From Neofamilia massiliensis (GTDB taxonomy: Bacteria > Bacillota > Clostridia > Tissierellales > Peptoniphilaceae): DNA of 64,000 nt. The stretch spans positions 778,258-842,257 of the forward strand of contig NZ_CYUJ01000002.1 in assembly GCF_001299475.1 (NCBI RefSeq), read 5' to 3'. How positions within the stretch are numbered: the stretch's first letter is position 1; each line of letters starts with the position of its first letter. The notes below the pieces were generated by a model. It worked only from the letters and a program-made list of their open reading frames with translations. It did not search any database and had not been told where the DNA came from. This document shows positions 1 through 64,000 of this stretch, piece after piece. The translations under genes were made by a program, and so were the position numbers.

Positions 1-201
1 AAAGTATTTTTAGTTGCTAATGGCGACGACCTAAAAATTGGTGCTCCATATGTAGAAGGATCAAAGGTTGAAGCTGTTGTGAAGAAACACGACAAAGCTA
101 AAAAGATTATAGTTTACAAATACAGAGCTAAGAAAAACTATCGTAAAAAACAAGGTCACAGACAACCTTATACTGAAATTGAAATCGAAAGTATTAACTA
201 A
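1..201 (+). CDS. rplU: 50S ribosomal protein L21, C-terminal part
   Basis: Partial gene: the 5' end lies outside the window and the frame is open from base 1 to the TAA at 199-201. The 66 visible residues carry the basic L21 C-terminus, including a [17 protein letters not shown] stretch and an acidic tail. L21 is a 50S subunit protein that binds 23S rRNA. The stop overlaps the ATG of prp by one base (TAATG), so the two are translationally coupled. The rplU-prp-rpmA order is the conserved Firmicutes arrangement. Confidence 0.95.
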
Positions 202-548
202 TGATAGAAGTAAAGCTAATTAAAGAAAAGAATAACTTTAAGTCTGTGCTTATTACAGGTCATGCAGGTTATGCAGACTCTGGCTATGATCTAGTATGTG
301 CTTCTGTAAGTTCTTTAGCCATGGGCCTAAGTAACTACTTATTAGAAGTTGAAAAAATATCCATAGATGACTTAAATTTTCATGCCATAGAAAATGAAGA
401 AGCTTCTTTATTTTCAATAAATATTGATGATCCATCTATTTATAATAGACCAGGAGTTCAAAGTGGCTTTAAATTTTTTGAAATTTCTATTTTTTCTTTA
501 ATTCAAGATTACAAGGATTATTTAAAACTAGTTTACCGGGAGGTGTAG
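201..548 (+). CDS. prp: Ribosomal-processing cysteine protease Prp (YsxB family)
   Basis: This 115-residue protein matches the Prp family, which removes the N-terminal extension of ribosomal protein L27 in Firmicutes and a few other phyla. The catalytic His lies in ITGHAGYA (residue 21) and the catalytic Cys in [10 protein letters not shown] (about residue 33), the usual GH...DxVCAxxS arrangement. The gene sits between rplU and rpmA, overlapping the rplU stop by one base. Its own stop lies just after the Shine-Dalgarno of rpmA. The L27 substrate next door has the matching cleavage sequence, which supports function. Confidence 0.93.
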
Positions 549-550
549 TG

Positions 551-829
551 ATGATAAAATTAAATTTACAGTTTTTTGCCTCTAAAAAAGGTGTTGGTAG
601 CTCTAGAAATGGTAGAGATAGTGAAGCCAAAAGATTAGGTGTTAAAAGATCTGATGGCCAATTTGTTAATGCAGGAAGCATTATAGTTAGACAAAGAGGT
701 ACTAAAATTCACCCAGGTACAAATGTTGGACGTGGTGGAGACGACACTTTATTTGCCCTAGTTAGCGGAGTTGTTAAATTCGAAAGAAAAGGCAAGAAAC
801 ATAAACAAGTAAGCGTATATGATGCTTAA
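551..829 (+). CDS. rpmA: 50S ribosomal protein L27 with Prp-cleavable N-terminus
   Basis: L27, 92 residues, whose N-terminus reaches the peptidyl-transferase centre once processed. The protein begins with the [11 protein letters not shown] motif. In Firmicutes, Prp cuts after the FFA-type sequence to expose the functional Ser/Lys-rich end. A GTG at 548 is in frame, but the GGAGGTG ribosome site at 539-545 is 5 bases from the ATG at 551, so that start is preferred. A terminator follows 15 bases after the stop, ending the rplU-prp-rpmA unit. Confidence 0.95.
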
Positions 830-843
830 ATAAAATAATTATT

Positions 844-870
844 AAACCAGGCTTATAGCTTGGTTTTTTT
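844..870 (+). terminator. Intrinsic terminator after rpmA
   Basis: Bases 844-853 pair with 857-866 (AAACCAGGCT with AGCTTGGTTT, one G-T pair) around a tiny loop, followed by a run of T to 870. It ends the rplU-prp-rpmA transcript before the obg promoter. Confidence 0.85.
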
Positions 871-878
871 ATTTTTAT

Positions 879-907
879 TTGTTAGCAATAATTTTTCGTG
901 GTATTAT
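879..907 (+). promoter_or_regulatory. Predicted sigma-A promoter of obg
   Basis: TTGTTA at 879-884 and TATTAT at 902-907 are separated by 17 bases. The pair lies just after the rpmA terminator and 20 bases before the obg ATG, so obg and the genes after it probably form a separate transcript. This is prediction from spacing and match only. Confidence 0.5.
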
Positions 908-927
908 AAAAATAAAAAGGTGATTTT

Positions 928-2199
928 ATGTTTATAGATGAAGCAAAAATTACAGTTACTGCAGGCAATGGAGGAAATGGTGCTGTTGCTTGGAGAAGAG
1001 AAAAATTTGAACCAGCAGGAGGACCAGCAGGAGGCGATGGAGGCGATGGAGGCTCCATTATTTTACTTGCCTCTGACAATATTCACACCCTAATGGACTT
1101 TAGATATAAAAGAGTCTATAAGGGTAACAATGGAGAACAGGGAAGAAATAAAAAACAATTTGGCAAGGCTGGCGATGATATTACCCTAAAGGTTCCTGTT
1201 GGCACCCTAGTCAAAGACCCTCTTAGTGGCAATGTAATTGTTGACTTAAAAGAAAATGGCCAACAATATACCATAGCCAAAGGTGGCAAAGGTGGCAAGG
1301 GCAATGCAAGATTTAAAACTCCAACAAGAAGGGCTCCTAACTTTGCCCAGCCAGGAAGGTCAGGCGAATCAAGAGAAATAATTTTAGAATTAAAATTATT
1401 AGCTGATGTTGGCCTAATTGGCTTTCCAAATGTTGGAAAATCTTCTTTACTATCAGTTATTTCTGCTGCCAAACCTAAAATTTCTAATTATCATTTTACG
1501 ACTCTAGAACCAAATCTTGGAGTTGTTAGATTAGAAGAAGAAAAATCTTTTGTAGTAGCAGATGTACCAGGGTTAATAGAGGGTGCATCAGACGGCATTG
1601 GTCTTGGGCATGAATTTTTAAAACATATTGAAAGGACCAATGTTTTAATCCACGTTTTGGATATTTCTGGCTCCGAGGCTAGGGACCCATTAAATGATTT
1701 TGATTTAATAAATGCAGAACTTGCATCTTATAATAGTAATTTGGAAGAGAAGACTCAAGTAGTCTATGCCAATAAAATGGACCTGCCAGGAGCAAAAGAA
1801 AACTTAAAAAGATTAGAAGAAAAATTAAAAGATACAGACATAAAGATATTTTCAGGTTCAGTAATTAAACACGAAAACCTACAAAGTATGATTTACTATG
1901 TGTGGGAACTTATAAGTAAGGTTGATAGGTCTTATAAAACCTATGATGAGGCCTATATTGAATTAAAAACAACAAATGAAGAAGAAATTAATGTAGAAGT
2001 AGTAGGAAATAACTATATTGTAAGTGGAGGAGACATTGAAAGGCTAATAGCTTCAATAAATTTCCAAGACAATGAATCAATAAAATATTTCCAAAATATG
2101 CTTATAAACAAGGGGATTATAAAGTTACTGGAAGAAGCTGGAATTTCTGAAGGTGATAATGTATTTATAGGCGATATAGAATTTGAATATATACCATAG
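928..2199 (+). CDS. obg: GTPase Obg/CgtA
   Basis: Essential ribosome-associated GTPase involved in 50S assembly and stress control. The 423 residues show the glycine-rich Obg fold (about 1-157, with GGNGGNG and GGxGG repeats), the G domain with P-loop GFPNVGKSS at 165-173, DVPG for G3 and NKMDL for G4, and a C-terminal OCT domain (about 345-423) found in Gram-positive Obg. The ATG at 928 follows an AAAAGGTGA ribosome site. yhbY and nadD follow closely, the usual clostridial order. Confidence 0.97.
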   Translation: MFIDEAKITVTAGNGGNGAVAWRREKFEPAGGPAGGDGGDGGSIILLASDNIHTLMDFRYKRVYKGNNGEQGRNKKQFGKAGDDITLKVPVGTLVKDPLSGNVIVDLKENGQQYTIAKGGKGGKGNARFKTPTRRAPNFAQPGRSGESREIILELKLLADVGLIGFPNVGKSSLLSVISAAKPKISNYHFTTLEPNLGVVRLEEEKSFVVADVPGLIEGASDGIGLGHEFLKHIERTNVLIHVLDISGSEARDPLNDFDLINAELASYNSNLEEKTQVVYANKMDLPGAKENLKRLEEKLKDTDIKIFSGSVIKHENLQSMIYYVWELISKVDRSYKTYDEAYIELKTTNEEEINVEVVGNNYIVSGGDIERLIASINFQDNESIKYFQNMLINKGIIKLLEEAGISEGDNVFIGDIEFEYIP

Positions 2200-2207
2200 G
2201 AGGCAAA

Positions 2208-2495
2208 ATGATTAATAGTAAACAAAGGGCCTATTTAAAAGGCTTAGCAAATAAATTAAATCCTTCTTTACAAATAGGAAAGGAAGGTCTTACTGAAAAT
2301 ATCTTAAAAGAATTAGATATCCAATTAGAACAAAAAGAACTAATAAAAATTAGTGTTTTAGAAAATAGTCCTGTCTTAGTTGATGAAGTAGTTGAAGATA
2401 TTTTATCTAGTACTCAGGCTGAATTTGTTCAAAAAATTGGCAGTAAGTTAGTAATTTATAGAGAATCTAAAGAAAACAAAAAAATTCAACTGTAA
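2208..2495 (+). CDS. yhbY: YhbY-family CRM-domain RNA-binding protein
   Basis: The 95-residue protein is a single CRM domain. It begins LNSKQRAYL-like (INSKQRAYLKGLANKL) and carries the IGKEGLTENIL segment, matching the KxGlt motif of the family. YhbY-type proteins associate with pre-50S particles, which fits its place after obg. Strong ribosome site AGGAGG at 2199-2204. It is separated from nadD by one base, so the two are probably cotranslated. Confidence 0.9.
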   Translation: MINSKQRAYLKGLANKLNPSLQIGKEGLTENILKELDIQLEQKELIKISVLENSPVLVDEVVEDILSSTQAEFVQKIGSKLVIYRESKENKKIQL

Positions 2496-2496
2496 A

Positions 2497-3099
2497 ATGA
2501 AAATAGGCATTATTGGGGGATCTTTTGATCCTATACACTTAGGTCACTTGGCTATGGCTGAGTATTTGAGAGAATTAAAAAACTTAGACAAAATAATATT
2601 TATTCCAACTGGAAATGCTCCTCACAAGACTTATGAAAGTCTAGCAGACCAAAGATTAGAAATGGTAAAACTTGCAATTGAAGACAATAAATATTTTTCT
2701 TTTTGTGAAATTGAGGTATTAAAAGAGACCACTTCATACACAGCTGAAACATTAAAAACACTAAAGGAAAAATGTCCAGAAGCTGAGCTTAATTTTATAA
2801 TAGGAATGGATAATTTATTTTCTATCGAAAAGTGGTACAAGATAGAAGAGCTTGGTAAGTTAACAAACATACTAGTTTCTAATAGGATTTACAAAGAGGG
2901 AATTTCCCTAGGAGAAACTATGAAAAAATGTAGATATTTACAAGATGAATTTTCCTTAAAAATAGACATAGTAGACTCACCAATTTTTGAAATATCATCT
3001 TCAGATATAAGACAGAGAATAAAAAACAATAAAAGTATTAAATATTTATTGCCAAAAAAAGTAGAGGACTTTATAAAAGATAATGGATTGTATAAGTAG
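2497..3099 (+). CDS. nadD: Nicotinate-nucleotide adenylyltransferase
   Basis: Adenylates nicotinate mononucleotide to deamido-NAD in NAD synthesis. The 200-residue protein opens with the nucleotidyltransferase signature GGSFDPIHLGH (residues 7-17) and ends with the second motif ISSSDIRQRI near residue 170. Length is normal for the family. The 3' end overlaps yqeK by 17 bases, the standard Firmicutes nadD-yqeK coupling. Confidence 0.95.
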   Translation: MKIGIIGGSFDPIHLGHLAMAEYLRELKNLDKIIFIPTGNAPHKTYESLADQRLEMVKLAIEDNKYFSFCEIEVLKETTSYTAETLKTLKEKCPEAELNFIIGMDNLFSIEKWYKIEELGKLTNILVSNRIYKEGISLGETMKKCRYLQDEFSLKIDIVDSPIFEISSSDIRQRIKNNKSIKYLLPKKVEDFIKDNGLYK

Positions 3100-3658
3100 G
3101 GATAAGATAAAAAAATTAGAAGAGCTAATAGGTGAATATAGGTTTAATCATTCTTTAGGAGTTATGGAAACAGCTGAAAGATTTTGCAAAGCTTTAGGAG
3201 AAAATCCTGACAAGGGAAAAATTGCAGGACTGTTTCATGATTGTGGCAAGTTTCTAGATAAGAAAATGGCTTTTGAATTTATTAAAGATAATAACTTAGT
3301 CTATCCAGAAGAATATTTAGAAAACTTTCAACTTCTACATCCTCATTTAGGTGCAGATGTAGCTAGAATAGTTTTTGATATTAATGATGACTACATTTTA
3401 GATTCTATAAGGTATCACACAACCCTTAGAGAAAATCCTAGCCTACTTGATAAAATAATTTTTATTACAGATGCAATTGAACCAGGTAGGGACTTTGAGG
3501 GTGTAGAAAAACTTAGGGACCTTGCTAATAAAAATATTGATGAAGCAATTTTATTCTCTTTAGATGACACAATAAAAGCCCTAATAAACAAGGGAAAATA
3601 TTTAGGTATAGATACAATAAAAGCGAGAAATTATTTCTTAAATATTGTAGAAAAATGA
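3083..3658 (+). CDS. yqeK: YqeK family HD-domain hydrolase (predicted symmetrical Ap4A hydrolase)
   Basis: An HD-superfamily phosphohydrolase of 191 residues. His23 in NHSLGV, the His52-Asp53 pair in LFHDCGK and the downstream Asp in ITDAIEPGR are the expected metal ligands. YqeK of several Firmicutes splits diadenosine tetraphosphate symmetrically; that activity is known for the family and inferred here. The ATG at 3083 lies inside the end of nadD and has only a weak ribosome site, so coupling to nadD translation is likely. Confidence 0.9.
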   Translation: MDCISRDKIKKLEELIGEYRFNHSLGVMETAERFCKALGENPDKGKIAGLFHDCGKFLDKKMAFEFIKDNNLVYPEEYLENFQLLHPHLGADVARIVFDINDDYILDSIRYHTTLRENPSLLDKIIFITDAIEPGRDFEGVEKLRDLANKNIDEAILFSLDDTIKALINKGKYLGIDTIKARNYFLNIVEK

Positions 3659-3668
3659 AATTGATTTT

Positions 3669-3697
3669 TTGACTTATTGGCCTAATTTTAATATAAT
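3669..3697 (+). promoter_or_regulatory. Strong predicted sigma-A promoter of rsfS-ridA
   Basis: TTGACT at 3669-3674 and a consensus TATAAT at 3692-3697 with 17 bases between. The predicted start would be near 3704, about 30 bases before the TTG start of rsfS. One of the best matches to the vegetative consensus in this window. Confidence 0.75.
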
Positions 3698-3733
3698 AAA
3701 CGTAAGATATTGTCATTTACAAAGGAGGAAAAT

Positions 3734-4093
3734 TTGAAAGATACTTTAGATTATGTAAAAATAATTGAAAATTCTATTGACGACAAAAAAGGCTACGACA
3801 CAGTAACTTTAAATGTCAGTGAACAAACTAGTATTGCTGATTATTTTATTATTACTTCAGCAGATTCATCTACCCAAGTTTCAGCAATTGCAGATGAAAT
3901 TAATAGAAAGATGGATGAAGAAGGACTTAAACAGATAAATCGCTCTGGATATCAAAGTGCCAGATGGGTTTTATTAGATTATGGTAATATTATTGTTCAT
4001 ATTTTCCATAAGGAAGAAAGACAATATTATGATTTAGAAAGACTATGGGAACAAGTAGAAGAAAATTTTGATAACAAATCAGGAGATGATTAA
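3734..4093 (+). CDS. rsfS: Ribosome silencing factor RsfS
   Basis: RsfS (RsfA/DUF143) binds L14 on the 50S subunit and blocks subunit joining in starvation. The protein has the family core: TVTLNVSEQTSIADYFIITS followed by SGYQSARWVLLDYGNIIVHIF and YDLERLW. An upstream in-frame TTG at 3710 would add eight residues, but it lies where transcription is predicted to begin. The AAAGGAGG site at 3721-3728 is correctly spaced for TTG at 3734, giving 119 residues. ridA starts two bases after the stop. Confidence 0.93.
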   Translation: MKDTLDYVKIIENSIDDKKGYDTVTLNVSEQTSIADYFIITSADSSTQVSAIADEINRKMDEEGLKQINRSGYQSARWVLLDYGNIIVHIFHKEERQYYDLERLWEQVEENFDNKSGDD

Positions 4094-4094
4094 G

Positions 4095-4469
4095 ATGAAA
4101 ATTTTACACACAGATAAGGCACCAGCAGCAGTAGGACCATACTGTCAAGCAGTTCAAGTAGGAGACATGATTTTTACATCAGGTCAGCTAGCTATTGATC
4201 CAGCTAATGGAAATTTAATTAATGACGATATTGAAAAGGCAACTAGAAGAAGTCTTGACAATGTTAAAGCTATTTTAGAAGAAGCAGGCTCAAGTCTTGA
4301 AAAAGTTGTAAAAACTACTATATTTTTAGACGACATGGACAATTTTGCTAGGGTAAATGAAGTTTATGGCGAATATTTTTCAGACCACAAACCAGCAAGA
4401 TCTTGTATCCAAGTAGCTAGACTTCCTAAAGATGCTATTGTAGAAATTGAAGTAATAGCTCTAGCTTAA
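4095..4469 (+). CDS. ridA: RidA family enamine/imine deaminase
   Basis: RidA hydrolyses reactive 2-aminoacrylate and related enamines made by PLP enzymes. The 124 residues include GPYCQAV, the SGQ turn (FTSGQLAIDP) and the PARSCIQVARLP segment bearing the conserved Arg; IVEIEVIA closes the barrel. Earlier in-frame starts exist within rsfS, but AGGAG at 4081-4085 fits the ATG at 4095. It is the last gene of the rsfS unit, ended by the hairpin at 4476-4505. Confidence 0.93.
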   Translation: MKILHTDKAPAAVGPYCQAVQVGDMIFTSGQLAIDPANGNLINDDIEKATRRSLDNVKAILEEAGSSLEKVVKTTIFLDDMDNFARVNEVYGEYFSDHKPARSCIQVARLPKDAIVEIEVIALA

Positions 4470-4475
4470 TATATA

Positions 4476-4509
4476 TAGAGCAGGCAAAGGAATTTGCTTG
4501 CTCTATTTT
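4476..4509 (+). terminator. Intrinsic terminator after ridA
   Basis: A 13-bp stem (4476-4488 with 4493-4505, one G-T pair) closes on a GGAA tetraloop of the GNRA type and runs into TTTT. Strong hairpin separating ridA from comEA. Confidence 0.85.
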
Positions 4510-4531
4510 AAAATCTTTTTTGAGGTGGATT

Positions 4532-5125
4532 ATGTTTAAGGACAAAGGAAAAAGCTTATTGATTATTTTATTTTACTTGCTTTTATTTTTAGCTTTTTTT
4601 CTTATAAAAAATAAAAACCAAAGTGAAAGTAAGCTAACTAATCAACTAAGTCTTAGTCAAAATTTAGAAGAAAATCCAATAGTTGAAGAAAACAATCAAT
4701 CAAGCGAATCTGAAAATGAAGATATTTATATACATATTTCCGGCAACGTAAATTATCCTGGTCTAGTAAAAATGAAAGCAGGCCAGAGACTTTTTGATGC
4801 AATTGAACTTGCTGGAGGAATGACAGAAGAAGCTGATATAGACCAAATAAACCTATCACTTATTTTAAATGATCAAGATAAAATATACATTCCTGCCAAG
4901 GGAGAAATCGCAAACTTTATTCAAGAACCAGCAACTACTTTAGTAAATATTAATACAGCTAGTAAGGAAGAACTTACCAGCCTATCAGGTATAGGTGATA
5001 AAACTGCCGAAAAAATTATAAATTACAGGCAGAAAACACCATTTTCTAAAAAAGAAGACCTAATGAATGTGCCTGGTATTGGAGAAAATAAATACAAGGA
5101 AATAGAAGATAATATAACTATTTAA
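4532..5125 (+). CDS. comEA: ComEA-type DNA-binding competence protein
   Basis: A membrane-anchored extracellular DNA receptor of 197 residues. An N-terminal membrane segment (about 10-27) is followed by a spacer, an SLBB domain (IYIHISGNVNYPGLVKMKAG) and a C-terminal double helix-hairpin-helix (VNINTASKEELTSLSGIGD...VPGIGENKYKEI), the ComEA layout. The ATG at 4532 is preferred to a TTG at 4520 because GAGGTGG lies in between. comEC, usual downstream, is not here; glgP follows instead. The pilus operon at 51-59 kb may supply the uptake machine. Confidence 0.9.
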   Translation: MFKDKGKSLLIILFYLLLFLAFFLIKNKNQSESKLTNQLSLSQNLEENPIVEENNQSSESENEDIYIHISGNVNYPGLVKMKAGQRLFDAIELAGGMTEEADIDQINLSLILNDQDKIYIPAKGEIANFIQEPATTLVNINTASKEELTSLSGIGDKTAEKIINYRQKTPFSKKEDLMNVPGIGENKYKEIEDNITI

Positions 5126-5136
5126 AAGGAGAGACA

Positions 5137-7506
5137 ATGACAAACAAAGAAAACTTTATTAACACCTTTAAACTTGCCCTAAGATTAAGTTTTGGTAAAA
5201 ACCTAGAGGAAGCCAGTGACTTAGAAAAATATACAGCTCTTTCTGAAACAATAATGGAATTTATTGCCGATAAATGGAAGGAAACAGGAGAAGTCTATAA
5301 AGACAAAAGACAAGCCTACTATTTTTCTGCTGAATTTTTAGTTGGCAGGTCCCTATATAACAATTTAGTCAACTTACTTTTAGAAGAAGATGTAAGAGAA
5401 ATTTTAGAAACTTTAAATATGGACTTAGATGAAATTGCCGACCAAGAAGAAGATGCAGCCTTAGGAAACGGTGGCCTAGGAAGATTAGCAGCTTGCTTTA
5501 TGGAATCAGCTGCAACTTTAAACCTACCTTTAACTGGTTATGGTGTTAGATATAGGGAAGGGCTTTTAAAACAATCTATAGTTAATGGTTTTCAAGTAGA
5601 GTCTGGAGACTCTTGGACAAAAAATGGAGATCCATGGTCTATTAGAAAGTATTCAGAGTCACAAATTGTTGAATTTAAAGATATGAAAGTAAGGGCTGTT
5701 CCTTATGATATGCCTATAATTGGCTACGAAGGAAAGAGTATTAATACCCTTAGGCTTTGGCAGTCTGAGGCACTTTTGGACTTTGACTTTGAAAAATTTA
5801 ACAACTTTAAATATGATGAAGCCTTAGTTGGGAAAAATAGGGCAGAAGATATAACTAGAGTCTTATATCCAAATGACGATCAAAGGTCAGGAAAAGTTTT
5901 AAGACTTAGACAACAATATTTTTTCTGCTCAGCATCTATAAAGGATATAATAAAAAAACATTTAGAAAAATATGAAAGTCTAGACAATATTGACGACTTA
6001 GTTAGAATTCAACTAAATGACACTCATCCAGTAATTGGAATTTCTGAGTTTGTAAGAATTTTAGTTGATGACTATTCTTATGATTTTTTACAAGCCCTTG
6101 AAAAGACCCAAAGAATATTTTCCTATACAAACCATACTATATTACAAGAGGCAATGGAAAAATGGGAAGAGTCAATTGTCGAAGATACCAACCCAAGAAA
6201 CTTAGAAATAATAATGGCAATTGATGAAGTTCTTTTAGAAAAATTGAAGGATAAAAATGCAACTGAAGAAGAAATTCAAATAATGCGAATATACAAAGAC
6301 GGTCACATTAACATGGCCAACCTAGGAATATTTTTGTCCCATACTGTTAATGGTGTTGCAAAACTTCATACAGATATATTAAAAGCAGATGTTCTAAAAG
6401 AATGGTACAAATATTATCCAGAAAAGTTTCAAAATAAAACCAATGGAATAACACCTAGAAGATGGCTATTAATGTCAAATCCTGAACTATCAGCTCTTAT
6501 TACAAGGCTTTTAGGATCTAAAGACTGGGTTAAAGACCTATCCCAACTAAAAAAGCTAGAAGAATTTATTGATGATGACAAAGTATTAGAAGAACTAATG
6601 GAAATAAAATTCCAAAAGAAAAAGCAACTTGCTGATTATATTTATAAACATGAAGGAATTAAAGTTGATCCTGCATCAATTTTTGATATTCAAATTAAAA
6701 GAATTCATGAATATAAAAGACAGCTAATGAATATTTTCCAAGTAATTTATCTTTATCAAAGACTTAAGGAAAATCCTAATTTAGATATTTTACCTAGGAC
6801 CTTTATCTTTGGAGGAAAATCTGCTCCAGGTTACTTTAGAGCTAAGGCAATAATAAAATTGATAAATGAAGTTGCCAGAGTTATAAATAATGATTTAGAA
6901 ATTAAAGGCAAGATTAAAGTTATCTTTGTAGAAAATTATAGGGTAAGTTATGGAGAAAAACTTTTCCCAGCTGCTGACATTTCTGAACAAATATCTACAG
7001 CAGGAAAGGAAGCATCGGGTACAGGTAATATGAAGTTTATGCTAAATGCTACTCCAACAATTGGAACATACGATGGAGCCAATATAGAAATTGTTGAAGA
7101 AGCAGGATTTGAAAATAACTTTATCTTTGGTGCCAGAGTTGAAGAACTTAGGGAAATTGAATCAACTTACCAACCTATGGAAATTTATTTAAACGACTAC
7201 CAAATAAAACAAGTTGTAGATACACTTTTAAATGGGACTTTTGTAGACAATGATAGCTATATGTTTTTAGATATTTATAATGGACTTTTTAAAGAAGATT
7301 GGTCTAAACCTGATTCTTACTTTATATTAAAAGACTTAAGGCCATATATCGAAGCTCAAGGAGAAGTTGACAGAGCCTATAGAGACCAAAGATATTGGGC
7401 TCAAAAATGTCTAATGAATCTAGCAAATGCAGGTAAGTTCTCTTCTGATAGAACAATTAAAGATTATGCGGAAAATATTTGGCATATAGAGTCAAGTTTT
7501 ATATAA
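5137..7506 (+). CDS. glgP: Glycogen/maltodextrin phosphorylase
   Basis: Releases glucose 1-phosphate from alpha-1,4-glucans with pyridoxal phosphate. The 789-residue length is typical of GT35. Seen are EEDAALGNGGLGRLAACFMES near residue 110, LNDTHPVIGISEF, NGITPRRWL, and the cofactor lysine in GTGNMKFMLN at about residue 633. No glgA, glgB, glgC or malQ is nearby. It starts 11 bases after comEA with an AAAAGGAGAG ribosome site, so it may be read from the same transcript although the functions are unrelated. Confidence 0.95.
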   Translation: MTNKENFINTFKLALRLSFGKNLEEASDLEKYTALSETIMEFIADKWKETGEVYKDKRQAYYFSAEFLVGRSLYNNLVNLLLEEDVREILETLNMDLDEIADQEEDAALGNGGLGRLAACFMESAATLNLPLTGYGVRYREGLLKQSIVNGFQVESGDSWTKNGDPWSIRKYSESQIVEFKDMKVRAVPYDMPIIGYEGKSINTLRLWQSEALLDFDFEKFNNFKYDEALVGKNRAEDITRVLYPNDDQRSGKVLRLRQQYFFCSASIKDIIKKHLEKYESLDNIDDLVRIQLNDTHPVIGISEFVRILVDDYSYDFLQALEKTQRIFSYTNHTILQEAMEKWEESIVEDTNPRNLEIIMAIDEVLLEKLKDKNATEEEIQIMRIYKDGHINMANLGIFLSHTVNGVAKLHTDILKADVLKEWYKYYPEKFQNKTNGITPRRWLLMSNPELSALITRLLGSKDWVKDLSQLKKLEEFIDDDKVLEELMEIKFQKKKQLADYIYKHEGIKVDPASIFDIQIKRIHEYKRQLMNIFQVIYLYQRLKENPNLDILPRTFIFGGKSAPGYFRAKAIIKLINEVARVINNDLEIKGKIKVIFVENYRVSYGEKLFPAADISEQISTAGKEASGTGNMKFMLNATPTIGTYDGANIEIVEEAGFENNFIFGARVEELREIESTYQPMEIYLNDYQIKQVVDTLLNGTFVDNDSYMFLDIYNGLFKEDWSKPDSYFILKDLRPYIEAQGEVDRAYRDQRYWAQKCLMNLANAGKFSSDRTIKDYAENIWHIESSFI

Positions 7507-7516
7507 AAAGGAAATG

Positions 7517-7547
7517 AGCCACTTATAGACAAGAGTGGTTTTTTTCT
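7517..7547 (+). terminator. Intrinsic terminator after glgP
   Basis: Seven-base stem AGCCACT (7517-7523) with AGTGGTT (7534-7540), a ten-base loop and a run of T to 7545. The predicted trpS promoter begins inside the loop. Confidence 0.7.
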
Positions 7548-7554
7548 TTATAAT
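7526..7554 (+). promoter_or_regulatory. Predicted promoter of trpS-valS inside the glgP terminator
   Basis: TAGACA at 7526-7531 and TATAAT at 7549-7554 with 17 bases between. The -35 lies in the loop of the preceding terminator. The leader to trpS would be about 55 bases with no T-box features. Predicted only. Confidence 0.45.
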
Positions 7555-7614
7555 AGTAAGAAGTAATTAGAAATGTTTTTATAAAAGTACCTTAACTATA
7601 AAGGAGAGATTATT

Positions 7615-8604
7615 TTGAAAGAAAGAGTATTTAGTGGCATCCAACCTTCAGGAAACCTAACTATAGGAAATTATTTAGGAGCCTTAAAAAACTTTTCTGT
7701 CCAACAAGATTTATATGATTGTATATACTGTGTAGTTGACATGCATGCGCTTACAGCAGGTATTAAAGCAGAAGATTTAAATAGATATTCTTATGAAATT
7801 CTGTCACTGTATTTAGCAGCAGATTTAGATCCTGAAAAATCTATTATTTATTTTCAATCTCATGTTCCAGCCCATACAGAGCTTCAATGGATTTTAAATT
7901 CAATAACGCCACTTGGCCAACTATCTAGAATGACCCAATACAAGGCCAAGGCAGAAAAACATGCTGACAATATTTATGCAGGCCTATTAAACTATCCAAT
8001 TTTAATGGCGGCAGACATAATGCTTTTTGATGCAAAATATGTTCCAGTAGGAGATGACCAAAGACAACACTTAGAGTTTACTAGAGATTTAGTTGAAAAG
8101 TTTAATTCTATTTATGGAGAAACTTTTGTTATGCCTGAAATGCTAGCCACAAAAACTGGAACTAGAATTATGAGCTTGCAAAATCCAGCTGCAAAAATGA
8201 GTAAATCAGATGAAGATATAAATGGAGCAATCTATATTCTAGATTCTGAAAAAGATATTAAGAAAAAAATAATGAGAGCCGTAACCGACTCAGTTGGTGT
8301 TATTGCCTATAATAAGGACCAAGCAGGATTAAAAAACCTTATAGATATATACTCTTCATTTACTGATTTAAGTCCAGATGACATTGTAAAGAAATTTGAC
8401 AACCAAGGCTATGGAACTTTTAAAAAAGAACTTGTTGAAGTTGTAGTTGATGGGTTAAGACCAATTCAAAATCGATACAATGAATATATGTCTAACAAAG
8501 ATCAACTAGAAGAAATTTATAGGTCTGGAGCGAAAAAAGCTAGAAAATTAGCCAATGCAAAAATTAAAGAAGTTTGTGACAAAATAGGACTTATTGAATT
8601 ATAA
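7615..8604 (+). CDS. trpS: Tryptophan-tRNA ligase
   Basis: Class I aminoacyl-tRNA synthetase charging tRNA-Trp, 329 residues, normal for bacteria. The HIGH-type motif is PSGNLTIGNYLG (about 11-22) and the KMSKS loop is at 194-198. GDDQRQHLE and the KKKIMRAVTDS region match the family. Translation starts at TTG with AAGGAGAG six bases upstream. No T-box leader is visible in the 108-base upstream gap. valS follows after ten bases. Confidence 0.97.
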   Translation: MKERVFSGIQPSGNLTIGNYLGALKNFSVQQDLYDCIYCVVDMHALTAGIKAEDLNRYSYEILSLYLAADLDPEKSIIYFQSHVPAHTELQWILNSITPLGQLSRMTQYKAKAEKHADNIYAGLLNYPILMAADIMLFDAKYVPVGDDQRQHLEFTRDLVEKFNSIYGETFVMPEMLATKTGTRIMSLQNPAAKMSKSDEDINGAIYILDSEKDIKKKIMRAVTDSVGVIAYNKDQAGLKNLIDIYSSFTDLSPDDIVKKFDNQGYGTFKKELVEVVVDGLRPIQNRYNEYMSNKDQLEEIYRSGAKKARKLANAKIKEVCDKIGLIEL

Positions 8605-8614
8605 AGGGGGACCA

Positions 8615-11248
8615 ATGAAAGAATTAGCAAAAACTTATAATCCTAAGGATTTTGAAAATAGATTATATGACTTTTGGATGGAGAACAAATATTTCCATGC
8701 AGAAGTTGATGAAAATAAAAAACCATTTACAATAACAATGCCACCACCAAACGTTACTGGAAATTTACATCTAGGTCATGCCATGTATGTCCTACAAGAT
8801 ATATTAATTAGATGGAAGAGGATGGATGGATATTCAGCTCTTTGGGTTCCAGGAACTGACCATGCTAGTATTTCTACCGAAGCTAGAGTTGTAAATAAAA
8901 TTCGCAACGAAGGAAAAACTAAGGAAGAACTTGGCAGAGAAAAATTCTTAGAAGAAGCTTGGGACTGGACGGAAAAATATGGTGGAAACATTAAAAACCA
9001 ACTTATGAAAATGGGCTTTTCTTGTGATTGGGACAGGGAAAGATTTACCTTAGACCATGATCTTTCTGATGCAGTCCTTGATGTTTTTGTTAAGTTATAT
9101 GAAAAAGGTTATATTTATAGAGGCGACAGGATTATAAACTGGTGTCCAGATTGTAAAACTTCAATTTCTGATGCAGAAGTAGACCACGAAGAAACTCATA
9201 GCAAGATTTGGTATTTTAAATATCCACTAGTTGATGGAGATGGTTTTGTTACTATTGCAACAACTAGACCTGAAACTATACTAGGAGACCTTGCAGTAGC
9301 AGTTAATCCAGCAGATGAAAGATACACAGACTTAGTTGGCAAGAAAGTTATGCTACCACTAATGAATAGGGAAATACCAATTATTGCTGACGACTATGTT
9401 GAAATGGATTTTGGTACAGGTGTAGTTAAGATTACTCCTTCTCACGATCCTAATGACTTTGAAGTAGGAGCCAGACACAATTTAGGTCAACTTGTAATTT
9501 TAGATGAAGAAGCAAAAATAAACGAAAATGGTGGAGACTATTGCGGTTTAGATAGATACGAAGCTAGAAAGAAAATCATTGAAGACTTTAAAGACTTAGG
9601 CCTATTTGTCAAAGAAGAAGTTAGAGAAAACTCTGTAGGTCATTGTGAAAGATGTAATACTGTTGTAGAGCCAATAATTTCTAAACAATGGTTTGTTAAA
9701 ATGAAAGAAATGGCAGAGGCGACATTAAAAGAATTTAAAGAAAACAACTCTCCAGAATTTGTGCCATCAAGATTTTCAAAAATATATGAACAATGGTTAG
9801 AAAATATTAGAGATTGGAATATTTCTAGACAACTTTGGTGGGGCCATAGACTCCCTGTTTACTATATTAATGGCAAAGATGAATATGTAGTTTCAAAAAC
9901 AAAACCTGAAGATACAGATGAAATAAAATATGTCCAAGATGAAGACACATTAGATACTTGGTTTTCTTCAGCCTTATGGCCTTTCTCAGTATTAGGTTGG
10001 CCTAAAGAAACAGAAGATTTTAAATATTTCTATCCAACAGATGTATTAATCACTGGTTATGATATTATATTTTTCTGGGTAATTAGAATGGTATTTTCAG
10101 CTATAGAACATACTGGGCAAGTTCCATTTAAACATGTTTTAATAACAGGTATAGTTAGAGATGAACAAGGAAGAAAAATGTCTAAGTCTCTTGATAATGG
10201 TGTTGATCCACTTGATGTAATCGACCATTATGGAGCTGATGCTCTAAGATTCTTTTTAGTAAATGGCAACAGCCCAGGAAATGATTTAAGATATTTTGAA
10301 TCTAGAGTTGAAGCATCTAGAAACTTTGCCAATAAGTTATGGAATGCATCTAGACTTGTTCTAATGAATGTTGATGACAACTTTAGGGAAAAGAGTATTG
10401 AAGATATTAATTTAAAATCAGAAGATAAGTGGATTCTTCACAAACTTAATCAAACAATTGTATCAATTGATAAGCAACTTGATAAGTTTGAAATCGGCTT
10501 ATATTCAAATGAAATTTATGAATTTATCTGGTATGAGTTCTGCGACTGGTATTTAGAAATGGTTAAGTACCGTCTTTATGACGAAGATGTAGATGTGAAA
10601 AATGATGCAGTAAATGTTTTAATGTATCTCTTAGATAAAATATTAAAACTACTTCATCCAATAATGCCATTTATTACTGAAGAAATCTACCAACATCTGC
10701 CAGTAAAAGACGAAGCCTTAATAATTGCATCTTGGCCAAAATACCAAGAAGCTTTTGAATTTAAAGAAACTTATGATGAAATTGAATTTACAAAAGAAAT
10801 AATAAAGTCAATAAGAAATATTAGGGCAGAAATGAATCTTCCTAATAAGAAAAAGACTAATATGCTTTACTACACAGAAGACAAGTTTGAAAAAGCTGCT
10901 ATAGAAAATAACAGCCAACAAATTCTTACTTTAGCTAATTGTCAAACAGTAAAATTTGAAGACAAGGCAAATATTGATCCAGATGAACATTCAGTATTGC
11001 TAGTAGGTAAGGCAGAAGTATTTCTTCCACTGAAAGAATTAATAGATAGGGAAAAAGAAATAGAAAGACTTACTAAAGAAAAAGAAAAAGCTATTTCTGA
11101 AATTGAAAGAGTTAATTCAAAATTAGCCAACCAAGGTTTTGTAAGCAAGGCTCCAGAAAAATTAATTAATGAAGAGAGAGCAAAAAAAGAAACTTATGAA
11201 ACTATGTTAAAAAACATTAATTTACAGCTTGAAAAATTAAATAAATAA
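8615..11248 (+). CDS. valS: Valine-tRNA ligase
   Basis: 878 residues from the ATG at 8615, which sits after AAAGGGGG; an in-frame TTG at 8594 within trpS is less likely. HLGH is at 52-55 (PPPNVTGNLHLGHAM) and KMSKS at 521-525. The editing domain TTRPETILGD, the anticodon-binding domain and the C-terminal coiled coil (from about 800: EKEIERLTKEKEKAISEIER) are all present. Its 3' end faces the minus-strand DUF4364 gene across a shared hairpin. Confidence 0.97.
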   Translation: MKELAKTYNPKDFENRLYDFWMENKYFHAEVDENKKPFTITMPPPNVTGNLHLGHAMYVLQDILIRWKRMDGYSALWVPGTDHASISTEARVVNKIRNEGKTKEELGREKFLEEAWDWTEKYGGNIKNQLMKMGFSCDWDRERFTLDHDLSDAVLDVFVKLYEKGYIYRGDRIINWCPDCKTSISDAEVDHEETHSKIWYFKYPLVDGDGFVTIATTRPETILGDLAVAVNPADERYTDLVGKKVMLPLMNREIPIIADDYVEMDFGTGVVKITPSHDPNDFEVGARHNLGQLVILDEEAKINENGGDYCGLDRYEARKKIIEDFKDLGLFVKEEVRENSVGHCERCNTVVEPIISKQWFVKMKEMAEATLKEFKENNSPEFVPSRFSKIYEQWLENIRDWNISRQLWWGHRLPVYYINGKDEYVVSKTKPEDTDEIKYVQDEDTLDTWFSSALWPFSVLGWPKETEDFKYFYPTDVLITGYDIIFFWVIRMVFSAIEHTGQVPFKHVLITGIVRDEQGRKMSKSLDNGVDPLDVIDHYGADALRFFLVNGNSPGNDLRYFESRVEASRNFANKLWNASRLVLMNVDDNFREKSIEDINLKSEDKWILHKLNQTIVSIDKQLDKFEIGLYSNEIYEFIWYEFCDWYLEMVKYRLYDEDVDVKNDAVNVLMYLLDKILKLLHPIMPFITEEIYQHLPVKDEALIIASWPKYQEAFEFKETYDEIEFTKEIIKSIRNIRAEMNLPNKKKTNMLYYTEDKFEKAAIENNSQQILTLANCQTVKFEDKANIDPDEHSVLLVGKAEVFLPLKELIDREKEIERLTKEKEKAISEIERVNSKLANQGFVSKAPEKLINEERAKKETYETMLKNINLQLEKLNK

Positions 11249-11251
11249 AAC

Positions 11252-11303
11252 AAAATCGACTGAGTCTTTTTAAGAAAATCTTAAAGAGACCAGTCGATTT
11301 TTA
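11252..11303. terminator. Bidirectional terminator between valS and DUF4364 gene
   Basis: Nearly perfect 23-bp hairpin: AAAATCGACTG (11252-11262) with CAGTCGATTTT (11291-11301), continued by 11264-11275 with 11279-11290. There is one unpaired A and an AAA loop. T tracts lie on the plus side, and A tracts (T on the minus strand) on the other, so it can end both convergent genes. Confidence 0.85.
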
Positions 11304-11309
11304 TTTATC

Positions 11310-11822
11310 TTAGTTGTCTAGTATAACTTTTAAAAGTTCGTGATAAAAAGATTTGTTTTTATTAAGCCAGTTTTCTCTTAGCCTTTTAAAATCTCTATCA
11401 TTATCTAGGGTAAAGGTCATAGAAAAGTTTTCGTCTAAGGATCCTTTAATTGCAAGTTTAACAATGGTTTTGTCTTTATTAAGGGGAATTAGTTCAAACT
11501 CTGGATTTTCAATATCCATAGTCTGAGGGGAGAAGATATTATCTACCTTTTCTTTTAAAATAATATCTATATTGTCTTCTAAAAGTTCTAGAATTTGAAT
11601 GGAGAAGTCAGAAAGAATTAAAATTCTTCCGTCATCTGAATTAAAAAACTTTGAATTTTTTAGTTCATTAAAATATTCCACAAAGGTAAAGTAGTCCATT
11701 AATTCATTTTCTAGTATTAAACTCGACAATTGTTCAAAGCTTAATTTGCATTTAGATTTTTTTATTATATAGAGAATAAGTAGTTTGTCATTGGCTACTT
11801 TTAAATTTAAATTATTATCCAT
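11310..11822 (-). CDS. DUF4364 family protein
   Basis: 170 residues matching the clostridial DUF4364 family, of unknown function. The N-terminal half (NDKLLILYIIKKSKCKLSFEQLSSLIL...DYFTFVEYFNEL) looks like a winged helix, suggesting a DNA-binding regulator, and the C-terminal half is a mixed domain. The first frame ATG at 11834 is set aside because GGAGGT lies between it and the ATG at 11822. It is divergent from a methyltransferase gene with promoters overlapping in the 57-base gap. Family assignment is from sequence pattern; no role is claimed. Confidence 0.75.
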   Translation of the reverse strand: MDNNLNLKVANDKLLILYIIKKSKCKLSFEQLSSLILENELMDYFTFVEYFNELKNSKFFNSDDGRILILSDFSIQILELLEDNIDIILKEKVDNIFSPQTMDIENPEFELIPLNKDKTIVKLAIKGSLDENFSMTFTLDNDRDFKRLRENWLNKNKSFYHELLKVILDN

Positions 11823-11833
11823 AGTTACCTCCA

Positions 11834-11862
11834 TTGCAATTATAACACAAATAACAGATAAT
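11834..11862 (+). promoter_or_regulatory. Predicted promoter of methyltransferase-hslO
   Basis: TTGCAA at 11834-11839 and GATAAT at 11857-11862 with 17 bases between, ending 17 bases before the methyltransferase ATG. The -35 abuts the -10 of the divergent minus promoter, so the two transcripts may compete. Confidence 0.45.
11839..11847 (-). promoter_or_regulatory. Extended -10 promoter for the DUF4364 gene
   Basis: Reading the minus strand, TGTTATAAT spans 11847 to 11839, an extended -10 with a consensus TATAAT. No good -35 is seen. It lies 17 bases upstream of the minus-strand ATG, so the leader would be very short. Confidence 0.45.
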
Positions 11863-11879
11863 ATAAGAAGGTGATGACA

Positions 11880-12623
11880 ATGAATTATTTAAAATTTGCA
11901 AAAATATATGACAAGTTAATATATGACGTAGACTATGATAAAATAGTTGATTTTATAAATAGAGAAAAAGAAAAATATAATATTAAGGGGAATAGCCTTT
12001 TAGAGTTAGGTTGTGGAACTGGAAATATTACAAGCAAATTAAATGGGTATAATATCATAGCCATGGACAATTCTGATGAAATGCTTTCCTTGGCTAGGGA
12101 AAAATCATTTGGAAGGAGAAATATTAGATTTCTTCAAGGAGACATTAGAGATTTTTCTTTAAACAAAGACTTTGATATGGCAATAGCTGTCTTAGATGTA
12201 TTTAATTATATTACTGAGTATGACGACTTGTTAAAGGTATTCGATTTAGTCTATAAGCATTTAAAAAAAGATGGACTTTTTATTTTTGATGTCAACTCAG
12301 CCTATAAGATTAGCGAATTTATTGGCAATAATATTTTTTCAGATGAAGTTGATGACACCCTTTATGTTTGGCAGGGATCTTTCGATGAAGAGACAAAGAT
12401 TAATGAGTACTTGCTTACTTTTTTTCAAAAAGTTTCAGGAAGTAGCTATGAAAGATTTGATGAAACCCATAGAGAAAGGGCCTATACTTTAGAAGAAATT
12501 TATAAGGCTTTGGACCAGAAAGGATTTACTGAAATTAAGGTATACGACTCTTATACTTATAAAGAAGTCAGCGATAAAACATTGAGATTAACATTTGTAG
12601 CAAGAAAGGATAAAGATGAATAG
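11880..12623 (+). CDS. Class I SAM-dependent methyltransferase
   Basis: 247 residues with a Rossmann SAM fold. Motif I is LLELGCGTGNIT near residue 40, the acidic strand 2 end is IIAMDNSDEML, and motif II-III regions DMAIAVLDVFNYI and GLFIFDVNSAYK follow. Substrate unknown; many such clostridial genes sit beside hslO or mltG without a defined target. In-frame GTG and ATG lie at 11871 and 11874, but AAGGTGAT suits the ATG at 11880. It overlaps hslO by eight bases. Confidence 0.85.
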   Translation: MNYLKFAKIYDKLIYDVDYDKIVDFINREKEKYNIKGNSLLELGCGTGNITSKLNGYNIIAMDNSDEMLSLAREKSFGRRNIRFLQGDIRDFSLNKDFDMAIAVLDVFNYITEYDDLLKVFDLVYKHLKKDGLFIFDVNSAYKISEFIGNNIFSDEVDDTLYVWQGSFDEETKINEYLLTFFQKVSGSSYERFDETHRERAYTLEEIYKALDQKGFTEIKVYDSYTYKEVSDKTLRLTFVARKDKDE

Positions 12624-13500
12624 AGATTATTTAATTAGAGGAATTGAAAAAGAAGGAAAGTTTAAATTTGTAGCAGTTAATACTACTGACATAGTAAATG
12701 TTTCAAGAGACAAACACCAAACATCTAAAACTGCTTCAGCAGCTCTAGGTAGAACAATTTCTGCTGCAGCACTAATGTCAACTATGTTAAAAAATAGAAA
12801 TGACTCTCTTACATTAATAATTGCAGGAAATGGAATAGCTGGAAATATTTTAGTTTCTGCAAATAACAAAGGTGAAATAAAGGGTTATATAGAAAATCCA
12901 TCAGCAGATTTGCCATTAAATGATTTAGGAAAATTAGATGTAGCAGGAATAGTTGGTAGGTCAGGTTATGTTAAGACTATAATGGACCTAGGTATGAAGG
13001 AAGCCTATGTTGGCCAGTCAGAAATTATTTCAGGAGAAATCGCTGAAGATATAGCCTATTATTTTCTTCAATCTGAACAAACAAATACAGCTATTGCCTT
13101 AGGCGTTTTAGTAGATAAAGACCTTTCAATAAAACATTCTGGCGGCTACATGATCCAACTTTTACCAGGCTGTACAGAAGAAGATATAAGTAAATTAGAA
13201 AAATCAATTGGAAGTAAAAAGTCTATGACAGAGCTTATGGATGAAAAAGATTCGCTAGAAGATATTGTTTCTTATATTCTAGAAGACTTTGAAATTGAAA
13301 TATTAGAAGAAAAAGACTTAGAATGGAAGTGCCTATGCTCTAGAGAAAGAACAATCCAAACCTTAAAGGCCTTAGGCAAAGACCAATTAAGTGAAATTAT
13401 AGAAGAAGATGGAAAGGCAGAAGTAGTTTGTCATTTTTGTAATGAAAAATATAACTTCAACAAAGACCAGCTTGTTGAAATACTAAATGAGATTAAATAA
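12616..13500 (+). CDS. hslO: Redox-regulated chaperone Hsp33
   Basis: Cytosolic holdase switched on by oxidation. The 294 residues show the Hsp33 N-terminal fold (HQTSKTASAALGRTISAAALMS; GYIENPSADLPL) and the C-terminal zinc site with Cys239, Cys241, Cys272 and Cys275 in the CxC...CxxC pattern, all intact. The start overlaps the methyltransferase stop (ATGAATAG). In an anaerobe it would guard against oxygen or hypochlorite exposure. Confidence 0.95.
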   Translation: MNRDYLIRGIEKEGKFKFVAVNTTDIVNVSRDKHQTSKTASAALGRTISAAALMSTMLKNRNDSLTLIIAGNGIAGNILVSANNKGEIKGYIENPSADLPLNDLGKLDVAGIVGRSGYVKTIMDLGMKEAYVGQSEIISGEIAEDIAYYFLQSEQTNTAIALGVLVDKDLSIKHSGGYMIQLLPGCTEEDISKLEKSIGSKKSMTELMDEKDSLEDIVSYILEDFEIEILEEKDLEWKCLCSRERTIQTLKALGKDQLSEIIEEDGKAEVVCHFCNEKYNFNKDQLVEILNEIK

Positions 13501-13604
13501 AAATTGTTTTTTTAGGTAAAATAAAGCCGAAAATTAAAAAGCTGTAAAAATCTTAAAAGTATATTAAAATTCTTTGGATTTAATTTTTTATTAGTTATAT
13601 ATAG

Positions 13605-13610
13605 TATAAT
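13605..13610 (+). promoter_or_regulatory. Candidate -10 for the glycosyltransferase gene
   Basis: A consensus TATAAT at 13605-13610, 17 bases before the ATG, in the 127-base gap after hslO. No convincing -35 was found and no clear terminator for hslO is seen in the gap. Confidence 0.3.
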
Positions 13611-13627
13611 GTAACTAAGGAGGCCTT

Positions 13628-14857
13628 ATGAAGATTTTAATAACTACAGACCTGTACAAACCTTCTATAAATGGAGTAGTGACATCAGTTTTAAATTTAT
13701 CTGAAGAACTAAGTAAAATGGGGCATGATGTAAAAATTTTGACCCTGTCTAGAAATATTCATTCTCATAAAAGCGACAATGTTTATTATATTAAAAGTAT
13801 TCCAGTTAATGTTTATCCAGATATTAGGGCAACTGTTTTACTTTATGACCAATTAATTAATGAATTAATATCCTGGAAACCAGATATAATTCACAGCCAA
13901 TGTGAGTTTTTTACCTACACTTATGGTAAATATATATCTAAAAAAACTAAGGCGCCAATAGTTCACACCTACCATACCATGTATGAAGATTATATTTCGT
14001 ATTTGAAAATAAATAAAAAGTATAGCAGACAAGTAGTTTCTTTTATGTCAAAAAACAGGCTTAAAGATGCAGCAGTAATTATTGCACCAACAAATAAAGT
14101 GAAAAAAACTTTACTTGCCTATGATATTACAAAGGATATAAAAGTAATTCCCACAGGATTAAACATACTATCTTTTGAAAGTAACTTTGACGACAAAGAC
14201 AAAGAAATTCTTAGAAAGAAATATTCTATTCCAAGTGATGCAGACCTTCTTTTATATTTAGGTAGAATTGGAGAAGAAAAAAATATTAGAGCATTACTAA
14301 TTAACTTTAAAGCCTTAGTAGCAAGGAGAGACAATATTTATCTACTTGTTGTTGGTGGAGGACCTTATGAAAAAACTCTGGCCCAAGAAATAATAAACTT
14401 ATCATTAGAAAATAAAGTAATAATGACAGGAATGGTAGATCCTAAGAAAGTCTCTCTATTTTATAAGTCAGCAGACATTTTTGTTTCAGCTTCTCAAAGT
14501 GAAACCCAAGGCCTAACTTATATAGAAGCTTTGGCAAGTGGTTTGCCCCTAGTATGTAGGTATGACGAGTGCTTAGAAAAAGTATTAATTGATGGTTATA
14601 ATGGTTTCTATTATAAAGATGAAGAAGGCTTTATAAATAACATAGAAAAAATTTTAGATAGTAAAACTTTAATGGAAACTATGAAGAAAAACTCCTTAGA
14701 AACTTCAAAATATTATTCAAAAACTTATTTTGCAAAGTCAGTAGAAAAAGTTTACAAACTTGCCCTTAGTATAAGTAAGACAAGACCAAGATCTAGAAGG
14801 ATTATAAGAAGCAGTCTTCCAGCATTTTTAGACTTTAAGAATCACTTAATTAAATAA
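13628..14857 (+). CDS. GT4 glycosyltransferase, probable 1,2-diacylglycerol 3-glucosyltransferase type
   Basis: 409 residues of the GT-B fold. The N-terminus has TTDLYKPSINGVVTSVLNLS, followed by HTYHTMYEDYISYL, a sequence typical of the monoglucosyl-diacylglycerol synthase group in Gram-positives and mollicutes. The C-terminal donor site has LGRIGEEKNI and the ExxxxE motif in SETQGLTYIEALASGLP. Likely membrane glycolipid or lipoteichoic anchor synthesis at the cytoplasmic face; the exact acceptor is inferred. Strong AAGGAGG ribosome site. No second glycosyltransferase is adjacent. Confidence 0.8.
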   Translation: MKILITTDLYKPSINGVVTSVLNLSEELSKMGHDVKILTLSRNIHSHKSDNVYYIKSIPVNVYPDIRATVLLYDQLINELISWKPDIIHSQCEFFTYTYGKYISKKTKAPIVHTYHTMYEDYISYLKINKKYSRQVVSFMSKNRLKDAAVIIAPTNKVKKTLLAYDITKDIKVIPTGLNILSFESNFDDKDKEILRKKYSIPSDADLLLYLGRIGEEKNIRALLINFKALVARRDNIYLLVVGGGPYEKTLAQEIINLSLENKVIMTGMVDPKKVSLFYKSADIFVSASQSETQGLTYIEALASGLPLVCRYDECLEKVLIDGYNGFYYKDEEGFINNIEKILDSKTLMETMKKNSLETSKYYSKTYFAKSVEKVYKLALSISKTRPRSRRIIRSSLPAFLDFKNHLIK

Positions 14858-14892
14858 AAAATAAAATTAAAAATAAATGGAGGTATAGTAAA

Positions 14893-16131
14893 ATGGAAAA
14901 TTTTGAAAGAAAACTTGATGAATATGCAAATCTAATTGTATCATTTGGAGCAAATGTACAAAAGGGCAAGCCTGTAAAAATTAAAGCACCAGTTGAGGCA
15001 ATAGATTTTGTAAGACTACTGGCAAAACACGCCTACGAAAGAGAAGTAAGTGAAGTTATCGTAGTTTGGTCAGATGATATTTTAACTAAAGAAAAATACT
15101 TACATGCAGCTGAAGATGTTTTAAAAAACTACCATGACTTTCAAGTAGAAGAAATGGAATATTATTTAAAAAATGACGTTACAAACATCTCTATATATGC
15201 TGAAGACCCAGAGTTATTAAAAGACGTAGACCCTGAAAGAATAAAAATGGCTACTGCAGCTAGGCAAAAGAAGACCAAACACCTAATGAAATATACAATG
15301 AATGATATGGTTTCTTGGCTTGTAGTTTCAATTCCTACACCAGGCTGGGCAAGAAAAGTTTATCCAGACCTTTCAGTTGACCAAGCTGTTGAAAAACTTT
15401 GGGATGATATCTTTAACTTCTGTAGAATTTCTGGTGATGGAAAAGCTATAGAGAAATGGGAAGACCATATTGAAACCCTAAATAGAAGAGGAAAACTTTT
15501 AAATGAAAAACAATTTAAAGAACTAAGATACAAGTCTGACAATGGAACAGATTTAAAAGTTGGCCTATGCAATAACCACATTTGGATGACTGCAGCTTCT
15601 TATAATGACAACAATGTCCGCTTTATACCAAACATGCCTACAGAAGAAATCTTTACAGCGCCTGATAGAAATAATATCAACGGTAGATTAAAATCTACTA
15701 AGCCACTTTCTTATAATGGCGTTTTAATTGATGGCATGGATTTAACTTTTAAAGATGGTAAGGTTGTAGAATTTTCTGCAGAAAAAGGCGAAGAAGCCTT
15801 AGCTATGCTTTTAAAAATGGATGAGGGAGCATCTTATCTTGGAGAAGTTGCTTTAGTTCCATTTGATTCCCCAATTTCAAACTCAAATACAATTTTTTAC
15901 AACACTTTATTTGATGAAAATGCATCTTGTCACTTTGCCTTTGGCAAGGCCTATCCAACAAATGTAGAAGGTGGAGAAAAAATGTCAGATGAAGAGCTTG
16001 TAGCTAATGGAATTAATGATTCTGCAGTTCACGAAGACTTTATGGTTGGATCATCATCACTTTCAATAATTGGTATAGCAGAAGATGGATCTGAATTTGA
16101 AATATTTAAAAATGGTAACTTTACTTTTTAA
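14893..16131 (+). CDS. M29 family aminopeptidase (AmpS/PepS type)
   Basis: 412 residues of the thermophilic-type metallo-aminopeptidase family M29. Metal-binding and catalytic segments are seen in NMPTEEIFTAPD, GEVALVPFDSPIS, NASCHFAFGKAYP and the C-terminal VHEDFMVGS with the closing His-x-Asp. It releases N-terminal residues from peptides in the cytoplasm, in keeping with amino-acid-based metabolism. Good ribosome site GGAGG before ATG 14893. A strong bidirectional hairpin follows. Confidence 0.93.
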   Translation: MENFERKLDEYANLIVSFGANVQKGKPVKIKAPVEAIDFVRLLAKHAYEREVSEVIVVWSDDILTKEKYLHAAEDVLKNYHDFQVEEMEYYLKNDVTNISIYAEDPELLKDVDPERIKMATAARQKKTKHLMKYTMNDMVSWLVVSIPTPGWARKVYPDLSVDQAVEKLWDDIFNFCRISGDGKAIEKWEDHIETLNRRGKLLNEKQFKELRYKSDNGTDLKVGLCNNHIWMTAASYNDNNVRFIPNMPTEEIFTAPDRNNINGRLKSTKPLSYNGVLIDGMDLTFKDGKVVEFSAEKGEEALAMLLKMDEGASYLGEVALVPFDSPISNSNTIFYNTLFDENASCHFAFGKAYPTNVEGGEKMSDEELVANGINDSAVHEDFMVGSSSLSIIGIAEDGSEFEIFKNGNFTF

Positions 16132-16149
16132 AATTATATAAGAATTTGA

Positions 16150-16187
16150 AAAAGTGCTTGTATTTGTAATGTATACAAGCACTTTTT
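16150..16187. terminator. Bidirectional terminator, aminopeptidase / glutaredoxin-like gene
   Basis: A perfect 14-bp stem (16150-16163 with 16173-16186, containing AGTGCTTGTAT and its complement) with a nine-base loop. It has T runs on the plus side and A runs on the other, so it serves both convergent genes. Confidence 0.9.
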
Positions 16188-16233
16188 TATTCAAGAAAAT
16201 TCTATCCGTACTTTATTAATTTTAAAAATATTC

Positions 16234-16503
16234 TTAGTCTTTTAATTTTTTGAAATCTTCAATATCATAGGGATTATAAAAATTTTCCCCATCAACTAAA
16301 AGACTTGGGATGCCAACCATATTTTCTTTTTTTATTTGTTCAAAATATGGATGAGAGTCTCTTAGTTTTAAAAACTCCTTTAATTCTCTCATAGAATTAG
16401 TAATATCTACTTTTCTATAATTTATATTTTCATTTTCTAACTTTTCAACTATTGGCGGACAGTCTGGACATAGTGGTGACATAAATAAAATTACTTCTTT
16501 CAT
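16234..16503 (-). CDS. Glutaredoxin-like thioredoxin-fold protein
   Basis: 89 residues with an N-terminal CPDC redox site (FMSPLCPDCPPIVEKL), the following helix, and the cis-proline loop VGIPSLLVDG. This is a minimal glutaredoxin/thioredoxin fold. Similar small clostridial proteins are annotated as glutaredoxin-related; electron donor and target are unknown. Ribosome site AAGGAGA precedes the ATG on the minus strand. It is a single gene between a convergent aminopeptidase and a divergent membrane-protein unit. Confidence 0.82.
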   Translation of the reverse strand: MKEVILFMSPLCPDCPPIVEKLENENINYRKVDITNSMRELKEFLKLRDSHPYFEQIKKENMVGIPSLLVDGENFYNPYDIEDFKKLKD

Positions 16504-16595
16504 AAGTCTTCTCCTTCTTCAACATTTTTATGCTATTAACTACATTTTCATTCTTTATATAGCCATTTTATGTTATTATTATTCTAGGAGGAACC

Positions 16596-16844
16596 ATGAA
16601 TTTTATTTTTTTATTTTTATTAATTTTAGCTATTTTTGGAGCTTTGGGAAAAATATTTAAATTATCTTTAAAGCTTATGGCTAAGTTATTTTTAAATGCC
16701 ATTGCTGGTTTTATTTTGTTGTATATTTTAAATTATTTTGGTAGCTTTATAGGGCTGAGTATAGAAATAAATATTTTTTCTACGATTTTTGTAGGAATAT
16801 TTGGAATATTTGGAATTATCGTTTTATTAATTTTAGGCAGGTGA
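16596..16844 (+). CDS. BofA family membrane protein
   Basis: 82 residues, almost entirely hydrophobic, with two membrane segments. The C-terminal part (NAIAGFILLYILNYFGSFIG, then NIFSTIFVGIFGIFG) matches the pattern of BofA, the inhibitor of pro-sigma-K processing in Bacillus. BofA-like proteins also occur in clostridia that do not follow the Bacillus pathway. No other sporulation gene is in the window, so a role in sigma-K control is not assumed. Good site AGGAGGA before the ATG. Four bases separate it from the next gene. Confidence 0.72.
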   Translation: MNFIFLFLLILAIFGALGKIFKLSLKLMAKLFLNAIAGFILLYILNYFGSFIGLSIEINIFSTIFVGIFGIFGIIVLLILGR

Positions 16845-16848
16845 TAAG

Positions 16849-17328
16849 ATGAAAGACAGAAAACAAATTAAGGTTTTACAATTTATTTTAGTTATTTTAG
16901 GTTTAGTAATGCTCTATGCGGCTATTGCAGTTTTGCCTCAGTTAGTTGACTTTTCTATTGAAACTTATAGGGAGATTGCCTACCTAGCAAAACCTGTAAA
17001 TATTTTAGTTTTAATTTCTGCTTTTCCATTTTTTGTGGTACTAATAGAATCTTTTTTTCTAACAACTTATATTTTATCAGATGATATTTATACTGCTAAG
17101 CCGCTAAAATCACTAAATATTGTAGCTATTTCTAGTATTACAATATTGGTTTTATTTATTATCATAACCATATTATTTATTTCTAATGACTATTTTACTC
17201 CTTTACTTGCAGTTATTCTTTTTCTAGTTATTATTTCATCTTTGGTGATAGCAGTTTTTTCTAGAATTTTATATATTTTAGTTAAAAAGGCAACCATTCT
17301 CAAAGAAGATAATGACTTAACAATATGA
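16849..17328 (+). CDS. DUF2975 membrane protein
   Basis: 159 residues with four predicted membrane segments (about 10-30, 47-70, 88-112, 118-142). The pattern fits DUF2975, a family nearly always encoded next to a small YozG-type helix-turn-helix protein, as here. Function unknown. The pair probably acts as membrane sensor and regulator, an inference from linkage only. The stop overlaps the ribosome site of the regulator. Confidence 0.75.
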   Translation: MKDRKQIKVLQFILVILGLVMLYAAIAVLPQLVDFSIETYREIAYLAKPVNILVLISAFPFFVVLIESFFLTTYILSDDIYTAKPLKSLNIVAISSITILVLFIIITILFISNDYFTPLLAVILFLVIISSLVIAVFSRILYILVKKATILKEDNDLTI

Positions 17329-17338
17329 GGTGAGTGAA

Positions 17339-17548
17339 TTGATTATTGTTAATTTAGATGAAATGTTAGAAAAAAGAAATATGTCTGTTACAGAGTTAAG
17401 TGAAAGAGTGGGAATCACCATGGCAAATATTTCTATTTTAAAAAATAACAAAGCCAAGGCCATTAGGTTTACTACCCTAGAAGCTATATGCAAGGTCCTT
17501 GAATGCCAGCCAGGTGATATTTTAGAATTTGTAGATGATGAGGAATAG
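17339..17548 (+). CDS. YozG-like Xre family transcriptional regulator
   Basis: A single helix-turn-helix domain of about 69 residues: the MSVTELSERVGITMANISIL segment, then KAIRFTTLEAICKVLECQPGDILEF, the hallmark of this Cro/CI subfamily. GTG at 17330 is in frame and would add three residues, but TGAGGTGA is better spaced for TTG at 17339, giving an MIIVNLDEML start as in relatives. Linked to the DUF2975 gene upstream; the regulated genes are unknown, perhaps the same unit. Confidence 0.85.
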   Translation: MIIVNLDEMLEKRNMSVTELSERVGITMANISILKNNKAKAIRFTTLEAICKVLECQPGDILEFVDDEE

Positions 17549-17551
17549 ATT

Positions 17552-18301
17552 ATGAAAATAGTATTTTTGTGTATAATGGGTTTTGTTGCAGCAATTGTCG
17601 ATGCTATTGCAGGTGGAAGTGGTTTAATAACAATACCTGCCTATATGATTGCTGGCCTTGACCCTCACGTTCTATTGGGAACAAATAAATTTGCTTCAGT
17701 TGCAGGAACATCTATGTCGACCTATACTTATGCAAGGTCTGATAAAATAGATTGGTCTTTAATGCTAAGGCTAGCTCCATTTTCTTTAATAGGGGCAATG
17801 TTAGGGGTAAATACTGTTTTAAAAGTTGATTCAACTATTTTAGAGCCAATAATTTTAGTTATTTTAATTCTGGTTGGGATATATACAATGTTGAAAAAAG
17901 ACATTGGTCTCGTGAATAATTATCAGGGCTTTAATTCAACTAGTTTAAAAAAAGGAATTCTTGTGGCCTTGGCTCTAGGCTTTTATGATGGATTTTTTGG
18001 ACCAGGAACTGGAACCTTTATTATTTTTTCCCTTATTAAAGTTTTTGGCTTTTCATTTGTGATGGCTAGTGCAAACTCTAAAGTTTTAAATTTATCATCT
18101 AACTTTATGAGTTTAATCTTATTTGCAATTAATAAAAAAATAAATTACTCTATAGGAATACCTGTTGCAATTTCTATGATGCTTGGTGCCTTTGTAGGTT
18201 CTAGGCTAGTAGTAGACAAGGGAGATAAATTTGTAAAACCGATTTTTATTATTATGGCCCTTGCAGCAGCGGTAAAAGTTTTTTATGGGATGGTATTTTA
18301 A
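17552..18301 (+). CDS. TauE/SafE family sulfite exporter-like permease
   Basis: 249 residues, about eight membrane segments, with the family repeat motif near the N-terminus (VDAIAGGSGLITIPAY, LLGTNKFASVAGT) and again in the second half (YDGFFGPGTGTF, ANSKVLNLSSNF). TauE/SafE proteins are thought to export sulfite or organosulfonates; the substrate here is unknown. The apbE start follows four bases after the stop. Confidence 0.88.
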   Translation: MKIVFLCIMGFVAAIVDAIAGGSGLITIPAYMIAGLDPHVLLGTNKFASVAGTSMSTYTYARSDKIDWSLMLRLAPFSLIGAMLGVNTVLKVDSTILEPIILVILILVGIYTMLKKDIGLVNNYQGFNSTSLKKGILVALALGFYDGFFGPGTGTFIIFSLIKVFGFSFVMASANSKVLNLSSNFMSLILFAINKKINYSIGIPVAISMMLGAFVGSRLVVDKGDKFVKPIFIIMALAAAVKVFYGMVF

Positions 18302-18305
18302 TTTT

Positions 18306-19406
18306 ATGAAAAGATTTTTTTTGATTTTAATTTGTGCTTTAACTTTGACTTTAACTTCTTGTCAAAAAAAAGAAGTAATAGAGGATAAGTACACTTATAA
18401 TTTTTTTGGAACTTTTGATACAGTAGTTTATACAGTTATGTATGCAGAAAATGAAGAAAAAGCCAAGGAATATAATGATTTTATAGAAAAAAGATTTAAC
18501 GACTTGCACAAAAAATTTGACAAGTATAACAACTATGACGGAATTAATAACTGCAAGACCATTAACGATATGGCAGGAAAGGAAGCTGTAAAAGTTTCTG
18601 ATGAACTTTTTGATCTTATTGAAAAGTCTATTAAATACTATAAGGACTATTCAGATGAAGCTGATATATCCTTAGGTGCACTTTTAAATGTTTGGTCTGA
18701 CTATAGAGATTTAAACCAAAATTTAGATGCAAGTGATGATATAAAAGATGATGACCTTTTGCCAAGCCAAGAAGAACTAGAAAAGGCAAATTCTTTTACA
18801 GGAATGGAGCAGATCCATCTTGATCCAGAAAATAAAACGGTTTATATAGATAATGACAATACTCAGATTGACCTAGGTGCAATTGCTAAAGGTTATGCAG
18901 TTGAGCTTGTTTGTAGAGAAGTAGAAGAACTAGGATGTGATTCACTACTAATTAGCGCAGGAGGCAATGTAAAGTCTATTGGTCATCCTAATGACGGAAT
19001 TAGAGCAAGATGGGGAGTAGGAATTCAAAATCCAGATATATTATTTCCTAAAGAAGGTGAATCTAATATACTTGAAACTATATTTGTATCTGGTCAAAGT
19101 GTTGTTACTAGTGGAGACTATCAAAGATATTTTGTAGTTGATGGAAAAGTTTATCACCATTTAATTGACAAAGATACCCTATATCCTGGTGATTATTTTA
19201 GGGCAGTAACTGTTGTAACAGAAGACTCAGCCCTAGCTGACTTTATGTCCACAGTTATTTATTTAATGCCATACGAAGAGGGCAGAGCCTTAGTAGATAA
19301 CAATAAGGATGTTGATGCTCTTTGGATAATGAAGGATGGATCAGTTGTAGCCAGTGATGGAATGAAAGAAATTATGCTTTCAGAAGGGGCAACAGGTGCA
19401 AAATAG
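18306..19406 (+). CDS. apbE: FAD:protein FMN transferase ApbE, lipoprotein
   Basis: 366 residues. A signal peptide ends in the lipobox LTSC, so the enzyme is anchored on the outer face of the membrane. Family motifs include GAIAKGYAVE, LISAGGNV, the TSGDYQRYF segment and HHLIDKDTLYPG. ApbE moves FMN from FAD onto a threonine of target proteins; RnfD and RnfG at 37-38.6 kb carry such sites. An upstream in-frame ATG at 18285 lies inside tauE and would hide the signal peptide. The ribosome site is weak. Confidence 0.93.
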   Translation: MKRFFLILICALTLTLTSCQKKEVIEDKYTYNFFGTFDTVVYTVMYAENEEKAKEYNDFIEKRFNDLHKKFDKYNNYDGINNCKTINDMAGKEAVKVSDELFDLIEKSIKYYKDYSDEADISLGALLNVWSDYRDLNQNLDASDDIKDDDLLPSQEELEKANSFTGMEQIHLDPENKTVYIDNDNTQIDLGAIAKGYAVELVCREVEELGCDSLLISAGGNVKSIGHPNDGIRARWGVGIQNPDILFPKEGESNILETIFVSGQSVVTSGDYQRYFVVDGKVYHHLIDKDTLYPGDYFRAVTVVTEDSALADFMSTVIYLMPYEEGRALVDNNKDVDALWIMKDGSVVASDGMKEIMLSEGATGAK

Positions 19407-19407
19407 A

Positions 19408-19878
19408 ATGTTTAAAAACAATATAAGAGTTTTCTTTTCATATTTTTTAATAATTCTTCTAAGCTTTGTCTTATTATTTTTTCTAAATAAGTTATTTGTA
19501 AATTCAATGATTAGACTTGATAACCTTTTAATCAAAGGGTTCTTCCTCTTAATTTATTTTTTATTTTTTTATTTATTAGGTAAAATAGTAAGCATAAAAG
19601 AAAATCCTAGGACTGACTTTTTTTCTTTTATTTTTGTTTTTATATTTGGCCTTATTGTTTTAGGTCTAGCTAGTTTGTCTGGAAGTCTAGCTATGGAGGA
19701 CAATTTAAATATTATTATTTTGCCAGCCCAAGTTTTTTTAAGTCCTTATATTTTTGTTTTATCAATTTTTGGGAAGAGGATTGGCTTTATAAATTATATC
19801 ATTTTATCTATATTGTTTTCGATTTTAATTGGATTTTCAACTAAGAGAAAGAGAGTTGTTCATAGGTATAAGAGATAA
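19408..19878 (+). CDS. Uncharacterised four-helix membrane protein
   Basis: 156 residues with four predicted membrane segments (about 9-30, 40-58, 72-92, 104-150 in two parts) and a basic C-terminal tail (TKRKRVVHRYKR). Not recognised. GTG at 19396 is in frame inside apbE, but ATG at 19408 directly after the apbE stop is more likely. It is last in the TauE-ApbE run and is followed by a bidirectional terminator. A link with ApbE is possible but unsupported. Confidence 0.6.
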   Translation: MFKNNIRVFFSYFLIILLSFVLLFFLNKLFVNSMIRLDNLLIKGFFLLIYFLFFYLLGKIVSIKENPRTDFFSFIFVFIFGLIVLGLASLSGSLAMEDNLNIIILPAQVFLSPYIFVLSIFGKRIGFINYIILSILFSILIGFSTKRKRVVHRYKR

Positions 19879-19909
19879 AAAAATCCCAGTTTTGAACTGG
19901 GACTTTTTA
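19877..19909. terminator. Bidirectional terminator, membrane protein / CofE-like gene
   Basis: TCCCAGTT (19884-19891) pairs with AACTGGGA (19895-19902) around a TTG loop. TTTTT follows on the plus side and seven A precede it, giving T on the minus strand. It sits between two convergent genes. Confidence 0.9.
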
Positions 19910-19912
19910 TTT

Positions 19913-21097
19913 TTATTCACTTGCAAAATTATCAAAGTATCCTTGGACTAAGACAACTGGTGTGCCTTTGTCTCCTGAACCAGACATTAAATCACATAAG
20001 GATCCTAAAAGGTCTGTTATTTGTCTAGGAGTAGTTCCTAGAGATTCTGCTCTTGAAAATAAGTCTTGGTCTTTAGCGTAAATTTTTTGTTTTATCATGT
20101 TAACTGCTTCTTCTCCGTAGACATTTTCAAGTTCAGTATCTGCAATGTATTTAATTTTAATTTCATTTGGAATTCCCTTTAGTCCTTCAGTAAAAGCAGG
20201 GGACACAACTGGGTCAGCTAGCTCCCAAATTTTTCCCACAGGGTCTCTAAAGGCTCCGTCTCCATAAATCATAACTTCTACCTTAACTCCATAGAAGTCT
20301 AAAAATTTTTTTTGTATAGCTTCAACATATTGTTGGCCATCTCTAGGAAATAATTTTAGCTCATTATCAGAAGCTAGGTTAGATCCTAAAACTCCGTATT
20401 GAGGATTATAACCAGATCCATTTACTGGATTATTTAAAATATCATCAAGAGTGTAAACTTTTTTTGCTCCGGCTTCTTCTAGAAGTCTTTTTGTTCTTTT
20501 TCTAGTGTGAATGTCTGCAGCCAAAACTTCATCTGTATAGTCAAGGATTACTCTGGGATCATTGGCAAAAATAATTTCTAAATTATCTCCTCCAATGTCC
20601 TTGTACATTCTTACATAGTCAATGCCAGTAAATTCATGATAGACTTCTTTTCCGAAAAGATCTCTATAATCTTTTTCAGTTAAAATCTTATCATAGGGAT
20701 TTATTTTAAGCTCATCTAACTTATCTAAACTCATTAAATGGTTACCAACTTCATCTGATGGATAACTTAGTAAGAGGGTAACTTTTTTCCCACTTTCGAC
20801 AATTCCCTTTAAAATCAAAGAAAATCTATTTCTAGAAAGAATTGGGAAGACTACACCTATATGGGCATCAAACATATCGTCAATATCTTTAGCTATATCA
20901 GATGTTGTACAGTAATTTCCTTGGGCTCTAGCAACTAGAGATTCAGTAATTCCAATAACATCCTTATCTTTAAGCTGTAGTTTTTCAGCTTCAACTGCCA
21001 ATGCAACTGAGTGAAAAACAATATCAACAACATTGTCTCCTTCTCTAACTATAGGAGTTCTTATACCTCTTGCAACTGTTCCTTGAGTTCTACTCAT
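19913..21097 (-). CDS. CofE-like gamma-glutamyl ligase family protein (F420-0:glutamate ligase domain)
   Basis: 394 residues whose N-terminal part matches the CofE/FbiB glutamate ligase fold: DKDVIGITESLVARAQGN resembles the conserved DVvVVaqKivSkaEGr region. CofE adds gamma-linked glutamates to coenzyme F420-0 in methanogens and actinobacteria. Firmicutes without F420 carry long homologues of unknown substrate. Here it lies two bases downstream of 5-formyl-THF cyclo-ligase in one minus-strand operon, which suggests, without proof, a folate-like acceptor. No other F420 gene is in the window. Confidence 0.7.
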   Translation of the reverse strand: MSRTQGTVARGIRTPIVREGDNVVDIVFHSVALAVEAEKLQLKDKDVIGITESLVARAQGNYCTTSDIAKDIDDMFDAHIGVVFPILSRNRFSLILKGIVESGKKVTLLLSYPSDEVGNHLMSLDKLDELKINPYDKILTEKDYRDLFGKEVYHEFTGIDYVRMYKDIGGDNLEIIFANDPRVILDYTDEVLAADIHTRKRTKRLLEEAGAKKVYTLDDILNNPVNGSGYNPQYGVLGSNLASDNELKLFPRDGQQYVEAIQKKFLDFYGVKVEVMIYGDGAFRDPVGKIWELADPVVSPAFTEGLKGIPNEIKIKYIADTELENVYGEEAVNMIKQKIYAKDQDLFSRAESLGTTPRQITDLLGSLCDLMSGSGDKGTPVVLVQGYFDNFASE

Positions 21098-21099
21098 AA

Positions 21100-21669
21100 T
21101 TATTTCCTTTCTATTGTTCTCACATCTGTTATAATTTCATCTAAACTAACATCGTGAGGTTCAAAGTCTACATGTTCAACTAATTGAAAATCAAAACAAA
21201 TTCCAATTTTTTTAGCAGTTACGCTTTCTTGACTTAAAAATTTATCATAATAGCCACCGCCATAACCAATTCTATAAAAATTTTCTCCAAAAATCAATCC
21301 TGGTACAAGAACTAAATCTAGTAGCTTTGGATCGACAATATTAATCTTTTCTACAGGTTGGGCAAGAATATTATAATAACCAAGTTCTAAATCGTCAAAT
21401 GAATTTAATTTGCTGGCGTACATTATATTTTTTTCTTCATCTATAAAGGGAATGTAAATATTTTTCCCTGATGAAGTTGAATTTTTGATGAAATCATGGG
21501 TAAATAATTCTGTACCAAAACTAACAAAGACAAAAATATTTTTTGAATTTTTATAATCATTACTAGCTATAAGCTTTGCAATAACTTGTTTTGACAATTC
21601 TTTTCTTTTTTTGACATCCAAGGTTCTTCTTTTTTCTTTCATTACTTTTCTTAACACATTTTTATTCAT
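21100..21669 (-). CDS. 5-formyltetrahydrofolate cyclo-ligase
   Basis: Converts 5-formyl-THF to 5,10-methenyl-THF with ATP in the cytoplasm. The 189 residues have the family N-terminus (LRKVMKEKRRTLD), IYIPFIDEEK, DLVLVPGLIFGENFYRIG and the phosphate-binding RIGYGGGYYDKFL loop. The ATG is preceded by a GGTGATGATAA sequence, a weak ribosome site. First gene of the two-gene minus-strand unit with the CofE-like ligase. Confidence 0.93.
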   Translation of the reverse strand: MNKNVLRKVMKEKRRTLDVKKRKELSKQVIAKLIASNDYKNSKNIFVFVSFGTELFTHDFIKNSTSSGKNIYIPFIDEEKNIMYASKLNSFDDLELGYYNILAQPVEKINIVDPKLLDLVLVPGLIFGENFYRIGYGGGYYDKFLSQESVTAKKIGICFDFQLVEHVDFEPHDVSLDEIITDVRTIERK

Positions 21670-21698
21670 TTATCATCACCACTTTTAATTTTACCTTT

Positions 21699-21727
21699 AT
21701 TATACTATAATATTGTGTGGATGACTA
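21699..21727 (-). promoter_or_regulatory. Predicted promoter of the 5-FCL/CofE-like operon
   Basis: On the minus strand, TAGTCA (21727 to 21722) and TATAAT (21704 to 21699) with 17 bases between, 30 bases before the 5-FCL start. The region overlaps the -10 of the divergent ftsE promoter. Confidence 0.45.
21706..21711 (+). promoter_or_regulatory. Candidate -10 of ftsEX operon
   Basis: Consensus TATAAT at 21706-21711, 31 bases before the ftsE ATG. The -35 at the right distance (TTTTAA at 21683-21688) is poor. It is nested with the divergent minus-strand promoter. Confidence 0.35.
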
Positions 21728-21742
21728 TTATGAAGGGAAATT

Positions 21743-22429
21743 ATGATTAGATTAGAAAATGTTTTAAAAAAATATGACAATGGTGTCATAGCCTTAAACA
21801 ATATAAATTTAAATATAAAACTTGGAGAATTTGTATTTTTAATTGGTCCAAGTGGTGCAGGTAAGTCAACTCTGTTAAAACTATTGTCCCATGAAGAACT
21901 TCCAACTAAAGGAAGTATTTTTATAGACAATATAAATATTACAAAACTTTCCAGAAGACAGGTTCCATTTCACAGGAGAAAATTAGGCATAGTCTTTCAA
22001 GACTTTAAATTACTTCCTAATAAAACTGTTTATGAAAATGTAGCTTATGCATTAGAAATTGTTGGAGCCAGTGGGGCGGATATAAAAAGGCAGGTTCCAA
22101 ATGTCTTGGCCTTAGTAAACTTATACGACAGGGCGAAATCATATCCAAATCAACTATCAGGTGGCGAGCTTCAAAGAGTTGCTATAGCAAGAGCAGTTGT
22201 AAACAAACCAAAGCTTTTATTGGCAGATGAACCTACAGGAAATTTAGACGAAGATACTGCATATGAAATAATGGAAATACTTGATAACATTAATAAAAAT
22301 GGAACTACAGTTATTATGGCAACACATGCAAAGAATATAGTTGACCAGTATCAAAAAAGAGTTATAAGAATTGATAATGGAATTGTAGCTAGAGATGATA
22401 TAGGAGGCTATTATTATGAGGAGCCTTAG
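21743..22429 (+). CDS. ftsE: Cell division ATP-binding protein FtsE
   Basis: ABC ATPase of 228 residues. Walker A GPSGAGKST (about 36-44), signature LSGGELQR, Walker B LLLADEPTGNLD and switch His in MATHAKNIV are all intact. With FtsX it couples ATP hydrolysis to activation of a periplasmic or extracellular wall hydrolase at the division site. It overlaps ftsX by 14 bases. First gene of ftsE-ftsX-M23-ctpA. Confidence 0.97.
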   Translation: MIRLENVLKKYDNGVIALNNINLNIKLGEFVFLIGPSGAGKSTLLKLLSHEELPTKGSIFIDNINITKLSRRQVPFHRRKLGIVFQDFKLLPNKTVYENVAYALEIVGASGADIKRQVPNVLALVNLYDRAKSYPNQLSGGELQRVAIARAVVNKPKLLLADEPTGNLDEDTAYEIMEILDNINKNGTTVIMATHAKNIVDQYQKRVIRIDNGIVARDDIGGYYYEEP

Positions 22430-23315
22430 ATCTTTTAAGTCAATGCTAATTAACGGCTTTACAAGTATTTGGAGAAATAAGGCTATGGGCTTTATTTCTA
22501 TTTTGACTATTTTTGCCGTAATGTTAATTATGGGAATTTTGCTTTTAGGTGTTTTAAATATAAATAACTATGTTAATAATATAAACCAAAGCTTAGACAA
22601 GATAGTTGTTTACTTTAACGATGATGCCAGCTTTAAACAAGTTGATAAATTAATGGAAAAGCTTAGTAAGAGAGAAGAAGTCGAAGAAATTGTTTATATT
22701 TCTAAAGATCAAGCCATGGTTGACGCAAAAGAAATGTTTAAAGAAAAAGGCTTTGTCTTAAATGGCATTGAAAAAAACCCTCTTCCATCATCTATGGAAA
22801 TAAAAGTATCTGATATATCCTATGCTGAAGAGCTAGTTAATGAGCTAGAAGGCAATAAGCTAGTTGAAGACAGCAGGTATTTTCAAGATTGGATTAACAG
22901 ATTTATTAAAATAGATAGAGCCATTAAAATTGGTTCCTTTGTAAGCTTTATAATAATTGTTAGCTTATCTGTTTTTGTAATATCAAATATTATTAAAGTT
23001 GCGATTTCATCTAGGGGAACTGAAATTGAAATTATGAAAATAGTTGGAGCAAGTGAATCTTATATAAAGGGTCCTTTTATTATGGAAGGACTTTTCTATT
23101 CACTGTTAGGAGCTATACTTGCTTTAGTGGCTATTATAAAACTTTATGAAATGTTTATTGGCCAATATGGACCTAGTATTTTTGAGTACTTGTCTTTTAC
23201 TTTAGTAGATATAGCGGATATAAAAAGTGATTTAATTAGCATATTTATTGCAATTTCACTTGGAATTGGAACAATTGGAAGTATAGCTTCCCTAAGAAAA
23301 TATTTAAAGGTGTAA
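22416..23315 (+). CDS. ftsX: Cell division protein FtsX
   Basis: Permease-like partner of FtsE, 299 residues. Four membrane segments (about 22-45, 170-195, 220-245, 265-290), with the large extracellular loop between the first and second that contacts the wall hydrolase. The segment RGTEIEIMKIVGASESYIKGPFIMEG is the FtsX family cytoplasmic coupling region. The start lies within the end of ftsE. Confidence 0.96.
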   Translation: MRSLRSFKSMLINGFTSIWRNKAMGFISILTIFAVMLIMGILLLGVLNINNYVNNINQSLDKIVVYFNDDASFKQVDKLMEKLSKREEVEEIVYISKDQAMVDAKEMFKEKGFVLNGIEKNPLPSSMEIKVSDISYAEELVNELEGNKLVEDSRYFQDWINRFIKIDRAIKIGSFVSFIIIVSLSVFVISNIIKVAISSRGTEIEIMKIVGASESYIKGPFIMEGLFYSLLGAILALVAIIKLYEMFIGQYGPSIFEYLSFTLVDIADIKSDLISIFIAISLGIGTIGSIASLRKYLKV

Positions 23316-23319
23316 ATTT

Positions 23320-24516
23320 ATGAAGTATGTAAAAAAGTTAATTTTATTTGTACTTGCCTTGGTGTTATTTACTAGTAATACAGTATTTGCTGATGCTAAA
23401 CTTGATTCTCTTAAGGACAAGAAAAAGCAAATGGACGAAAAGGTTCAAAATCAAGAAAGTCAAATCCAAGGTCTTAATCTTCAACTGGACCAAGTCCACC
23501 AAGAGATTAGAGATTTAGACTTTAAAATAATGACATCCCAAGATGAATTAGATAAAATTAACCAGCAGCTTTTAGACTTAGAAGAATCAATTGCAAAAAA
23601 TGAAGAAAACTTAGCCAAGGCCAAGGAAAAATTATCTTCAAAAGAAGAGGACCTTAACACTAGGCTAAGAGAAGAATACAAAAATGGGTCTTATGTGTTT
23701 TTAGAAATTTTAATGGACTCATCAAGTATTTCAGATATGTTAAAAAGGCTTGATGTTGTTACAAACATATTAAATCAAGATAGAGAGCTTTTAAAATTTA
23801 CCAATAAGCAAATTGCTTATATTAGAGATACTGAAAATAAATTAAAGGAACAAAAAGCTGAGTACAAAGAAAAGCTAGCAGCTGAAGAAAGAAAAAAAGC
23901 AGAACTAGAAGCAAACAACAAAAAGAAATTAGAGTTTATGGCTATTCTTCAAGAAGACAAGGTTCAAGCTGAAGCTGAGTATAACGAATTTGTAAAGCTA
24001 ACTCAGTCTTTAGATGCTGAAATTGTAAAGCTTGAAAAAGAATTAGAAGAAAAGAGAAAAGCTGAAGAAGCTAGGAGAAAAGCTGAAGAAGAAAGAAGAA
24101 AGGCAGCTGGTGAAGTTGTTCGCGGAAGTGGTCAACTTTCATGGCCAGTACCAGGATATTCTAGTATATCTTCTTATTATGGCTATAGAGTTCATCCCAT
24201 TTTCAATACAAAAAAATTTCATGCTGGTATAGATATTCCAGCTCCAATGGGAACACCTGTTAAAGCAGCTATGAGTGGTATAGTAATATTTTCAGGCTGG
24301 CAAGGTGGTTATGGAAATGTTGTAATGATATCTCATGGTGGTGACCTTGTAACTGTTTATGCCCACAATTCTTCAAATAAGGTTAGTGTTGGCGATTACG
24401 TTGACAGGGGACAAACTATTTCTTTAATGGGTTCAACTGGATTTTCGACAGGTTCTCATAGTCACTTTGAAGTTAGAATTAATGGATCTACCGTAAATCC
24501 ATTAGCTTATTTATAA
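23320..24516 (+). CDS. Coiled-coil M23 peptidoglycan endopeptidase (EnvC/PcsB-like)
   Basis: 398 residues: signal peptide (1-24, ending SNTVFADA), long coiled coil (about 27-265, rich in Lys/Glu/Gln heptads) and a C-terminal LytM domain. Zinc ligands are present in the HAGIDI segment (about 301-306) and in HSHFE. The gene directly follows ftsX, so it is the likely hydrolase controlled by FtsEX through the coiled coil, as for CwlO, PcsB or EnvC in other species. The intact zinc site predicts an active enzyme, unlike E. coli EnvC, which only activates amidases. Confidence 0.92.
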   Translation: MKYVKKLILFVLALVLFTSNTVFADAKLDSLKDKKKQMDEKVQNQESQIQGLNLQLDQVHQEIRDLDFKIMTSQDELDKINQQLLDLEESIAKNEENLAKAKEKLSSKEEDLNTRLREEYKNGSYVFLEILMDSSSISDMLKRLDVVTNILNQDRELLKFTNKQIAYIRDTENKLKEQKAEYKEKLAAEERKKAELEANNKKKLEFMAILQEDKVQAEAEYNEFVKLTQSLDAEIVKLEKELEEKRKAEEARRKAEEERRKAAGEVVRGSGQLSWPVPGYSSISSYYGYRVHPIFNTKKFHAGIDIPAPMGTPVKAAMSGIVIFSGWQGGYGNVVMISHGGDLVTVYAHNSSNKVSVGDYVDRGQTISLMGSTGFSTGSHSHFEVRINGSTVNPLAYL

Positions 24517-24528
24517 GGAGTAATTGTG

Positions 24529-25728
24529 ATGAAAAAAAGCAAAATTTTTTTATTGGTTTTAATAATTATTTTAACTAACCTTATAACCTTTAACCTTGGT
24601 AGAAATCTTAATTCTTATACTTTAGCTGCTAACAAAGGTGATGTTGATAAAATAGAAAGTGACCAAGTTAATAAGTTAATTTATCTAGAAAATTATATTA
24701 ACAGTTACTATTTAAGAGATGTCACAAAAGAAGACCTATATACTGGCCAACTTAAAGGAATGGTTGCAGCCTTAAATGATCCTTATTCACAATATTTAAC
24801 AGAAGAGGAATTTAATGAGTTGATGGAAGATACTACTGGAACATTTTTTGGCATAGGAGTTTATATAAGTTCTTCTAATGGCTATGTAACTGTAGTAAGT
24901 CCTATTAGAAATACACCAGCTGAAGAAGCAGGCCTATTGCCAGGAGATATTATTTTAAAAGTTGATGGAGTAGAGGTAAGTGGAGAAGACGTCTCTAAGG
25001 CATCAAAGCTTATTAAAGGGAAAAAAGGAACAGATGTCTTACTTACCATTGTGAGAAAAGACGAAAATGAAAAGCCAAATACCTTTGATTTAAAAGTAAG
25101 ACGAGATGAAATTGAAGTTATTACAGTAAATTCAAAAACTCTTGAAAATAATATTCTCTATATTAGTATTTCACAATTTAATGATAATACTTATAAAGAG
25201 TTTGCCCAAGCACTAGAAGAGATTAAAGCTGACACAAAGGGAATAATTTTAGATTTAAGATCAAATCCTGGTGGTCTTTTAGATGCTTGTAGGAATGTTG
25301 CAGATACTTTACTGCCTGAAGGACTAATTTATTATACCAAGGACAGGCAAGGACAAATTATAGATGAAGGTATTTCAGATGCTAACATGGTAGACCTGCC
25401 AATGGTAACATTAATTAATGGAGGATCTGCATCTGCTTCTGAAATTTTATCAGGTGCTCTAAGAGACCACAAGAGATCTATTCTAATAGGAGAAAAATCT
25501 TTTGGCAAAGGTGTAGTTCAAACAATAAATAGATTTTCGACAAGGGATGGAATTAAACTAACAATATCTGAATACTTTACACCAAATGGAATATCTATTC
25601 ATGAAAAGGGTATAGTACCAGATGTAGAGGTTAAATTAGACGATAAAACTACAATAATTGGTGTAGAAAACTTAGAAAACGACAATCAACTACAAAGGGC
25701 TATTGAAGAATTAAAAAAGATTATTTAA
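24529..25728 (+). CDS. ctpA: C-terminal processing serine protease, S41 family
   Basis: About 399 residues: N-terminal membrane anchor (6-25), a PDZ domain (about 100-175, GFFGIGVYI-like entry, LPGDIILKVDG) and the S41 catalytic core with the Ser in GGSASASEIL and Lys in SFGKGVVQ. It degrades or trims envelope proteins. Following FtsEX and the hydrolase, it may control hydrolase levels, an inference from position. GTG at 24526 is an alternative start; AAGGAG is eight bases before the ATG. A hairpin follows the stop. Confidence 0.93.
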   Translation: MKKSKIFLLVLIIILTNLITFNLGRNLNSYTLAANKGDVDKIESDQVNKLIYLENYINSYYLRDVTKEDLYTGQLKGMVAALNDPYSQYLTEEEFNELMEDTTGTFFGIGVYISSSNGYVTVVSPIRNTPAEEAGLLPGDIILKVDGVEVSGEDVSKASKLIKGKKGTDVLLTIVRKDENEKPNTFDLKVRRDEIEVITVNSKTLENNILYISISQFNDNTYKEFAQALEEIKADTKGIILDLRSNPGGLLDACRNVADTLLPEGLIYYTKDRQGQIIDEGISDANMVDLPMVTLINGGSASASEILSGALRDHKRSILIGEKSFGKGVVQTINRFSTRDGIKLTISEYFTPNGISIHEKGIVPDVEVKLDDKTTIIGVENLENDNQLQRAIEELKKII

Positions 25729-25755
25729 GTCGGCAGTTTTGTCGACTTTCTTTAT
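25727..25755 (+). terminator. Probable terminator after ctpA
   Basis: AAGTCG (25727-25732) pairs with CGACTT (25743-25748) with a weak inner CA/TG, followed by a T-rich stretch. The left arm overlaps the ctpA stop codon. Moderate strength. Confidence 0.6.
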
Positions 25756-25784
25756 TGTTAGAAAATATTTAAAGACGATTAATG

Positions 25785-25813
25785 TTGACAAAATTTTTAT
25801 AGTTAACTACAAT
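25785..25813 (+). promoter_or_regulatory. Strong predicted promoter of uvrBA
   Basis: Consensus TTGACA at 25785-25790 and TACAAT at 25808-25813 with exactly 17 bases between. Start expected near 25820, giving a leader of about 25 bases. A LexA-like box lies directly downstream. Confidence 0.75.
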
Positions 25814-25827
25814 AAAACAAATGTTCT
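25814..25827 (+). promoter_or_regulatory. LexA (DinR)-type SOS box over the uvrBA start
   Basis: AAAACAAATGTTCT matches 11 of 14 positions of the Bacillus-type box CGAACNNNNGTTCG, with the right half GTTC intact and the left half AAAC instead of GAAC. It abuts the -10, where repressor binding would block RNA polymerase. uvrBA is a classic SOS target. Predicted from sequence. Confidence 0.55.
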
Positions 25828-25844
25828 AAAAAAGGAGGCAGGAT

Positions 25845-27848
25845 ATGAACAAATTTATTTTACACTCAGACTTTGAGCCTACAGGAGACCAACCACAGGC
25901 TATTGATTATCTTGCTAATTCTATAAATCAAGGAAACAAAGATCAAATACTTCTAGGTGTAACAGGTTCAGGAAAAACTTATACTATGGCTAATGTAATA
26001 GAAAAAGTTCAAAAGCCTACTTTAGTAATAGCTCATAATAAAACCCTAGCATATCAATTAGCTAGTGAGTTTAAGGAGTTTTTTCCAGAAAATGCTGTAG
26101 AGTATTTTGTTTCTTACTATGATTACTATCAGCCAGAGGCCTATGTCCCACAATCTGATACTTTTATTGAAAAAGATTCATCTATTAATGATGAAATTGA
26201 TAAGCTTAGACACTCGGCAACTCTTTCTCTTTTTGAAAGAAGAGATGTAATAATTGTTGCTTCTGTATCTTGTATCTATGGTCTTGGAGATCCAATTGAT
26301 TATAAAGAGCTTGTTTTGTCATTAAGGCCAGGAATGATAAAAGATCGAAATGAAGTTATTAATAAGTTAGTGGAAATTCAATACGATAGAAATGACTACG
26401 ACTTTAAAAGAGGAACCTTTAGAGCAAAGGGAGATACCTTAGAAATATTTCCAGCCTCATCGTCTGACAATGTTTATAGGGTAGAATTTTTTGGAGACGA
26501 AGTTGACAGAATTACAGAAATAAATTATTTGACTGGAGAAATTATTGGTTTTAGAAAACATATTTTAGTTTATCCAGCATCACACTATGCCACTACCTCA
26601 GATAAAGTTGAGAAAGCAATAATCACAATTGAAGAGGAATTAGAAGATAGAATTAAGTATTTTGAAGATAACAACAAACTTCTTGAAGCCCAAAGAATTG
26701 AACAGAGAACTAGATATGACTTAGAAATGCTAAGGGAAGTTGGATTTTGTTCTGGAATAGAAAATTATTCAAGACATTTAAGCCAAAGGGCGCCAGGTTC
26801 AAGGCCTTATACCTTAATTGATTATTTTCCAAAAGACTTTTTAACAATAATTGATGAGTCTCATGTTACAGTGCCACAAATTCGAGGTATGTATGCAGGA
26901 GATAGGTCTAGGAAAGAAACTTTAGTAGAATATGGCTTCAGACTTCCATCTGCCTTAGACAATAGACCCCTTCAATTTAATGAGTTTGAGTCTTTAATGA
27001 ATCAGACAATTTATGTTTCTGCAACCCCTGGGCCTTATGAAAAAGAAAAGACAAATTTAATAGCTGAACAAATTATTAGACCTACAGGCCTACTTGATCC
27101 ACTTATAGACGTAAGGCCAAGTAAAAATCAAATTGATGATTTAATAAATGAAATCAATATAAGAGTAGAAAATAAAGAAAGAACACTAGTAACTACTTTA
27201 ACTAAAAAAATGGCAGAAGACCTTACCAAGTATTTAAAAGAAATGGGAATCAAGGTAACCTATATGCATTCTGATATTGATACTGTTGAAAGGATGGAAA
27301 TAATAAGAGACTTAAGACTTGGAGAATATGATGTCCTAGTTGGAATTAACCTATTAAGAGAAGGCTTAGACCTACCAGAAGTTTCCCTAATTGCAATAAT
27401 TGATGCAGACAAGGAAGGATTTTTAAGAAGTGAAACCTCTTTAATACAAACTGCAGGAAGGGCAGCTAGAAATGTTAATGGCAAGGTAATTATGTATGCA
27501 GACAGTCTTACAAATTCTATGGAAAGGACTATTTCAGAAACTAATAGAAGAAGAATTATCCAAGATACCTACAATAAAAAACACAATATTATTCCAAGGT
27601 CAGTATCAAAGTCAATAAGAGAAATAATAGATTCTACCTTAGTTGCTGATTCAAATGAATCATATAGGACTCAAGAAAGTCTTGATGATTTAACTGCTAT
27701 GATAGAGGCAGCAGAAGTAAATATGTTGGAGGCAGCAGAAAAATTAGACTTTGAAAGAGCTGCTGAGTTTAGAGACAGAGGAAGAGAATTAAAAAAATTA
27801 TATAACAAGGCGAAGAAAAAATATGACAGAGAAAAAAATAAAAATTAG
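25845..27848 (+). CDS. uvrB: Excinuclease ABC subunit B
   Basis: DNA damage verification helicase of nucleotide excision repair, 667 residues. Walker [11 protein letters not shown] (about 39-48), the beta-hairpin region [16 protein letters not shown], the helicase motifs IIDESH and GRAARN, and a C-terminal UVR domain (about 627-662, [16 protein letters not shown]) that contacts UvrC. Ribosome site AAAGGAGG. The 3' end overlaps uvrA by 26 bases. Confidence 0.98.
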
Positions 27849-30645
27849 AGGGGCGAAAGTCCACAATTTAAAAAATATAGATTTAGAATTACCTAGAGAC
27901 AAGTTTATTGTCTTTACAGGGCTTTCTGGATCAGGTAAATCATCCTTGGCCTTTGATACTATTTACGCCGAAGGACAAAGAAGATATGTAGAAAGTTTAT
28001 CCTCCTACGCCAGACAGTTCTTAGGACAAATGGACAAGCCTGATGTAGAAAGTATAGATGGTCTTAGTCCGTCAATTTCCATCGACCAAAAGACAACAAG
28101 TAAAAATCCAAGATCAACTGTAGGAACAACTACAGAGATTTACGACTACCTAAGATTACTTTATGCAAATATAGGAATACCTTATTGTCCAAAATGTGGC
28201 AAGCCAATTAAAAATATGACAGTAGACCAAATGGCAGACTATATTCACTCACTCGATGAGGGAAGTAGAATTATGATTCTAGCACCTGTTGTTAAAGACA
28301 AAAAAGGCCAACATAAAACAATCCTAGAAAGAATTAAGAAAAATGGCTTTTCAAGAGTGATTGTAGATGGAGAAGTTTATACCTTTGATGAAGACCTAAA
28401 CTTAGATAAAAATAAAAAACACAACATTGACATTGTTGTTGACAGACTTATAGTTAGAGAAGACATGGGAGCAAGGCTAGTTGATTCTATTGAACTAGCT
28501 TTAAAAGAAGGTGACGGAATTTTAATTGTAGACAAGATGAATGGTGAAAGAGTAACCTTAAATACTTCAATGTCTTGTGTTGACTGTGGAATTTCTTATG
28601 ACGAAATAACTCCAAGATTATTTTCCTTTAACGCACCTTTTGGAGCCTGCCCAACTTGTAACGGTATTGGATTTTCTAAAAGGCCTGATATTAGAAAGAT
28701 TATTCCAGATAAAAATAAAAGTATTTCCCAAGGAGCCATAGCTTGTTATTCAAATCAAAAGGGCACTTACTATCTAACAATGATAGAAGAATTAGCAAAA
28801 GCTTATGGCTTTGATCCTAAAAAGCCAATAAAAGATGCTCCTGAAGATTTTATGGACGCGCTTTTAAATGGAACTAACAAGAGTATCTCTTTTAACTTTA
28901 ACTCATTTTATTCTGGTGATAAAAAATATAAGGGGGACTTTGAAGGAGTTTTCAATAACCTTTTAAGAAGATACAATACAGGCTCAAGTGACTTTTCTCA
29001 CGACAGAATAGATGAATTTATGACTGAAGTGAAGTGCCCCAACTGTCATGGCAAGAGATTAAAAGATGAGGTTCTTGCAATAAAAATTAATGGTAAGTCT
29101 ATTATTGACTTTACTGATATGAATATCCAAGACGAACTAGACTTTATAAATTCTCTGGTACTAACAGAAAAGGAAGCAATAATTGCTGAACAAATTGTAA
29201 GAGAAATAAAGGCTAGACTTGAATTTTTATTAGATGTAGGTCTGGGATATTTAAACTTGTCTAGAATGACTGGGACTTTATCAGGAGGAGAGGCACAAAG
29301 AATTAGACTGGCCACTCAAATCGGCTCTAAATTAGTTGGCGTAACCTATGTTTTAGATGAGCCTAGTATTGGCCTTCACCAAAGAGATAACCATTTACTA
29401 ATTGGAACTTTGAGAGAACTAACAGACTTAGGCAATACCTTAATTGTAGTTGAACACGATGAAGACACGATGAGAGCTAGTGATTTAATAGTTGACATTG
29501 GACCAGGAGCAGGAGTTCATGGTGGAGAAATAATTGAAGTTGGAACTATTAAAGATCTTGAGAAAAATCCAAGGTCTATTACTGGTAAGTATTTGTCAAA
29601 GAAAAAACAAATTCCAATACCTGAAAAGAGAAGAGAGGGCAATGGAAAGAGCATAATAATTAAAGGCGCCAGAGAAAATAATTTAAAAAATATTGATGTT
29701 GAAATTCCACTTGGGAAATTTGTTGTTGTAACAGGAGTTTCAGGATCTGGAAAGTCTTCTTTAATTAACGAAATACTTTCAAAAAAACTGTGGCAAGACT
29801 TTAATAATCCTTCAATTATTCCAGGAGAATTTGATTCAATTGCAGGGGAAGAAAATATAGATAAAATTGTCACTATAGATCAAAGCCCAATAGGGAAAAC
29901 GCCAAGGTCTAATCCAGCAACTTATACAGGGGCCTTTGATATAGTTAGAGATATTTTTGCTTCCACAAACGAATCCAAGGCTAGAGGCTATAAAAAAGGT
30001 AGATTCTCTTTTAATGTAAAGGGAGGAAGATGTGAAGCCTGCAAGGGAGATGGAATTATTAAAGTTGAAATGCACTTCCTATCTGACGTTTATGTGCCAT
30101 GTGAAGTTTGTTCTGGCAAAAGGTATAATAGAGAAACCCTACAAGTTAAATATAAGGGAAAAACTATTAGCGATGTTTTAGATATGACTGTGGACGAGGC
30201 TATAGAATTCTTTTCAGTCCACCAAAGATTGAAAAAGAAGTTACAAACTCTTCACGATGTTGGTTTAGGATATATAAAAATAGGCCAACCATCAACCCAA
30301 CTTTCAGGAGGAGAGGCTCAAAGAATAAAGCTTGCAACTGAATTAAGTAAAATTTCTACAGGCAAGACCCTTTATGTTTTAGACGAACCTACTACAGGTC
30401 TTCATGCAGCAGACATCCACAAACTTGTCGATGTATTAAACAGACTAGTCGAACTTGGAAATACAGTTTTAGTAATTGAGCATAATCTAGATGTTATAAA
30501 AACTGCTGATTATATAATTGACCTAGGACCAGAAGGTGGAGATGGAGGTGGCAGAGTTATTGCTAAAGGAACGCCTGAAGAAGTTGCAAATACAAAGGGA
30601 TCCTATACAGGAGAATTTTTAAAAGAAATACTAAATGAAAACTAG
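27823..30645 (+). CDS. uvrA: Excinuclease ABC subunit A
   Basis: Damage sensor ATPase, 940 residues. It has two ABC cassettes: Walker [13 protein letters not shown] near residue 32 and [11 protein letters not shown] in the second half, with signatures [12 protein letters not shown] and [12 protein letters not shown]. The zinc-binding modules ([13 protein letters not shown]...[14 protein letters not shown]...CEVCSGKR) are all present. It starts inside uvrB, so the two are translationally coupled. uvrC is not in the window. Confidence 0.98.
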
Positions 30646-30649
30646 GACT

Positions 30650-30677
30650 TTGAGTTTTTTTAGATTTATTATATAAT
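30650..30677 (+). promoter_or_regulatory. Predicted promoter of polA-coaE
   Basis: TTGAGT at 30650-30655 and TATAAT at 30672-30677, spacing 16. It overlaps the first bases after the uvrA stop. The transcript would start near 30684, just before a long leader hairpin. Confidence 0.55.
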
Positions 30678-30694
30678 AGAATAGAGAAGTTGAT

Positions 30695-30724
30695 AGAGCA
30701 TTTGAGTTTTAACTTAAGTGCTCT
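30695..30724 (+). promoter_or_regulatory. Leader hairpin upstream of polA
   Basis: AGAGCATTTGAGTT (30695-30708) pairs with AACTTAAGTGCTCT (30711-30724), 14 bp counting two G-T pairs, with a minimal loop. Only a short CTTTAATA follows, so it is a poor terminator. It lies in the 5' leader of polA downstream of the predicted promoter and ends 23 bases before the ATG. It could end uvrA read-through, stabilise the mRNA or tune initiation; role unknown. Confidence 0.5.
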
Positions 30725-30747
30725 CTTTAATATGAATAGGAGAAATT

Positions 30748-33375
30748 ATGAAAAATTACTTGATTGTAGATGGAAGTTCAATTTTATTTAGATCTTTTTA
30801 CGCTCTGCCACCAATGAACACTACTGATGGGAAGTCAACAAATGCCCTGGTAGGTTTTATGAATATTCTTTTAAAGGCAATTGAAATGATTGAGCCAGAT
30901 AATATTGCAGTATGTTTTGATCTGAAGGGAAAAACATTTAGATCAGATATTTTTTCAGCCTATAAGGCCAATAGGTCACCAGCTCCTGAAGAGCTTTCAG
31001 AACAATTTATTTATATTAAAGAAATCCTAAATGCCTTTTCAATAAAGTACTTTGAACTTGAAGGTTATGAAGCTGATGACTTAGCTGGAACTCTTTCAAA
31101 AGACGCTGAAAGTAAGGGCTATAAAGTTTATCTGCTATCAGGAGACAAGGACTATCTTCAATTAGTAGATAAAAACACCAGCTTATTATATACAAAAACA
31201 GGAATTTCAGATATTGATGAATATACAGTTGAAAAAGTATATGAAGACATGAAAATAAGTCCAAGTCAAATTATAGATTTAAAGGCCCTAATGGGTGATA
31301 AATCTGATAACATTCCTGGAGTTGATGGAGTTGGAGAGAAGACAGCTTTAAAACTCTTATACGAATTTGAAAACATAGAAAATCTTTATGCCAATACTGA
31401 CAAATTAAAAAAGAACAAGACCAACGAAAAAATAATTTCTAGCAAGGACATAGCATTTTTAAGTAAGGAATTAGCCACAATAAACACCAAATCTCCTATT
31501 GATTTAGATGACGCAAAAACTGCTTATGGAAACTATAACGAAGATGACCTTGCAGATGCTTTAAATAAATATCAGCTAAATGCACTGATAAATAGATTAA
31601 ATCTTTCAACTGATAGGGCAAAAGTAACAAAAGAAGAGATAAAAACAGAAAAGAACAAAAACCTTAGCGATATAATTAGCGAGATAAAAAAAGATAAAAT
31701 TTTCGCTTTTAAAATTTTTGCCAGTGATAAGGCTTATGTAGGTGGACAAGTATTTAAAATTGGCATAAAAACCAAGGACAATTATTACATTAATGACATC
31801 AAGAGCTTGGAAGATTTTAAAGGTATATTTGAAGACGAATCTATAGAAAAAATAGGCTATGAAATAAAAGAAGATATCCTTCAACTTATTCACAATGACA
31901 TTGACATAAAAAATTATACAGCTGATATAAGCCTAGGCCAATATATATTAAATCCATCAGATAACGACTATTCAATAGAAAGACTGGCCTACCTTTATGG
32001 TGTAAATCTTTCAAATAATATGCCTGATAAAAAGGACTTTAAAAAACCTATTAGCACTTGGAATGAAGATCTTCAAGATTCTTATTTAGTAAACATCCTT
32101 AAGACAACTTGGAATGTTTATACTTTACAAAAAGAAAAAATTACTGAAGAAGAAATGGACCATCTTTACTATGATCTAGAGCTTCCACTTACAAAAGTTT
32201 TAGCAGATATGGAATATAGTGGAGTGTTTGTTGACCAAGAAGAATTAGAAAAAATTGGCAAAGACTTAGATAGTCAACTTGAATATCTTATCGATAATAT
32301 TTATAGGCTGGCAGGAGAAGAATTTAATATAAATTCCCCTAAACAACTTTCTGAAATTTTATTTGAAAAACTTGACCTTCCACCTGTAAAGAAGACAAAA
32401 ACAGGTTACTCTACAAATATTGAAGTTCTAGAACAACTTGAGGATAAACATGAAATAATTTCTTATATTATCAAGTATAGGACTATTGCTAAGCTTAAAA
32501 GCACCTATGTTGATGGACTGTTTCCATATATAGTTGGAGATGAAAAGAGAATTCATTCATCTTTTAACCAAACCATTACAGCCACAGGAAGAATTTCCTC
32601 AACAGAACCAAACTTACAAAATATTCCAGTAAGAAGTGAAGAGGGAAGGGAACTTAGAAAAATCTTCAAGGCAAAAGCTGGACATAAGTTAATTGATGCA
32701 GACTATTCTCAAATTGAACTAAGAATTTTAGCAGATATATCTAACGACAAAAACATGCTAGAAGCCTTTGAAAACAATGACGACATTCACACAACAACTG
32801 CAGCAAAAGTATTTGGAGTTGATAAAAAAGATGTTACGCCACTACTAAGGTCAAGGGCAAAGGCAGTAAACTTTGGCATAGTTTATGGAATAAGTGACTT
32901 TGGACTTTCAAGAGACTTAAAAATTCCAAGAGCTGAAGCTAAAGAATATATAGACAATTACTTTGCTAGATTTTCTGGAGTAAAAGACTATATGGACACT
33001 ATAGTTAAAGAAGCCAAGGAAAAAAAATTTGTAACTACTAAACTAGGTAGAAGAAGATATCTCCCAGAGCTAGAGTCTAGAAACTTTAATATTAGAAGTG
33101 CAGGAGAGAGAATAGCCTTAAACACACCAATTCAAGGCACAGCTGCTGATATTATAAAAATAGCCATGGTAGATGTTTATAGAGAATTAAAAGATAGAAA
33201 ACTTAAAACAAAACTTATCTTACAAATCCATGACGAACTTATTTTAGAAGCTCCTTTAGAGGAAGTAGATGAAGTCAAGGAAATTTTAAGAAGTAAAATG
33301 GAAGATGCTATTGAACTAAAAACTAAGTTACTAGTTGACTTAGAAGTTGGAGACTCTTGGTATGATGCAAAATAA
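30748..33375 (+). CDS. polA: DNA polymerase I
   Basis: 875 residues in the usual order: 5'-3' exonuclease (about 1-290, LSGDKDYLQLVD and ALMGDKSDNIPGV), a 3'-5' exonuclease-like domain (about 305-460), and the polymerase (DYSQIELR, RSRAKAVNFGIVYG, QIHDELILE). The exonuclease motif that would read FxxDxE is FAFKIF, lacking the metal-binding acids, so proofreading is predicted to be lost, as in other Gram-positive Pol I. coaE overlaps the end. Confidence 0.97.
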   Translation: MKNYLIVDGSSILFRSFYALPPMNTTDGKSTNALVGFMNILLKAIEMIEPDNIAVCFDLKGKTFRSDIFSAYKANRSPAPEELSEQFIYIKEILNAFSIKYFELEGYEADDLAGTLSKDAESKGYKVYLLSGDKDYLQLVDKNTSLLYTKTGISDIDEYTVEKVYEDMKISPSQIIDLKALMGDKSDNIPGVDGVGEKTALKLLYEFENIENLYANTDKLKKNKTNEKIISSKDIAFLSKELATINTKSPIDLDDAKTAYGNYNEDDLADALNKYQLNALINRLNLSTDRAKVTKEEIKTEKNKNLSDIISEIKKDKIFAFKIFASDKAYVGGQVFKIGIKTKDNYYINDIKSLEDFKGIFEDESIEKIGYEIKEDILQLIHNDIDIKNYTADISLGQYILNPSDNDYSIERLAYLYGVNLSNNMPDKKDFKKPISTWNEDLQDSYLVNILKTTWNVYTLQKEKITEEEMDHLYYDLELPLTKVLADMEYSGVFVDQEELEKIGKDLDSQLEYLIDNIYRLAGEEFNINSPKQLSEILFEKLDLPPVKKTKTGYSTNIEVLEQLEDKHEIISYIIKYRTIAKLKSTYVDGLFPYIVGDEKRIHSSFNQTITATGRISSTEPNLQNIPVRSEEGRELRKIFKAKAGHKLIDADYSQIELRILADISNDKNMLEAFENNDDIHTTTAAKVFGVDKKDVTPLLRSRAKAVNFGIVYGISDFGLSRDLKIPRAEAKEYIDNYFARFSGVKDYMDTIVKEAKEKKFVTTKLGRRRYLPELESRNFNIRSAGERIALNTPIQGTAADIIKIAMVDVYRELKDRKLKTKLILQIHDELILEAPLEEVDEVKEILRSKMEDAIELKTKLLVDLEVGDSWYDAK

Positions 33376-33982
33376 GCCATATATTGTAGGGATAACTGGT
33401 GGAATAGCCAGTGGAAAATCTACAGTTACTAAACATTTAAAGGGTCTAGGCTATGAAGTTATTGATTTTGATAAAATTTCAAAAGAAGTACTTGAAAATA
33501 GGTTTGTTATTAGAGAAGTCTCTATGACTTTTGGTGATTATATTCTAGATGGTGATAAAGTAAATAGAAGTCGCCTTGCTAAAGTAATTTTTAATGATAG
33601 ATATGCAAGGCAAAAGCTTAATGAAATTATGCATCCAAGAATTTATATGAAGGCAACCAGGGAAATAAAAAAACTACACAATGAAAAAATTATTTTTTTA
33701 GATATTCCTTTATTATTTGAAAGTAAAAACTCTTATCCAAAATTTTATTCGCAAATAAACGAAATTTGGGTAGTAAGCTCAAACAAAAATATTCAAATAT
33801 CCAGACTTATGCTTAGAGATCAGATAAATTTAGACGAAGCTGAAGGTAAAATAGATTCTCAGCTAAAACTACAATTAAAAGAAAAATTAGCAGATACAAT
33901 TATTTATAATAACGGGGACTTAGAAAACCTCTACAGCCAAGTAGATGACCAGTTAAAAAATTTATTAGAAGGGTTTAAGTAA
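33362..33982 (+). CDS. coaE: Dephospho-CoA kinase
   Basis: Last step of CoA synthesis. The P-loop GITGGIASGKST is at about 11-22 and IIFLDIPLLFES is the substrate lid region; 206 residues. GGAGA at 33349-33353 serves ATG 33362 (or 33365); a TTG at 33347 is too close to it. The start overlaps the end of polA by 14 bases. polA-coaE is a common clostridial pair. Confidence 0.94.
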   Translation: MMQNKPYIVGITGGIASGKSTVTKHLKGLGYEVIDFDKISKEVLENRFVIREVSMTFGDYILDGDKVNRSRLAKVIFNDRYARQKLNEIMHPRIYMKATREIKKLHNEKIIFLDIPLLFESKNSYPKFYSQINEIWVVSSNKNIQISRLMLRDQINLDEAEGKIDSQLKLQLKEKLADTIIYNNGDLENLYSQVDDQLKNLLEGFK

Positions 33983-33991
33983 GTTATAAAA

Positions 33992-35683
33992 ATGAATAAA
34001 AATAAAACAATTAAAAAACTTTTCATCCTATTAGCTTTTATTATTGTCCTAACTGGATGCAAGAAAAATGAAGAAGATTATGATTATATTGAAATTAATA
34101 AAGACGAGCTATCAACTATATCACCAAGCTCAGGAGGGACTATTACTATTCCTATAATAAATTATCATAAGATTGATCCATTAAATCCTTCAAACTCATC
34201 AATATATTATCTGACTCAACTTATATATAGTCCCATGTTTGAATATAACGTAGATGGAAGTATAGAAACTAACTTAGTTGAACATTATGTCTTATCACCT
34301 GACAAGCTAACCCTAACCCTGACTTTAAAGGATAATCTTTATTGGCATAATGGTAAAAAGTTAACCTCTAAAGACATAATCTATACCTTTAATAAAATAC
34401 TTTCTTCAGACCAAGACGGGCCCTACAAAAATATTTTCAAAAAAATCGTTGGATCAAATTTTGAAGAAATCAAAGATAAATTTATGATTATGGAAGCTTT
34501 TGATGAGAGAAATATTGATATTAACTTTGATAGACCCTATGCCCAATGCTTAGATATGTTAACATTTCCCATAATTCCAGCAGATCTAGCAGAAGGAGAA
34601 GAGAACAAGTTAATTGGTAGTGGAGCATACAAACTTAAAGAAATTAAGGAAGGAACCCACATTGAATTAGAAAAAAATGAAAATTATCATGGGAAAGCTC
34701 CATATATCAATAATGTCATAGCTAAAATATTTGATGACGAAAAATTAGCCCAGCTAGCCTTTGAAACAGGACAAGTAAACATAGTTAAGTCAAGTGATTA
34801 TAATTGGGCAAAATACCAAGATAATCCAAGAATAAAAATTGAAGAGTTTAATTCTAATGAAATGGAAGTTCTTATTTTTAATAATCAAAGGGAAAAATTC
34901 TTAGGTGAAAATGGAAAAACAATAAAGCAAGCAATAGGTAGATCAATAAACAAAAAGAGAATAATAGATAGACTATATTTAACCAAGGCAATTGAAACTT
35001 CTATTCCTCTAAATATAAACAAAATGGAATACTATGGTTTAAAAAGTGATACCTATTATAACGAAGAATATGCAAAAAAACTTTTAGGAGAAATTGGTTA
35101 CAATACACTCAACGACCAAGGACTTTTAATTAATGGAGATGGGCAAACAATTGATGTAACCTTGACAACAAATTTTTCTAATGACTTAAAGAAAACAGCC
35201 CTTGACTTTATAATTGAAGATCTTAGAGCTATTGGAATTAATGCCAAAACAAACTATCAAGCTACAGCAATGGAAAGCCTAAGCTCAGAAGAGATAAAGG
35301 AAGAAAGAGCAAGGTTTATAAATGAAATAAAAAGTGGAAACTTTGATTTAGCATTAACATCAATAAATCTGACAGAAATTTCTGATATGGCTATGTTATT
35401 AAGTACTGATGCCATAGGATCTGGTCTTAACTATGGAAATTATTCTAATCCAAGTCTAGATTTGATTTTTAACAGATTAAAAGTTGAAAGTAACTTTGAA
35501 CAAAGAAAAAGTTACTATTTAGAGGCAATAAATATTTTTACTGAAGATATGCCTATTGTTCCACTTTATATAAAAATTAATGCCTTACTAGTAGATGACA
35601 AGATTCAAGGCAAAATTGACCCAACAGAAGTCAACCTTTACAAATCTTTTAGAAACATATTTATTTTAAAACAATTTCAATAA
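33992..35683 (+). CDS. Family 5 (oligopeptide-type) substrate-binding lipoprotein
   Basis: 563 residues: lipoprotein signal with lipobox VLTGC (Cys near 23), then an SBP_bac_5 fold with LTLTLKDNLYWHNGKKLTSKD, the standard signature of OppA/DppA/NikA-type proteins. It presents peptides or related ligands outside the membrane. No permease or ATPase genes adjoin, so it must use components encoded elsewhere. Weak ribosome site; the ATG lies nine bases after coaE. Confidence 0.9.
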   Translation: MNKNKTIKKLFILLAFIIVLTGCKKNEEDYDYIEINKDELSTISPSSGGTITIPIINYHKIDPLNPSNSSIYYLTQLIYSPMFEYNVDGSIETNLVEHYVLSPDKLTLTLTLKDNLYWHNGKKLTSKDIIYTFNKILSSDQDGPYKNIFKKIVGSNFEEIKDKFMIMEAFDERNIDINFDRPYAQCLDMLTFPIIPADLAEGEENKLIGSGAYKLKEIKEGTHIELEKNENYHGKAPYINNVIAKIFDDEKLAQLAFETGQVNIVKSSDYNWAKYQDNPRIKIEEFNSNEMEVLIFNNQREKFLGENGKTIKQAIGRSINKKRIIDRLYLTKAIETSIPLNINKMEYYGLKSDTYYNEEYAKKLLGEIGYNTLNDQGLLINGDGQTIDVTLTTNFSNDLKKTALDFIIEDLRAIGINAKTNYQATAMESLSSEEIKEERARFINEIKSGNFDLALTSINLTEISDMAMLLSTDAIGSGLNYGNYSNPSLDLIFNRLKVESNFEQRKSYYLEAINIFTEDMPIVPLYIKINALLVDDKIQGKIDPTEVNLYKSFRNIFILKQFQ

Positions 35684-35691
35684 AATGGATT

Positions 35692-35724
35692 TTAACACTG
35701 TTATATTTTTATAATTAGTGTTAA
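35692..35724 (+). promoter_or_regulatory. Inverted repeat upstream of the rnf operon
   Basis: TTAACACT (35692-35699) and AGTGTTAA (35717-35724) are perfect inverted arms 17 bases apart, flanking a TATAAT at 35710-35715. An additional ATTAGTGT copy lies at 35731-35738. No U tract follows, so it is not a terminator. It could be an operator controlling rnfC. The regulator is unknown; it is not a clear Rex site. Confidence 0.5.
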
Positions 35725-35758
35725 TATATTATTAGTGTAAAAAAGAGGTGAATATTTT

Positions 35759-37075
35759 ATGATTAATAACATTAGTTTTTCTGGTGGAGTTCACATGAAT
35801 GAATATAAAGAATTCAGTGAAAAACAACCAATAGAAAAACAAAATTTACCAGAATTTGTTCATATACCTGTCTTACAAGGTACTGGTGTAGCCTGTGAGC
35901 CACTTGTAAAAAAAGGAGATACAGTAAAAAAAGGACAATTGATTGGTAGTTGTGAAGCTAGTTATTCTAGTAGTGTACATGCTAGTATTTCAGGTACAGT
36001 TGTAGATATAAAAGAAATGTTTACAGCTGAAGGAAAAAAAGTTTCATGTATAAGCATAGAAAATGACGGCACTGAGGATGAAGTAGTTTATGAAACAAAA
36101 AATCGCGATGGTGAAGTTGATCCAAAAGAGCTAGTCCAAGTAGCCAAAGACGCAGGCATTATAGGAATGGGTGGCGGTGGCTTTCCTTTTAACGTAAAAT
36201 TAAATGGAGCCATAGGAAAGGGAGTAGATTCTATTTTAGCTAATGGAGCTGAATGTGAACCTTTCTTAACTTCTGATCACAGAACAATGGTAGAACATCC
36301 AGAAGATGTTATAAAGGGTGTAGCCTTAGTAGTAGATGCCCTAAATGCTGACGCTGGGTACATAGCAGTTGAAGATAATAAGCCAGATGCTATTGACTTA
36401 TTAGATAAGACTGCTTCAGATTTTGAAAAAATTACAGTTGCTAGTATGATAACCAAATATCCACAAGGTGACTCAGCTAGAGTTATTGACTCTGTTTTAA
36501 ATAGAAAGGTACCTATTGGAGAAAGAAGTGGATCTGTTAATGCTTTTGTTTCAAATGTTGGAACTTTTAAAGCCTTAGCTGATGCATATTATAATGGCAA
36601 ACCTTCAATTGAAAGAGTAATTTCAGTTACTGGCCCAGGAGTTGCTAATCCAAAAAATATTTTAGCAAAAGTAGGAACTCCAGTTATTGACCTTATCAAT
36701 CAATGTGGTGGCTTTAAAGGTGATGTTGTGGCTGTTATTTCTGGCGGACCAATGTCTGGTCATCAAATTTTTGACTTAGACAGTCCTGTTACTAAATCCA
36801 TTACAGGAATAGTAGTTTTAACAAGAGAATATATGGACTTTAGAGATCCAACACCTTGTATTAAATGCGATAGGTGTATACATGCATGCCCAGTAAAATT
36901 AAATCCACAAGTTTTAGAAAAAGCTATAAGAAAAGAAAATTTTGACATGGCCAAAAAACTTCACGTTGAAGAATGTATTCAATGTGGATCTTGTTCATTT
37001 GTGTGCCCTGCAAAAAGACATTTAGCTGAATCTATTAAGCGTGCGATTAATGAAATTTGGGCTAGAGGAAATTAA
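35759..37075 (+). CDS. rnfC: Rnf complex subunit RnfC
   Basis: Peripheral NADH-binding subunit of the ferredoxin:NAD+ oxidoreductase. The 438 residues include the barrel-sandwich domain (about 40-105), the flavin/NADH region GMGGGGFPFNVKL near 135, an SLBB-like segment, and two [4Fe-4S] motifs, CIKCDRCIHACP and CIQCGSCSFVCP, near the C-terminus. First gene of rnfCDGEAB. GAGGTG ribosome site eight bases before the ATG. Confidence 0.96.
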   Translation: MINNISFSGGVHMNEYKEFSEKQPIEKQNLPEFVHIPVLQGTGVACEPLVKKGDTVKKGQLIGSCEASYSSSVHASISGTVVDIKEMFTAEGKKVSCISIENDGTEDEVVYETKNRDGEVDPKELVQVAKDAGIIGMGGGGFPFNVKLNGAIGKGVDSILANGAECEPFLTSDHRTMVEHPEDVIKGVALVVDALNADAGYIAVEDNKPDAIDLLDKTASDFEKITVASMITKYPQGDSARVIDSVLNRKVPIGERSGSVNAFVSNVGTFKALADAYYNGKPSIERVISVTGPGVANPKNILAKVGTPVIDLINQCGGFKGDVVAVISGGPMSGHQIFDLDSPVTKSITGIVVLTREYMDFRDPTPCIKCDRCIHACPVKLNPQVLEKAIRKENFDMAKKLHVEECIQCGSCSFVCPAKRHLAESIKRAINEIWARGN

Positions 37076-37088
37076 TTGGAGGTTAGAT

Positions 37089-38057
37089 ATGGAAAATAAA
37101 GATTTAAATACAAATCAAAGTGTCCAACCAAAACTTGACATATATAGTTATCCTTATGTAAAGAGTAAAGAATCAACTAAAAGCCTAATGAAAAAAGTTA
37201 TTATTGCTTTATTGCCAGCAATTTTAGCAAGTTTATATTTTTTTAGACTTGATGCCATTAAAGTAATATTAATATCAGTTGCATCTTGCGTTTTCTTTGA
37301 ATATATTATGCAAAAAGCTTCAAAGAAACCTATTAGAATAGGAGACTTGTCAGCTGTTGTAACAGGCCTGTTACTTGCAATGAATTTACCAGCTTCAGTG
37401 CCTTTTTGGCTACCAATATTTGGCGGTTTTTTTGCAATTGTAATAGTTAAAGAAAGTTTTGGTGGCATTGGTAACAATTTTATAAACCCAGCTTTAGGAG
37501 CTAGAGCTTTACTTATGGCTTCTTGGGGAAATCTAATGACTAGCTATACATGGCCAGTCTCACTAACTGACTCACTAAGTGGACCAACTCCTCTTGGAGT
37601 TTTAAAAGAAGGTACTGGATCTTTACCATCACTTGTAGACATGGCTATAGGTAGAGTAGGTGGAGTTATTGGTGAAACATCAGCTATTTTATTACTTGTT
37701 GGTGGGCTTTATTTAATAATTACAAAAGTAATTGATTGGAAAATCCCTGTAATATTTATACTCTCAACAGGAATAATGTTGCCAATTTTAGGTGTATCAA
37801 TTGAATTAATTCCTTGGCACTTACTAGGAGGCGGTTTATTTTTAGGAGCCTTCTTTATGGCAACTGACTATGTTACTATTCCAACAAGTGACTTAGGCAA
37901 AATAATATTTGCTGTGGGATGTGGTGTATTAACAGCCTTAATAAGAGTTTTAGGTAACATGCCTGAAGGTGTATCTTATGCTATTTTAATTATGAATGTG
38001 TTTACACCATTAATAGATAAATATATCCAACCTAAAGTATTTGGGGAGGTAAAATAG
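37089..38057 (+). CDS. rnfD: Rnf complex subunit RnfD
   Basis: Integral membrane subunit with about ten membrane segments and one covalent FMN. The SGPTPLG sequence (Thr near 167) matches the flavinylation motif SG-x-T that ApbE modifies. An in-frame start at 37041 inside rnfC is rejected: GGAGG at 37078-37082 fits ATG 37089, giving 322 residues. It is one base from rnfG. Confidence 0.95.
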   Translation: MENKDLNTNQSVQPKLDIYSYPYVKSKESTKSLMKKVIIALLPAILASLYFFRLDAIKVILISVASCVFFEYIMQKASKKPIRIGDLSAVVTGLLLAMNLPASVPFWLPIFGGFFAIVIVKESFGGIGNNFINPALGARALLMASWGNLMTSYTWPVSLTDSLSGPTPLGVLKEGTGSLPSLVDMAIGRVGGVIGETSAILLLVGGLYLIITKVIDWKIPVIFILSTGIMLPILGVSIELIPWHLLGGGLFLGAFFMATDYVTIPTSDLGKIIFAVGCGVLTALIRVLGNMPEGVSYAILIMNVFTPLIDKYIQPKVFGEVK

Positions 38058-38633
38058 ATGAAAGAATATTTAAGATTAGGATTAACACTTTTAATTATTG
38101 CAGCTATTGCTGCAGGAGCCTTGGCGCTATTAAATTCAGTTACAGCTCCTGTAATTGATGAAAATGCAAAACAAGCTTCTTATGCAAAATACTATGAAGT
38201 ATTAGGCGAAGGTGTTGAAATCAATGAACTTGATCCAGAAGAGTTAGCAAGTATTCAAAATGACCATCCAAAAATTTTATCAGTCTTAGACTATAAAAAA
38301 GATGGAGAAGTTGCTGGATATATATTCACTACAACATCAAATGGTTATGGTGGAGCAATGGAAAATGCTATTATGATAAACGTCGATGGATCAATTGCTG
38401 GTTATAGAAACTTAAGCAATGGAGAAACACCAGGATTTGGCGCCGCTATTAGTGAAGAATCATACTATAATAGATTTGATGGAAAATCTGTTGCTGATGC
38501 TGACTCACTAGTTTTAGGTACTGGTAGTGATAATGCAATTGAAGCTATTTCAGGTGCAACTATTTCTTCAAATGCTGTACTTGATGGACTAAATGAAGCT
38601 GTTGCTGCATTTAAAGCTAATTATCAAAATTAA
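38058..38633 (+). CDS. rnfG: Rnf complex subunit RnfG
   Basis: 191 residues: one N-terminal membrane helix (about 7-28) and an extracytoplasmic FMN-binding domain. The ApbE target motif SGATISSNAV has its Thr at 168. It passes electrons between RnfD and the rest of the complex. A GGGGAGG ribosome site lies in the end of rnfD. Confidence 0.96.
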   Translation: MKEYLRLGLTLLIIAAIAAGALALLNSVTAPVIDENAKQASYAKYYEVLGEGVEINELDPEELASIQNDHPKILSVLDYKKDGEVAGYIFTTTSNGYGGAMENAIMINVDGSIAGYRNLSNGETPGFGAAISEESYYNRFDGKSVADADSLVLGTGSDNAIEAISGATISSNAVLDGLNEAVAAFKANYQN

Positions 38634-38648
38634 TTAAGGAGGATTAAA

Positions 38649-39245
38649 ATGAATTTATGGAAAGTCTTTAAAGACGGTATATTTAAAAATAATCCTATCC
38701 TTATTCAATTAATAGGATTATGTTCAGTACTTGCTGTAACAACGAGTGTTATTAACTCATTATCTATGGGTGTTGCTGTAACCTTTGTTGCTGCTATGTC
38801 TAATATGGTAGTTTCTGCAATAAGAAAAATAACTCCAAATAAAATTCGTATTCCAATTTTTATAGTTGTTATTGCAACCTTCGTTACAGTTGTACAAATG
38901 GTATTAAATGCCTATGCTATTGATATTTACAACTCCCTTGGTATTTTCCTTCCACTTATAGTTGTAAACTGTTTGATCTTAGGTAGGGCAGAAGGTTTTG
39001 CTTATAAAAATAAGGTTATCCCATCTCTTATTGACGGTTTAGGTGCTGGTGTAGGTTACACACTTGCGGTTTTAGTTATGGGTGTAATAAGAGAGCTATT
39101 TGGTTCTGGAACTCTTTTTGGTATGCCAATTCTTCCTGATGCTATTCCAAAAATTGGTGTACTAGTTGCACCAGCTGGAGCTTTTATAACCTTAGGTTAC
39201 TTCATTGCTTTATTTAAACATCTTGTTAATAAGAAAATGGCATAG
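38649..39245 (+). CDS. rnfE: Rnf complex subunit RnfE
   Basis: 198 residues with six membrane segments, homologous to RnfA and NqrD. Polar and acidic residues in the helices (LPLIVVNCLILGRAEGFAYK) are conserved in the Rnf/Nqr ion path, with a Cys for the membrane iron-sulfur site shared with RnfA. Ribosome site AAGGAGG. Confidence 0.95.
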   Translation: MNLWKVFKDGIFKNNPILIQLIGLCSVLAVTTSVINSLSMGVAVTFVAAMSNMVVSAIRKITPNKIRIPIFIVVIATFVTVVQMVLNAYAIDIYNSLGIFLPLIVVNCLILGRAEGFAYKNKVIPSLIDGLGAGVGYTLAVLVMGVIRELFGSGTLFGMPILPDAIPKIGVLVAPAGAFITLGYFIALFKHLVNKKMA

Positions 39246-39254
39246 GAGGTAAAA

Positions 39255-39830
39255 ATGAAAACTATTATCACAATTTTAGTATCAACTATACTAGTAGATA
39301 ACTATATATTTGCTAAATTTTTAGGTATTTGTCCATTTTTAGGTGTATCATCTAAAACAGAAACTGCAACTGGTATGGGCCTTGCCGTAACTTTTGTAGT
39401 TGTATTAGCTTCAATTATTACTTGGCTATTACAGACATTTGTATTAAATAAATTTGGAATTGAATATTTACAAACAATAGTATTTATATTAGTTATTGCA
39501 TCTTTAGTACAATTTGTTGAAATGGCTATTAAAAAACTAAGTCCATCACTTTATACTGCAATGGGAGTTTTCTTACCTCTTATTACAACTAACTGTATGG
39601 TACTTGGTGTAGCTGTACTTAACATTACTCAAGAATACAATCTATTTGAAACAATTATTAATGGTTTAGGAGCATCTCTTGGATTCTTTTTAGCTCTTAT
39701 GCTAATGGCATGTTTAAGAGAGCAATTAGAATTAGCAGATGTGCCAAAATCACTACAAGGAGTTCCTATTGCGCTAATTTCTGCAGGACTAATGGCTTTA
39801 GCCTTTAGCGGCTTTGCAGGATTGGTATAG
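39255..39830 (+). CDS. rnfA: Rnf complex subunit RnfA
   Basis: 191 residues, six membrane segments, paralogue of RnfE with inverted topology. The DNYIFAKFLGICPFLGVS and FLPLITTNCMVLGVAV segments are the RnfA signature and carry the Cys of the RnfA/E iron-sulfur centre. AGGAGG ribosome site in the nine-base gap after rnfE. Confidence 0.96.
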   Translation: MKTIITILVSTILVDNYIFAKFLGICPFLGVSSKTETATGMGLAVTFVVVLASIITWLLQTFVLNKFGIEYLQTIVFILVIASLVQFVEMAIKKLSPSLYTAMGVFLPLITTNCMVLGVAVLNITQEYNLFETIINGLGASLGFFLALMLMACLREQLELADVPKSLQGVPIALISAGLMALAFSGFAGLV

Positions 39831-39843
39831 GAGGAGGTAAATA

Positions 39844-40665
39844 ATGGAAACAATATTAATACCTGTTGTTGCTTTAGGATTAATTGGAGGAATTTTTGGA
39901 ATAATTCTCCAATTTGCATCAACTGTGTTCTACGTTGAAGAAGACCCAAGAGTTACTGAAGTTACTGATGCTCTTCCAGGGGCAAACTGTGGAGCTTGTG
40001 GTTTCCCAGGTTGTGCTGGTCTTGCCAATGCAATTGTAGAAGGAAGTGCACCTGTTACTGCATGTCCAGTTGGTGGTCAACCTACTGCTGAACATGTAGC
40101 TCAAATAATGGGTGTTCAAGCTGGAGCAATGGAAAAGAATGTTGCAGTTGTAAAATGCAACGGTGACTGTGACAAGGCAAGTAATAAATTTGACTTTGTT
40201 GGAATTGAAGACTGTAGGACAATGAACCTTTATTATGAAGGTAACAAAGCATGTAGTTATGGCTGTATGGGTGGAGGAACTTGTCAAAAAGTTTGTGCCT
40301 TTGGAGCTATTGAAATGGTTAATGGCATTGCCGTAATTAATAAAGAAAAATGCACAGCATGTAATAAATGCGTTGAAGTTTGTCCTAAACATCTAATTGA
40401 ATTAATTCCTTATTCAGCTCAAACTGTTATTAAATGTAATTCTCACGATGCTGGTAAGGATGTTAAGGATTATTGCCAAGTTGGATGTATTGGATGTAGA
40501 ATTTGTGTAAAATCCTGTCCTGAACAAACAATTACATTTGATGACAAGTTAGCTAAAATTGATTATTCTGGATGTGTTAACTGTGGAGTTTGCGTAGAAA
40601 AATGTCCTAAGAAAACAATTCATGCAGAATATACAATTGCAAAAGAAGAAGTACAAGCAGAATAA
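39844..40665 (+). CDS. rnfB: Rnf complex subunit RnfB
   Basis: Ferredoxin-interacting entry subunit. The 273 residues start with a membrane helix, then the CGACGFPGCAGL...C cluster motif, followed by a series of ferredoxin-type Cys motifs (CTACNKCVEVCP, CIGCRICVKSCP, CVNCGVCVEKCP), each for a [4Fe-4S]. Last gene of the operon; a terminator follows 18 bases later. Confidence 0.97.
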   Translation: METILIPVVALGLIGGIFGIILQFASTVFYVEEDPRVTEVTDALPGANCGACGFPGCAGLANAIVEGSAPVTACPVGGQPTAEHVAQIMGVQAGAMEKNVAVVKCNGDCDKASNKFDFVGIEDCRTMNLYYEGNKACSYGCMGGGTCQKVCAFGAIEMVNGIAVINKEKCTACNKCVEVCPKHLIELIPYSAQTVIKCNSHDAGKDVKDYCQVGCIGCRICVKSCPEQTITFDDKLAKIDYSGCVNCGVCVEKCPKKTIHAEYTIAKEEVQAE

Positions 40666-40683
40666 TTTCATATTTTATAGAAA

Positions 40684-40712
40684 AGAGAGTGATGAAAATT
40701 CACTCTTTTTTT
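40684..40712 (+). terminator. Intrinsic terminator of the rnf operon
   Basis: AGAGTGA (40686-40692) pairs with TCACTCT (40700-40706), extended by a G-T and A-T pairs, with a seven-base loop and a run of eight or more T. Confidence 0.85.
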
Positions 40713-40743
40713 TACTAAGATTTTTTAGTTTCTTCTGTACTTA

Positions 40744-40752
40744 TGGTATAAT
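40744..40752 (+). promoter_or_regulatory. Extended -10 promoter immediately before the NusG-II gene
   Basis: TGGTATAAT at 40744-40752 is a perfect extended -10. Transcription should begin seven to eight bases downstream, at about 40759-40760, the position of the ATG at 40760. The -35 region (TTTAGT or TTAGTT) is weak. Confidence 0.6.
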
Positions 40753-40759
40753 AAGAAAT

Positions 40760-41164
40760 ATGAAAAATGTATTAAAAATTGGAGATTTCTTATTGATATT
40801 AGCTATTCTAATATGTAGTTTTGGAATCTTTTTTATTTCAAAAAATAAATTGAATCAAGAAGATTTTACAGGTAAAAAATATGCTTCGATTCAAGTAAAT
40901 GGTAAAGAAATAAAGAGAGTTGAAATAAATAAAAATAATGCTGGTTATAAATATAGCGTTGATACTGAATATGGTCACAACCTACTAGAGTTTACAAAAG
41001 ATGGTGTAAAGAGTATAGAAGCTTCATGTCCTGATAAGATCGATATTAAACAAGGTCTTATTACTAAACCAGGAGAAATAATTGTTTGCCTTCCTAATAG
41101 ACTAGTAGTAGAAATTATTTCTGACTCTAATAATGATGTTAATGAAATTGATGTGGTAAATTAA
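40760..41164 (+). CDS. NusG domain II-containing membrane-anchored protein
   Basis: 134 residues: N-terminal membrane segment (about 8-27), then a domain with the NusG-II pattern (ASIQVNGKEIKRVEI, IEASCPDKIDIKQGLITKPGEIIVCLPNRLVVEI). In clostridia it travels with the Gx transporter gene and often near apbE or rnf. Function unknown, perhaps redox or flavin related. In-frame codons run back to 40622 but cross the rnf terminator and promoter, so ATG 40760 is the start. No Shine-Dalgarno is visible. Confidence 0.82.
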   Translation: MKNVLKIGDFLLILAILICSFGIFFISKNKLNQEDFTGKKYASIQVNGKEIKRVEINKNNAGYKYSVDTEYGHNLLEFTKDGVKSIEASCPDKIDIKQGLITKPGEIIVCLPNRLVVEIISDSNNDVNEIDVVN

Positions 41165-41165
41165 T

Positions 41166-41693
41166 ATGAAAAATACAAAAAAACTCGTTTTAATATCCTT
41201 GCTTGGAAGTTTAGGAGCTATTATAGGTTTATTTGAACAAATGATGCCATTACCTTTTATGGTACCAGGATTTAGACTTGGTTTTTCAAATATCGTTGTT
41301 TTAGTTGGTTTAATATCCTTTGGCTATAAAAGTGGTTTTGTAATTAGTTTACTAAAAAGTATATTATTAATGCTGTTAAGTGGAAATGTTTCTAGTTTTA
41401 TTTATAGCTTTTCAGGAGCTTTTTTATCAGCATGCGCTATGATAATGGGACTAAAATTTGGGAAAAAATTTTTTTCCTTAATAGGAATATCTATACTTGG
41501 ATCATCTTTTCATAATATAGCCCAGGTCGCTGTATCGTCTATTATTCTAAACAATATAATGATGTTTTCTTATTTGTCAATTTTATTAATTATTGGAATT
41601 TTTACAGGATTTTTTGTAGGTTTAAGTTCTAATTATATTTGTAAAAACTTAGAAAGCATTATTGACCTAGAAAATAAGGAATGGATTTTATGA
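41166..41693 (+). CDS. Gx transporter family protein (Hpre_diP_synt_I)
   Basis: 175 residues with five or six membrane segments, beginning ISLLGSLGAIIGLFEQMMPLPF and followed by PGFRLGFSNIVVL, the signature of the family once named heptaprenyl diphosphate synthase component I. It is now viewed as a probable small-molecule transporter. One base after the NusG-II gene. The stop overlaps the maf start (ATGA). Confidence 0.85.
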   Translation: MKNTKKLVLISLLGSLGAIIGLFEQMMPLPFMVPGFRLGFSNIVVLVGLISFGYKSGFVISLLKSILLMLLSGNVSSFIYSFSGAFLSACAMIMGLKFGKKFFSLIGISILGSSFHNIAQVAVSSIILNNIMMFSYLSILLIIGIFTGFFVGLSSNYICKNLESIIDLENKEWIL

Positions 41694-42262
41694 AAATAAT
41701 TTTAGCCTCTAAATCACCAAGAAGAAAAGAAATTTTAAAACTATTTATCGATGATTTTGAAATAATAAAGACTCAAGTTGATGAAACTTTTAATTACGAT
41801 TATGACATTATAACTAATTCTATGTCAATTAGCAGGAAAAAAGCTGCCTCTTTGGAACTTGATTCTAATAGCATAGTTATTTCTGCAGATACAATAGTTC
41901 TATGTAATAATAAGGTTTTAGGAAAGGCAAGGTCTTCGGAATTGGCTTTTAAAGAGTTAAAGGAACTAAGCGGAAGAACTCATCAAGTTCTTACTTCTTT
42001 TTCTATTAAATCTAAGACTAAAACTGTAGTAGACTATGAAATCACTAATGTTACTTTTAAAAATCTAACTGACGAAGATCTATGGTCATATATTAATACT
42101 GGAGAATGGGAAGACAAGGCAGGATCTTATGCTATACAAGGAAAGGGATCTGCACTTATAAAAAGTATTAAGGGAGATTATTTTAATGTAGTTGGCCTTC
42201 CTATTAGTAAGATTAAAGACTATTTGAAAAATTATTTTAATTTAGATTTATTAAGGAGCTAG
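41690..42262 (+). CDS. maf: Maf family nucleoside triphosphate pyrophosphatase
   Basis: House-cleaning pyrophosphatase for dTTP/UTP or modified nucleotides, 190 residues. It opens with the signature ASKSPRRKEIL, followed by SADTIV and the QGKGS segment (AGSYAIQGKGSALI). An ATG at 41681 is in frame but sits on top of the AAGGA ribosome site, so ATG 41690 is chosen. radC follows in the order common to clostridia. Confidence 0.92.
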   Translation: MKIILASKSPRRKEILKLFIDDFEIIKTQVDETFNYDYDIITNSMSISRKKAASLELDSNSIVISADTIVLCNNKVLGKARSSELAFKELKELSGRTHQVLTSFSIKSKTKTVVDYEITNVTFKNLTDEDLWSYINTGEWEDKAGSYAIQGKGSALIKSIKGDYFNVVGLPISKIKDYLKNYFNLDLLRS

Positions 42263-42263
42263 T

Positions 42264-42977
42264 ATGTACAAAAATAAAATTAAAGACATGCCTGAAGATA
42301 TGAGACCTCAAGAAAAGCTTCTCCTTCATGGACCTAAATATTTATCTAATGCAGAGCTAATAGCTCTAATAATCAGAACAGGAAGCAAAGATAAAAGTTC
42401 CATTGAGATTTCCCAAGAATTGATAGATAAGGGTAAGAGCCTTGCAAACACTCATGACGAATATTTTGGCCTTAAGTTTTTAGTAAATGCCAGTGTAGAA
42501 GATCTTATGGAAGTTTCTGGAATTGGTCATTCAAAGGCCTGTATGGTTCAAGCTGCTATAGAATTAGGTAGAAGAACCTTTAGAGATAGTGCTTTTACAA
42601 AAGAGAAAATCAATGAAACACATATTCTTCCAAATTTAGTTATGAATGATATGAGATATCTTACTGAAGAAGAATTTCGAATAGCTATATTAAATACAAA
42701 AAAAGAGCTAGAATACTTAGAACTTATTTCAATAGGTTCAGTAGATAAAACTATAGTTGAACCTAGAGATGTATTTCAAAAAGCTATAAGAAGAAATGCG
42801 CACACAATTATACTCCTACATAATCATCCAAGTGGAGATCCAAGACCTAGTATCCAAGATATTAATATTACTGAGAGACTAAAATCAGCAGGAAAGCTTA
42901 TTGGGATTGAAGTTATTGACCACGTAATTATTGGAGATGGAGTTTATTATTCATTTTTAGAAGAAGGAATTTTTTAA
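42264..42977 (+). CDS. radC: RadC (YsxA) JAB-domain protein
   Basis: 237 residues: an N-terminal helix-hairpin-helix region (LLLHGPKYLSNAELIALIIRTG; VSGIGHSKA) and a C-terminal JAMM/MPN metalloprotease-like domain with HNHPSGDPRPSIQD giving the HxH...D zinc site. The DNA repair role once proposed is not supported in most species. The stop overlaps the mreC start (TAATG). mreB, usually between radC and mreC, is absent. Confidence 0.94.
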   Translation: MYKNKIKDMPEDMRPQEKLLLHGPKYLSNAELIALIIRTGSKDKSSIEISQELIDKGKSLANTHDEYFGLKFLVNASVEDLMEVSGIGHSKACMVQAAIELGRRTFRDSAFTKEKINETHILPNLVMNDMRYLTEEEFRIAILNTKKELEYLELISIGSVDKTIVEPRDVFQKAIRRNAHTIILLHNHPSGDPRPSIQDINITERLKSAGKLIGIEVIDHVIIGDGVYYSFLEEGIF

Positions 42978-43828
42978 TGGGAGAAAACTATAAAAGATAC
43001 AAAGAAAGACTTATAATTTCTTTAATAATAATTTGCCTAATGATTTTTATAGGCTTTAGTGAAAAAGGAAAAAAATCTATCGATACTGTTGAGAGGTTTA
43101 TTGGCGATATAATCAGCCCAGTAGTTGCTGTAACTTCAAAAAGTGTAAATGCAGTTTCTTCTACTGCAAAATCAATATTAAATATTCCATCACTAATGTC
43201 TGAAAACAAAACTTTAAAAGAAGAAAATATAAAATTGAAAGATGAAAATCTTACTTTAAGTGACATAATTTCAAGAACAGATTATTTGAGAAATGAACAC
43301 GAGCTTCTAAGTAAGACCAATTTTAATATAGTCAAAGCTAGTATCATTGGTAAATCAAATGAACTCAATGATAAGATTTTAATTGACAAGGGCCTTTCTA
43401 GTGGGGTTTCAGTAAATGATACTGTCATAGTAGGAATTCAGTCTAGCGAGAATGTTGTCGTTGAAGGCCTTGTTGGTAAAGTTGAAGAAGTTGGAGATAA
43501 CTTTTCAAAAATATCATTGATAATTGAAGAAAACAACTCACTTTCATTTACAAATGTAAGAACTCAGGATGGGGGAGTTATCAACCAAACTAATGGAGAG
43601 ACATTAGAAGGCTATATGTTTGATAGTCAAAGTGATATTATAGCAGATGATAGGGTTTATACATCTGGTTTAGGAGAGTTATACGCACCTAGAATTTACA
43701 TTGGCAGAGTTTCGAATGTTATAAATGATGAAGAAAATTTAAGAAAAAATATTACAATAGTTCCTGCTGTTGACTTTGATAAGTTAACTAATGTAATGGT
43801 AATTTTAGAGGAAGACTATGGAAATTAA
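42977..43828 (+). CDS. mreC: Rod shape-determining protein MreC
   Basis: 283 residues: an N-terminal membrane helix (about 12-30), a coiled coil (about 72-105: LKEENIKLKDENLTL) and the twin beta-barrel extracellular domain with the NVVVEGLVGKV and APRIYIGRV segments. It organises lateral wall synthesis with MreD and PBP2. The overlaps with radC (1 base) and mreD (11 bases) leave no room for mreB. Confidence 0.92.
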   Translation: MGENYKRYKERLIISLIIICLMIFIGFSEKGKKSIDTVERFIGDIISPVVAVTSKSVNAVSSTAKSILNIPSLMSENKTLKEENIKLKDENLTLSDIISRTDYLRNEHELLSKTNFNIVKASIIGKSNELNDKILIDKGLSSGVSVNDTVIVGIQSSENVVVEGLVGKVEEVGDNFSKISLIIEENNSLSFTNVRTQDGGVINQTNGETLEGYMFDSQSDIIADDRVYTSGLGELYAPRIYIGRVSNVINDEENLRKNITIVPAVDFDKLTNVMVILEEDYGN

Positions 43829-44387
43829 AAAAAATTTGTATAGATTTCGTCATTATTTATATGTGTATTTAATTTTAATAATACAAATTTCTTTAGTAAA
43901 TAATGGTTTATTTTTTTCTTTAAGTCCCAATCTTTTATTAATATACGTCGCCTATATTAGCCAAAAATATTCAAAAAAAACATCCTATGCGGTAGCTTTG
44001 CTAGCTGGAATATTTTATGATGCTTTGTTATCTTCAAACTTTGGGGTTCGTGCTTTAGTATTTTTTGTGATAGCAATTTTAATCAATAAAATATCCGAGT
44101 ATGTTTTTTCAGAAAATTTTAGGACTAGTATTTTGTACACTTCAGCAAGTATACTTGTTTATAATGTAATGATATATGTAATTTATTATTTTTTATCTTA
44201 CAAGGTGAATTTTTCTGATGTTATCTATAATTTCTTCTCTGCAAATACTTTGTTGTCTATACTAATATTTTATATATTTGGGAATTGTTTATTTAGAGAT
44301 CCATTAGAGAAATATCCAAAGAGTAATAAGCTAAATAAAATTCTAAAATTTAGAAAAGGAAATTCAAGTGAAAGAGATTCAAATTAA
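43818..44387 (+). CDS. mreD: Rod shape-determining protein MreD
   Basis: 189 residues, about five membrane segments; family features include the FFSLSPNLLLIYVAYISQKY start and the GIFYDALLSSNFGVRAL motif. Partner of MreC and PBP2. It overlaps the PBP2 gene by 20 bases at its 3' end. Confidence 0.88.
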   Translation: MEIKKNLYRFRHYLYVYLILIIQISLVNNGLFFSLSPNLLLIYVAYISQKYSKKTSYAVALLAGIFYDALLSSNFGVRALVFFVIAILINKISEYVFSENFRTSILYTSASILVYNVMIYVIYYFLSYKVNFSDVIYNFFSANTLLSILIFYIFGNCLFRDPLEKYPKSNKLNKILKFRKGNSSERDSN

Positions 44388-47300
44388 TTTAAACAAAAGA
44401 ATAAAAATAATTTCATTAATTACTCTTATTTTGTTTTTAATACTTGGGATACGCCTGGCCATACTTACAATAGCTAAAGGTTCATACTATAGAGAAATCT
44501 CAGAAAATTCAAGGATTAAAGATATTTATATAACTGGACCAAGAGGAGAAATAAGGGATAGAAATGGAATATTGCTAGCTGGCAATAAGCCTATGTTTAC
44601 TTTGCAAATTTTAAAAGATGAATTTAAAGGTCTAGAAGATGATGAAAAAAATAATTATATATTAAAGGCAATAACATTACTTGAAAAAGATGCTATTTCA
44701 TATAACAACGATTTTCCAATTTCAATTTATGATTTTAAATATATGGACACTAGCGACTACTTTAAAACAGACTTAAGTCCTGAAGATAGAGTAATAAATA
44801 TTATAATTGAAAATGATCTTTTAGCTCAAATAATAGAAAAATATTATTACAACAAAAGTTCTAATAATGAGTTTTATTATTTTCCAGTTCAAAATATAAT
44901 AAATTCTTTAGAGTTTAACTCTAAAGTGGTTCCAATAGAGTATAGGATAGACAACCAGCAAATTGTTTTTAATTTTAAAAAGGGAATAGACCTTACATCG
45001 TGGTACAGAGAAAACCAAATTGAAATTGGAACAGATGCAAAAACTTCCCTTTTACAAATGGTTGCAAATAACAAAACAATCTTAAAAAAACTACTAGCTA
45101 GTCCTATTAATAGAGAGATTATAAACAACATATTAATTGATAGAGAATTAAATGAAAACATAGTTCTTGAAAATATATCAATAAGCTATATAAACTCATT
45201 TGAAAATTTAAAAAGAGTTTTAATGGAAAATTATGATCAAGTTACTATGGAGACAACAGCTGAACAGGATTTTATTATTTTATTTGAAGCTAACTCTTTA
45301 AAAAATTTTTTAAAATATCCAATTGTTGAAAATGAATTTAACATAGCAAAATCTGTAAAGGATGTTTTTGAAAGTGAAAAATCAGATGTTAAATTTTCTT
45401 ATGAAATTAAAGACGGTCTTCCTGTTTACAAATTGGAATCTAATGAGAATATAGATGAAATAATTGTTATTGATAGAATATACCAGGAAATTATTGACAA
45501 AGGCATGTTGAAAAATTTATTAAAAAGCGAAAATGTCTTAAAATATGCTCAAAAACAACTGATTCAAGATGGAGTTAATTCAGGAATATCAATAGCCAAT
45601 GGATTTGAATATGTAGTTTTAAATAACCTAAAGGAATTTTATAAGAAATTTGGAATAGACGAGAACAATACAAATGAAGAAATACTTGAAAAAATTAAAG
45701 CTCATTATTCTCTAAAAGATGATTTATCCCTAGCAGAAATTTATGGAATTCTCAACGTTTATTACGAGTTAGATAAACATGGCAACCTAGCATATTTACC
45801 AGTTAACTTTAGTTACGGTCTAAAAAATAATACAGTTGCTAAAATTGAAGAGAATTTAGCAGAATTTGATGGATTTAAGGTGTCTTTAGAGCCAGTAAGG
45901 TATTATCCAAATGGAGAAACTGCATCTCATATTTTAGGATACATGGGAAAAATCTCCCAAGCTGGCGAAATCGAAGAGTATATTAATAAACAAAAATATA
46001 ATCCTGATACTTTAATTGGTAAAACAGGAATAGAAGAGAGCTTTCAAAAGAATCTATACGGAGAAAATGGTTATAAAAGAGTTGAGGTTGACACTTATGG
46101 TAATACAACTAATGTATTGGAAGAAATAAAACCAAAACCTGGAGATAATATTTATCTTTCGATAGACTATAAGTTGCAAAAAAGAGCTGAATATGCTTTA
46201 GATACGATATTAAAAAAAATAAGACAGGGTGGCACTGTTCACAGTAATTGGGGCGACTATGATGTAGTTTGGTCTACTGACAAGAAAAAGCCCTATACTA
46301 ACGCAACTTCTGGAGCAGTAATGGCAGTAGATGTAAATACTGGAGAAGTATTAGCCATGGCCTCATATCCTCAATATGACCCAAATTTATTTGCTACAGG
46401 GATTTCTGCTGCTGACTGGGATGGGTTAATACCTGAAGATCAAAATAATCCATTAGCACCAAGACCACTTTATAATGTTGCAACCCAAACATCAATTCAA
46501 CCAGGATCTACATTTAAGATGATAACAGGTTTGGCTGGTCTAGAAAAAGGATTAGATCCAAAACAAAAGATTGATGATAGAGGTTTTATTGAAATAGGAA
46601 CAACTACTTTTGGTTGCTGGTTATGGAATCAAAGCAAGGGTATGCACGGACCATTAAACATAGTAGAGGCAATTAGAGATTCTTGTAATTATTTTTTCTA
46701 CACCCTAGCTTTAGGTAAAAACCAACAAACTGGTGAAGATATAGGGATTAAATTAACTATAGAAGATATTTCTAAAATGGCTGAAAAATTTGGCCTAGGT
46801 AGTAAAACTGGATTAGAAATAAATATACCTCAAGAATCTGCTTTTGGTGTTCCAAAGCCAGCCTCAAAAGTTCAAGCAGGTAAGGATTCTTTGAGAAACT
46901 GGCTAGAAAATAATCTTGACAAATTTTATTATGGTGAAGAAGAGTTTAAAGGAAGCTTAAGACAAAAAACTATAGATACTATTATTTCTTGGGTTGATTT
47001 TGAAGAAGAATTAACCTTAAAAGAAGTTTATGATAATCTAGCAGCACTCAATTTAGATGGAACAATAAGAGTTTCAGATAGTGCTAGAGATACTTTAGCA
47101 GATATAATTAAGTTTACCTATTTAAAAGCATCTAGGTGGACAGTTGCCGACACTATTAATATAACTATTGGTCAAGGCCAAAACTCATATACACTAGCTC
47201 AAATGACTAACTATGTTGCTAGTATTGCAAATAATGGATATAAGAACAAGTTAACATTAATTAATAATATTAAAAATTCTGATAATAGTGTTGTCCAATT

Positions 47301-47685
47301 TACTAGTGAAAATACACGAGATAGAATAGAACTAAATGATTATGACAATTTAAATTATTTAAAAGATGGAATGAGATTAGCTGCTATATCTGGATTAAAT
47401 AAGCCAGTATTTGAAGACTTTCCAATTAAAGTCGCTTTAAAAACTGGAACTGCTGAAAGAAGTGGAGTGAACCCAGTTACAAAAGAAAAGTATGATAGCT
47501 TTGCTTATGAAGTGGCTTTTGCACCTTATGATAACCCTAGAATTGCCGTTGGCGTAGTAATATTTCAAGGTGGAAGTGGAGCTAATTGCTCTCCTATTGT
47601 AAGGGAGGTTATTGCAGAATACATGGGTCTTTATAGGCAAGAAGAAGCTGATACTATTCCAATTGATATGAACGTAATACCTTAA
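44368..47685 (+). CDS. mrdA: Penicillin-binding protein 2, unusually long class B transpeptidase
   Basis: 1105 residues against about 600-720 for typical PBP2. One membrane helix (about 13-32), the pedestal start PRGEIRDRNGILLAG near 57-72, and the next conserved pedestal motif YYPNGETASHILGYMG only near 511, leaving some 320 extra residues between. The transpeptidase is intact: SxxK in PGSTFKM near 712-716, SCN near 771, KTGT near 1024. GTG start with AAAGGA ahead. It crosslinks peripheral wall with MreCD. No rodA or minCDE follows. Confidence 0.93.
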   Translation: MKEIQINLNKRIKIISLITLILFLILGIRLAILTIAKGSYYREISENSRIKDIYITGPRGEIRDRNGILLAGNKPMFTLQILKDEFKGLEDDEKNNYILKAITLLEKDAISYNNDFPISIYDFKYMDTSDYFKTDLSPEDRVINIIIENDLLAQIIEKYYYNKSSNNEFYYFPVQNIINSLEFNSKVVPIEYRIDNQQIVFNFKKGIDLTSWYRENQIEIGTDAKTSLLQMVANNKTILKKLLASPINREIINNILIDRELNENIVLENISISYINSFENLKRVLMENYDQVTMETTAEQDFIILFEANSLKNFLKYPIVENEFNIAKSVKDVFESEKSDVKFSYEIKDGLPVYKLESNENIDEIIVIDRIYQEIIDKGMLKNLLKSENVLKYAQKQLIQDGVNSGISIANGFEYVVLNNLKEFYKKFGIDENNTNEEILEKIKAHYSLKDDLSLAEIYGILNVYYELDKHGNLAYLPVNFSYGLKNNTVAKIEENLAEFDGFKVSLEPVRYYPNGETASHILGYMGKISQAGEIEEYINKQKYNPDTLIGKTGIEESFQKNLYGENGYKRVEVDTYGNTTNVLEEIKPKPGDNIYLSIDYKLQKRAEYALDTILKKIRQGGTVHSNWGDYDVVWSTDKKKPYTNATSGAVMAVDVNTGEVLAMASYPQYDPNLFATGISAADWDGLIPEDQNNPLAPRPLYNVATQTSIQPGSTFKMITGLAGLEKGLDPKQKIDDRGFIEIGTTTFGCWLWNQSKGMHGPLNIVEAIRDSCNYFFYTLALGKNQQTGEDIGIKLTIEDISKMAEKFGLGSKTGLEINIPQESAFGVPKPASKVQAGKDSLRNWLENNLDKFYYGEEEFKGSLRQKTIDTIISWVDFEEELTLKEVYDNLAALNLDGTIRVSDSARDTLADIIKFTYLKASRWTVADTINITIGQGQNSYTLAQMTNYVASIANNGYKNKLTLINNIKNSDNSVVQFTSENTRDRIELNDYDNLNYLKDGMRLAAISGLNKPVFEDFPIKVALKTGTAERSGVNPVTKEKYDSFAYEVAFAPYDNPRIAVGVVIFQGGSGANCSPIVREVIAEYMGLYRQEEADTIPIDMNVIP

Positions 47686-47694
47686 GGAGGAAAC

Positions 47695-49542
47695 TTGGAT
47701 AATAAAGTTTTTGAAAAAATATTAAAAAAAGTTGAAAAACCAGCTAGATATATAGGATGCGAAAAAAATTCAATAGTAAAGGATTTTGATAAGACTAAAG
47801 TTAAATTTGCTTTTTGCTTTCCAGATGTGTATGAAGTAGGTATGTCTCACTTAGGCATGCAAATTCTATATTTTATGACTAATGAAAATCATGACTTTTT
47901 ATGCGAAAGAGCCTTTGCTCCTTGGATTGATATGGAAAATGAGATGCGAAAAGAAAACATAAAACTTTTCAGCCTTGAGAATAAAAAACCTTTAGATGAA
48001 TTCGATATTATAGGCTTCACCCTACAATATGAAATGTCTTATAGCAACATTCTTAATATGATAAACTTATCTGGCCTTAACTTATTAGCAAAAGATAGAA
48101 AAGAAGGGGATCCTCTTGTAATTGCAGGTGGTCCTTGTTCTTATAATCCTGAGCCATTGGCAGATTTTTTTGATCTTTTTATAATTGGTGAAGGAGAAGA
48201 AATAAATTTAAAACTTTTTGACTTATATAAAAACATGAAAGAAAAAAATGCTTCAAAAAAAGAATTTTTATTTGAGGCTGCAAAACTAGAAGGAATTTAT
48301 GTTCCTTCATTCTATGATGTAATTTATGGTGAAGATGGTAAAATTTTAAATTATAAGAAGAAATATGATTTTCTTCCAGACAAAATTAAAAAGGTATATG
48401 TTAGTGACTTTGACAAGTGCTTTAAATTAGACAAGGTGATTGTTCCATATCTTGAAACAGTTCACCAAAGAAGTGTGGTAGAATTATTCAGAGGTTGCAC
48501 TCAAGGGTGTAGATTTTGCTCTGCTGGCTATATTTATAGACCAATTAGAGAAAGAGATCCAGATACCATTATGTCTATGATTGATAGGCAAATTGAAAGC
48601 TCTGGATATAACGAAGTCTCTCTATCTTCATTAAGTTCTTGTGACTACAGAGACTTAAATCTTTTAGTAGATGAGCTTATAAACAAATATATTGATAATA
48701 AGGTTAGGGTATCTCTTCCATCTCTTAGGGTAGACTCACTTTCTATTGATGTTTTAAAGAAGATTGAAGAAGTTAGAAAAACAGGACTAACTTTAGCTCC
48801 AGAAGCCGGTAGCCAAAGAATGAGGGATATCATTAACAAAAATATCACTGAAGAAGATTATGTAAATGCACTTAAATCAATATACGATAACGGATGGTCA
48901 AAAGTAAAACTTTACTTTATGCTTGGGTTACCTTTTGAAAAAGAAGAAGACCTAGATGGTATAAAAAAACTGGGTGACATTGGTAAAGACCTTTTCTTTT
49001 CTAGGCCAAAAGAAGAAATTAAAGGAAATTTCCAAATAACTCTATCAACTTCATGCTTTGTTCCTAAACCATTTACTCCATTTCAATGGCTAAAACAAAA
49101 TTCAGTTGAAGAATTTAAAGAAAAAATTTATTATTTAAAAGATCAAATTAAAGATAAAAAAGTAAAATTCCAATATCACAATCCTGAGCTTTCAGTTTTA
49201 GAGGGATATATAGCTAGAGGAGATAGGAGAATTTCTAAAACCCTAATTAAGGCCTTTGAAAAAGGAGCCAAGTTTGACGGTTGGTCTGATATCTTTAATA
49301 ATGAAATTTGGGAAGAAGCAATAAGAGAAGCTGAACTTCCAATGGAAATGTATAATCTTAGGACATGGTCTGAAGACGAAATTTTACCTTGGGACATTAT
49401 TGATCCAGGAGTAGAAAAAAAATATTTATTAAGGGAATTAAAAAAATCTAAAGAAGGACTAACAACAAAGGACTGTAGAAGTGGATGTAATAACTGTGGA
49501 ATAAAAAATTGTGAGATGTGGGTGACTTTTAATGAAGCTTAG
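47695..49542 (+). CDS. B12-binding-domain radical SAM protein, TIGR03960 family
   Basis: 615 residues. The N-terminal cobalamin-binding-like domain is followed by a radical SAM core with the cluster motif RGCTQGCRFCSAG near 265-275, and a C-terminal Cys-rich tail (CRSGCNNCGIKNCEMW). TTG start after AAGGAGG. Always paired with the TIGR03936 gene, as here with an 11-base overlap. Exact substrate unknown; the linkage to RNase G and ribosomal genes in clostridia suggests RNA or ribosomal protein modification. Confidence 0.9.
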   Translation: MDNKVFEKILKKVEKPARYIGCEKNSIVKDFDKTKVKFAFCFPDVYEVGMSHLGMQILYFMTNENHDFLCERAFAPWIDMENEMRKENIKLFSLENKKPLDEFDIIGFTLQYEMSYSNILNMINLSGLNLLAKDRKEGDPLVIAGGPCSYNPEPLADFFDLFIIGEGEEINLKLFDLYKNMKEKNASKKEFLFEAAKLEGIYVPSFYDVIYGEDGKILNYKKKYDFLPDKIKKVYVSDFDKCFKLDKVIVPYLETVHQRSVVELFRGCTQGCRFCSAGYIYRPIRERDPDTIMSMIDRQIESSGYNEVSLSSLSSCDYRDLNLLVDELINKYIDNKVRVSLPSLRVDSLSIDVLKKIEEVRKTGLTLAPEAGSQRMRDIINKNITEEDYVNALKSIYDNGWSKVKLYFMLGLPFEKEEDLDGIKKLGDIGKDLFFSRPKEEIKGNFQITLSTSCFVPKPFTPFQWLKQNSVEEFKEKIYYLKDQIKDKKVKFQYHNPELSVLEGYIARGDRRISKTLIKAFEKGAKFDGWSDIFNNEIWEEAIREAELPMEMYNLRTWSEDEILPWDIIDPGVEKKYLLRELKKSKEGLTTKDCRSGCNNCGIKNCEMWVTFNEA

Positions 49543-50185
49543 AATACTTTATACTAGAAATGATGAGTTAAAATTTATATCGCATTTAAATACAGTTGAT
49601 CTTTTACAAAGAGCTGTCTTCAATACAGACTATCAGGTTTTGTTTTCTCAAGGTTTTAATCCACATCCAATAATGAGTTTTGGAAATCCGCTGCCTTTAG
49701 GAGTTTCTAGTGATTTTGAAATCTTTGATGTAGACTTAGTTGATGACCAAGTAGACTTAGATAAATTTAAGGACCAATTAAATTCTTATTTGCCTAAACA
49801 AGTTCAAGTTTTTAAAATTTTTTTAGCTGACAATACCAGCATAAGTAAAGTTTTTTCGTATTCAATTTATGAATTTATAATTGACTCTGAAAAGAACTTG
49901 GAAGAATTAAATCTTTTTGATAAGAAGCCTATTATTATAGAGCGAACCAAAAAAGCTAAGAAAAAAAGAGAAAGAGAAATTGTCCAAGAAGACATTACTA
50001 GTCATGTTGAAATAAAAAAGAATTTTATAAAACTTCAAACAGGAGAGTATTTCTTAGAGGCTAAATTAGAAAATTCAAATAATAAAATTATAAACCCAAT
50101 GAATTTCATTCAAGGGCTTTTAAAAAAATATAATATCAATATAGATCCAGTTGATATTTCTATTCATAAGAGAGAAATGTTATGA
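49532..50185 (+). CDS. TIGR03936 family radical SAM-associated protein (DUF2344)
   Basis: 217 residues opening LRILYTRNDELKFISHLNTVDLLQRAV and containing SQGFNPHPIMSFGNPLPLGVSS, the family signature. It lacks iron-sulfur motifs of its own and partners the radical SAM enzyme upstream. It overlaps both neighbours (11 and 4 bases), so the three genes are tightly coupled. Confidence 0.9.
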   Translation: MKLRILYTRNDELKFISHLNTVDLLQRAVFNTDYQVLFSQGFNPHPIMSFGNPLPLGVSSDFEIFDVDLVDDQVDLDKFKDQLNSYLPKQVQVFKIFLADNTSISKVFSYSIYEFIIDSEKNLEELNLFDKKPIIIERTKKAKKKREREIVQEDITSHVEIKKNFIKLQTGEYFLEAKLENSNNKIINPMNFIQGLLKKYNINIDPVDISIHKREML

Positions 50186-51327
50186 TCAATCTAACTACTT
50201 TTAACTTCTTAGAAGAAAGTGAAAAATATATATTTACTGGTCAAGTCACAGAAAATAAATTAACTAAATTTCAAGTCTTTGATAAAAATATTAAATCCAA
50301 AGTAGGAAATATATATAGGGCTAGAATTTTAAATAAAGTTAATGGCTTAGATGGTTTTTTTGTAGACATAGGTGAAGGTAAACACGGACTTCTTCAAGTT
50401 GACGAAAAAAGATTTTCTAGTCTAAAAGAAACTGATGAGATATTAGTTCAAGTGACATATGATGGCAACGAAAAAAAGGGACCAAAGTTAACAGAAAAAT
50501 ATGAACTTAAGGGTAAATATTTTATTTTAACTCCCTTTGAAACCGGTGTTAGTATTTCAAAAAAAATTAAAGACAGAGAAAAAGCACTTAAAATAAAAAA
50601 TTACTTTACAAGAAATTATAAAAATACTACTTTCATAATTAGAACGGCAGCAGAGGAGAGATCTATAGAAGACCTTGAATTAGAGTTTAAAAAACTATTT
50701 GTAATAAAAGAAAAGTTAGAAAAAGAAAAAAATTTTTCTCCAACGCCAAAATTACTCTATAAAAATGACTATGTCTTAGACTCAATAGATTCAGATAAAA
50801 AATTTATATTTATAACTAATAGCTTGATTTATTCAAATAAATATCAAGATAAATTTTTTGATGTTGAAACAATCTATGATAGAGAATTTTCAATTCAAAA
50901 AAATATTGACGTCTTTATGCAGATAGAAAATCTCTTTAAGAAGAGACTTGTTTTAGATAATGGCATTGAATTAGTTTTTGAAAAGACAGAGGCATTTAAT
51001 GTTATTGATATTAATTCAAAGGGTTTTTTTAATCCAGGAAAAAACCTGACCAAAGATGCAAATAAAAATTGTGCTATAGAAATTATTAATCAAATACATT
51101 TGCGAAATATTTGTGGTATAATATTAATAGATTTCATTTCTTATTCTAATAAAAAAAATGAAGATGAGTTGTTGAATTATTTTTATGTAGAAAGTAGAAA
51201 GTACAATAACCCTATAAATGTAATTGGATTTACAAGACTAGGTATCTTAGAACTAACTAGAAATAAGGCTGTCAATCATCTATCTATAGAAAATTTAGAC
51301 CTAAGTATATTTCAAAATTATATTTGA
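50182..51327 (+). CDS. rng: Ribonuclease E/G family protein, short form
   Basis: 381 residues against about 490 for E. coli RNase G. The S1 domain (about 36-110, GNIYRARILNKVNGLDGFFVDIGEGKHGLL) and the DNase I-like catalytic part with both magnesium aspartates (FEKTEAFNVIDINSKG and GIILIDFISYS) are present. The protein stops soon after GILELTRNK, so the zinc-link CPxC motif and the small domain that follow in RNase G are missing. pilB starts nine bases after the stop. In many clostridia rplU comes next instead. Confidence 0.88.
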   Translation: MINLTTFNFLEESEKYIFTGQVTENKLTKFQVFDKNIKSKVGNIYRARILNKVNGLDGFFVDIGEGKHGLLQVDEKRFSSLKETDEILVQVTYDGNEKKGPKLTEKYELKGKYFILTPFETGVSISKKIKDREKALKIKNYFTRNYKNTTFIIRTAAEERSIEDLELEFKKLFVIKEKLEKEKNFSPTPKLLYKNDYVLDSIDSDKKFIFITNSLIYSNKYQDKFFDVETIYDREFSIQKNIDVFMQIENLFKKRLVLDNGIELVFEKTEAFNVIDINSKGFFNPGKNLTKDANKNCAIEIINQIHLRNICGIILIDFISYSNKKNEDELLNYFYVESRKYNNPINVIGFTRLGILELTRNKAVNHLSIENLDLSIFQNYI

Positions 51328-51336
51328 GGTGTTTAA

Positions 51337-52788
51337 ATGGATAAATTAACTAGTTATAATGATTATGTTGAAAAAATAAATAAATTTGATGAATCCAGCC
51401 TTGGAAATAAGCTGGATTATACTTGGTTATTAAAAAACAGAGTTATTCCTTTTTATGAGGACAATGATTCTGTTTTTATTTTTGCCTGCAAAAGAGAAAC
51501 AAATTTAATACTGAATATTGAATATATGCTAAAAAAAGAATGCCAAGTGCATCTTATAGCAGATGAAGATTTAGATAGACTTTTAAAATATGTCGACAAA
51601 AGAGATATTTATAAATCTAATAATAAGATTAGTATTTTTAAAGTTGAAGATCAAGATGAAACAGATAACATAGAAATAATAAGATATTTAAATAATCTAA
51701 TAGAAACAGCAATTTCTAATGAGGTTTCTGATATACATATTGAGCCTCAAAAGGATAAGGTGAGAATTAGATTTAGAATTAACGGTAGACTTGTTGATAA
51801 AGACTACTTGCCTTTAGAACATCTACAAATAATTCTTACAAGAATAAAAGTTTTAGGCCGATTAGACCTCGCGGAGCGAAGGCTCCCACAAGACGGGCGT
51901 ATAACTTTTGAATACGAAAATAGAGATATAGACCTTAGAATATCTACAATTCCAACTCTTTATGGAGAGAAAGTTGTAATTAGGTTACTTGACTCGAGCT
52001 TTAAATACAATACTCTAGAAAGTTTAGGGCTTAGTTTAGATGAAATAAAGATTATTGAAAGAAATCTTCTAAAACAAAATGGTATGACTTTAGTAGTTGG
52101 ACCTACAGGGTCAGGGAAGACCACTACCATTTACTCAATTTTAAATCGTATTAATAGTGAAGAAATAAATATTACTACCCTAGAAGATCCTTGTGAATAT
52201 AAAATAGAAGGTATTAATCAAGTACAAATTAATCCTAGACAAGGTCTTAAATTTTCAAATACCTTGAAAAATATACTTCGTCAAGATCCTGATGTGATCT
52301 TTATTGGCGAACTTCGTGACCAGGAAACAGTTGAAACAGCCTTGAGGTCTGCAATAACAGGTCACTATTTACTTTCGACTCTCCATGTAAAAGATAGTGT
52401 CTCTTCAATTAACAGGCTTAAGGACATGGGAGGAGAGAACTTTCTGATTTCATCAGCCTTGAACTTAGTTGTTAGTCAACGATTAGTGAGAACTCTTTGT
52501 CCAGATTGTAAAGAAGAGGTCAGCGAAGATAAATTCAACTTAGGAATTAAAAATAGCTTTAGGGCTGTTGGTTGTCCAAATTGTATAAATGGCTATACAG
52601 GAAGAAAGGCAGTTTTTGAACTTTTAGAAATTGACGATCAGATTAAAGAAATGATTAATAAAAACAAGTCTTATTTTGAAATACTTGAATATTGTAAAAG
52701 TAAGGGTTTTAAAACAATGAGAGAAAAGCTTTTCCAAGAAGTAATAGACGGAATTACAAGTGTTGAGGAAATTATAAAAATAATTTAA
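51337..52788 (+). CDS. pilB: Type IV pilus assembly ATPase PilB
   Basis: 483 residues of the GspE/PilB family. A short N-terminal domain is followed by an N2 region (EVSDIHIEPQKDKVRIRFR, DLAERRLPQDGRI) and the ATPase with Walker A GPTGSGKTTT, Asp box, Walker B DPDVIFIGELRD and a tetracysteine zinc site (CPDC...CPNC). It powers pilus extension at the inner face. GAGGTG ribosome site overlaps the rng stop. An unusually GC-rich patch lies at 51856-51900. No pilT-like retraction ATPase follows. Confidence 0.94.
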   Translation: MDKLTSYNDYVEKINKFDESSLGNKLDYTWLLKNRVIPFYEDNDSVFIFACKRETNLILNIEYMLKKECQVHLIADEDLDRLLKYVDKRDIYKSNNKISIFKVEDQDETDNIEIIRYLNNLIETAISNEVSDIHIEPQKDKVRIRFRINGRLVDKDYLPLEHLQIILTRIKVLGRLDLAERRLPQDGRITFEYENRDIDLRISTIPTLYGEKVVIRLLDSSFKYNTLESLGLSLDEIKIIERNLLKQNGMTLVVGPTGSGKTTTIYSILNRINSEEINITTLEDPCEYKIEGINQVQINPRQGLKFSNTLKNILRQDPDVIFIGELRDQETVETALRSAITGHYLLSTLHVKDSVSSINRLKDMGGENFLISSALNLVVSQRLVRTLCPDCKEEVSEDKFNLGIKNSFRAVGCPNCINGYTGRKAVFELLEIDDQIKEMINKNKSYFEILEYCKSKGFKTMREKLFQEVIDGITSVEEIIKII

Positions 52789-52789
52789 A

Positions 52790-53992
52790 ATGAAATATAA
52801 GATAACTTACTTAGATGAAGAGTTAAATAGAAAAACTGAATATTCCAACTTGGATAAGAATCAGATAATCTATGATTTCAATCAGGCTGGCTTTAGAATC
52901 ATAAATATAGAAACTACAGTTAAGAAAAAAAAGACAACTTTAAAAACCAATGTTAAAAGGCTAAAAGTAAAAGATATATCTCAGTTTTTGAAACAGCTTA
53001 GTATTCTTCTCGATTCAGGTTTAGACTTTAAATTAGCAATAAGTATATTAAAAGACCAAGAGAAAAATAAATATTTAAAAGCAAGCCTTTATGAAATAGA
53101 TAAAAATATAGATCAAGGATATTCAATAGCTGAGGCCTTTAAAAGAACAGAAAATTTTCCTGATCTAGTTGTAGGAATAATTGAGGCAGGGGAGGCTTCA
53201 TCTAGTCTAGGAGAATCATTAAATATTTTAGCTGAATATTATGACAATGAAGAGAAAACAAAACAGATGTTAAAAAATGCCTTATATTATCCTACTATAC
53301 TTTTAATAGTGACTATGATAGTAACTATATTAATGGTTTATATAGTCTTGCCTAGATATGTAGAATTATTTTCGTATTATGATGGAATGGAATTGCCTGG
53401 TCTAACAAAGAGGTTATTAAATACTTCTAATTTTTTACTTAATAAAGGATGGATATTGCTTTTAGCTATTATTGGACTTGCTGCTTTAATAAAAAAAGCG
53501 CTGCCGAAAAATACTAAACTTTGGTTTTCTAAAGCCAGACTATCATATCCTTTTATAGGGTCTTACATTTTATCTTATGAGATACAAAGGTTTTCAGGTA
53601 TTTTTGCCTTATTAATAGACTCTGGAATTGAAACTTTAGAATCTATTAATAAGGCTGCAAAATCTATAAACAATATTTATCTTAGAGAAAAGTTGTGTTG
53701 TTTAAATAAAGATATTTTAGAGGGGCATACTTTGTATGAGACTTTTTCTAAAATTGAAATCTTACCTCCTATGTTTATAAATTTAATTAACGTAGGAGAA
53801 TTATCTTCAAGTTTATCAAAAACTATGGAGATATCTTTTAATTACTATAAGAATATTGTTAGTGAAAAATCAAAAAAATTAACATCTTTATTTGAACCCT
53901 TAATTATTATTCTAGTTTCTCTTATAGTTGGAACTGTAGTAGTAGCCATTGCCTTACCAATGTTTTCTTTGGTAAATTTAGTAAATTTTTAA
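52790..53992 (+). CDS. pilC: Type IV pilus inner-membrane platform protein PilC
   Basis: 400 residues of the GspF/PilC family: two repeated cytoplasmic helical domains (KDISQFLKQLSILLDSGLDF and RFSGIFALLIDSGIETLESI) and three membrane segments (about 168-190, 213-230, 368-390). It anchors the PilB motor and the pilin assembly site. Starts one base after pilB with no visible Shine-Dalgarno, so coupled translation is expected. Confidence 0.93.
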   Translation: MKYKITYLDEELNRKTEYSNLDKNQIIYDFNQAGFRIINIETTVKKKKTTLKTNVKRLKVKDISQFLKQLSILLDSGLDFKLAISILKDQEKNKYLKASLYEIDKNIDQGYSIAEAFKRTENFPDLVVGIIEAGEASSSLGESLNILAEYYDNEEKTKQMLKNALYYPTILLIVTMIVTILMVYIVLPRYVELFSYYDGMELPGLTKRLLNTSNFLLNKGWILLLAIIGLAALIKKALPKNTKLWFSKARLSYPFIGSYILSYEIQRFSGIFALLIDSGIETLESINKAAKSINNIYLREKLCCLNKDILEGHTLYETFSKIEILPPMFINLINVGELSSSLSKTMEISFNYYKNIVSEKSKKLTSLFEPLIIILVSLIVGTVVVAIALPMFSLVNLVNF

Positions 53993-54003
53993 AGGAGTTT
54001 ATT

Positions 54004-54390
54004 ATGAAAAAAATGAAAAGAAAAGTTAAAGGTTTTACATTAGTTGAGTTAGTTATTTGCATAGCTATTATTGCTATATTAGTGTCAATAGCAATTCCTC
54101 AGTATAACAAAGCTAGACTTTCAGCAATAGTTGCAACTCATAACTCCAATGTTCAATCTATTAAAAGTGCTGCAATCTTAACGAGAATGGAAGATGAAAA
54201 AGTAGAGATTGATAAAGATTCTGTTTCAAAAAATATTGAAGGAGGAAAACTTCCTGACATAAACAAGGCTATAAAAGAAGCAACAGGAGTATCAAATTGG
54301 AATATTTCTGAAGATAAGGAAAGTGGAAATATTATTATTGAACCAGGTTTAGTTAAATTTGATGGAAGTAAAATAATAAAGGTAGATTAA
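54004..54390 (+). CDS. Type IV prepilin, probable major pilin
   Basis: 128 residues. Leader KKMKRKVKG, cut before F of FTLVELVICIAIIAILVSIAIPQY, with Glu5 for assembly. The short globular part is Lys/Glu rich. The consensus leader, strong AAAGGAG ribosome site and position directly after pilC suggest it is the major subunit (PilA or ComGC type). The TAA stop overlaps the presumed start of the prepilin peptidase by one base. Confidence 0.88.
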   Translation: MKKMKRKVKGFTLVELVICIAIIAILVSIAIPQYNKARLSAIVATHNSNVQSIKSAAILTRMEDEKVEIDKDSVSKNIEGGKLPDINKAIKEATGVSNWNISEDKESGNIIIEPGLVKFDGSKIIKVD

Positions 54391-54826
54391 AATAGAAAGA
54401 TTAGTTATAGTTTTTGAACTTATTATATTAATAGCAATAATAATTGAGGATGAGAAGGGATATGAGATTTCTCTTTATAAACTGGTCTTATTATTTTTTA
54501 TAAGCATAGTTAAAATCTTTGTTTATAAGTTAGAATTTTCTTTAGAAACTTTTTTGTTTGCTAATTGTTTATATGTTTTAATTTATCTACTAGCTAAGGG
54601 AAATTTTGGCTTTGGAGATGTAATTTTAAATGGAATTCTTGCCCTTAATTTCTCAAATCTTTGGTCTTATTTTAAATTTTTTACTTTAACTTTTTGTATA
54701 GGATCAGTTATTTCCTTATTAGCCTTTTATTTAAATAAAGTAAGTTTTAAAAGTAAGGTTCCTTTTGCTAAATATATTGTTATTGCATATTTATTAACCA
54801 TGCTAATAGGAGGTTATTTTGTTTAA
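54386..54826 (+). CDS. Small prepilin peptidase (A24), start codon AUU or AUA
   Basis: The frame is open from 54386 to the TAA at 54824-54826 and codes for about 146 residues, but its first 168 bases hold no ATG, GTG or TTG. The first conventional codon, TTG at 54554, would delete the first catalytic Asp. With the upstream part the A24 pair is complete: Asp22 in EDEKGYEIS (the DxxxxxI pattern) and Asp78 in FGFGDV (GxGD). AAAGG at 54378-54382 could serve ATT 54386 (overlapping the pilin stop) or ATA 54392. The N-terminal methylase domain of PilD is absent. Confidence 0.75.
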   Translation: MKIERLVIVFELIILIAIIIEDEKGYEISLYKLVLLFFISIVKIFVYKLEFSLETFLFANCLYVLIYLLAKGNFGFGDVILNGILALNFSNLWSYFKFFTLTFCIGSVISLLAFYLNKVSFKSKVPFAKYIVIAYLLTMLIGGYFV

Positions 54827-55577
54827 TAAAAGAAAAAGCTATTTGTTAAATTATATAGATGGATCAGCATTGAAACTAGAAAATGAAACTGGTGAAGAAA
54901 TATTTAAGTGCGAAATCTATAAAGATTCAAGCAGATTAGTTGATTCTGACCAGCTGGAATATTTATTAAAAAAGACTTTATCTACCATAGATAGTAAGTC
55001 AAACTTAGTAGTGAGAGTTTCCTCTGCCAGTAATATCTTTAGATTTGAAAAGGCAAGTGGGTTAAAGGAGACAGATTTAGATAGTTACTATACTTATAAT
55101 ATTGATAAAATTATGCCTTTTAATAGGGAAGGTTTTTTACTAAAATATAATTATTGGAGAGAATACTTTTTAGTTTATGGTATTGATAAGGATTTTATAA
55201 GTATTTTATCAAAGAAACTAACTAGCGTGTCTTTTAAAAATATTTATATCACAATATTTGCCAGCGAAGCTTTGGCATATATAGAAAATAATAAAATAGA
55301 AAATGCACTAATACTAAGGCTTGATGAAAGCTCTTTAGAATTAATAAAAGTTTTAGAAGCAGACATAGTATTTTATAAGTACAAAACCTTTGAGCCGAGC
55401 AACTATCAAAATGAGATAGAAAGTCTATCTAAAAGCATTCAAATTAATAATCAAATAGAAACTTTAATTTTTGGTGACAAAAACTTTATTAATGAACAAA
55501 AAGATTACATTGATAAAAGTTTTGGAAGAGAGTTTACCTTTAAACAATTTAACATAGAAAAATATTTTGGAGAATAA
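54819..55577 (+). CDS. PilM-like pilus alignment protein
   Basis: 252 residues without membrane segments. LVVRVSSASNIFRFEKASGL, the LKETDLDSYYTYNIDKIMPF stretch and ALILRLDESSLELIKVLEADI follow the PilM/GspL actin-like pattern (ELExAIxxExxxxIPF). It is shorter than the usual 340-350 residues, lacking the last subdomain. It would sit at the inner membrane face and bind the N-terminus of the PilN-like protein. TTG start after AGGAGG, overlapping the peptidase gene by eight bases. Confidence 0.72.
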   Translation: MFNKRKSYLLNYIDGSALKLENETGEEIFKCEIYKDSSRLVDSDQLEYLLKKTLSTIDSKSNLVVRVSSASNIFRFEKASGLKETDLDSYYTYNIDKIMPFNREGFLLKYNYWREYFLVYGIDKDFISILSKKLTSVSFKNIYITIFASEALAYIENNKIENALILRLDESSLELIKVLEADIVFYKYKTFEPSNYQNEIESLSKSIQINNQIETLIFGDKNFINEQKDYIDKSFGREFTFKQFNIEKYFGE

Positions 55578-55578
55578 A

Positions 55579-56085
55579 ATGAAACCAGTAAACTTTATAG
55601 AAACAAAAAAAGATAAAAAGGATATTAAAACATTGGTTCTTCTTTTATTGCCTTTGTGCTTATTAGTTGGATTTATTGCATTTGATATTTTTACAAATTT
55701 CTCCGATACAAAAAATAAATCTTCAGAACTAATTAGCCTTAAAGAAGCTAATATTTTAGAAACGAAGATTCAAAGTTTTAAAAAAGAAAACCAAGAAATA
55801 GATAGCAAAATAAACTTCTACAAGGAGTTAGAGATTGAAAAATCCAAGGATAATGATTTAATAAAGTCTTTAGAAATTTTTTCTGCTAATACAAGTAACA
55901 ATATTTTTATAAATTCTTTTTCTTCTAGTAATCAAGATATAAATATTACGGGAATTTCTTTAAGTTCCAACTTATTAGATCAGTTTGATCAAGAAATAAA
56001 AAAAGAATTAGATTCCTATATTTTAAATGAAGTAAATTTTGAAGATGGATATTATAAATTTTCTTATAGGGGAGAGGTTAAATGA
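55579..56085 (+). CDS. PilN-like pilus alignment protein
   Basis: 168 residues: cytoplasmic N-terminus with VNFIETKK (the PilN INLLP-like motif that docks to PilM), one membrane helix (about 20-40), a coiled coil and a small C-terminal domain. Upstream TTG at 55567 overlaps the GGAG ribosome site, so ATG 55579 is preferred. It overlaps the PilO-like gene by four bases. Confidence 0.72.
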   Translation: MKPVNFIETKKDKKDIKTLVLLLLPLCLLVGFIAFDIFTNFSDTKNKSSELISLKEANILETKIQSFKKENQEIDSKINFYKELEIEKSKDNDLIKSLEIFSANTSNNIFINSFSSSNQDINITGISLSSNLLDQFDQEIKKELDSYILNEVNFEDGYYKFSYRGEVK

Positions 56086-57323
56086 AATTTATTATGGATT
56101 TAAGTAAGAGAGAAAAAATACTAATATACATATTAACCCTTCTCTTTATTTTATTTATATATTTAAATTTTTTTAAAGGATCAATTTTAAACACAAAAAA
56201 TACAGAGGCAGCAAGTTATATTAGTAATGATGATTATGAAATACTCTTAGCTGAGTATGATAAAGAAAAATCTAAGCTAGATAAGAACACTATTTATTTA
56301 GAAGAAGTAGAAAGTCAGTACAAAAATTTTGGAAAAAACTTAGATTTAGAAAAAATTAGCCAAGATGGTTCTATTGTTATTAATTCATTTAATATATCAA
56401 ATGTAATGATGGAAAATAAAGATGATTTAAAAGTTTTTTATATTGATAAAAGTCTTATTATTTCTGATACTTTGGAAAAAATAGAAAATTTTTTAAACTT
56501 AATAGTATCAAATAATGAATTATTTCTAAAAGATATTAACTTAAGTAGGATCGATGAAGATATATTTGAAGCTAACATAAAAGTAAGAGAATATACTTTA
56601 AGAGAAGTTCCTTACTCTGGAATAAACTATAAACATAACAACAATTCCGAAAATTCACTTGAAAATAAAGAAGGTTCTCTTTTATCAGCTTTATATGGCA
56701 AAGAAGAAAAGGAAACTACTATAGATTCTATCAATAACTCAAAAACTACTAGATCTACAAATAATAATAGGGAAGAAGTTGTAAATAGTGAAACTCAAAT
56801 AATTGAAGATGAAGAAGTTTTTGAAGAAAACATAGAAACTAAAGTTGAAGATAATTTAGCCTATAAGTTCATAGATGAAAATAATGAAAGTTATAATGAA
56901 AGATTAAAATTATTAGAAAAACGCTTTTATTTTAATAGTGACTTTATAAATTCAAATATAGAAAATTTATCCGATATTTCAAATATAGATAAACTTAATA
57001 AAGAAAATACTAATGAAATACTGGAGTTCGATTTTAGTAATAAACTTATTTTTTCTGATTTTGATATTAAAATTGATTATGATATATATAAAATATCCTT
57101 TGAAATAAATGGACCAAAAGATTTAAGTGGAAGCATATATTTTTTAGATGAAAGCATGACCCTATATACTGTTGACTTTTTAAAATTTGCTGATGGTTAT
57201 GAAAATATTGAAATCTTTCTTGATAAAACTTACAAATATCCATTAAGCTTCCAATCTATAGTTACCGATAATTATAATTGGGAAGATTTGTCTTTTAGGA
57301 ATTTAGTATTTTATGAAAGCTAG
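56082..57323 (+). CDS. PilO-like protein with a long acidic linker and extra C-terminal domain
   Basis: 413 residues. The first part (membrane helix about 12-30, coiled coil, then an alpha/beta domain ending near 180) follows the PilO/GspM pattern. A low-complexity Asn/Glu/Ser-rich linker (about 185-275) and a C-terminal domain (about 310-413) with beta-strand character (LSGSIYFLDESMTLYTV) follow, not seen in standard PilO of about 200 residues. The C-terminal domain is not recognised and may sit in the wall. It overlaps the next gene by 11 bases. Confidence 0.68.
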   Translation: MKFIMDLSKREKILIYILTLLFILFIYLNFFKGSILNTKNTEAASYISNDDYEILLAEYDKEKSKLDKNTIYLEEVESQYKNFGKNLDLEKISQDGSIVINSFNISNVMMENKDDLKVFYIDKSLIISDTLEKIENFLNLIVSNNELFLKDINLSRIDEDIFEANIKVREYTLREVPYSGINYKHNNNSENSLENKEGSLLSALYGKEEKETTIDSINNSKTTRSTNNNREEVVNSETQIIEDEEVFEENIETKVEDNLAYKFIDENNESYNERLKLLEKRFYFNSDFINSNIENLSDISNIDKLNKENTNEILEFDFSNKLIFSDFDIKIDYDIYKISFEINGPKDLSGSIYFLDESMTLYTVDFLKFADGYENIEIFLDKTYKYPLSFQSIVTDNYNWEDLSFRNLVFYES

Positions 57324-57753
57324 AAAGATTAAGGGACTTATTTTAGTAGAACTAATAATTACCATAGCAATAGTTTCAATACTAACATCATTAGTTTTAT
57401 TAAATAGTAGAAGTTTTAATAATTATTTAGAAAAACAAGAATTAAAATCTATAGTAATTAGTATAAATCAAACAAAAAACTATGCATTGTCAACAAGGCA
57501 GAGACAAAATATAATTTTTACTAATAAAATATTTAAGTCATCAGTTAATAATGAAGAAATTGAATTAAAAAAACTAGAGTTAGTAGAAGCTGAATCTAAT
57601 ACTAAAGAATTTATTTTTACAGAAAATGCCAGGCCAGCCATGGATGATAGTTTAAATCCTACTGCAGGAACTTTAGTTTTTAAAGGTAAGGACAAGTCAT
57701 ATAAAATAATATTAAGACCTGTAACAGGTAAAATAAGGATTGAAGAAAAATGA
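57313..57753 (+). CDS. Minor pilin, GspH/FimT-like
   Basis: 146 residues. Type III signal: KARKIKG then LILVELIITIAIVSILTSLVLL, cut after Gly7 with Glu at position 5 of the mature form. The globular part has strand pairs (RQNIIFTNKIFKSSV; SYKIILRPVTGKIRI) as in FimT/GspH pseudopilins. It follows the PilO-like gene and overlaps the next minor pilin by four bases. Role in priming the pilus tip is inferred from family and order. Confidence 0.78.
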   Translation: MKARKIKGLILVELIITIAIVSILTSLVLLNSRSFNNYLEKQELKSIVISINQTKNYALSTRQRQNIIFTNKIFKSSVNNEEIELKKLELVEAESNTKEFIFTENARPAMDDSLNPTAGTLVFKGKDKSYKIILRPVTGKIRIEEK

Positions 57754-58079
57754 AGATAAAATACAAGGGTTTTATTCTTATGGAAATTATAATCTCAACA
57801 TTTATTGTTTCTTTAATTGCTTTAGGGATAATGGTTAGTTATGTAAATATTAGTAATATTTATAAAAAGACTAATAGCATAGATACAATGACCCGAATAG
57901 GCAATGCAGCTATGGAAGAAACCTTAGCAGGAAAAACTTATAATAGTGAAAACGAAAAGTATCAAGTAGATATTACTGAAAATATTTATTCAAACGACTT
58001 AAGGAGAATAGAAATTACAGTGCGAAATGAGGAACTCAATGAAGATATTACATTTATTTCCTATAGAAAAAAAGATTAA
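57750..58079 (+). CDS. Minor pilin, PilV/GspI-like
   Basis: 109 residues. Leader MKIKYKG then FILMEIIISTFIVSLIALGI, with Glu5 conserved. The short globular domain contains AAMEETLAGKTY and a strand-rich end. The pattern of a methionine before Glu and the following helix resemble PilV/GspI pseudopilins. The ATG overlaps the preceding stop (ATGA), and the next pilin starts inside this gene. Confidence 0.78.
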   Translation: MKIKYKGFILMEIIISTFIVSLIALGIMVSYVNISNIYKKTNSIDTMTRIGNAAMEETLAGKTYNSENEKYQVDITENIYSNDLRRIEITVRNEELNEDITFISYRKKD

Positions 58080-58593
58080 AGGTTTCACATTAATAGAACT
58101 TTTATTTGGGATAGGAATATTATCTATTATTTTTCTTCTAATTTCATCTTTTATATTTTCATCGACTAAGTTGTCTAATAAAATTATAAAATCTAGCAGT
58201 TTAGATAGTGAAATTTATTATACTGCAGACTTTATTTTCAATGAAATTGATAAGGCAGATTATATTATAGAAAAAAAATTTACAAATAAAGTTTCTGAAA
58301 ATCAATTAGGTTTGCTTATAATAAACAAAAATCCTATAGAATATAGCCTTACAAGTTATACTTACGAAGATTCGAGAATTATTAGAAATAATATAAAAAA
58401 GAAGAGTATTGATAAAATAAGCTCTTTGGAATTCAATTCGGGGGAGTTTCATACAAATGTTTTAGTTTCAGATATAAAAAACTTCTCGGCTAATTACGAC
58501 TCTACTAATAAACTTTTAAATTTAGAAATAATAGACAAAACTGATAAAATTTTTAAATATACACATTTTATAAGAGGAGCGATATATGAATAA
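58039..58593 (+). CDS. Minor pilin, PilW/GspJ/ComGF-like
   Basis: 184 residues from ATG 58039; an ATG at 58027 is in frame but GAGGA between them favours the second. A longer leader (HLFPIEKKIKG) precedes FTLIELLFGIGILSIIFLLI with Glu5. The globular part has DSEIYYTADFIFNEIDKADYI, as in PilW/GspJ where a long helix leads to beta sheets. It overlaps the preceding pilin by 41 bases and the next gene by eight. Confidence 0.77.
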   Translation: MKILHLFPIEKKIKGFTLIELLFGIGILSIIFLLISSFIFSSTKLSNKIIKSSSLDSEIYYTADFIFNEIDKADYIIEKKFTNKVSENQLGLLIINKNPIEYSLTSYTYEDSRIIRNNIKKKSIDKISSLEFNSGEFHTNVLVSDIKNFSANYDSTNKLLNLEIIDKTDKIFKYTHFIRGAIYE

Positions 58594-59545
58594 AAAGTTA
58601 TCTGCCTACAGCTCAGTCTTACTTCTTATAGTTGTTTTTCTTATGGCTTTTAGTCTTATTCTTATTAATCTTGTAACAAATCAAAATATAATTCTTAAAA
58701 AAACAATAATAGATAGTTACCAAAGTAAATACATTGCAGAGTCCTATTTGAATTTATTTTTAACTTCTTTAGAAGATGACACCGATCTTAGCCTAAGTCT
58801 TGATAGACTTTCGGTGAACTTATTTCCTGAACTAGACCACCAAAAATCTTTTCAAATATTTCCAGATGAATATTATTTTGATCAGCCAGCTAATAAGGTT
58901 TTAATTAAAAGTGACTATAAAAAAATTAAATCCTCTGCAGAAGCATACATTAGTAAGTACAATAAAATCTTTTTTTTGAAAACTAATGTAATCAGGGGTC
59001 CTTATTTGGAAGAGAAAAACAATGTTTACTTAGAAATGTTTAAAGAGAAAATAAATTCAGATATTATTTTTGGAGATAATATAAGTGTCTTTGAATTTTC
59101 AGAAAATGATATTTTAGTAAGAGATTTGTACAATAAATATTTAATTGGAAGATGGTCTGAAGATGGAGACTTAGTAATTACTGATTCTTTTTCCAATATG
59201 TCAGCTTATATAATTAAAAACCAAGTTGAATTAGTTTCTCAATCAGATGGGGGAAAATTCGTTATGGGAGGAATTATTTATTTAGAGGGGACATTAGAAT
59301 TAAACTCTGATTTTGTTTTTTCTGGAATTATAATATCTGATGGAGGAAAAATTAATACAAATGGCAATAATTTTGATTTTAAAGGAAAATTAATTGAGAT
59401 TGGTGAAGGAGGATCCTTTTCTAATATAAATGTCGACAATTTAAAAAAAGAAGAACTTTTAAAATTTTTAGAAAAACTTAATGCAGCTAAATTAAGAAGA
59501 CCCATTAATATTAAGATAAACAATAACATTAAAAGTAATAGCTAA
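58586..59545 (+). CDS. PilX-like pilus protein with beta-rich C-terminus
   Basis: 319 residues. N-terminal hydrophobic segment (about 8-32) followed by YQSKYIAESYLNLFLTSLE, the AEAGL-like helix of PilX/GspK proteins, but without a canonical prepilin cleavage site. The C-terminal third (about 210-290) has short repeated strands with GGIIYLEGTLELNSDFVFSG and SGIIISDGGKINTNG, like the beta-solenoid tail of bactofilin-type domains. Last gene of the pilus operon. It may form an adhesive or capping tip; this is inference. Confidence 0.68.
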   Translation: MNKKLSAYSSVLLLIVVFLMAFSLILINLVTNQNIILKKTIIDSYQSKYIAESYLNLFLTSLEDDTDLSLSLDRLSVNLFPELDHQKSFQIFPDEYYFDQPANKVLIKSDYKKIKSSAEAYISKYNKIFFLKTNVIRGPYLEEKNNVYLEMFKEKINSDIIFGDNISVFEFSENDILVRDLYNKYLIGRWSEDGDLVITDSFSNMSAYIIKNQVELVSQSDGGKFVMGGIIYLEGTLELNSDFVFSGIIISDGGKINTNGNNFDFKGKLIEIGEGGSFSNINVDNLKKEELLKFLEKLNAAKLRRPINIKINNNIKSNS

Positions 59546-59590
59546 TTAAGAAATTTCTGCTTTAAAACTAATGTATTAAAGACCTTAGTA

Positions 59591-59606
59591 TGGTATAATT
59601 TATAAT
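59591..59606 (+). promoter_or_regulatory. Extended -10 promoter of efp
   Basis: TGGTATAAT at 59591-59599 is an extended -10; a second TATAAT follows at 59601-59606. No strong -35. The efp ATG is at 59626 after AGGAGGT. Confidence 0.5.
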
Positions 59607-59625
59607 ATAAACTAGGAGGTAATTT

Positions 59626-60183
59626 ATGATATCAGCAGGAGAATTTAGAAAAGGTATAACATTTGAAATGGATGGTGACATCTACGAAGTTGTTGACTTT
59701 CAACACGTTAAACCAGGAAAGGGTGCAGCATTTGTTAGAGCTAAAATCAAATCAATATTAAATGGAACTAACAAAGAAACAACATTTAACCCAACAGAAA
59801 GATTTACTAGAGCTATTATTGAAACAAAAGAACTTCAATACTTATATACTGACGGACAATTATATTATTTTATGGATAATGAAACTTATGAACAAATGCC
59901 ATTTGAACACAGTCAAGTAGAAGATGCTATTATGTGGATCAAAGAAAATGATATGGCTTTAGTTCAATCATATCAAGGTAAACCATTTTCAGTAGCTCCA
60001 CCTAACTTTGTTGAGTTAGAAGTTACAGAAACAGAACCCGGATTTAAAGGAGATACTACATCAGGAGCTAATAAACCTGCAACTTTAGAAACAGGAGTTA
60101 CAATTAACGTTCCACTTTTTGTAGAAATTGGTGATGTGCTAAGAATTGATACTAGGTCTGGAGAATACATGTCTAGAGTTTAG
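59626..60183 (+). CDS. efp: Elongation factor P
   Basis: Relieves ribosome stalling at polyproline. 185 residues in three beta-barrel domains. The loop that enters the peptidyl-transferase centre is [10 protein letters not shown], with the Lys of PGKG; no modification enzyme is nearby. The C-terminal signature reads [18 protein letters not shown]. Strong AGGAGGT site. Confidence 0.97.
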
Positions 60184-60192
60184 GAGGGGACT

Positions 60193-60555
60193 ATGAAAAA
60201 CTTACTACAAAAGGTTGCCTATTTAAAGGGACTGACAGATGGATTAAATATTAATAAAGATTCAGATGAAGGTAAGGTTTTAATTGAAATTATAAATACT
60301 TTAGATAATTTTGCAGATGCTATTGCAGATATTGACTATAGACAAAGTCTAATTGTAGAGGATCTTGATGAAATTGATGATGACCTAGCAGATTTAGAAG
60401 ACTATGTCTATGATAATGATTTAGACTTTTATGATTATTCAAATTTTAATAATTTAGATTTTGAAGACTTAGACGAAGATACTTTAGAAGACTTTGATTT
60501 TTTTGATGAAGAATTAATTACAGATGATGAAGATAATGATAATATAGAAGATTAA
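60193..60555 (+). CDS. CD1247 N-terminal-domain protein with acidic tail
   Basis: 120 residues. The N-terminus (LLQKVAYLKGLTDGLNINKDSDEGKVL) matches the CD1247 N-terminal family found after efp in clostridia. Relatives often end in a zinc ribbon; here there is no cysteine and the last 60 residues are almost only Asp, Glu, Leu, Phe and Asn, giving a very acidic protein. Function unknown. AGGAGG ribosome site; radA starts one base after. Confidence 0.7.
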   Translation: MKNLLQKVAYLKGLTDGLNINKDSDEGKVLIEIINTLDNFADAIADIDYRQSLIVEDLDEIDDDLADLEDYVYDNDLDFYDYSNFNNLDFEDLDEDTLEDFDFFDEELITDDEDNDNIED

Positions 60556-60556
60556 A

Positions 60557-61915
60557 ATGGCTAAAAATAAAGTATCATATGTTTGTTCTAACTGCCATTA
60601 TGAAACAACAGGGTATTTCGGTAAATGCCCTTCATGTGGCAGTTGGGGAACACTTGAAGAAAAAACTTTAGATTCCGATAAAGTAAATACAACGAAAATT
60701 ATCAATAATAGTACAATATCTAAAAAGTTATCTGAAGTCGATACAAATAATACTAGTAGAATACTTTCTGACATAGGAGAACTTAATAGAGTATTAGGCA
60801 ATGGAATAGTTAGAGATTCAGTTACCATAGTAACTGCAAAACCTGGTGCAGGTAAGTCGACTTTACTTTTACAATTGTCTAATGATTTGGCTAAAAAAGG
60901 CTATAAAGTGCTTTACGCAAGTGGGGAAGAGTCAGAATCTCAGATAAAAAATAGATCAAACAGGATTAATGTAGATGCAGAAAATATTTGGATTATGTCT
61001 ACAAACTCAATAAACGATATTGAAAATGAAGTGGAAAAAATTGATCCCGATATTTTAATATTTGATTCTATACAAACAATAGTTGCAGATGATTTGCCAC
61101 AAAAAAGTGGCTCACCCACTCAGATCAATGAAGTATCCAGTAGAATTGTAAGATTGTCTAAGTATAGTAACAAGAAAAGAGCATCTTTTATTGTGGGACA
61201 GATGACTAAAGCTGATGAATTAGCTGGTGTTAGAACACTAGAACATTTAGTGGATGCAGTTTTAATATTAGAAGCAACGTCTCTCGATCAAATCAGAACC
61301 TTATATAGCAGCAAAAACAGATATGGAGATACTGGAGAATTAGGATTTTTTGAAATGACAGAAGCAGGTTTAATATCAATTGATAACCCTTCTGAATTTT
61401 TTGTGTCTAAAGACGACGATGGTTTTGGCAAGGCGCTGACTGTTATTAGACAGGGAAGTAGATTTATTGTTGGAGAGATCGAAGCTTTGGTATCTAAATC
61501 ATTTTTTCCATATCCACAGAGAATATCTGATGCAACGAGAAAAGATAGTCTTAATATTTTAGCTTCTATTATTGATGAAACAACTAAGCTTTCTTTAGAA
61601 GATAAAAACATAATACTAAAAGCAACAGGTGGAATTAAATTAGATGATACTTCTGCCGATTTTGCAATGGCAATGTCAATTATTTCTTCATATCTAAAGA
61701 AACCACTCAACAACGACTTGGTTTTCTGCGGTGAATTAGGATTAACTGGAAAAATTAAAAAAGTTCAAAACATAAAGGGAAGAATTAATGAATTATCTAG
61801 ATTAGGTTATAAAAAAGTAGCTGTATCTCAGGAACAAAAAATTGAAAACAAAAAATCAAATATTGAAATAATATATATTAAAAATATAAGTGAAGCTATA
61901 GAAATATTTTTTTAA
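60557..61915 (+). CDS. radA: DNA repair protein RadA
   Basis: Branch-migration helicase-like ATPase, 452 residues. Zinc finger CSNCHYETTGYFGKCPSCG at the N-terminus, RecA-like core with Walker A AKPGAGKSTLL, the RadA motif KNRYG, and a C-terminal Lon-protease-like domain. RadA extends recombination intermediates in repair and natural transformation. No Shine-Dalgarno is clear; it is coupled to the preceding gene by a one-base gap. Confidence 0.96.
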   Translation: MAKNKVSYVCSNCHYETTGYFGKCPSCGSWGTLEEKTLDSDKVNTTKIINNSTISKKLSEVDTNNTSRILSDIGELNRVLGNGIVRDSVTIVTAKPGAGKSTLLLQLSNDLAKKGYKVLYASGEESESQIKNRSNRINVDAENIWIMSTNSINDIENEVEKIDPDILIFDSIQTIVADDLPQKSGSPTQINEVSSRIVRLSKYSNKKRASFIVGQMTKADELAGVRTLEHLVDAVLILEATSLDQIRTLYSSKNRYGDTGELGFFEMTEAGLISIDNPSEFFVSKDDDGFGKALTVIRQGSRFIVGEIEALVSKSFFPYPQRISDATRKDSLNILASIIDETTKLSLEDKNIILKATGGIKLDDTSADFAMAMSIISSYLKKPLNNDLVFCGELGLTGKIKKVQNIKGRINELSRLGYKKVAVSQEQKIENKKSNIEIIYIKNISEAIEIFF

Positions 61916-61942
61916 GCATATAATTATTTAGGAGGTGATAAG

Positions 61943-63040
61943 ATGAATATGAAAAAAATCGGCGAAATAGCATTTAAAGTTTTAATGTTTCTTATAGGTT
62001 TTTCCATTGGTTTTGTAATAATGAGTGCATTAATGGAAAATGATGTAATAATTATTACTAATAAATATATAAGAATTACTTTAAAAATTACTGCGTCATT
62101 AATTTTAGCAATTATTTCTTTTTTATTATCTGGACGCTTAGGTCAGCTACTTACAAAGTTAGCCAAAGAAATTGAGGTTGAAATTTCTAAAAAACCTTTA
62201 TATGAAATTATTTTTTCCTCATTGGGACTTGTTATAGGACTTTTAATTGCTTTTTTGCTTACTCAAATGATTTCTATTTGGAATTTGGGAATATTTGGAT
62301 CTATAATTTCTTTGGCCTTATATATTCTATTTGGATATTTAGGTGTTGCTTTAACTAGTAAAAACAAGGACAACTTATTAAATATGTTTTCTAAAGACCA
62401 TGAAATTTCTTTGAAAACAAAGTCTATTGGCGATAAAAAAGCTAAAAACTTAGGAAAAAAAGTTTTAGATACTAGTGCAATCATTGATGGTAGGATTTTA
62501 GAAATTGCAAAGACAAATTTTTTAGAAGGGCCCTTGGTTTTGCCTATTTTTATATTGGAAGAATTACAACACATTGCTGATAGTTCTGATCCTTTAAAGA
62601 GAAATAGAGGTAGAAGAGGACTAGAAGTTATTAATAACTTACAAAATTTAGAAAATATTGAAGTTATTATATTAGATAAAAAGTATCCCGAAATATTAGA
62701 AGTAGACTCAAAACTTGTTAAGTTAGCCTTAGACGAAGGGTATAAGATAATTACAAATGACTTTAACCTAAACAAGGTAGCAAAGGTGCAGGGGATAAAA
62801 GTTTTAAATATAAATGAGTTAGCAAATGCTTTAAAACCAATTGCAATACCTGGAGAAACTATGTATGTTCAGATTATAAAAGAAGGTCAGGAACAAGGTC
62901 AAGGTATAGCCTATTTAGATGATGGGACAATGATAGTAATAGAAAATGGCAAGGACTTAATTGGTCAAGCCAAAGAAGTAATAGTAACAAGTGTATTACA
63001 AACAAATGCAGGAAAAATGATTTTTGCAAAAATTAAATAA
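61943..63040 (+). CDS. PIN and TRAM domain membrane protein (YacL-like)
   Basis: 365 residues: four membrane segments in the first 145 residues, a PIN nuclease domain ([52 protein letters not shown], with the acidic residues in place) and a C-terminal TRAM domain ([25 protein letters not shown] reads as RNA-binding). YacL of Bacillus has the same layout; target RNA unknown. AGGAGGTGA site before ATG 61943. Confidence 0.9.
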
Positions 63041-63057
63041 TAATAATGGAGGATTTT

Positions 63058-63705
63058 ATGAAATTTTTTATTGATACTGCAAATATTGATGAAATTAGAG
63101 AAGTAAATTCTTGGGGGATAATTGATGGAGTAACAACTAACCCATCTTTAATCGCCAAAGAAGGCAGAAACTTTGAAGAAGTAGTAGAAGAAATTACAAA
63201 TATTGTAGACGCACCTGTAAGTGCAGAAGTTATTTCTTTAGACGCTGAAGGGATGTTAAAAGAAGCTCGTGAGCTAGCTAAAATTAATAAAAACATAGTA
63301 ATTAAAATACCTATGTGTAAAGAAGGTTTAAAGGCTACTAAAATGCTAACAGATGAGGGAATTAAAACAAATGTTACACTAATCTTCACTGCTAGCCAAG
63401 CTCTTATGGCTGCTAAAGCTGGAGCTACTTATGTAAGTCCATTTTTAGGTAGACTTGATGACATATCAACTGAAGGAATGAGACTAATAGAAGAAATTTC
63501 TACTATTTTTGAGAATTATTTAATTGACACTGAAATTATTGCAGCGAGTATTAGACATCCAATGCATGTTGTTGATTGTGCTTTAGTTGGAGCTGATATA
63601 GCAACTATTCCATATAAAGTTTTCAATCAAATGCTTAATCATCCTCTTACAGATTCAGGCATTGAAAGATTTTTAAAAGATTGGGAATCAGTAAAAGATA
63701 AGTAA
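63058..63705 (+). CDS. Transaldolase / fructose-6-phosphate aldolase family (MipB/TalC)
   Basis: 215 residues, the short transaldolase type: [29 protein letters not shown], the Schiff-base Lys in [11 protein letters not shown], and [11 protein letters not shown]. It could be a pentose-phosphate transaldolase or a fructose-6-phosphate aldolase; sequence alone does not decide. The ATG at 63046 is skipped because GGAGG (63048-63052) lies between it and the ATG at 63058. A hairpin follows. Confidence 0.92.
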
Positions 63706-63741
63706 TAAATTTAAATTTTTACTAGCAAAATAAATTAAAAA

Positions 63742-63785
63742 AATGAAATGATGTTTTCTAAAGTGAAAATTTCGTTTCGTTTTAT
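63742..63785 (+). terminator. Probable terminator after the transaldolase gene
   Basis: AATGAAATGATGTTTTC (63742-63758) can pair with GAAAATTTCGTTTCGTT (63765-63781), with G-T pairs and one mismatch, around a six-base loop, followed by TTTATTTC. The stem is AU-rich. Confidence 0.6.
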
Positions 63786-63794
63786 TTCAATTTA

Positions 63795-63803
63795 TGCTAT
63801 AAT
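63795..63803 (+). promoter_or_regulatory. Extended -10 promoter of the Gls24-family gene
   Basis: TGCTATAAT at 63795-63803 is an extended -10 with consensus TATAAT; ATG is at 63825 after GGAGG at 63814-63818. Confidence 0.55.
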
Positions 63804-63824
63804 TTAAATAGATGGAGGATAAAG

Positions 63825-64000
63825 ATGACTAAAGAGATTATAAATGAAATAAATTCTGGCACAATTCACATTACAGAAGATGTTATTGTATCTATTGCTA
63901 ATGTAGAAGCTAATAACACTGATGGGGTTTGCCCACTTCCAATAAACATGATGGAAAGATTTTCTAACATGTATGCAAATAAAACTGTGGAAGTAAATCT
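63825..64000 (+). CDS. Asp23/Gls24 family protein, N-terminal part
   Basis: Partial at the window end: 58 codons visible. The sequence has ITEDVIVSIANVEANNTDGV near the start, as in Asp23/Gls24 (amaP-linked or YloU) envelope stress proteins, where a helix and strand with a conserved region before a Gly-Val lead. The 3' end lies outside. Clear ribosome site and promoter. Role unclear beyond family membership. Confidence 0.7.
   Translation, partial: MTKEIINEINSGTIHITEDVIVSIANVEANNTDGVCPLPINMMERFSNMYANKTVEVN

Follow-up and report, generated by a model that had tools for sequence, protein, structure and literature searches.

Here we describe a short A24 prepilin peptidase gene of Neofamilia massiliensis that has no ATG, GTG or TTG codon ahead of its first catalytic aspartate and that, judging from sequence comparison, is on balance probably translated from an AUA codon at position 54392 of the window, the whole stretch of 64,000 nucleotides that was analyzed. 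The product would be a working peptidase, the sole one found in the genome, and we regard the gene as a credible, though unproven, example of an AUA start. The features concerned are the following.

51337-52788, forward strand: gene of a PilB-type ATPase, in the same operon as the peptidase gene (Pfam T2SSE, E 1.1e-122).
52790-53992, forward strand: gene of a PilC-type platform protein (Pfam T2SSF, E 1.1e-51).
54004-54390, forward strand: prepilin gene directly upstream of the peptidase gene, with ATG 54004, the Shine-Dalgarno sequence (SD) AAAGGAG and the stop TAA at 54388-54390 (Pfam N_methyl, E 3.2e-09).
54378-54382, forward strand: AAAGG, putative SD of the peptidase gene (from the sequence; aligned spacing 6 to ATA 54392 and 0 to ATT 54386).
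54386-54388, forward strand: ATT, first codon of the open frame and the less likely start, 21 codons before the first catalytic aspartate, Asp1 (sequence, alignment, SD spacing).
54392-54394, forward strand: ATA, proposed start codon, 19 codons before Asp1 and one base past the pilin stop (sequence, alignment, SD spacing).
54392-54826, forward strand: predicted short A24 prepilin peptidase gene, 144 amino acids plus the stop TAA (Pfam A24, alignment with relatives, six-helix model, FlaK profile match).
54449-54451, forward strand: GAT, Asp1 (EDEKGYEIS), aligned in 91 of 92 A24 frames, the remaining one being cut by a contig end.
54554-54556, forward strand: TTG, first canonical start codon, downstream of Asp1; no SD, product without an A24 match at E 0.1.
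54617-54619, forward strand: GAT, second catalytic aspartate, Asp2 (GFGD), aligned in 92 of 92 A24 frames.
54819-55577, forward strand: gene that follows the peptidase gene, at the position where pilM usually lies, with a TTG start and AGGAGGT; the name pilM is by position alone, with no accepted family match.
57313-58593, forward strand: three more prepilin-like genes (57313-57753, 57750-58079 and 58039-58593), likely substrates (NCBIfam or Pfam prepilin N-terminal or minor-pilin models, partly below the cut-off).

The peptidase frame is open from ATT 54386, just behind an in-frame TAG at 54383-54385, to the TAA that ends at 54826, and it begins two bases before the pilin stop, which the ATT overlaps as ATTAA. 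Its first canonical start is TTG 54554, so that no such codon preserves the catalytic domain: the absence of a canonical start ahead of Asp1 is confirmed. Both catalytic aspartates, the second within GxGD, lie in the frame, and Asp1 would belong to the protein only if translation begins upstream of the TTG. Thus two observations of the initial annotation, that the first canonical start falls past Asp1 and that an AUU or AUA start is needed to keep this residue, are borne out by the frame and by the alignment of 92 A24 frames.

The assignment of the product to the A24 family combines several lines of evidence. Within the whole frame, residues 12-110 give a weak match to the Pfam Peptidase_A24 model (E 0.0027; 18.6 bits, under the 26.5-bit cut-off), whereas the TTG 54554 product gives none at E 0.1, and NCBIfam gives no match at E 0.1 for either the whole-frame or the TTG product. 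When the window protein is aligned with seven short relatives, all eight members match the A24 family, and the three invariant columns are both catalytic aspartates and the first glycine of GxGD; the two aspartates are also invariant in a second alignment. A profile built from 12 aligned sequences matches FlaK, a solved A24 protease, with E 0.0018. The 144-residue AUA product was modeled by AlphaFold as six helices (pLDDT 85.7, pTM 0.80), for which Foldseek returned no PDB match at E 0.001; at a second look at the Foldseek matches, presenilins and SPPL2a, which are GxGD proteases, made up the four best rows (Z 5.4-6.8, below the confidence bar of the tool), and FlaK was absent from both structure-match lists. 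The coding score of the 56 codons upstream of TTG 54554 is +9.4 nats, similar to that of the downstream part (+8.7). Because all eight aligned proteins match A24, the upstream part scores as coding and the catalytic aspartates align, the frame is more than a fortuitous ORF. Profile searches of the genome turned up no further A24 gene, although the Pfam A24 model alone misses even the window peptidase there; a second weak match (L002, E 5.3e-4), a 285-residue ORF, was rejected because by eye it does not look like A24. A search for related loci with the peptidase as the query found nothing.

The gene belongs to a type IV pilus operon, where it is flanked by a pilin gene on one side and further pilus genes on the other, and the pilin, ATPase and platform genes are intact. 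The adjoining pilin, together with the A24 alignment, upholds the earlier identification of a prepilin peptidase gene directly behind its pilin. In positions 53900-54900, five promoter-like sites were counted versus 6.6 in shuffled sequences, no terminator was detected and there was no sign of an independent transcript. Downstream of the operon lies a gene (59626-60183) that we take, from its sequence, to encode EF-P. Two congener assemblies (73% and 64% complete) yielded neither the pilus locus nor EF-P, and a reading of the missing pilus locus as gene loss was rejected, since EF-P is likewise not found there.

Among possible start codons, AUA 54392 is the most favorable. Of the 59 window genes, 43 carry an SD five or more bases long, and the aligned spacing is 4-9 in 37 of the 43, a statistic that is partly circular, as the starts were picked by the longest SD. 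The five bases of AAAGG, nine bases upstream of the AUA, are a short SD with a normal aligned spacing of 6; for ATT 54386 the spacing is 0, and values of at most 1 occur in only three of the 43 genes, possibly through misassigned starts. The initial annotation had AAAGG placed for either codon; the spacing favors AUA, the AUU being too close. A normally spaced SD before the near-cognate codon is thus present, though control codons show such pairs equally often: in the sampled frames the counts were 9 of 463 for ATA and 9 of 551 for ATT, versus 10 of 562 for GAA and 13 of 867 for AAA. SD-ATA pairs being no commoner than those of control codons, the pairing of AAAGG with ATA alone proves nothing. 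The initiation region folds less stably than shuffled versions of its sequence (MFE -4 kcal/mol, with all 200 shuffles folding at least as well).

The start position was compared in 92 A24 frames. Besides the window frame, these come from further genomes of the family, and 11 are from named clostridial loci, most of them outside the family and some truncated where the locus ends; the A24 loci retrieved cover a part of the 116 genomes that gave a match. The counts exclude three duplicates (L033, L061, L152) and matches at E 0.01 or above (L133); L039, cut by a contig end, could not be assessed, and L035, near-identical to L036, was missed by the profile. All 90 other assessable frames have a canonical start 12 or more codons ahead of Asp1, and the window has none. 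In 14 of the 16 other short frames, some of which also contain further in-frame start candidates, an ATG stands exactly 19 (four frames) or 21 (ten frames) codons before Asp1. These are the distances of ATA 54392 and ATT 54386, respectively; therefore, position alone does not separate the two codons. The initial annotation had proposed aligning homologs to see whether an ATG is replaced. Other genera have ATG, in the short frames mostly at the place of the window's ATA or ATT; for the species itself the comparison covered a single genome, the collections containing one per species. The canonical relatives all use ATG, and the rare start is, as far as seen, not conserved.

The closest counterparts in form are the Ezakiella-like short A24 peptidases (L034-L038), which likewise lack the N-terminal domain, lie directly behind a pilin-like gene and start 19-21 codons before Asp1; they differ in that all five begin with ATG, and they share 19-25% identity with the window protein. 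(L183 and L197 dropped out of the comparison of pilin neighbors.) No SD of four or more bases was found before the ATG in five of seven such short genes (L034-L038, L040, L041), which suggests that translational coupling is common for the short A24 peptidase gene. Separately, in a related genus an A24-like stretch (G054 C1:1378130-1378492, L197) contains one internal TAG, and the peptidase there may be broken.

It may be argued that the true start is ATG, and that the ATA is either a one-base error of assembly or base calling or a private mutation lowering or silencing the gene. We consider this unlikely, yet deserving of serious attention. A single transition converts ATA to ATG, the ATA sits exactly at the ATG place of four short relatives, the species is represented by a single genome, and the genome contains a GNAT gene that likewise shows ATA versus ATG in an 89%-identical homolog. 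A lineage-restricted AUA start has moreover been reported (PMC13009471) for citZ in derivatives of S. aureus NCTC 8325. On the other hand, in a 444 kb sample (the window plus 19 stretches of 20 kb) AATGGAAAG occurs 15 times versus 13.2 expected and AAAATGGAAAG four times versus 3.5, while AATAGAAAG is above expectation (27 versus 16.5). The lack of depletion among the matching ATG k-mers makes a systematic miscall unlikely despite the one ATA k-mer in excess. Nor does the rest of the peptidase gene show signs of decay in its frame, alignment or coding score. The sequencing error that had been named as a refutation is thereby weakened, and a possible error would be one of a single base.

Two further readings keep the sequence as it stands and move the start. 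An AUU start at 54386 would place 21 codons before Asp1, like 10 of the 16 ATG starts in other short frames, and its overlap with the pilin stop would fit coupled re-initiation, but the SD spacing of 0 that it entails makes it improbable. Still less credible is a pilin-peptidase fusion through a frameshift at the pilin stop, or the 90-residue product of TTG 54554 as the real protein, both of which we judge to be very improbable. In their favor, the A24 frame does open two bases ahead of the stop; against this, no slippery run was seen by eye, and no structure was predicted there, all 200 shuffles being at least as stable. The TTG product would have neither an SD nor Asp1.

Near-cognate starts are found elsewhere in the genus. 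Of 51 loci of infC, the gene of initiation factor IF3, that were examined, 49 were readable, L218 and L235 falling outside the pattern used. The apparent start is an isoleucine codon (ATT, ATA or ATC) in 48 of the 49, and in L234, the remaining one, the codon contains an N. In all three genomes of the genus this codon is ATA, after GGGGGTGTAAAC or GGGGGTGTAAAT (L129, L230, L231), the own-genome copy being L129 (C3:307530-307739, minus strand). The second gene is rny, encoding RNase Y and identified by Pfam RNase_Y_N (E 2.1e-60), whose apparent start in the own genome is ATC after the nine-base SD AAGGAGGTG (L262:12425; C2:732425). The two congeners (L291, L292) have ATC in one and ATT in the other at the corresponding place, the latter with an alternative TTG two codons further on; among the 20 other rny loci that could be read, 17 show an SD before a canonical codon, most relatives using ATG or TTG, and seven of 30 loci did not fit the pattern. 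From these sequences, rny and infC are likely precedents for a near-cognate start in the genus. That the genus keeps a small near-cognate set (infC AUA, rny AUC or AUU, peptidase AUA), through which the level or activity of IF3 would jointly tune translation, mRNA decay and pilus maturation, is a further and rather improbable reading.

Such starts do not seem to be widespread in the genome. In the same 444 kb sample, a scan of 354 frames for SDs before ATA, ATT and control codons revealed no excess of ATA or ATT; therefore, at most a few genes are concerned. Of 371 gene-like frames, 14 were picked out as candidates by coding potential, the DNA being viewed for two of them (L253, L259) and the others judged from translations. 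Both scans are blind to infC-like genes with an in-frame GTG upstream. One of the two viewed candidates is the GNAT acetyltransferase gene (L259:1301-1816; C2:541301), with ATA at the place of the ATG of its 89%-identical homolog L271 (three of 14 loci fitted this comparison) and no visible SD. Its DNA similarity to L271 begins at the ATA, and thus recombination may have left its trace at the 5' end. The other (L253:900-1130; C2, about 180.9-181.1 kb) has an intron-like end, presumably the 3' end of a group II intron by its appearance, directly before a repetitive adhesin-like frame without a start of its own.

The following mechanism could account for these observations. Ribosomes that end the pilin ORF at 54388-54390, one base before the AUA, would start the peptidase mostly by coupled re-initiation. 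Because the pilin stop is so close, translation of the peptidase is probably coupled to pilin termination, and because its own SD is short, it would depend on this coupling. The AUA would pair imperfectly with the initiator tRNA and be discriminated against by IF3, so that only a small share of pilin translation would yield peptidase, which would suit an enzyme needed in catalytic amounts. Thus the poorly used AUA start probably keeps the enzyme scarce. We infer all three elements, namely translation from the AUA, its coupling to termination and the low level through IF3 discrimination.

If this is true, annotation limited to ATG, GTG and TTG would reduce the only peptidase found for the pilus system to a dead 90-residue fragment, and the start codon would help to set the pilin-to-peptidase ratio. 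The gene would also be one more of the few chromosomal genes other than infC that start with AUA, and rny would be pointed to as a further gene with a near-cognate start, seemingly conserved in the genus.

Our literature search found no paper linking a prepilin peptidase with a non-canonical start codon, and none joining prepilin peptidase, start codon and translational coupling. A report on re-initiation at non-canonical codons (PMC4648390, seen in excerpt) concerns a eukaryotic system and was set aside, and PMC3244431, likewise seen in excerpt, yielded no information about start codons. The view of the initial annotation that AUU starts are known mainly for infC proves too narrow, given the AUU and AUA genes of Staphylococcus and E. 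coli (PMC13009471) and of Borrelia (PMC13398362), as far as the excerpts of these papers tell, as well as the AUC or AUU start of rny in the genus itself. Engineered clostridia can initiate at AUU, according to the excerpt of PMC11040787. The level of expression to be expected is indicated by S. aureus reporters: as stated in the excerpt of PMC13009471, AUA and AUU starts give about 10% of the AUG output in RPMI medium, and the AUA of ccpN gives up to 30% in BHI, a rich medium.

A close known system is infC, for which an AUA start in S. aureus was reported by ribosome profiling (PMC13009471, excerpt). It resembles the peptidase gene in having a rare isoleucine-codon start, which is ATA throughout the three genomes of the genus, and differs in that its rare start seems to be conserved across the family and has a stronger SD here, whereas the peptidase AUA comes from one genome. 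The S. aureus genes ccpN (AUA), cvfC1 (AUU) and citZ (AUA) are, like the peptidase gene, chromosomal genes other than infC with low output, and the citZ AUA is confined to one lineage, as the peptidase AUA may be. Their rare starts carry extended SDs and have experimental proof (all in the excerpt of PMC13009471), whereas the peptidase start has only AAAGG, directly behind an upstream stop, and is known from sequence. Finally, the excerpt of PMC13398362 describes the AUU start of pncA (bbe22) in Borrelia burgdorferi, where, as in the peptidase gene, annotation from a canonical start removes residues needed for activity; that case belongs to another protein family and has been proven both genetically and by structure.
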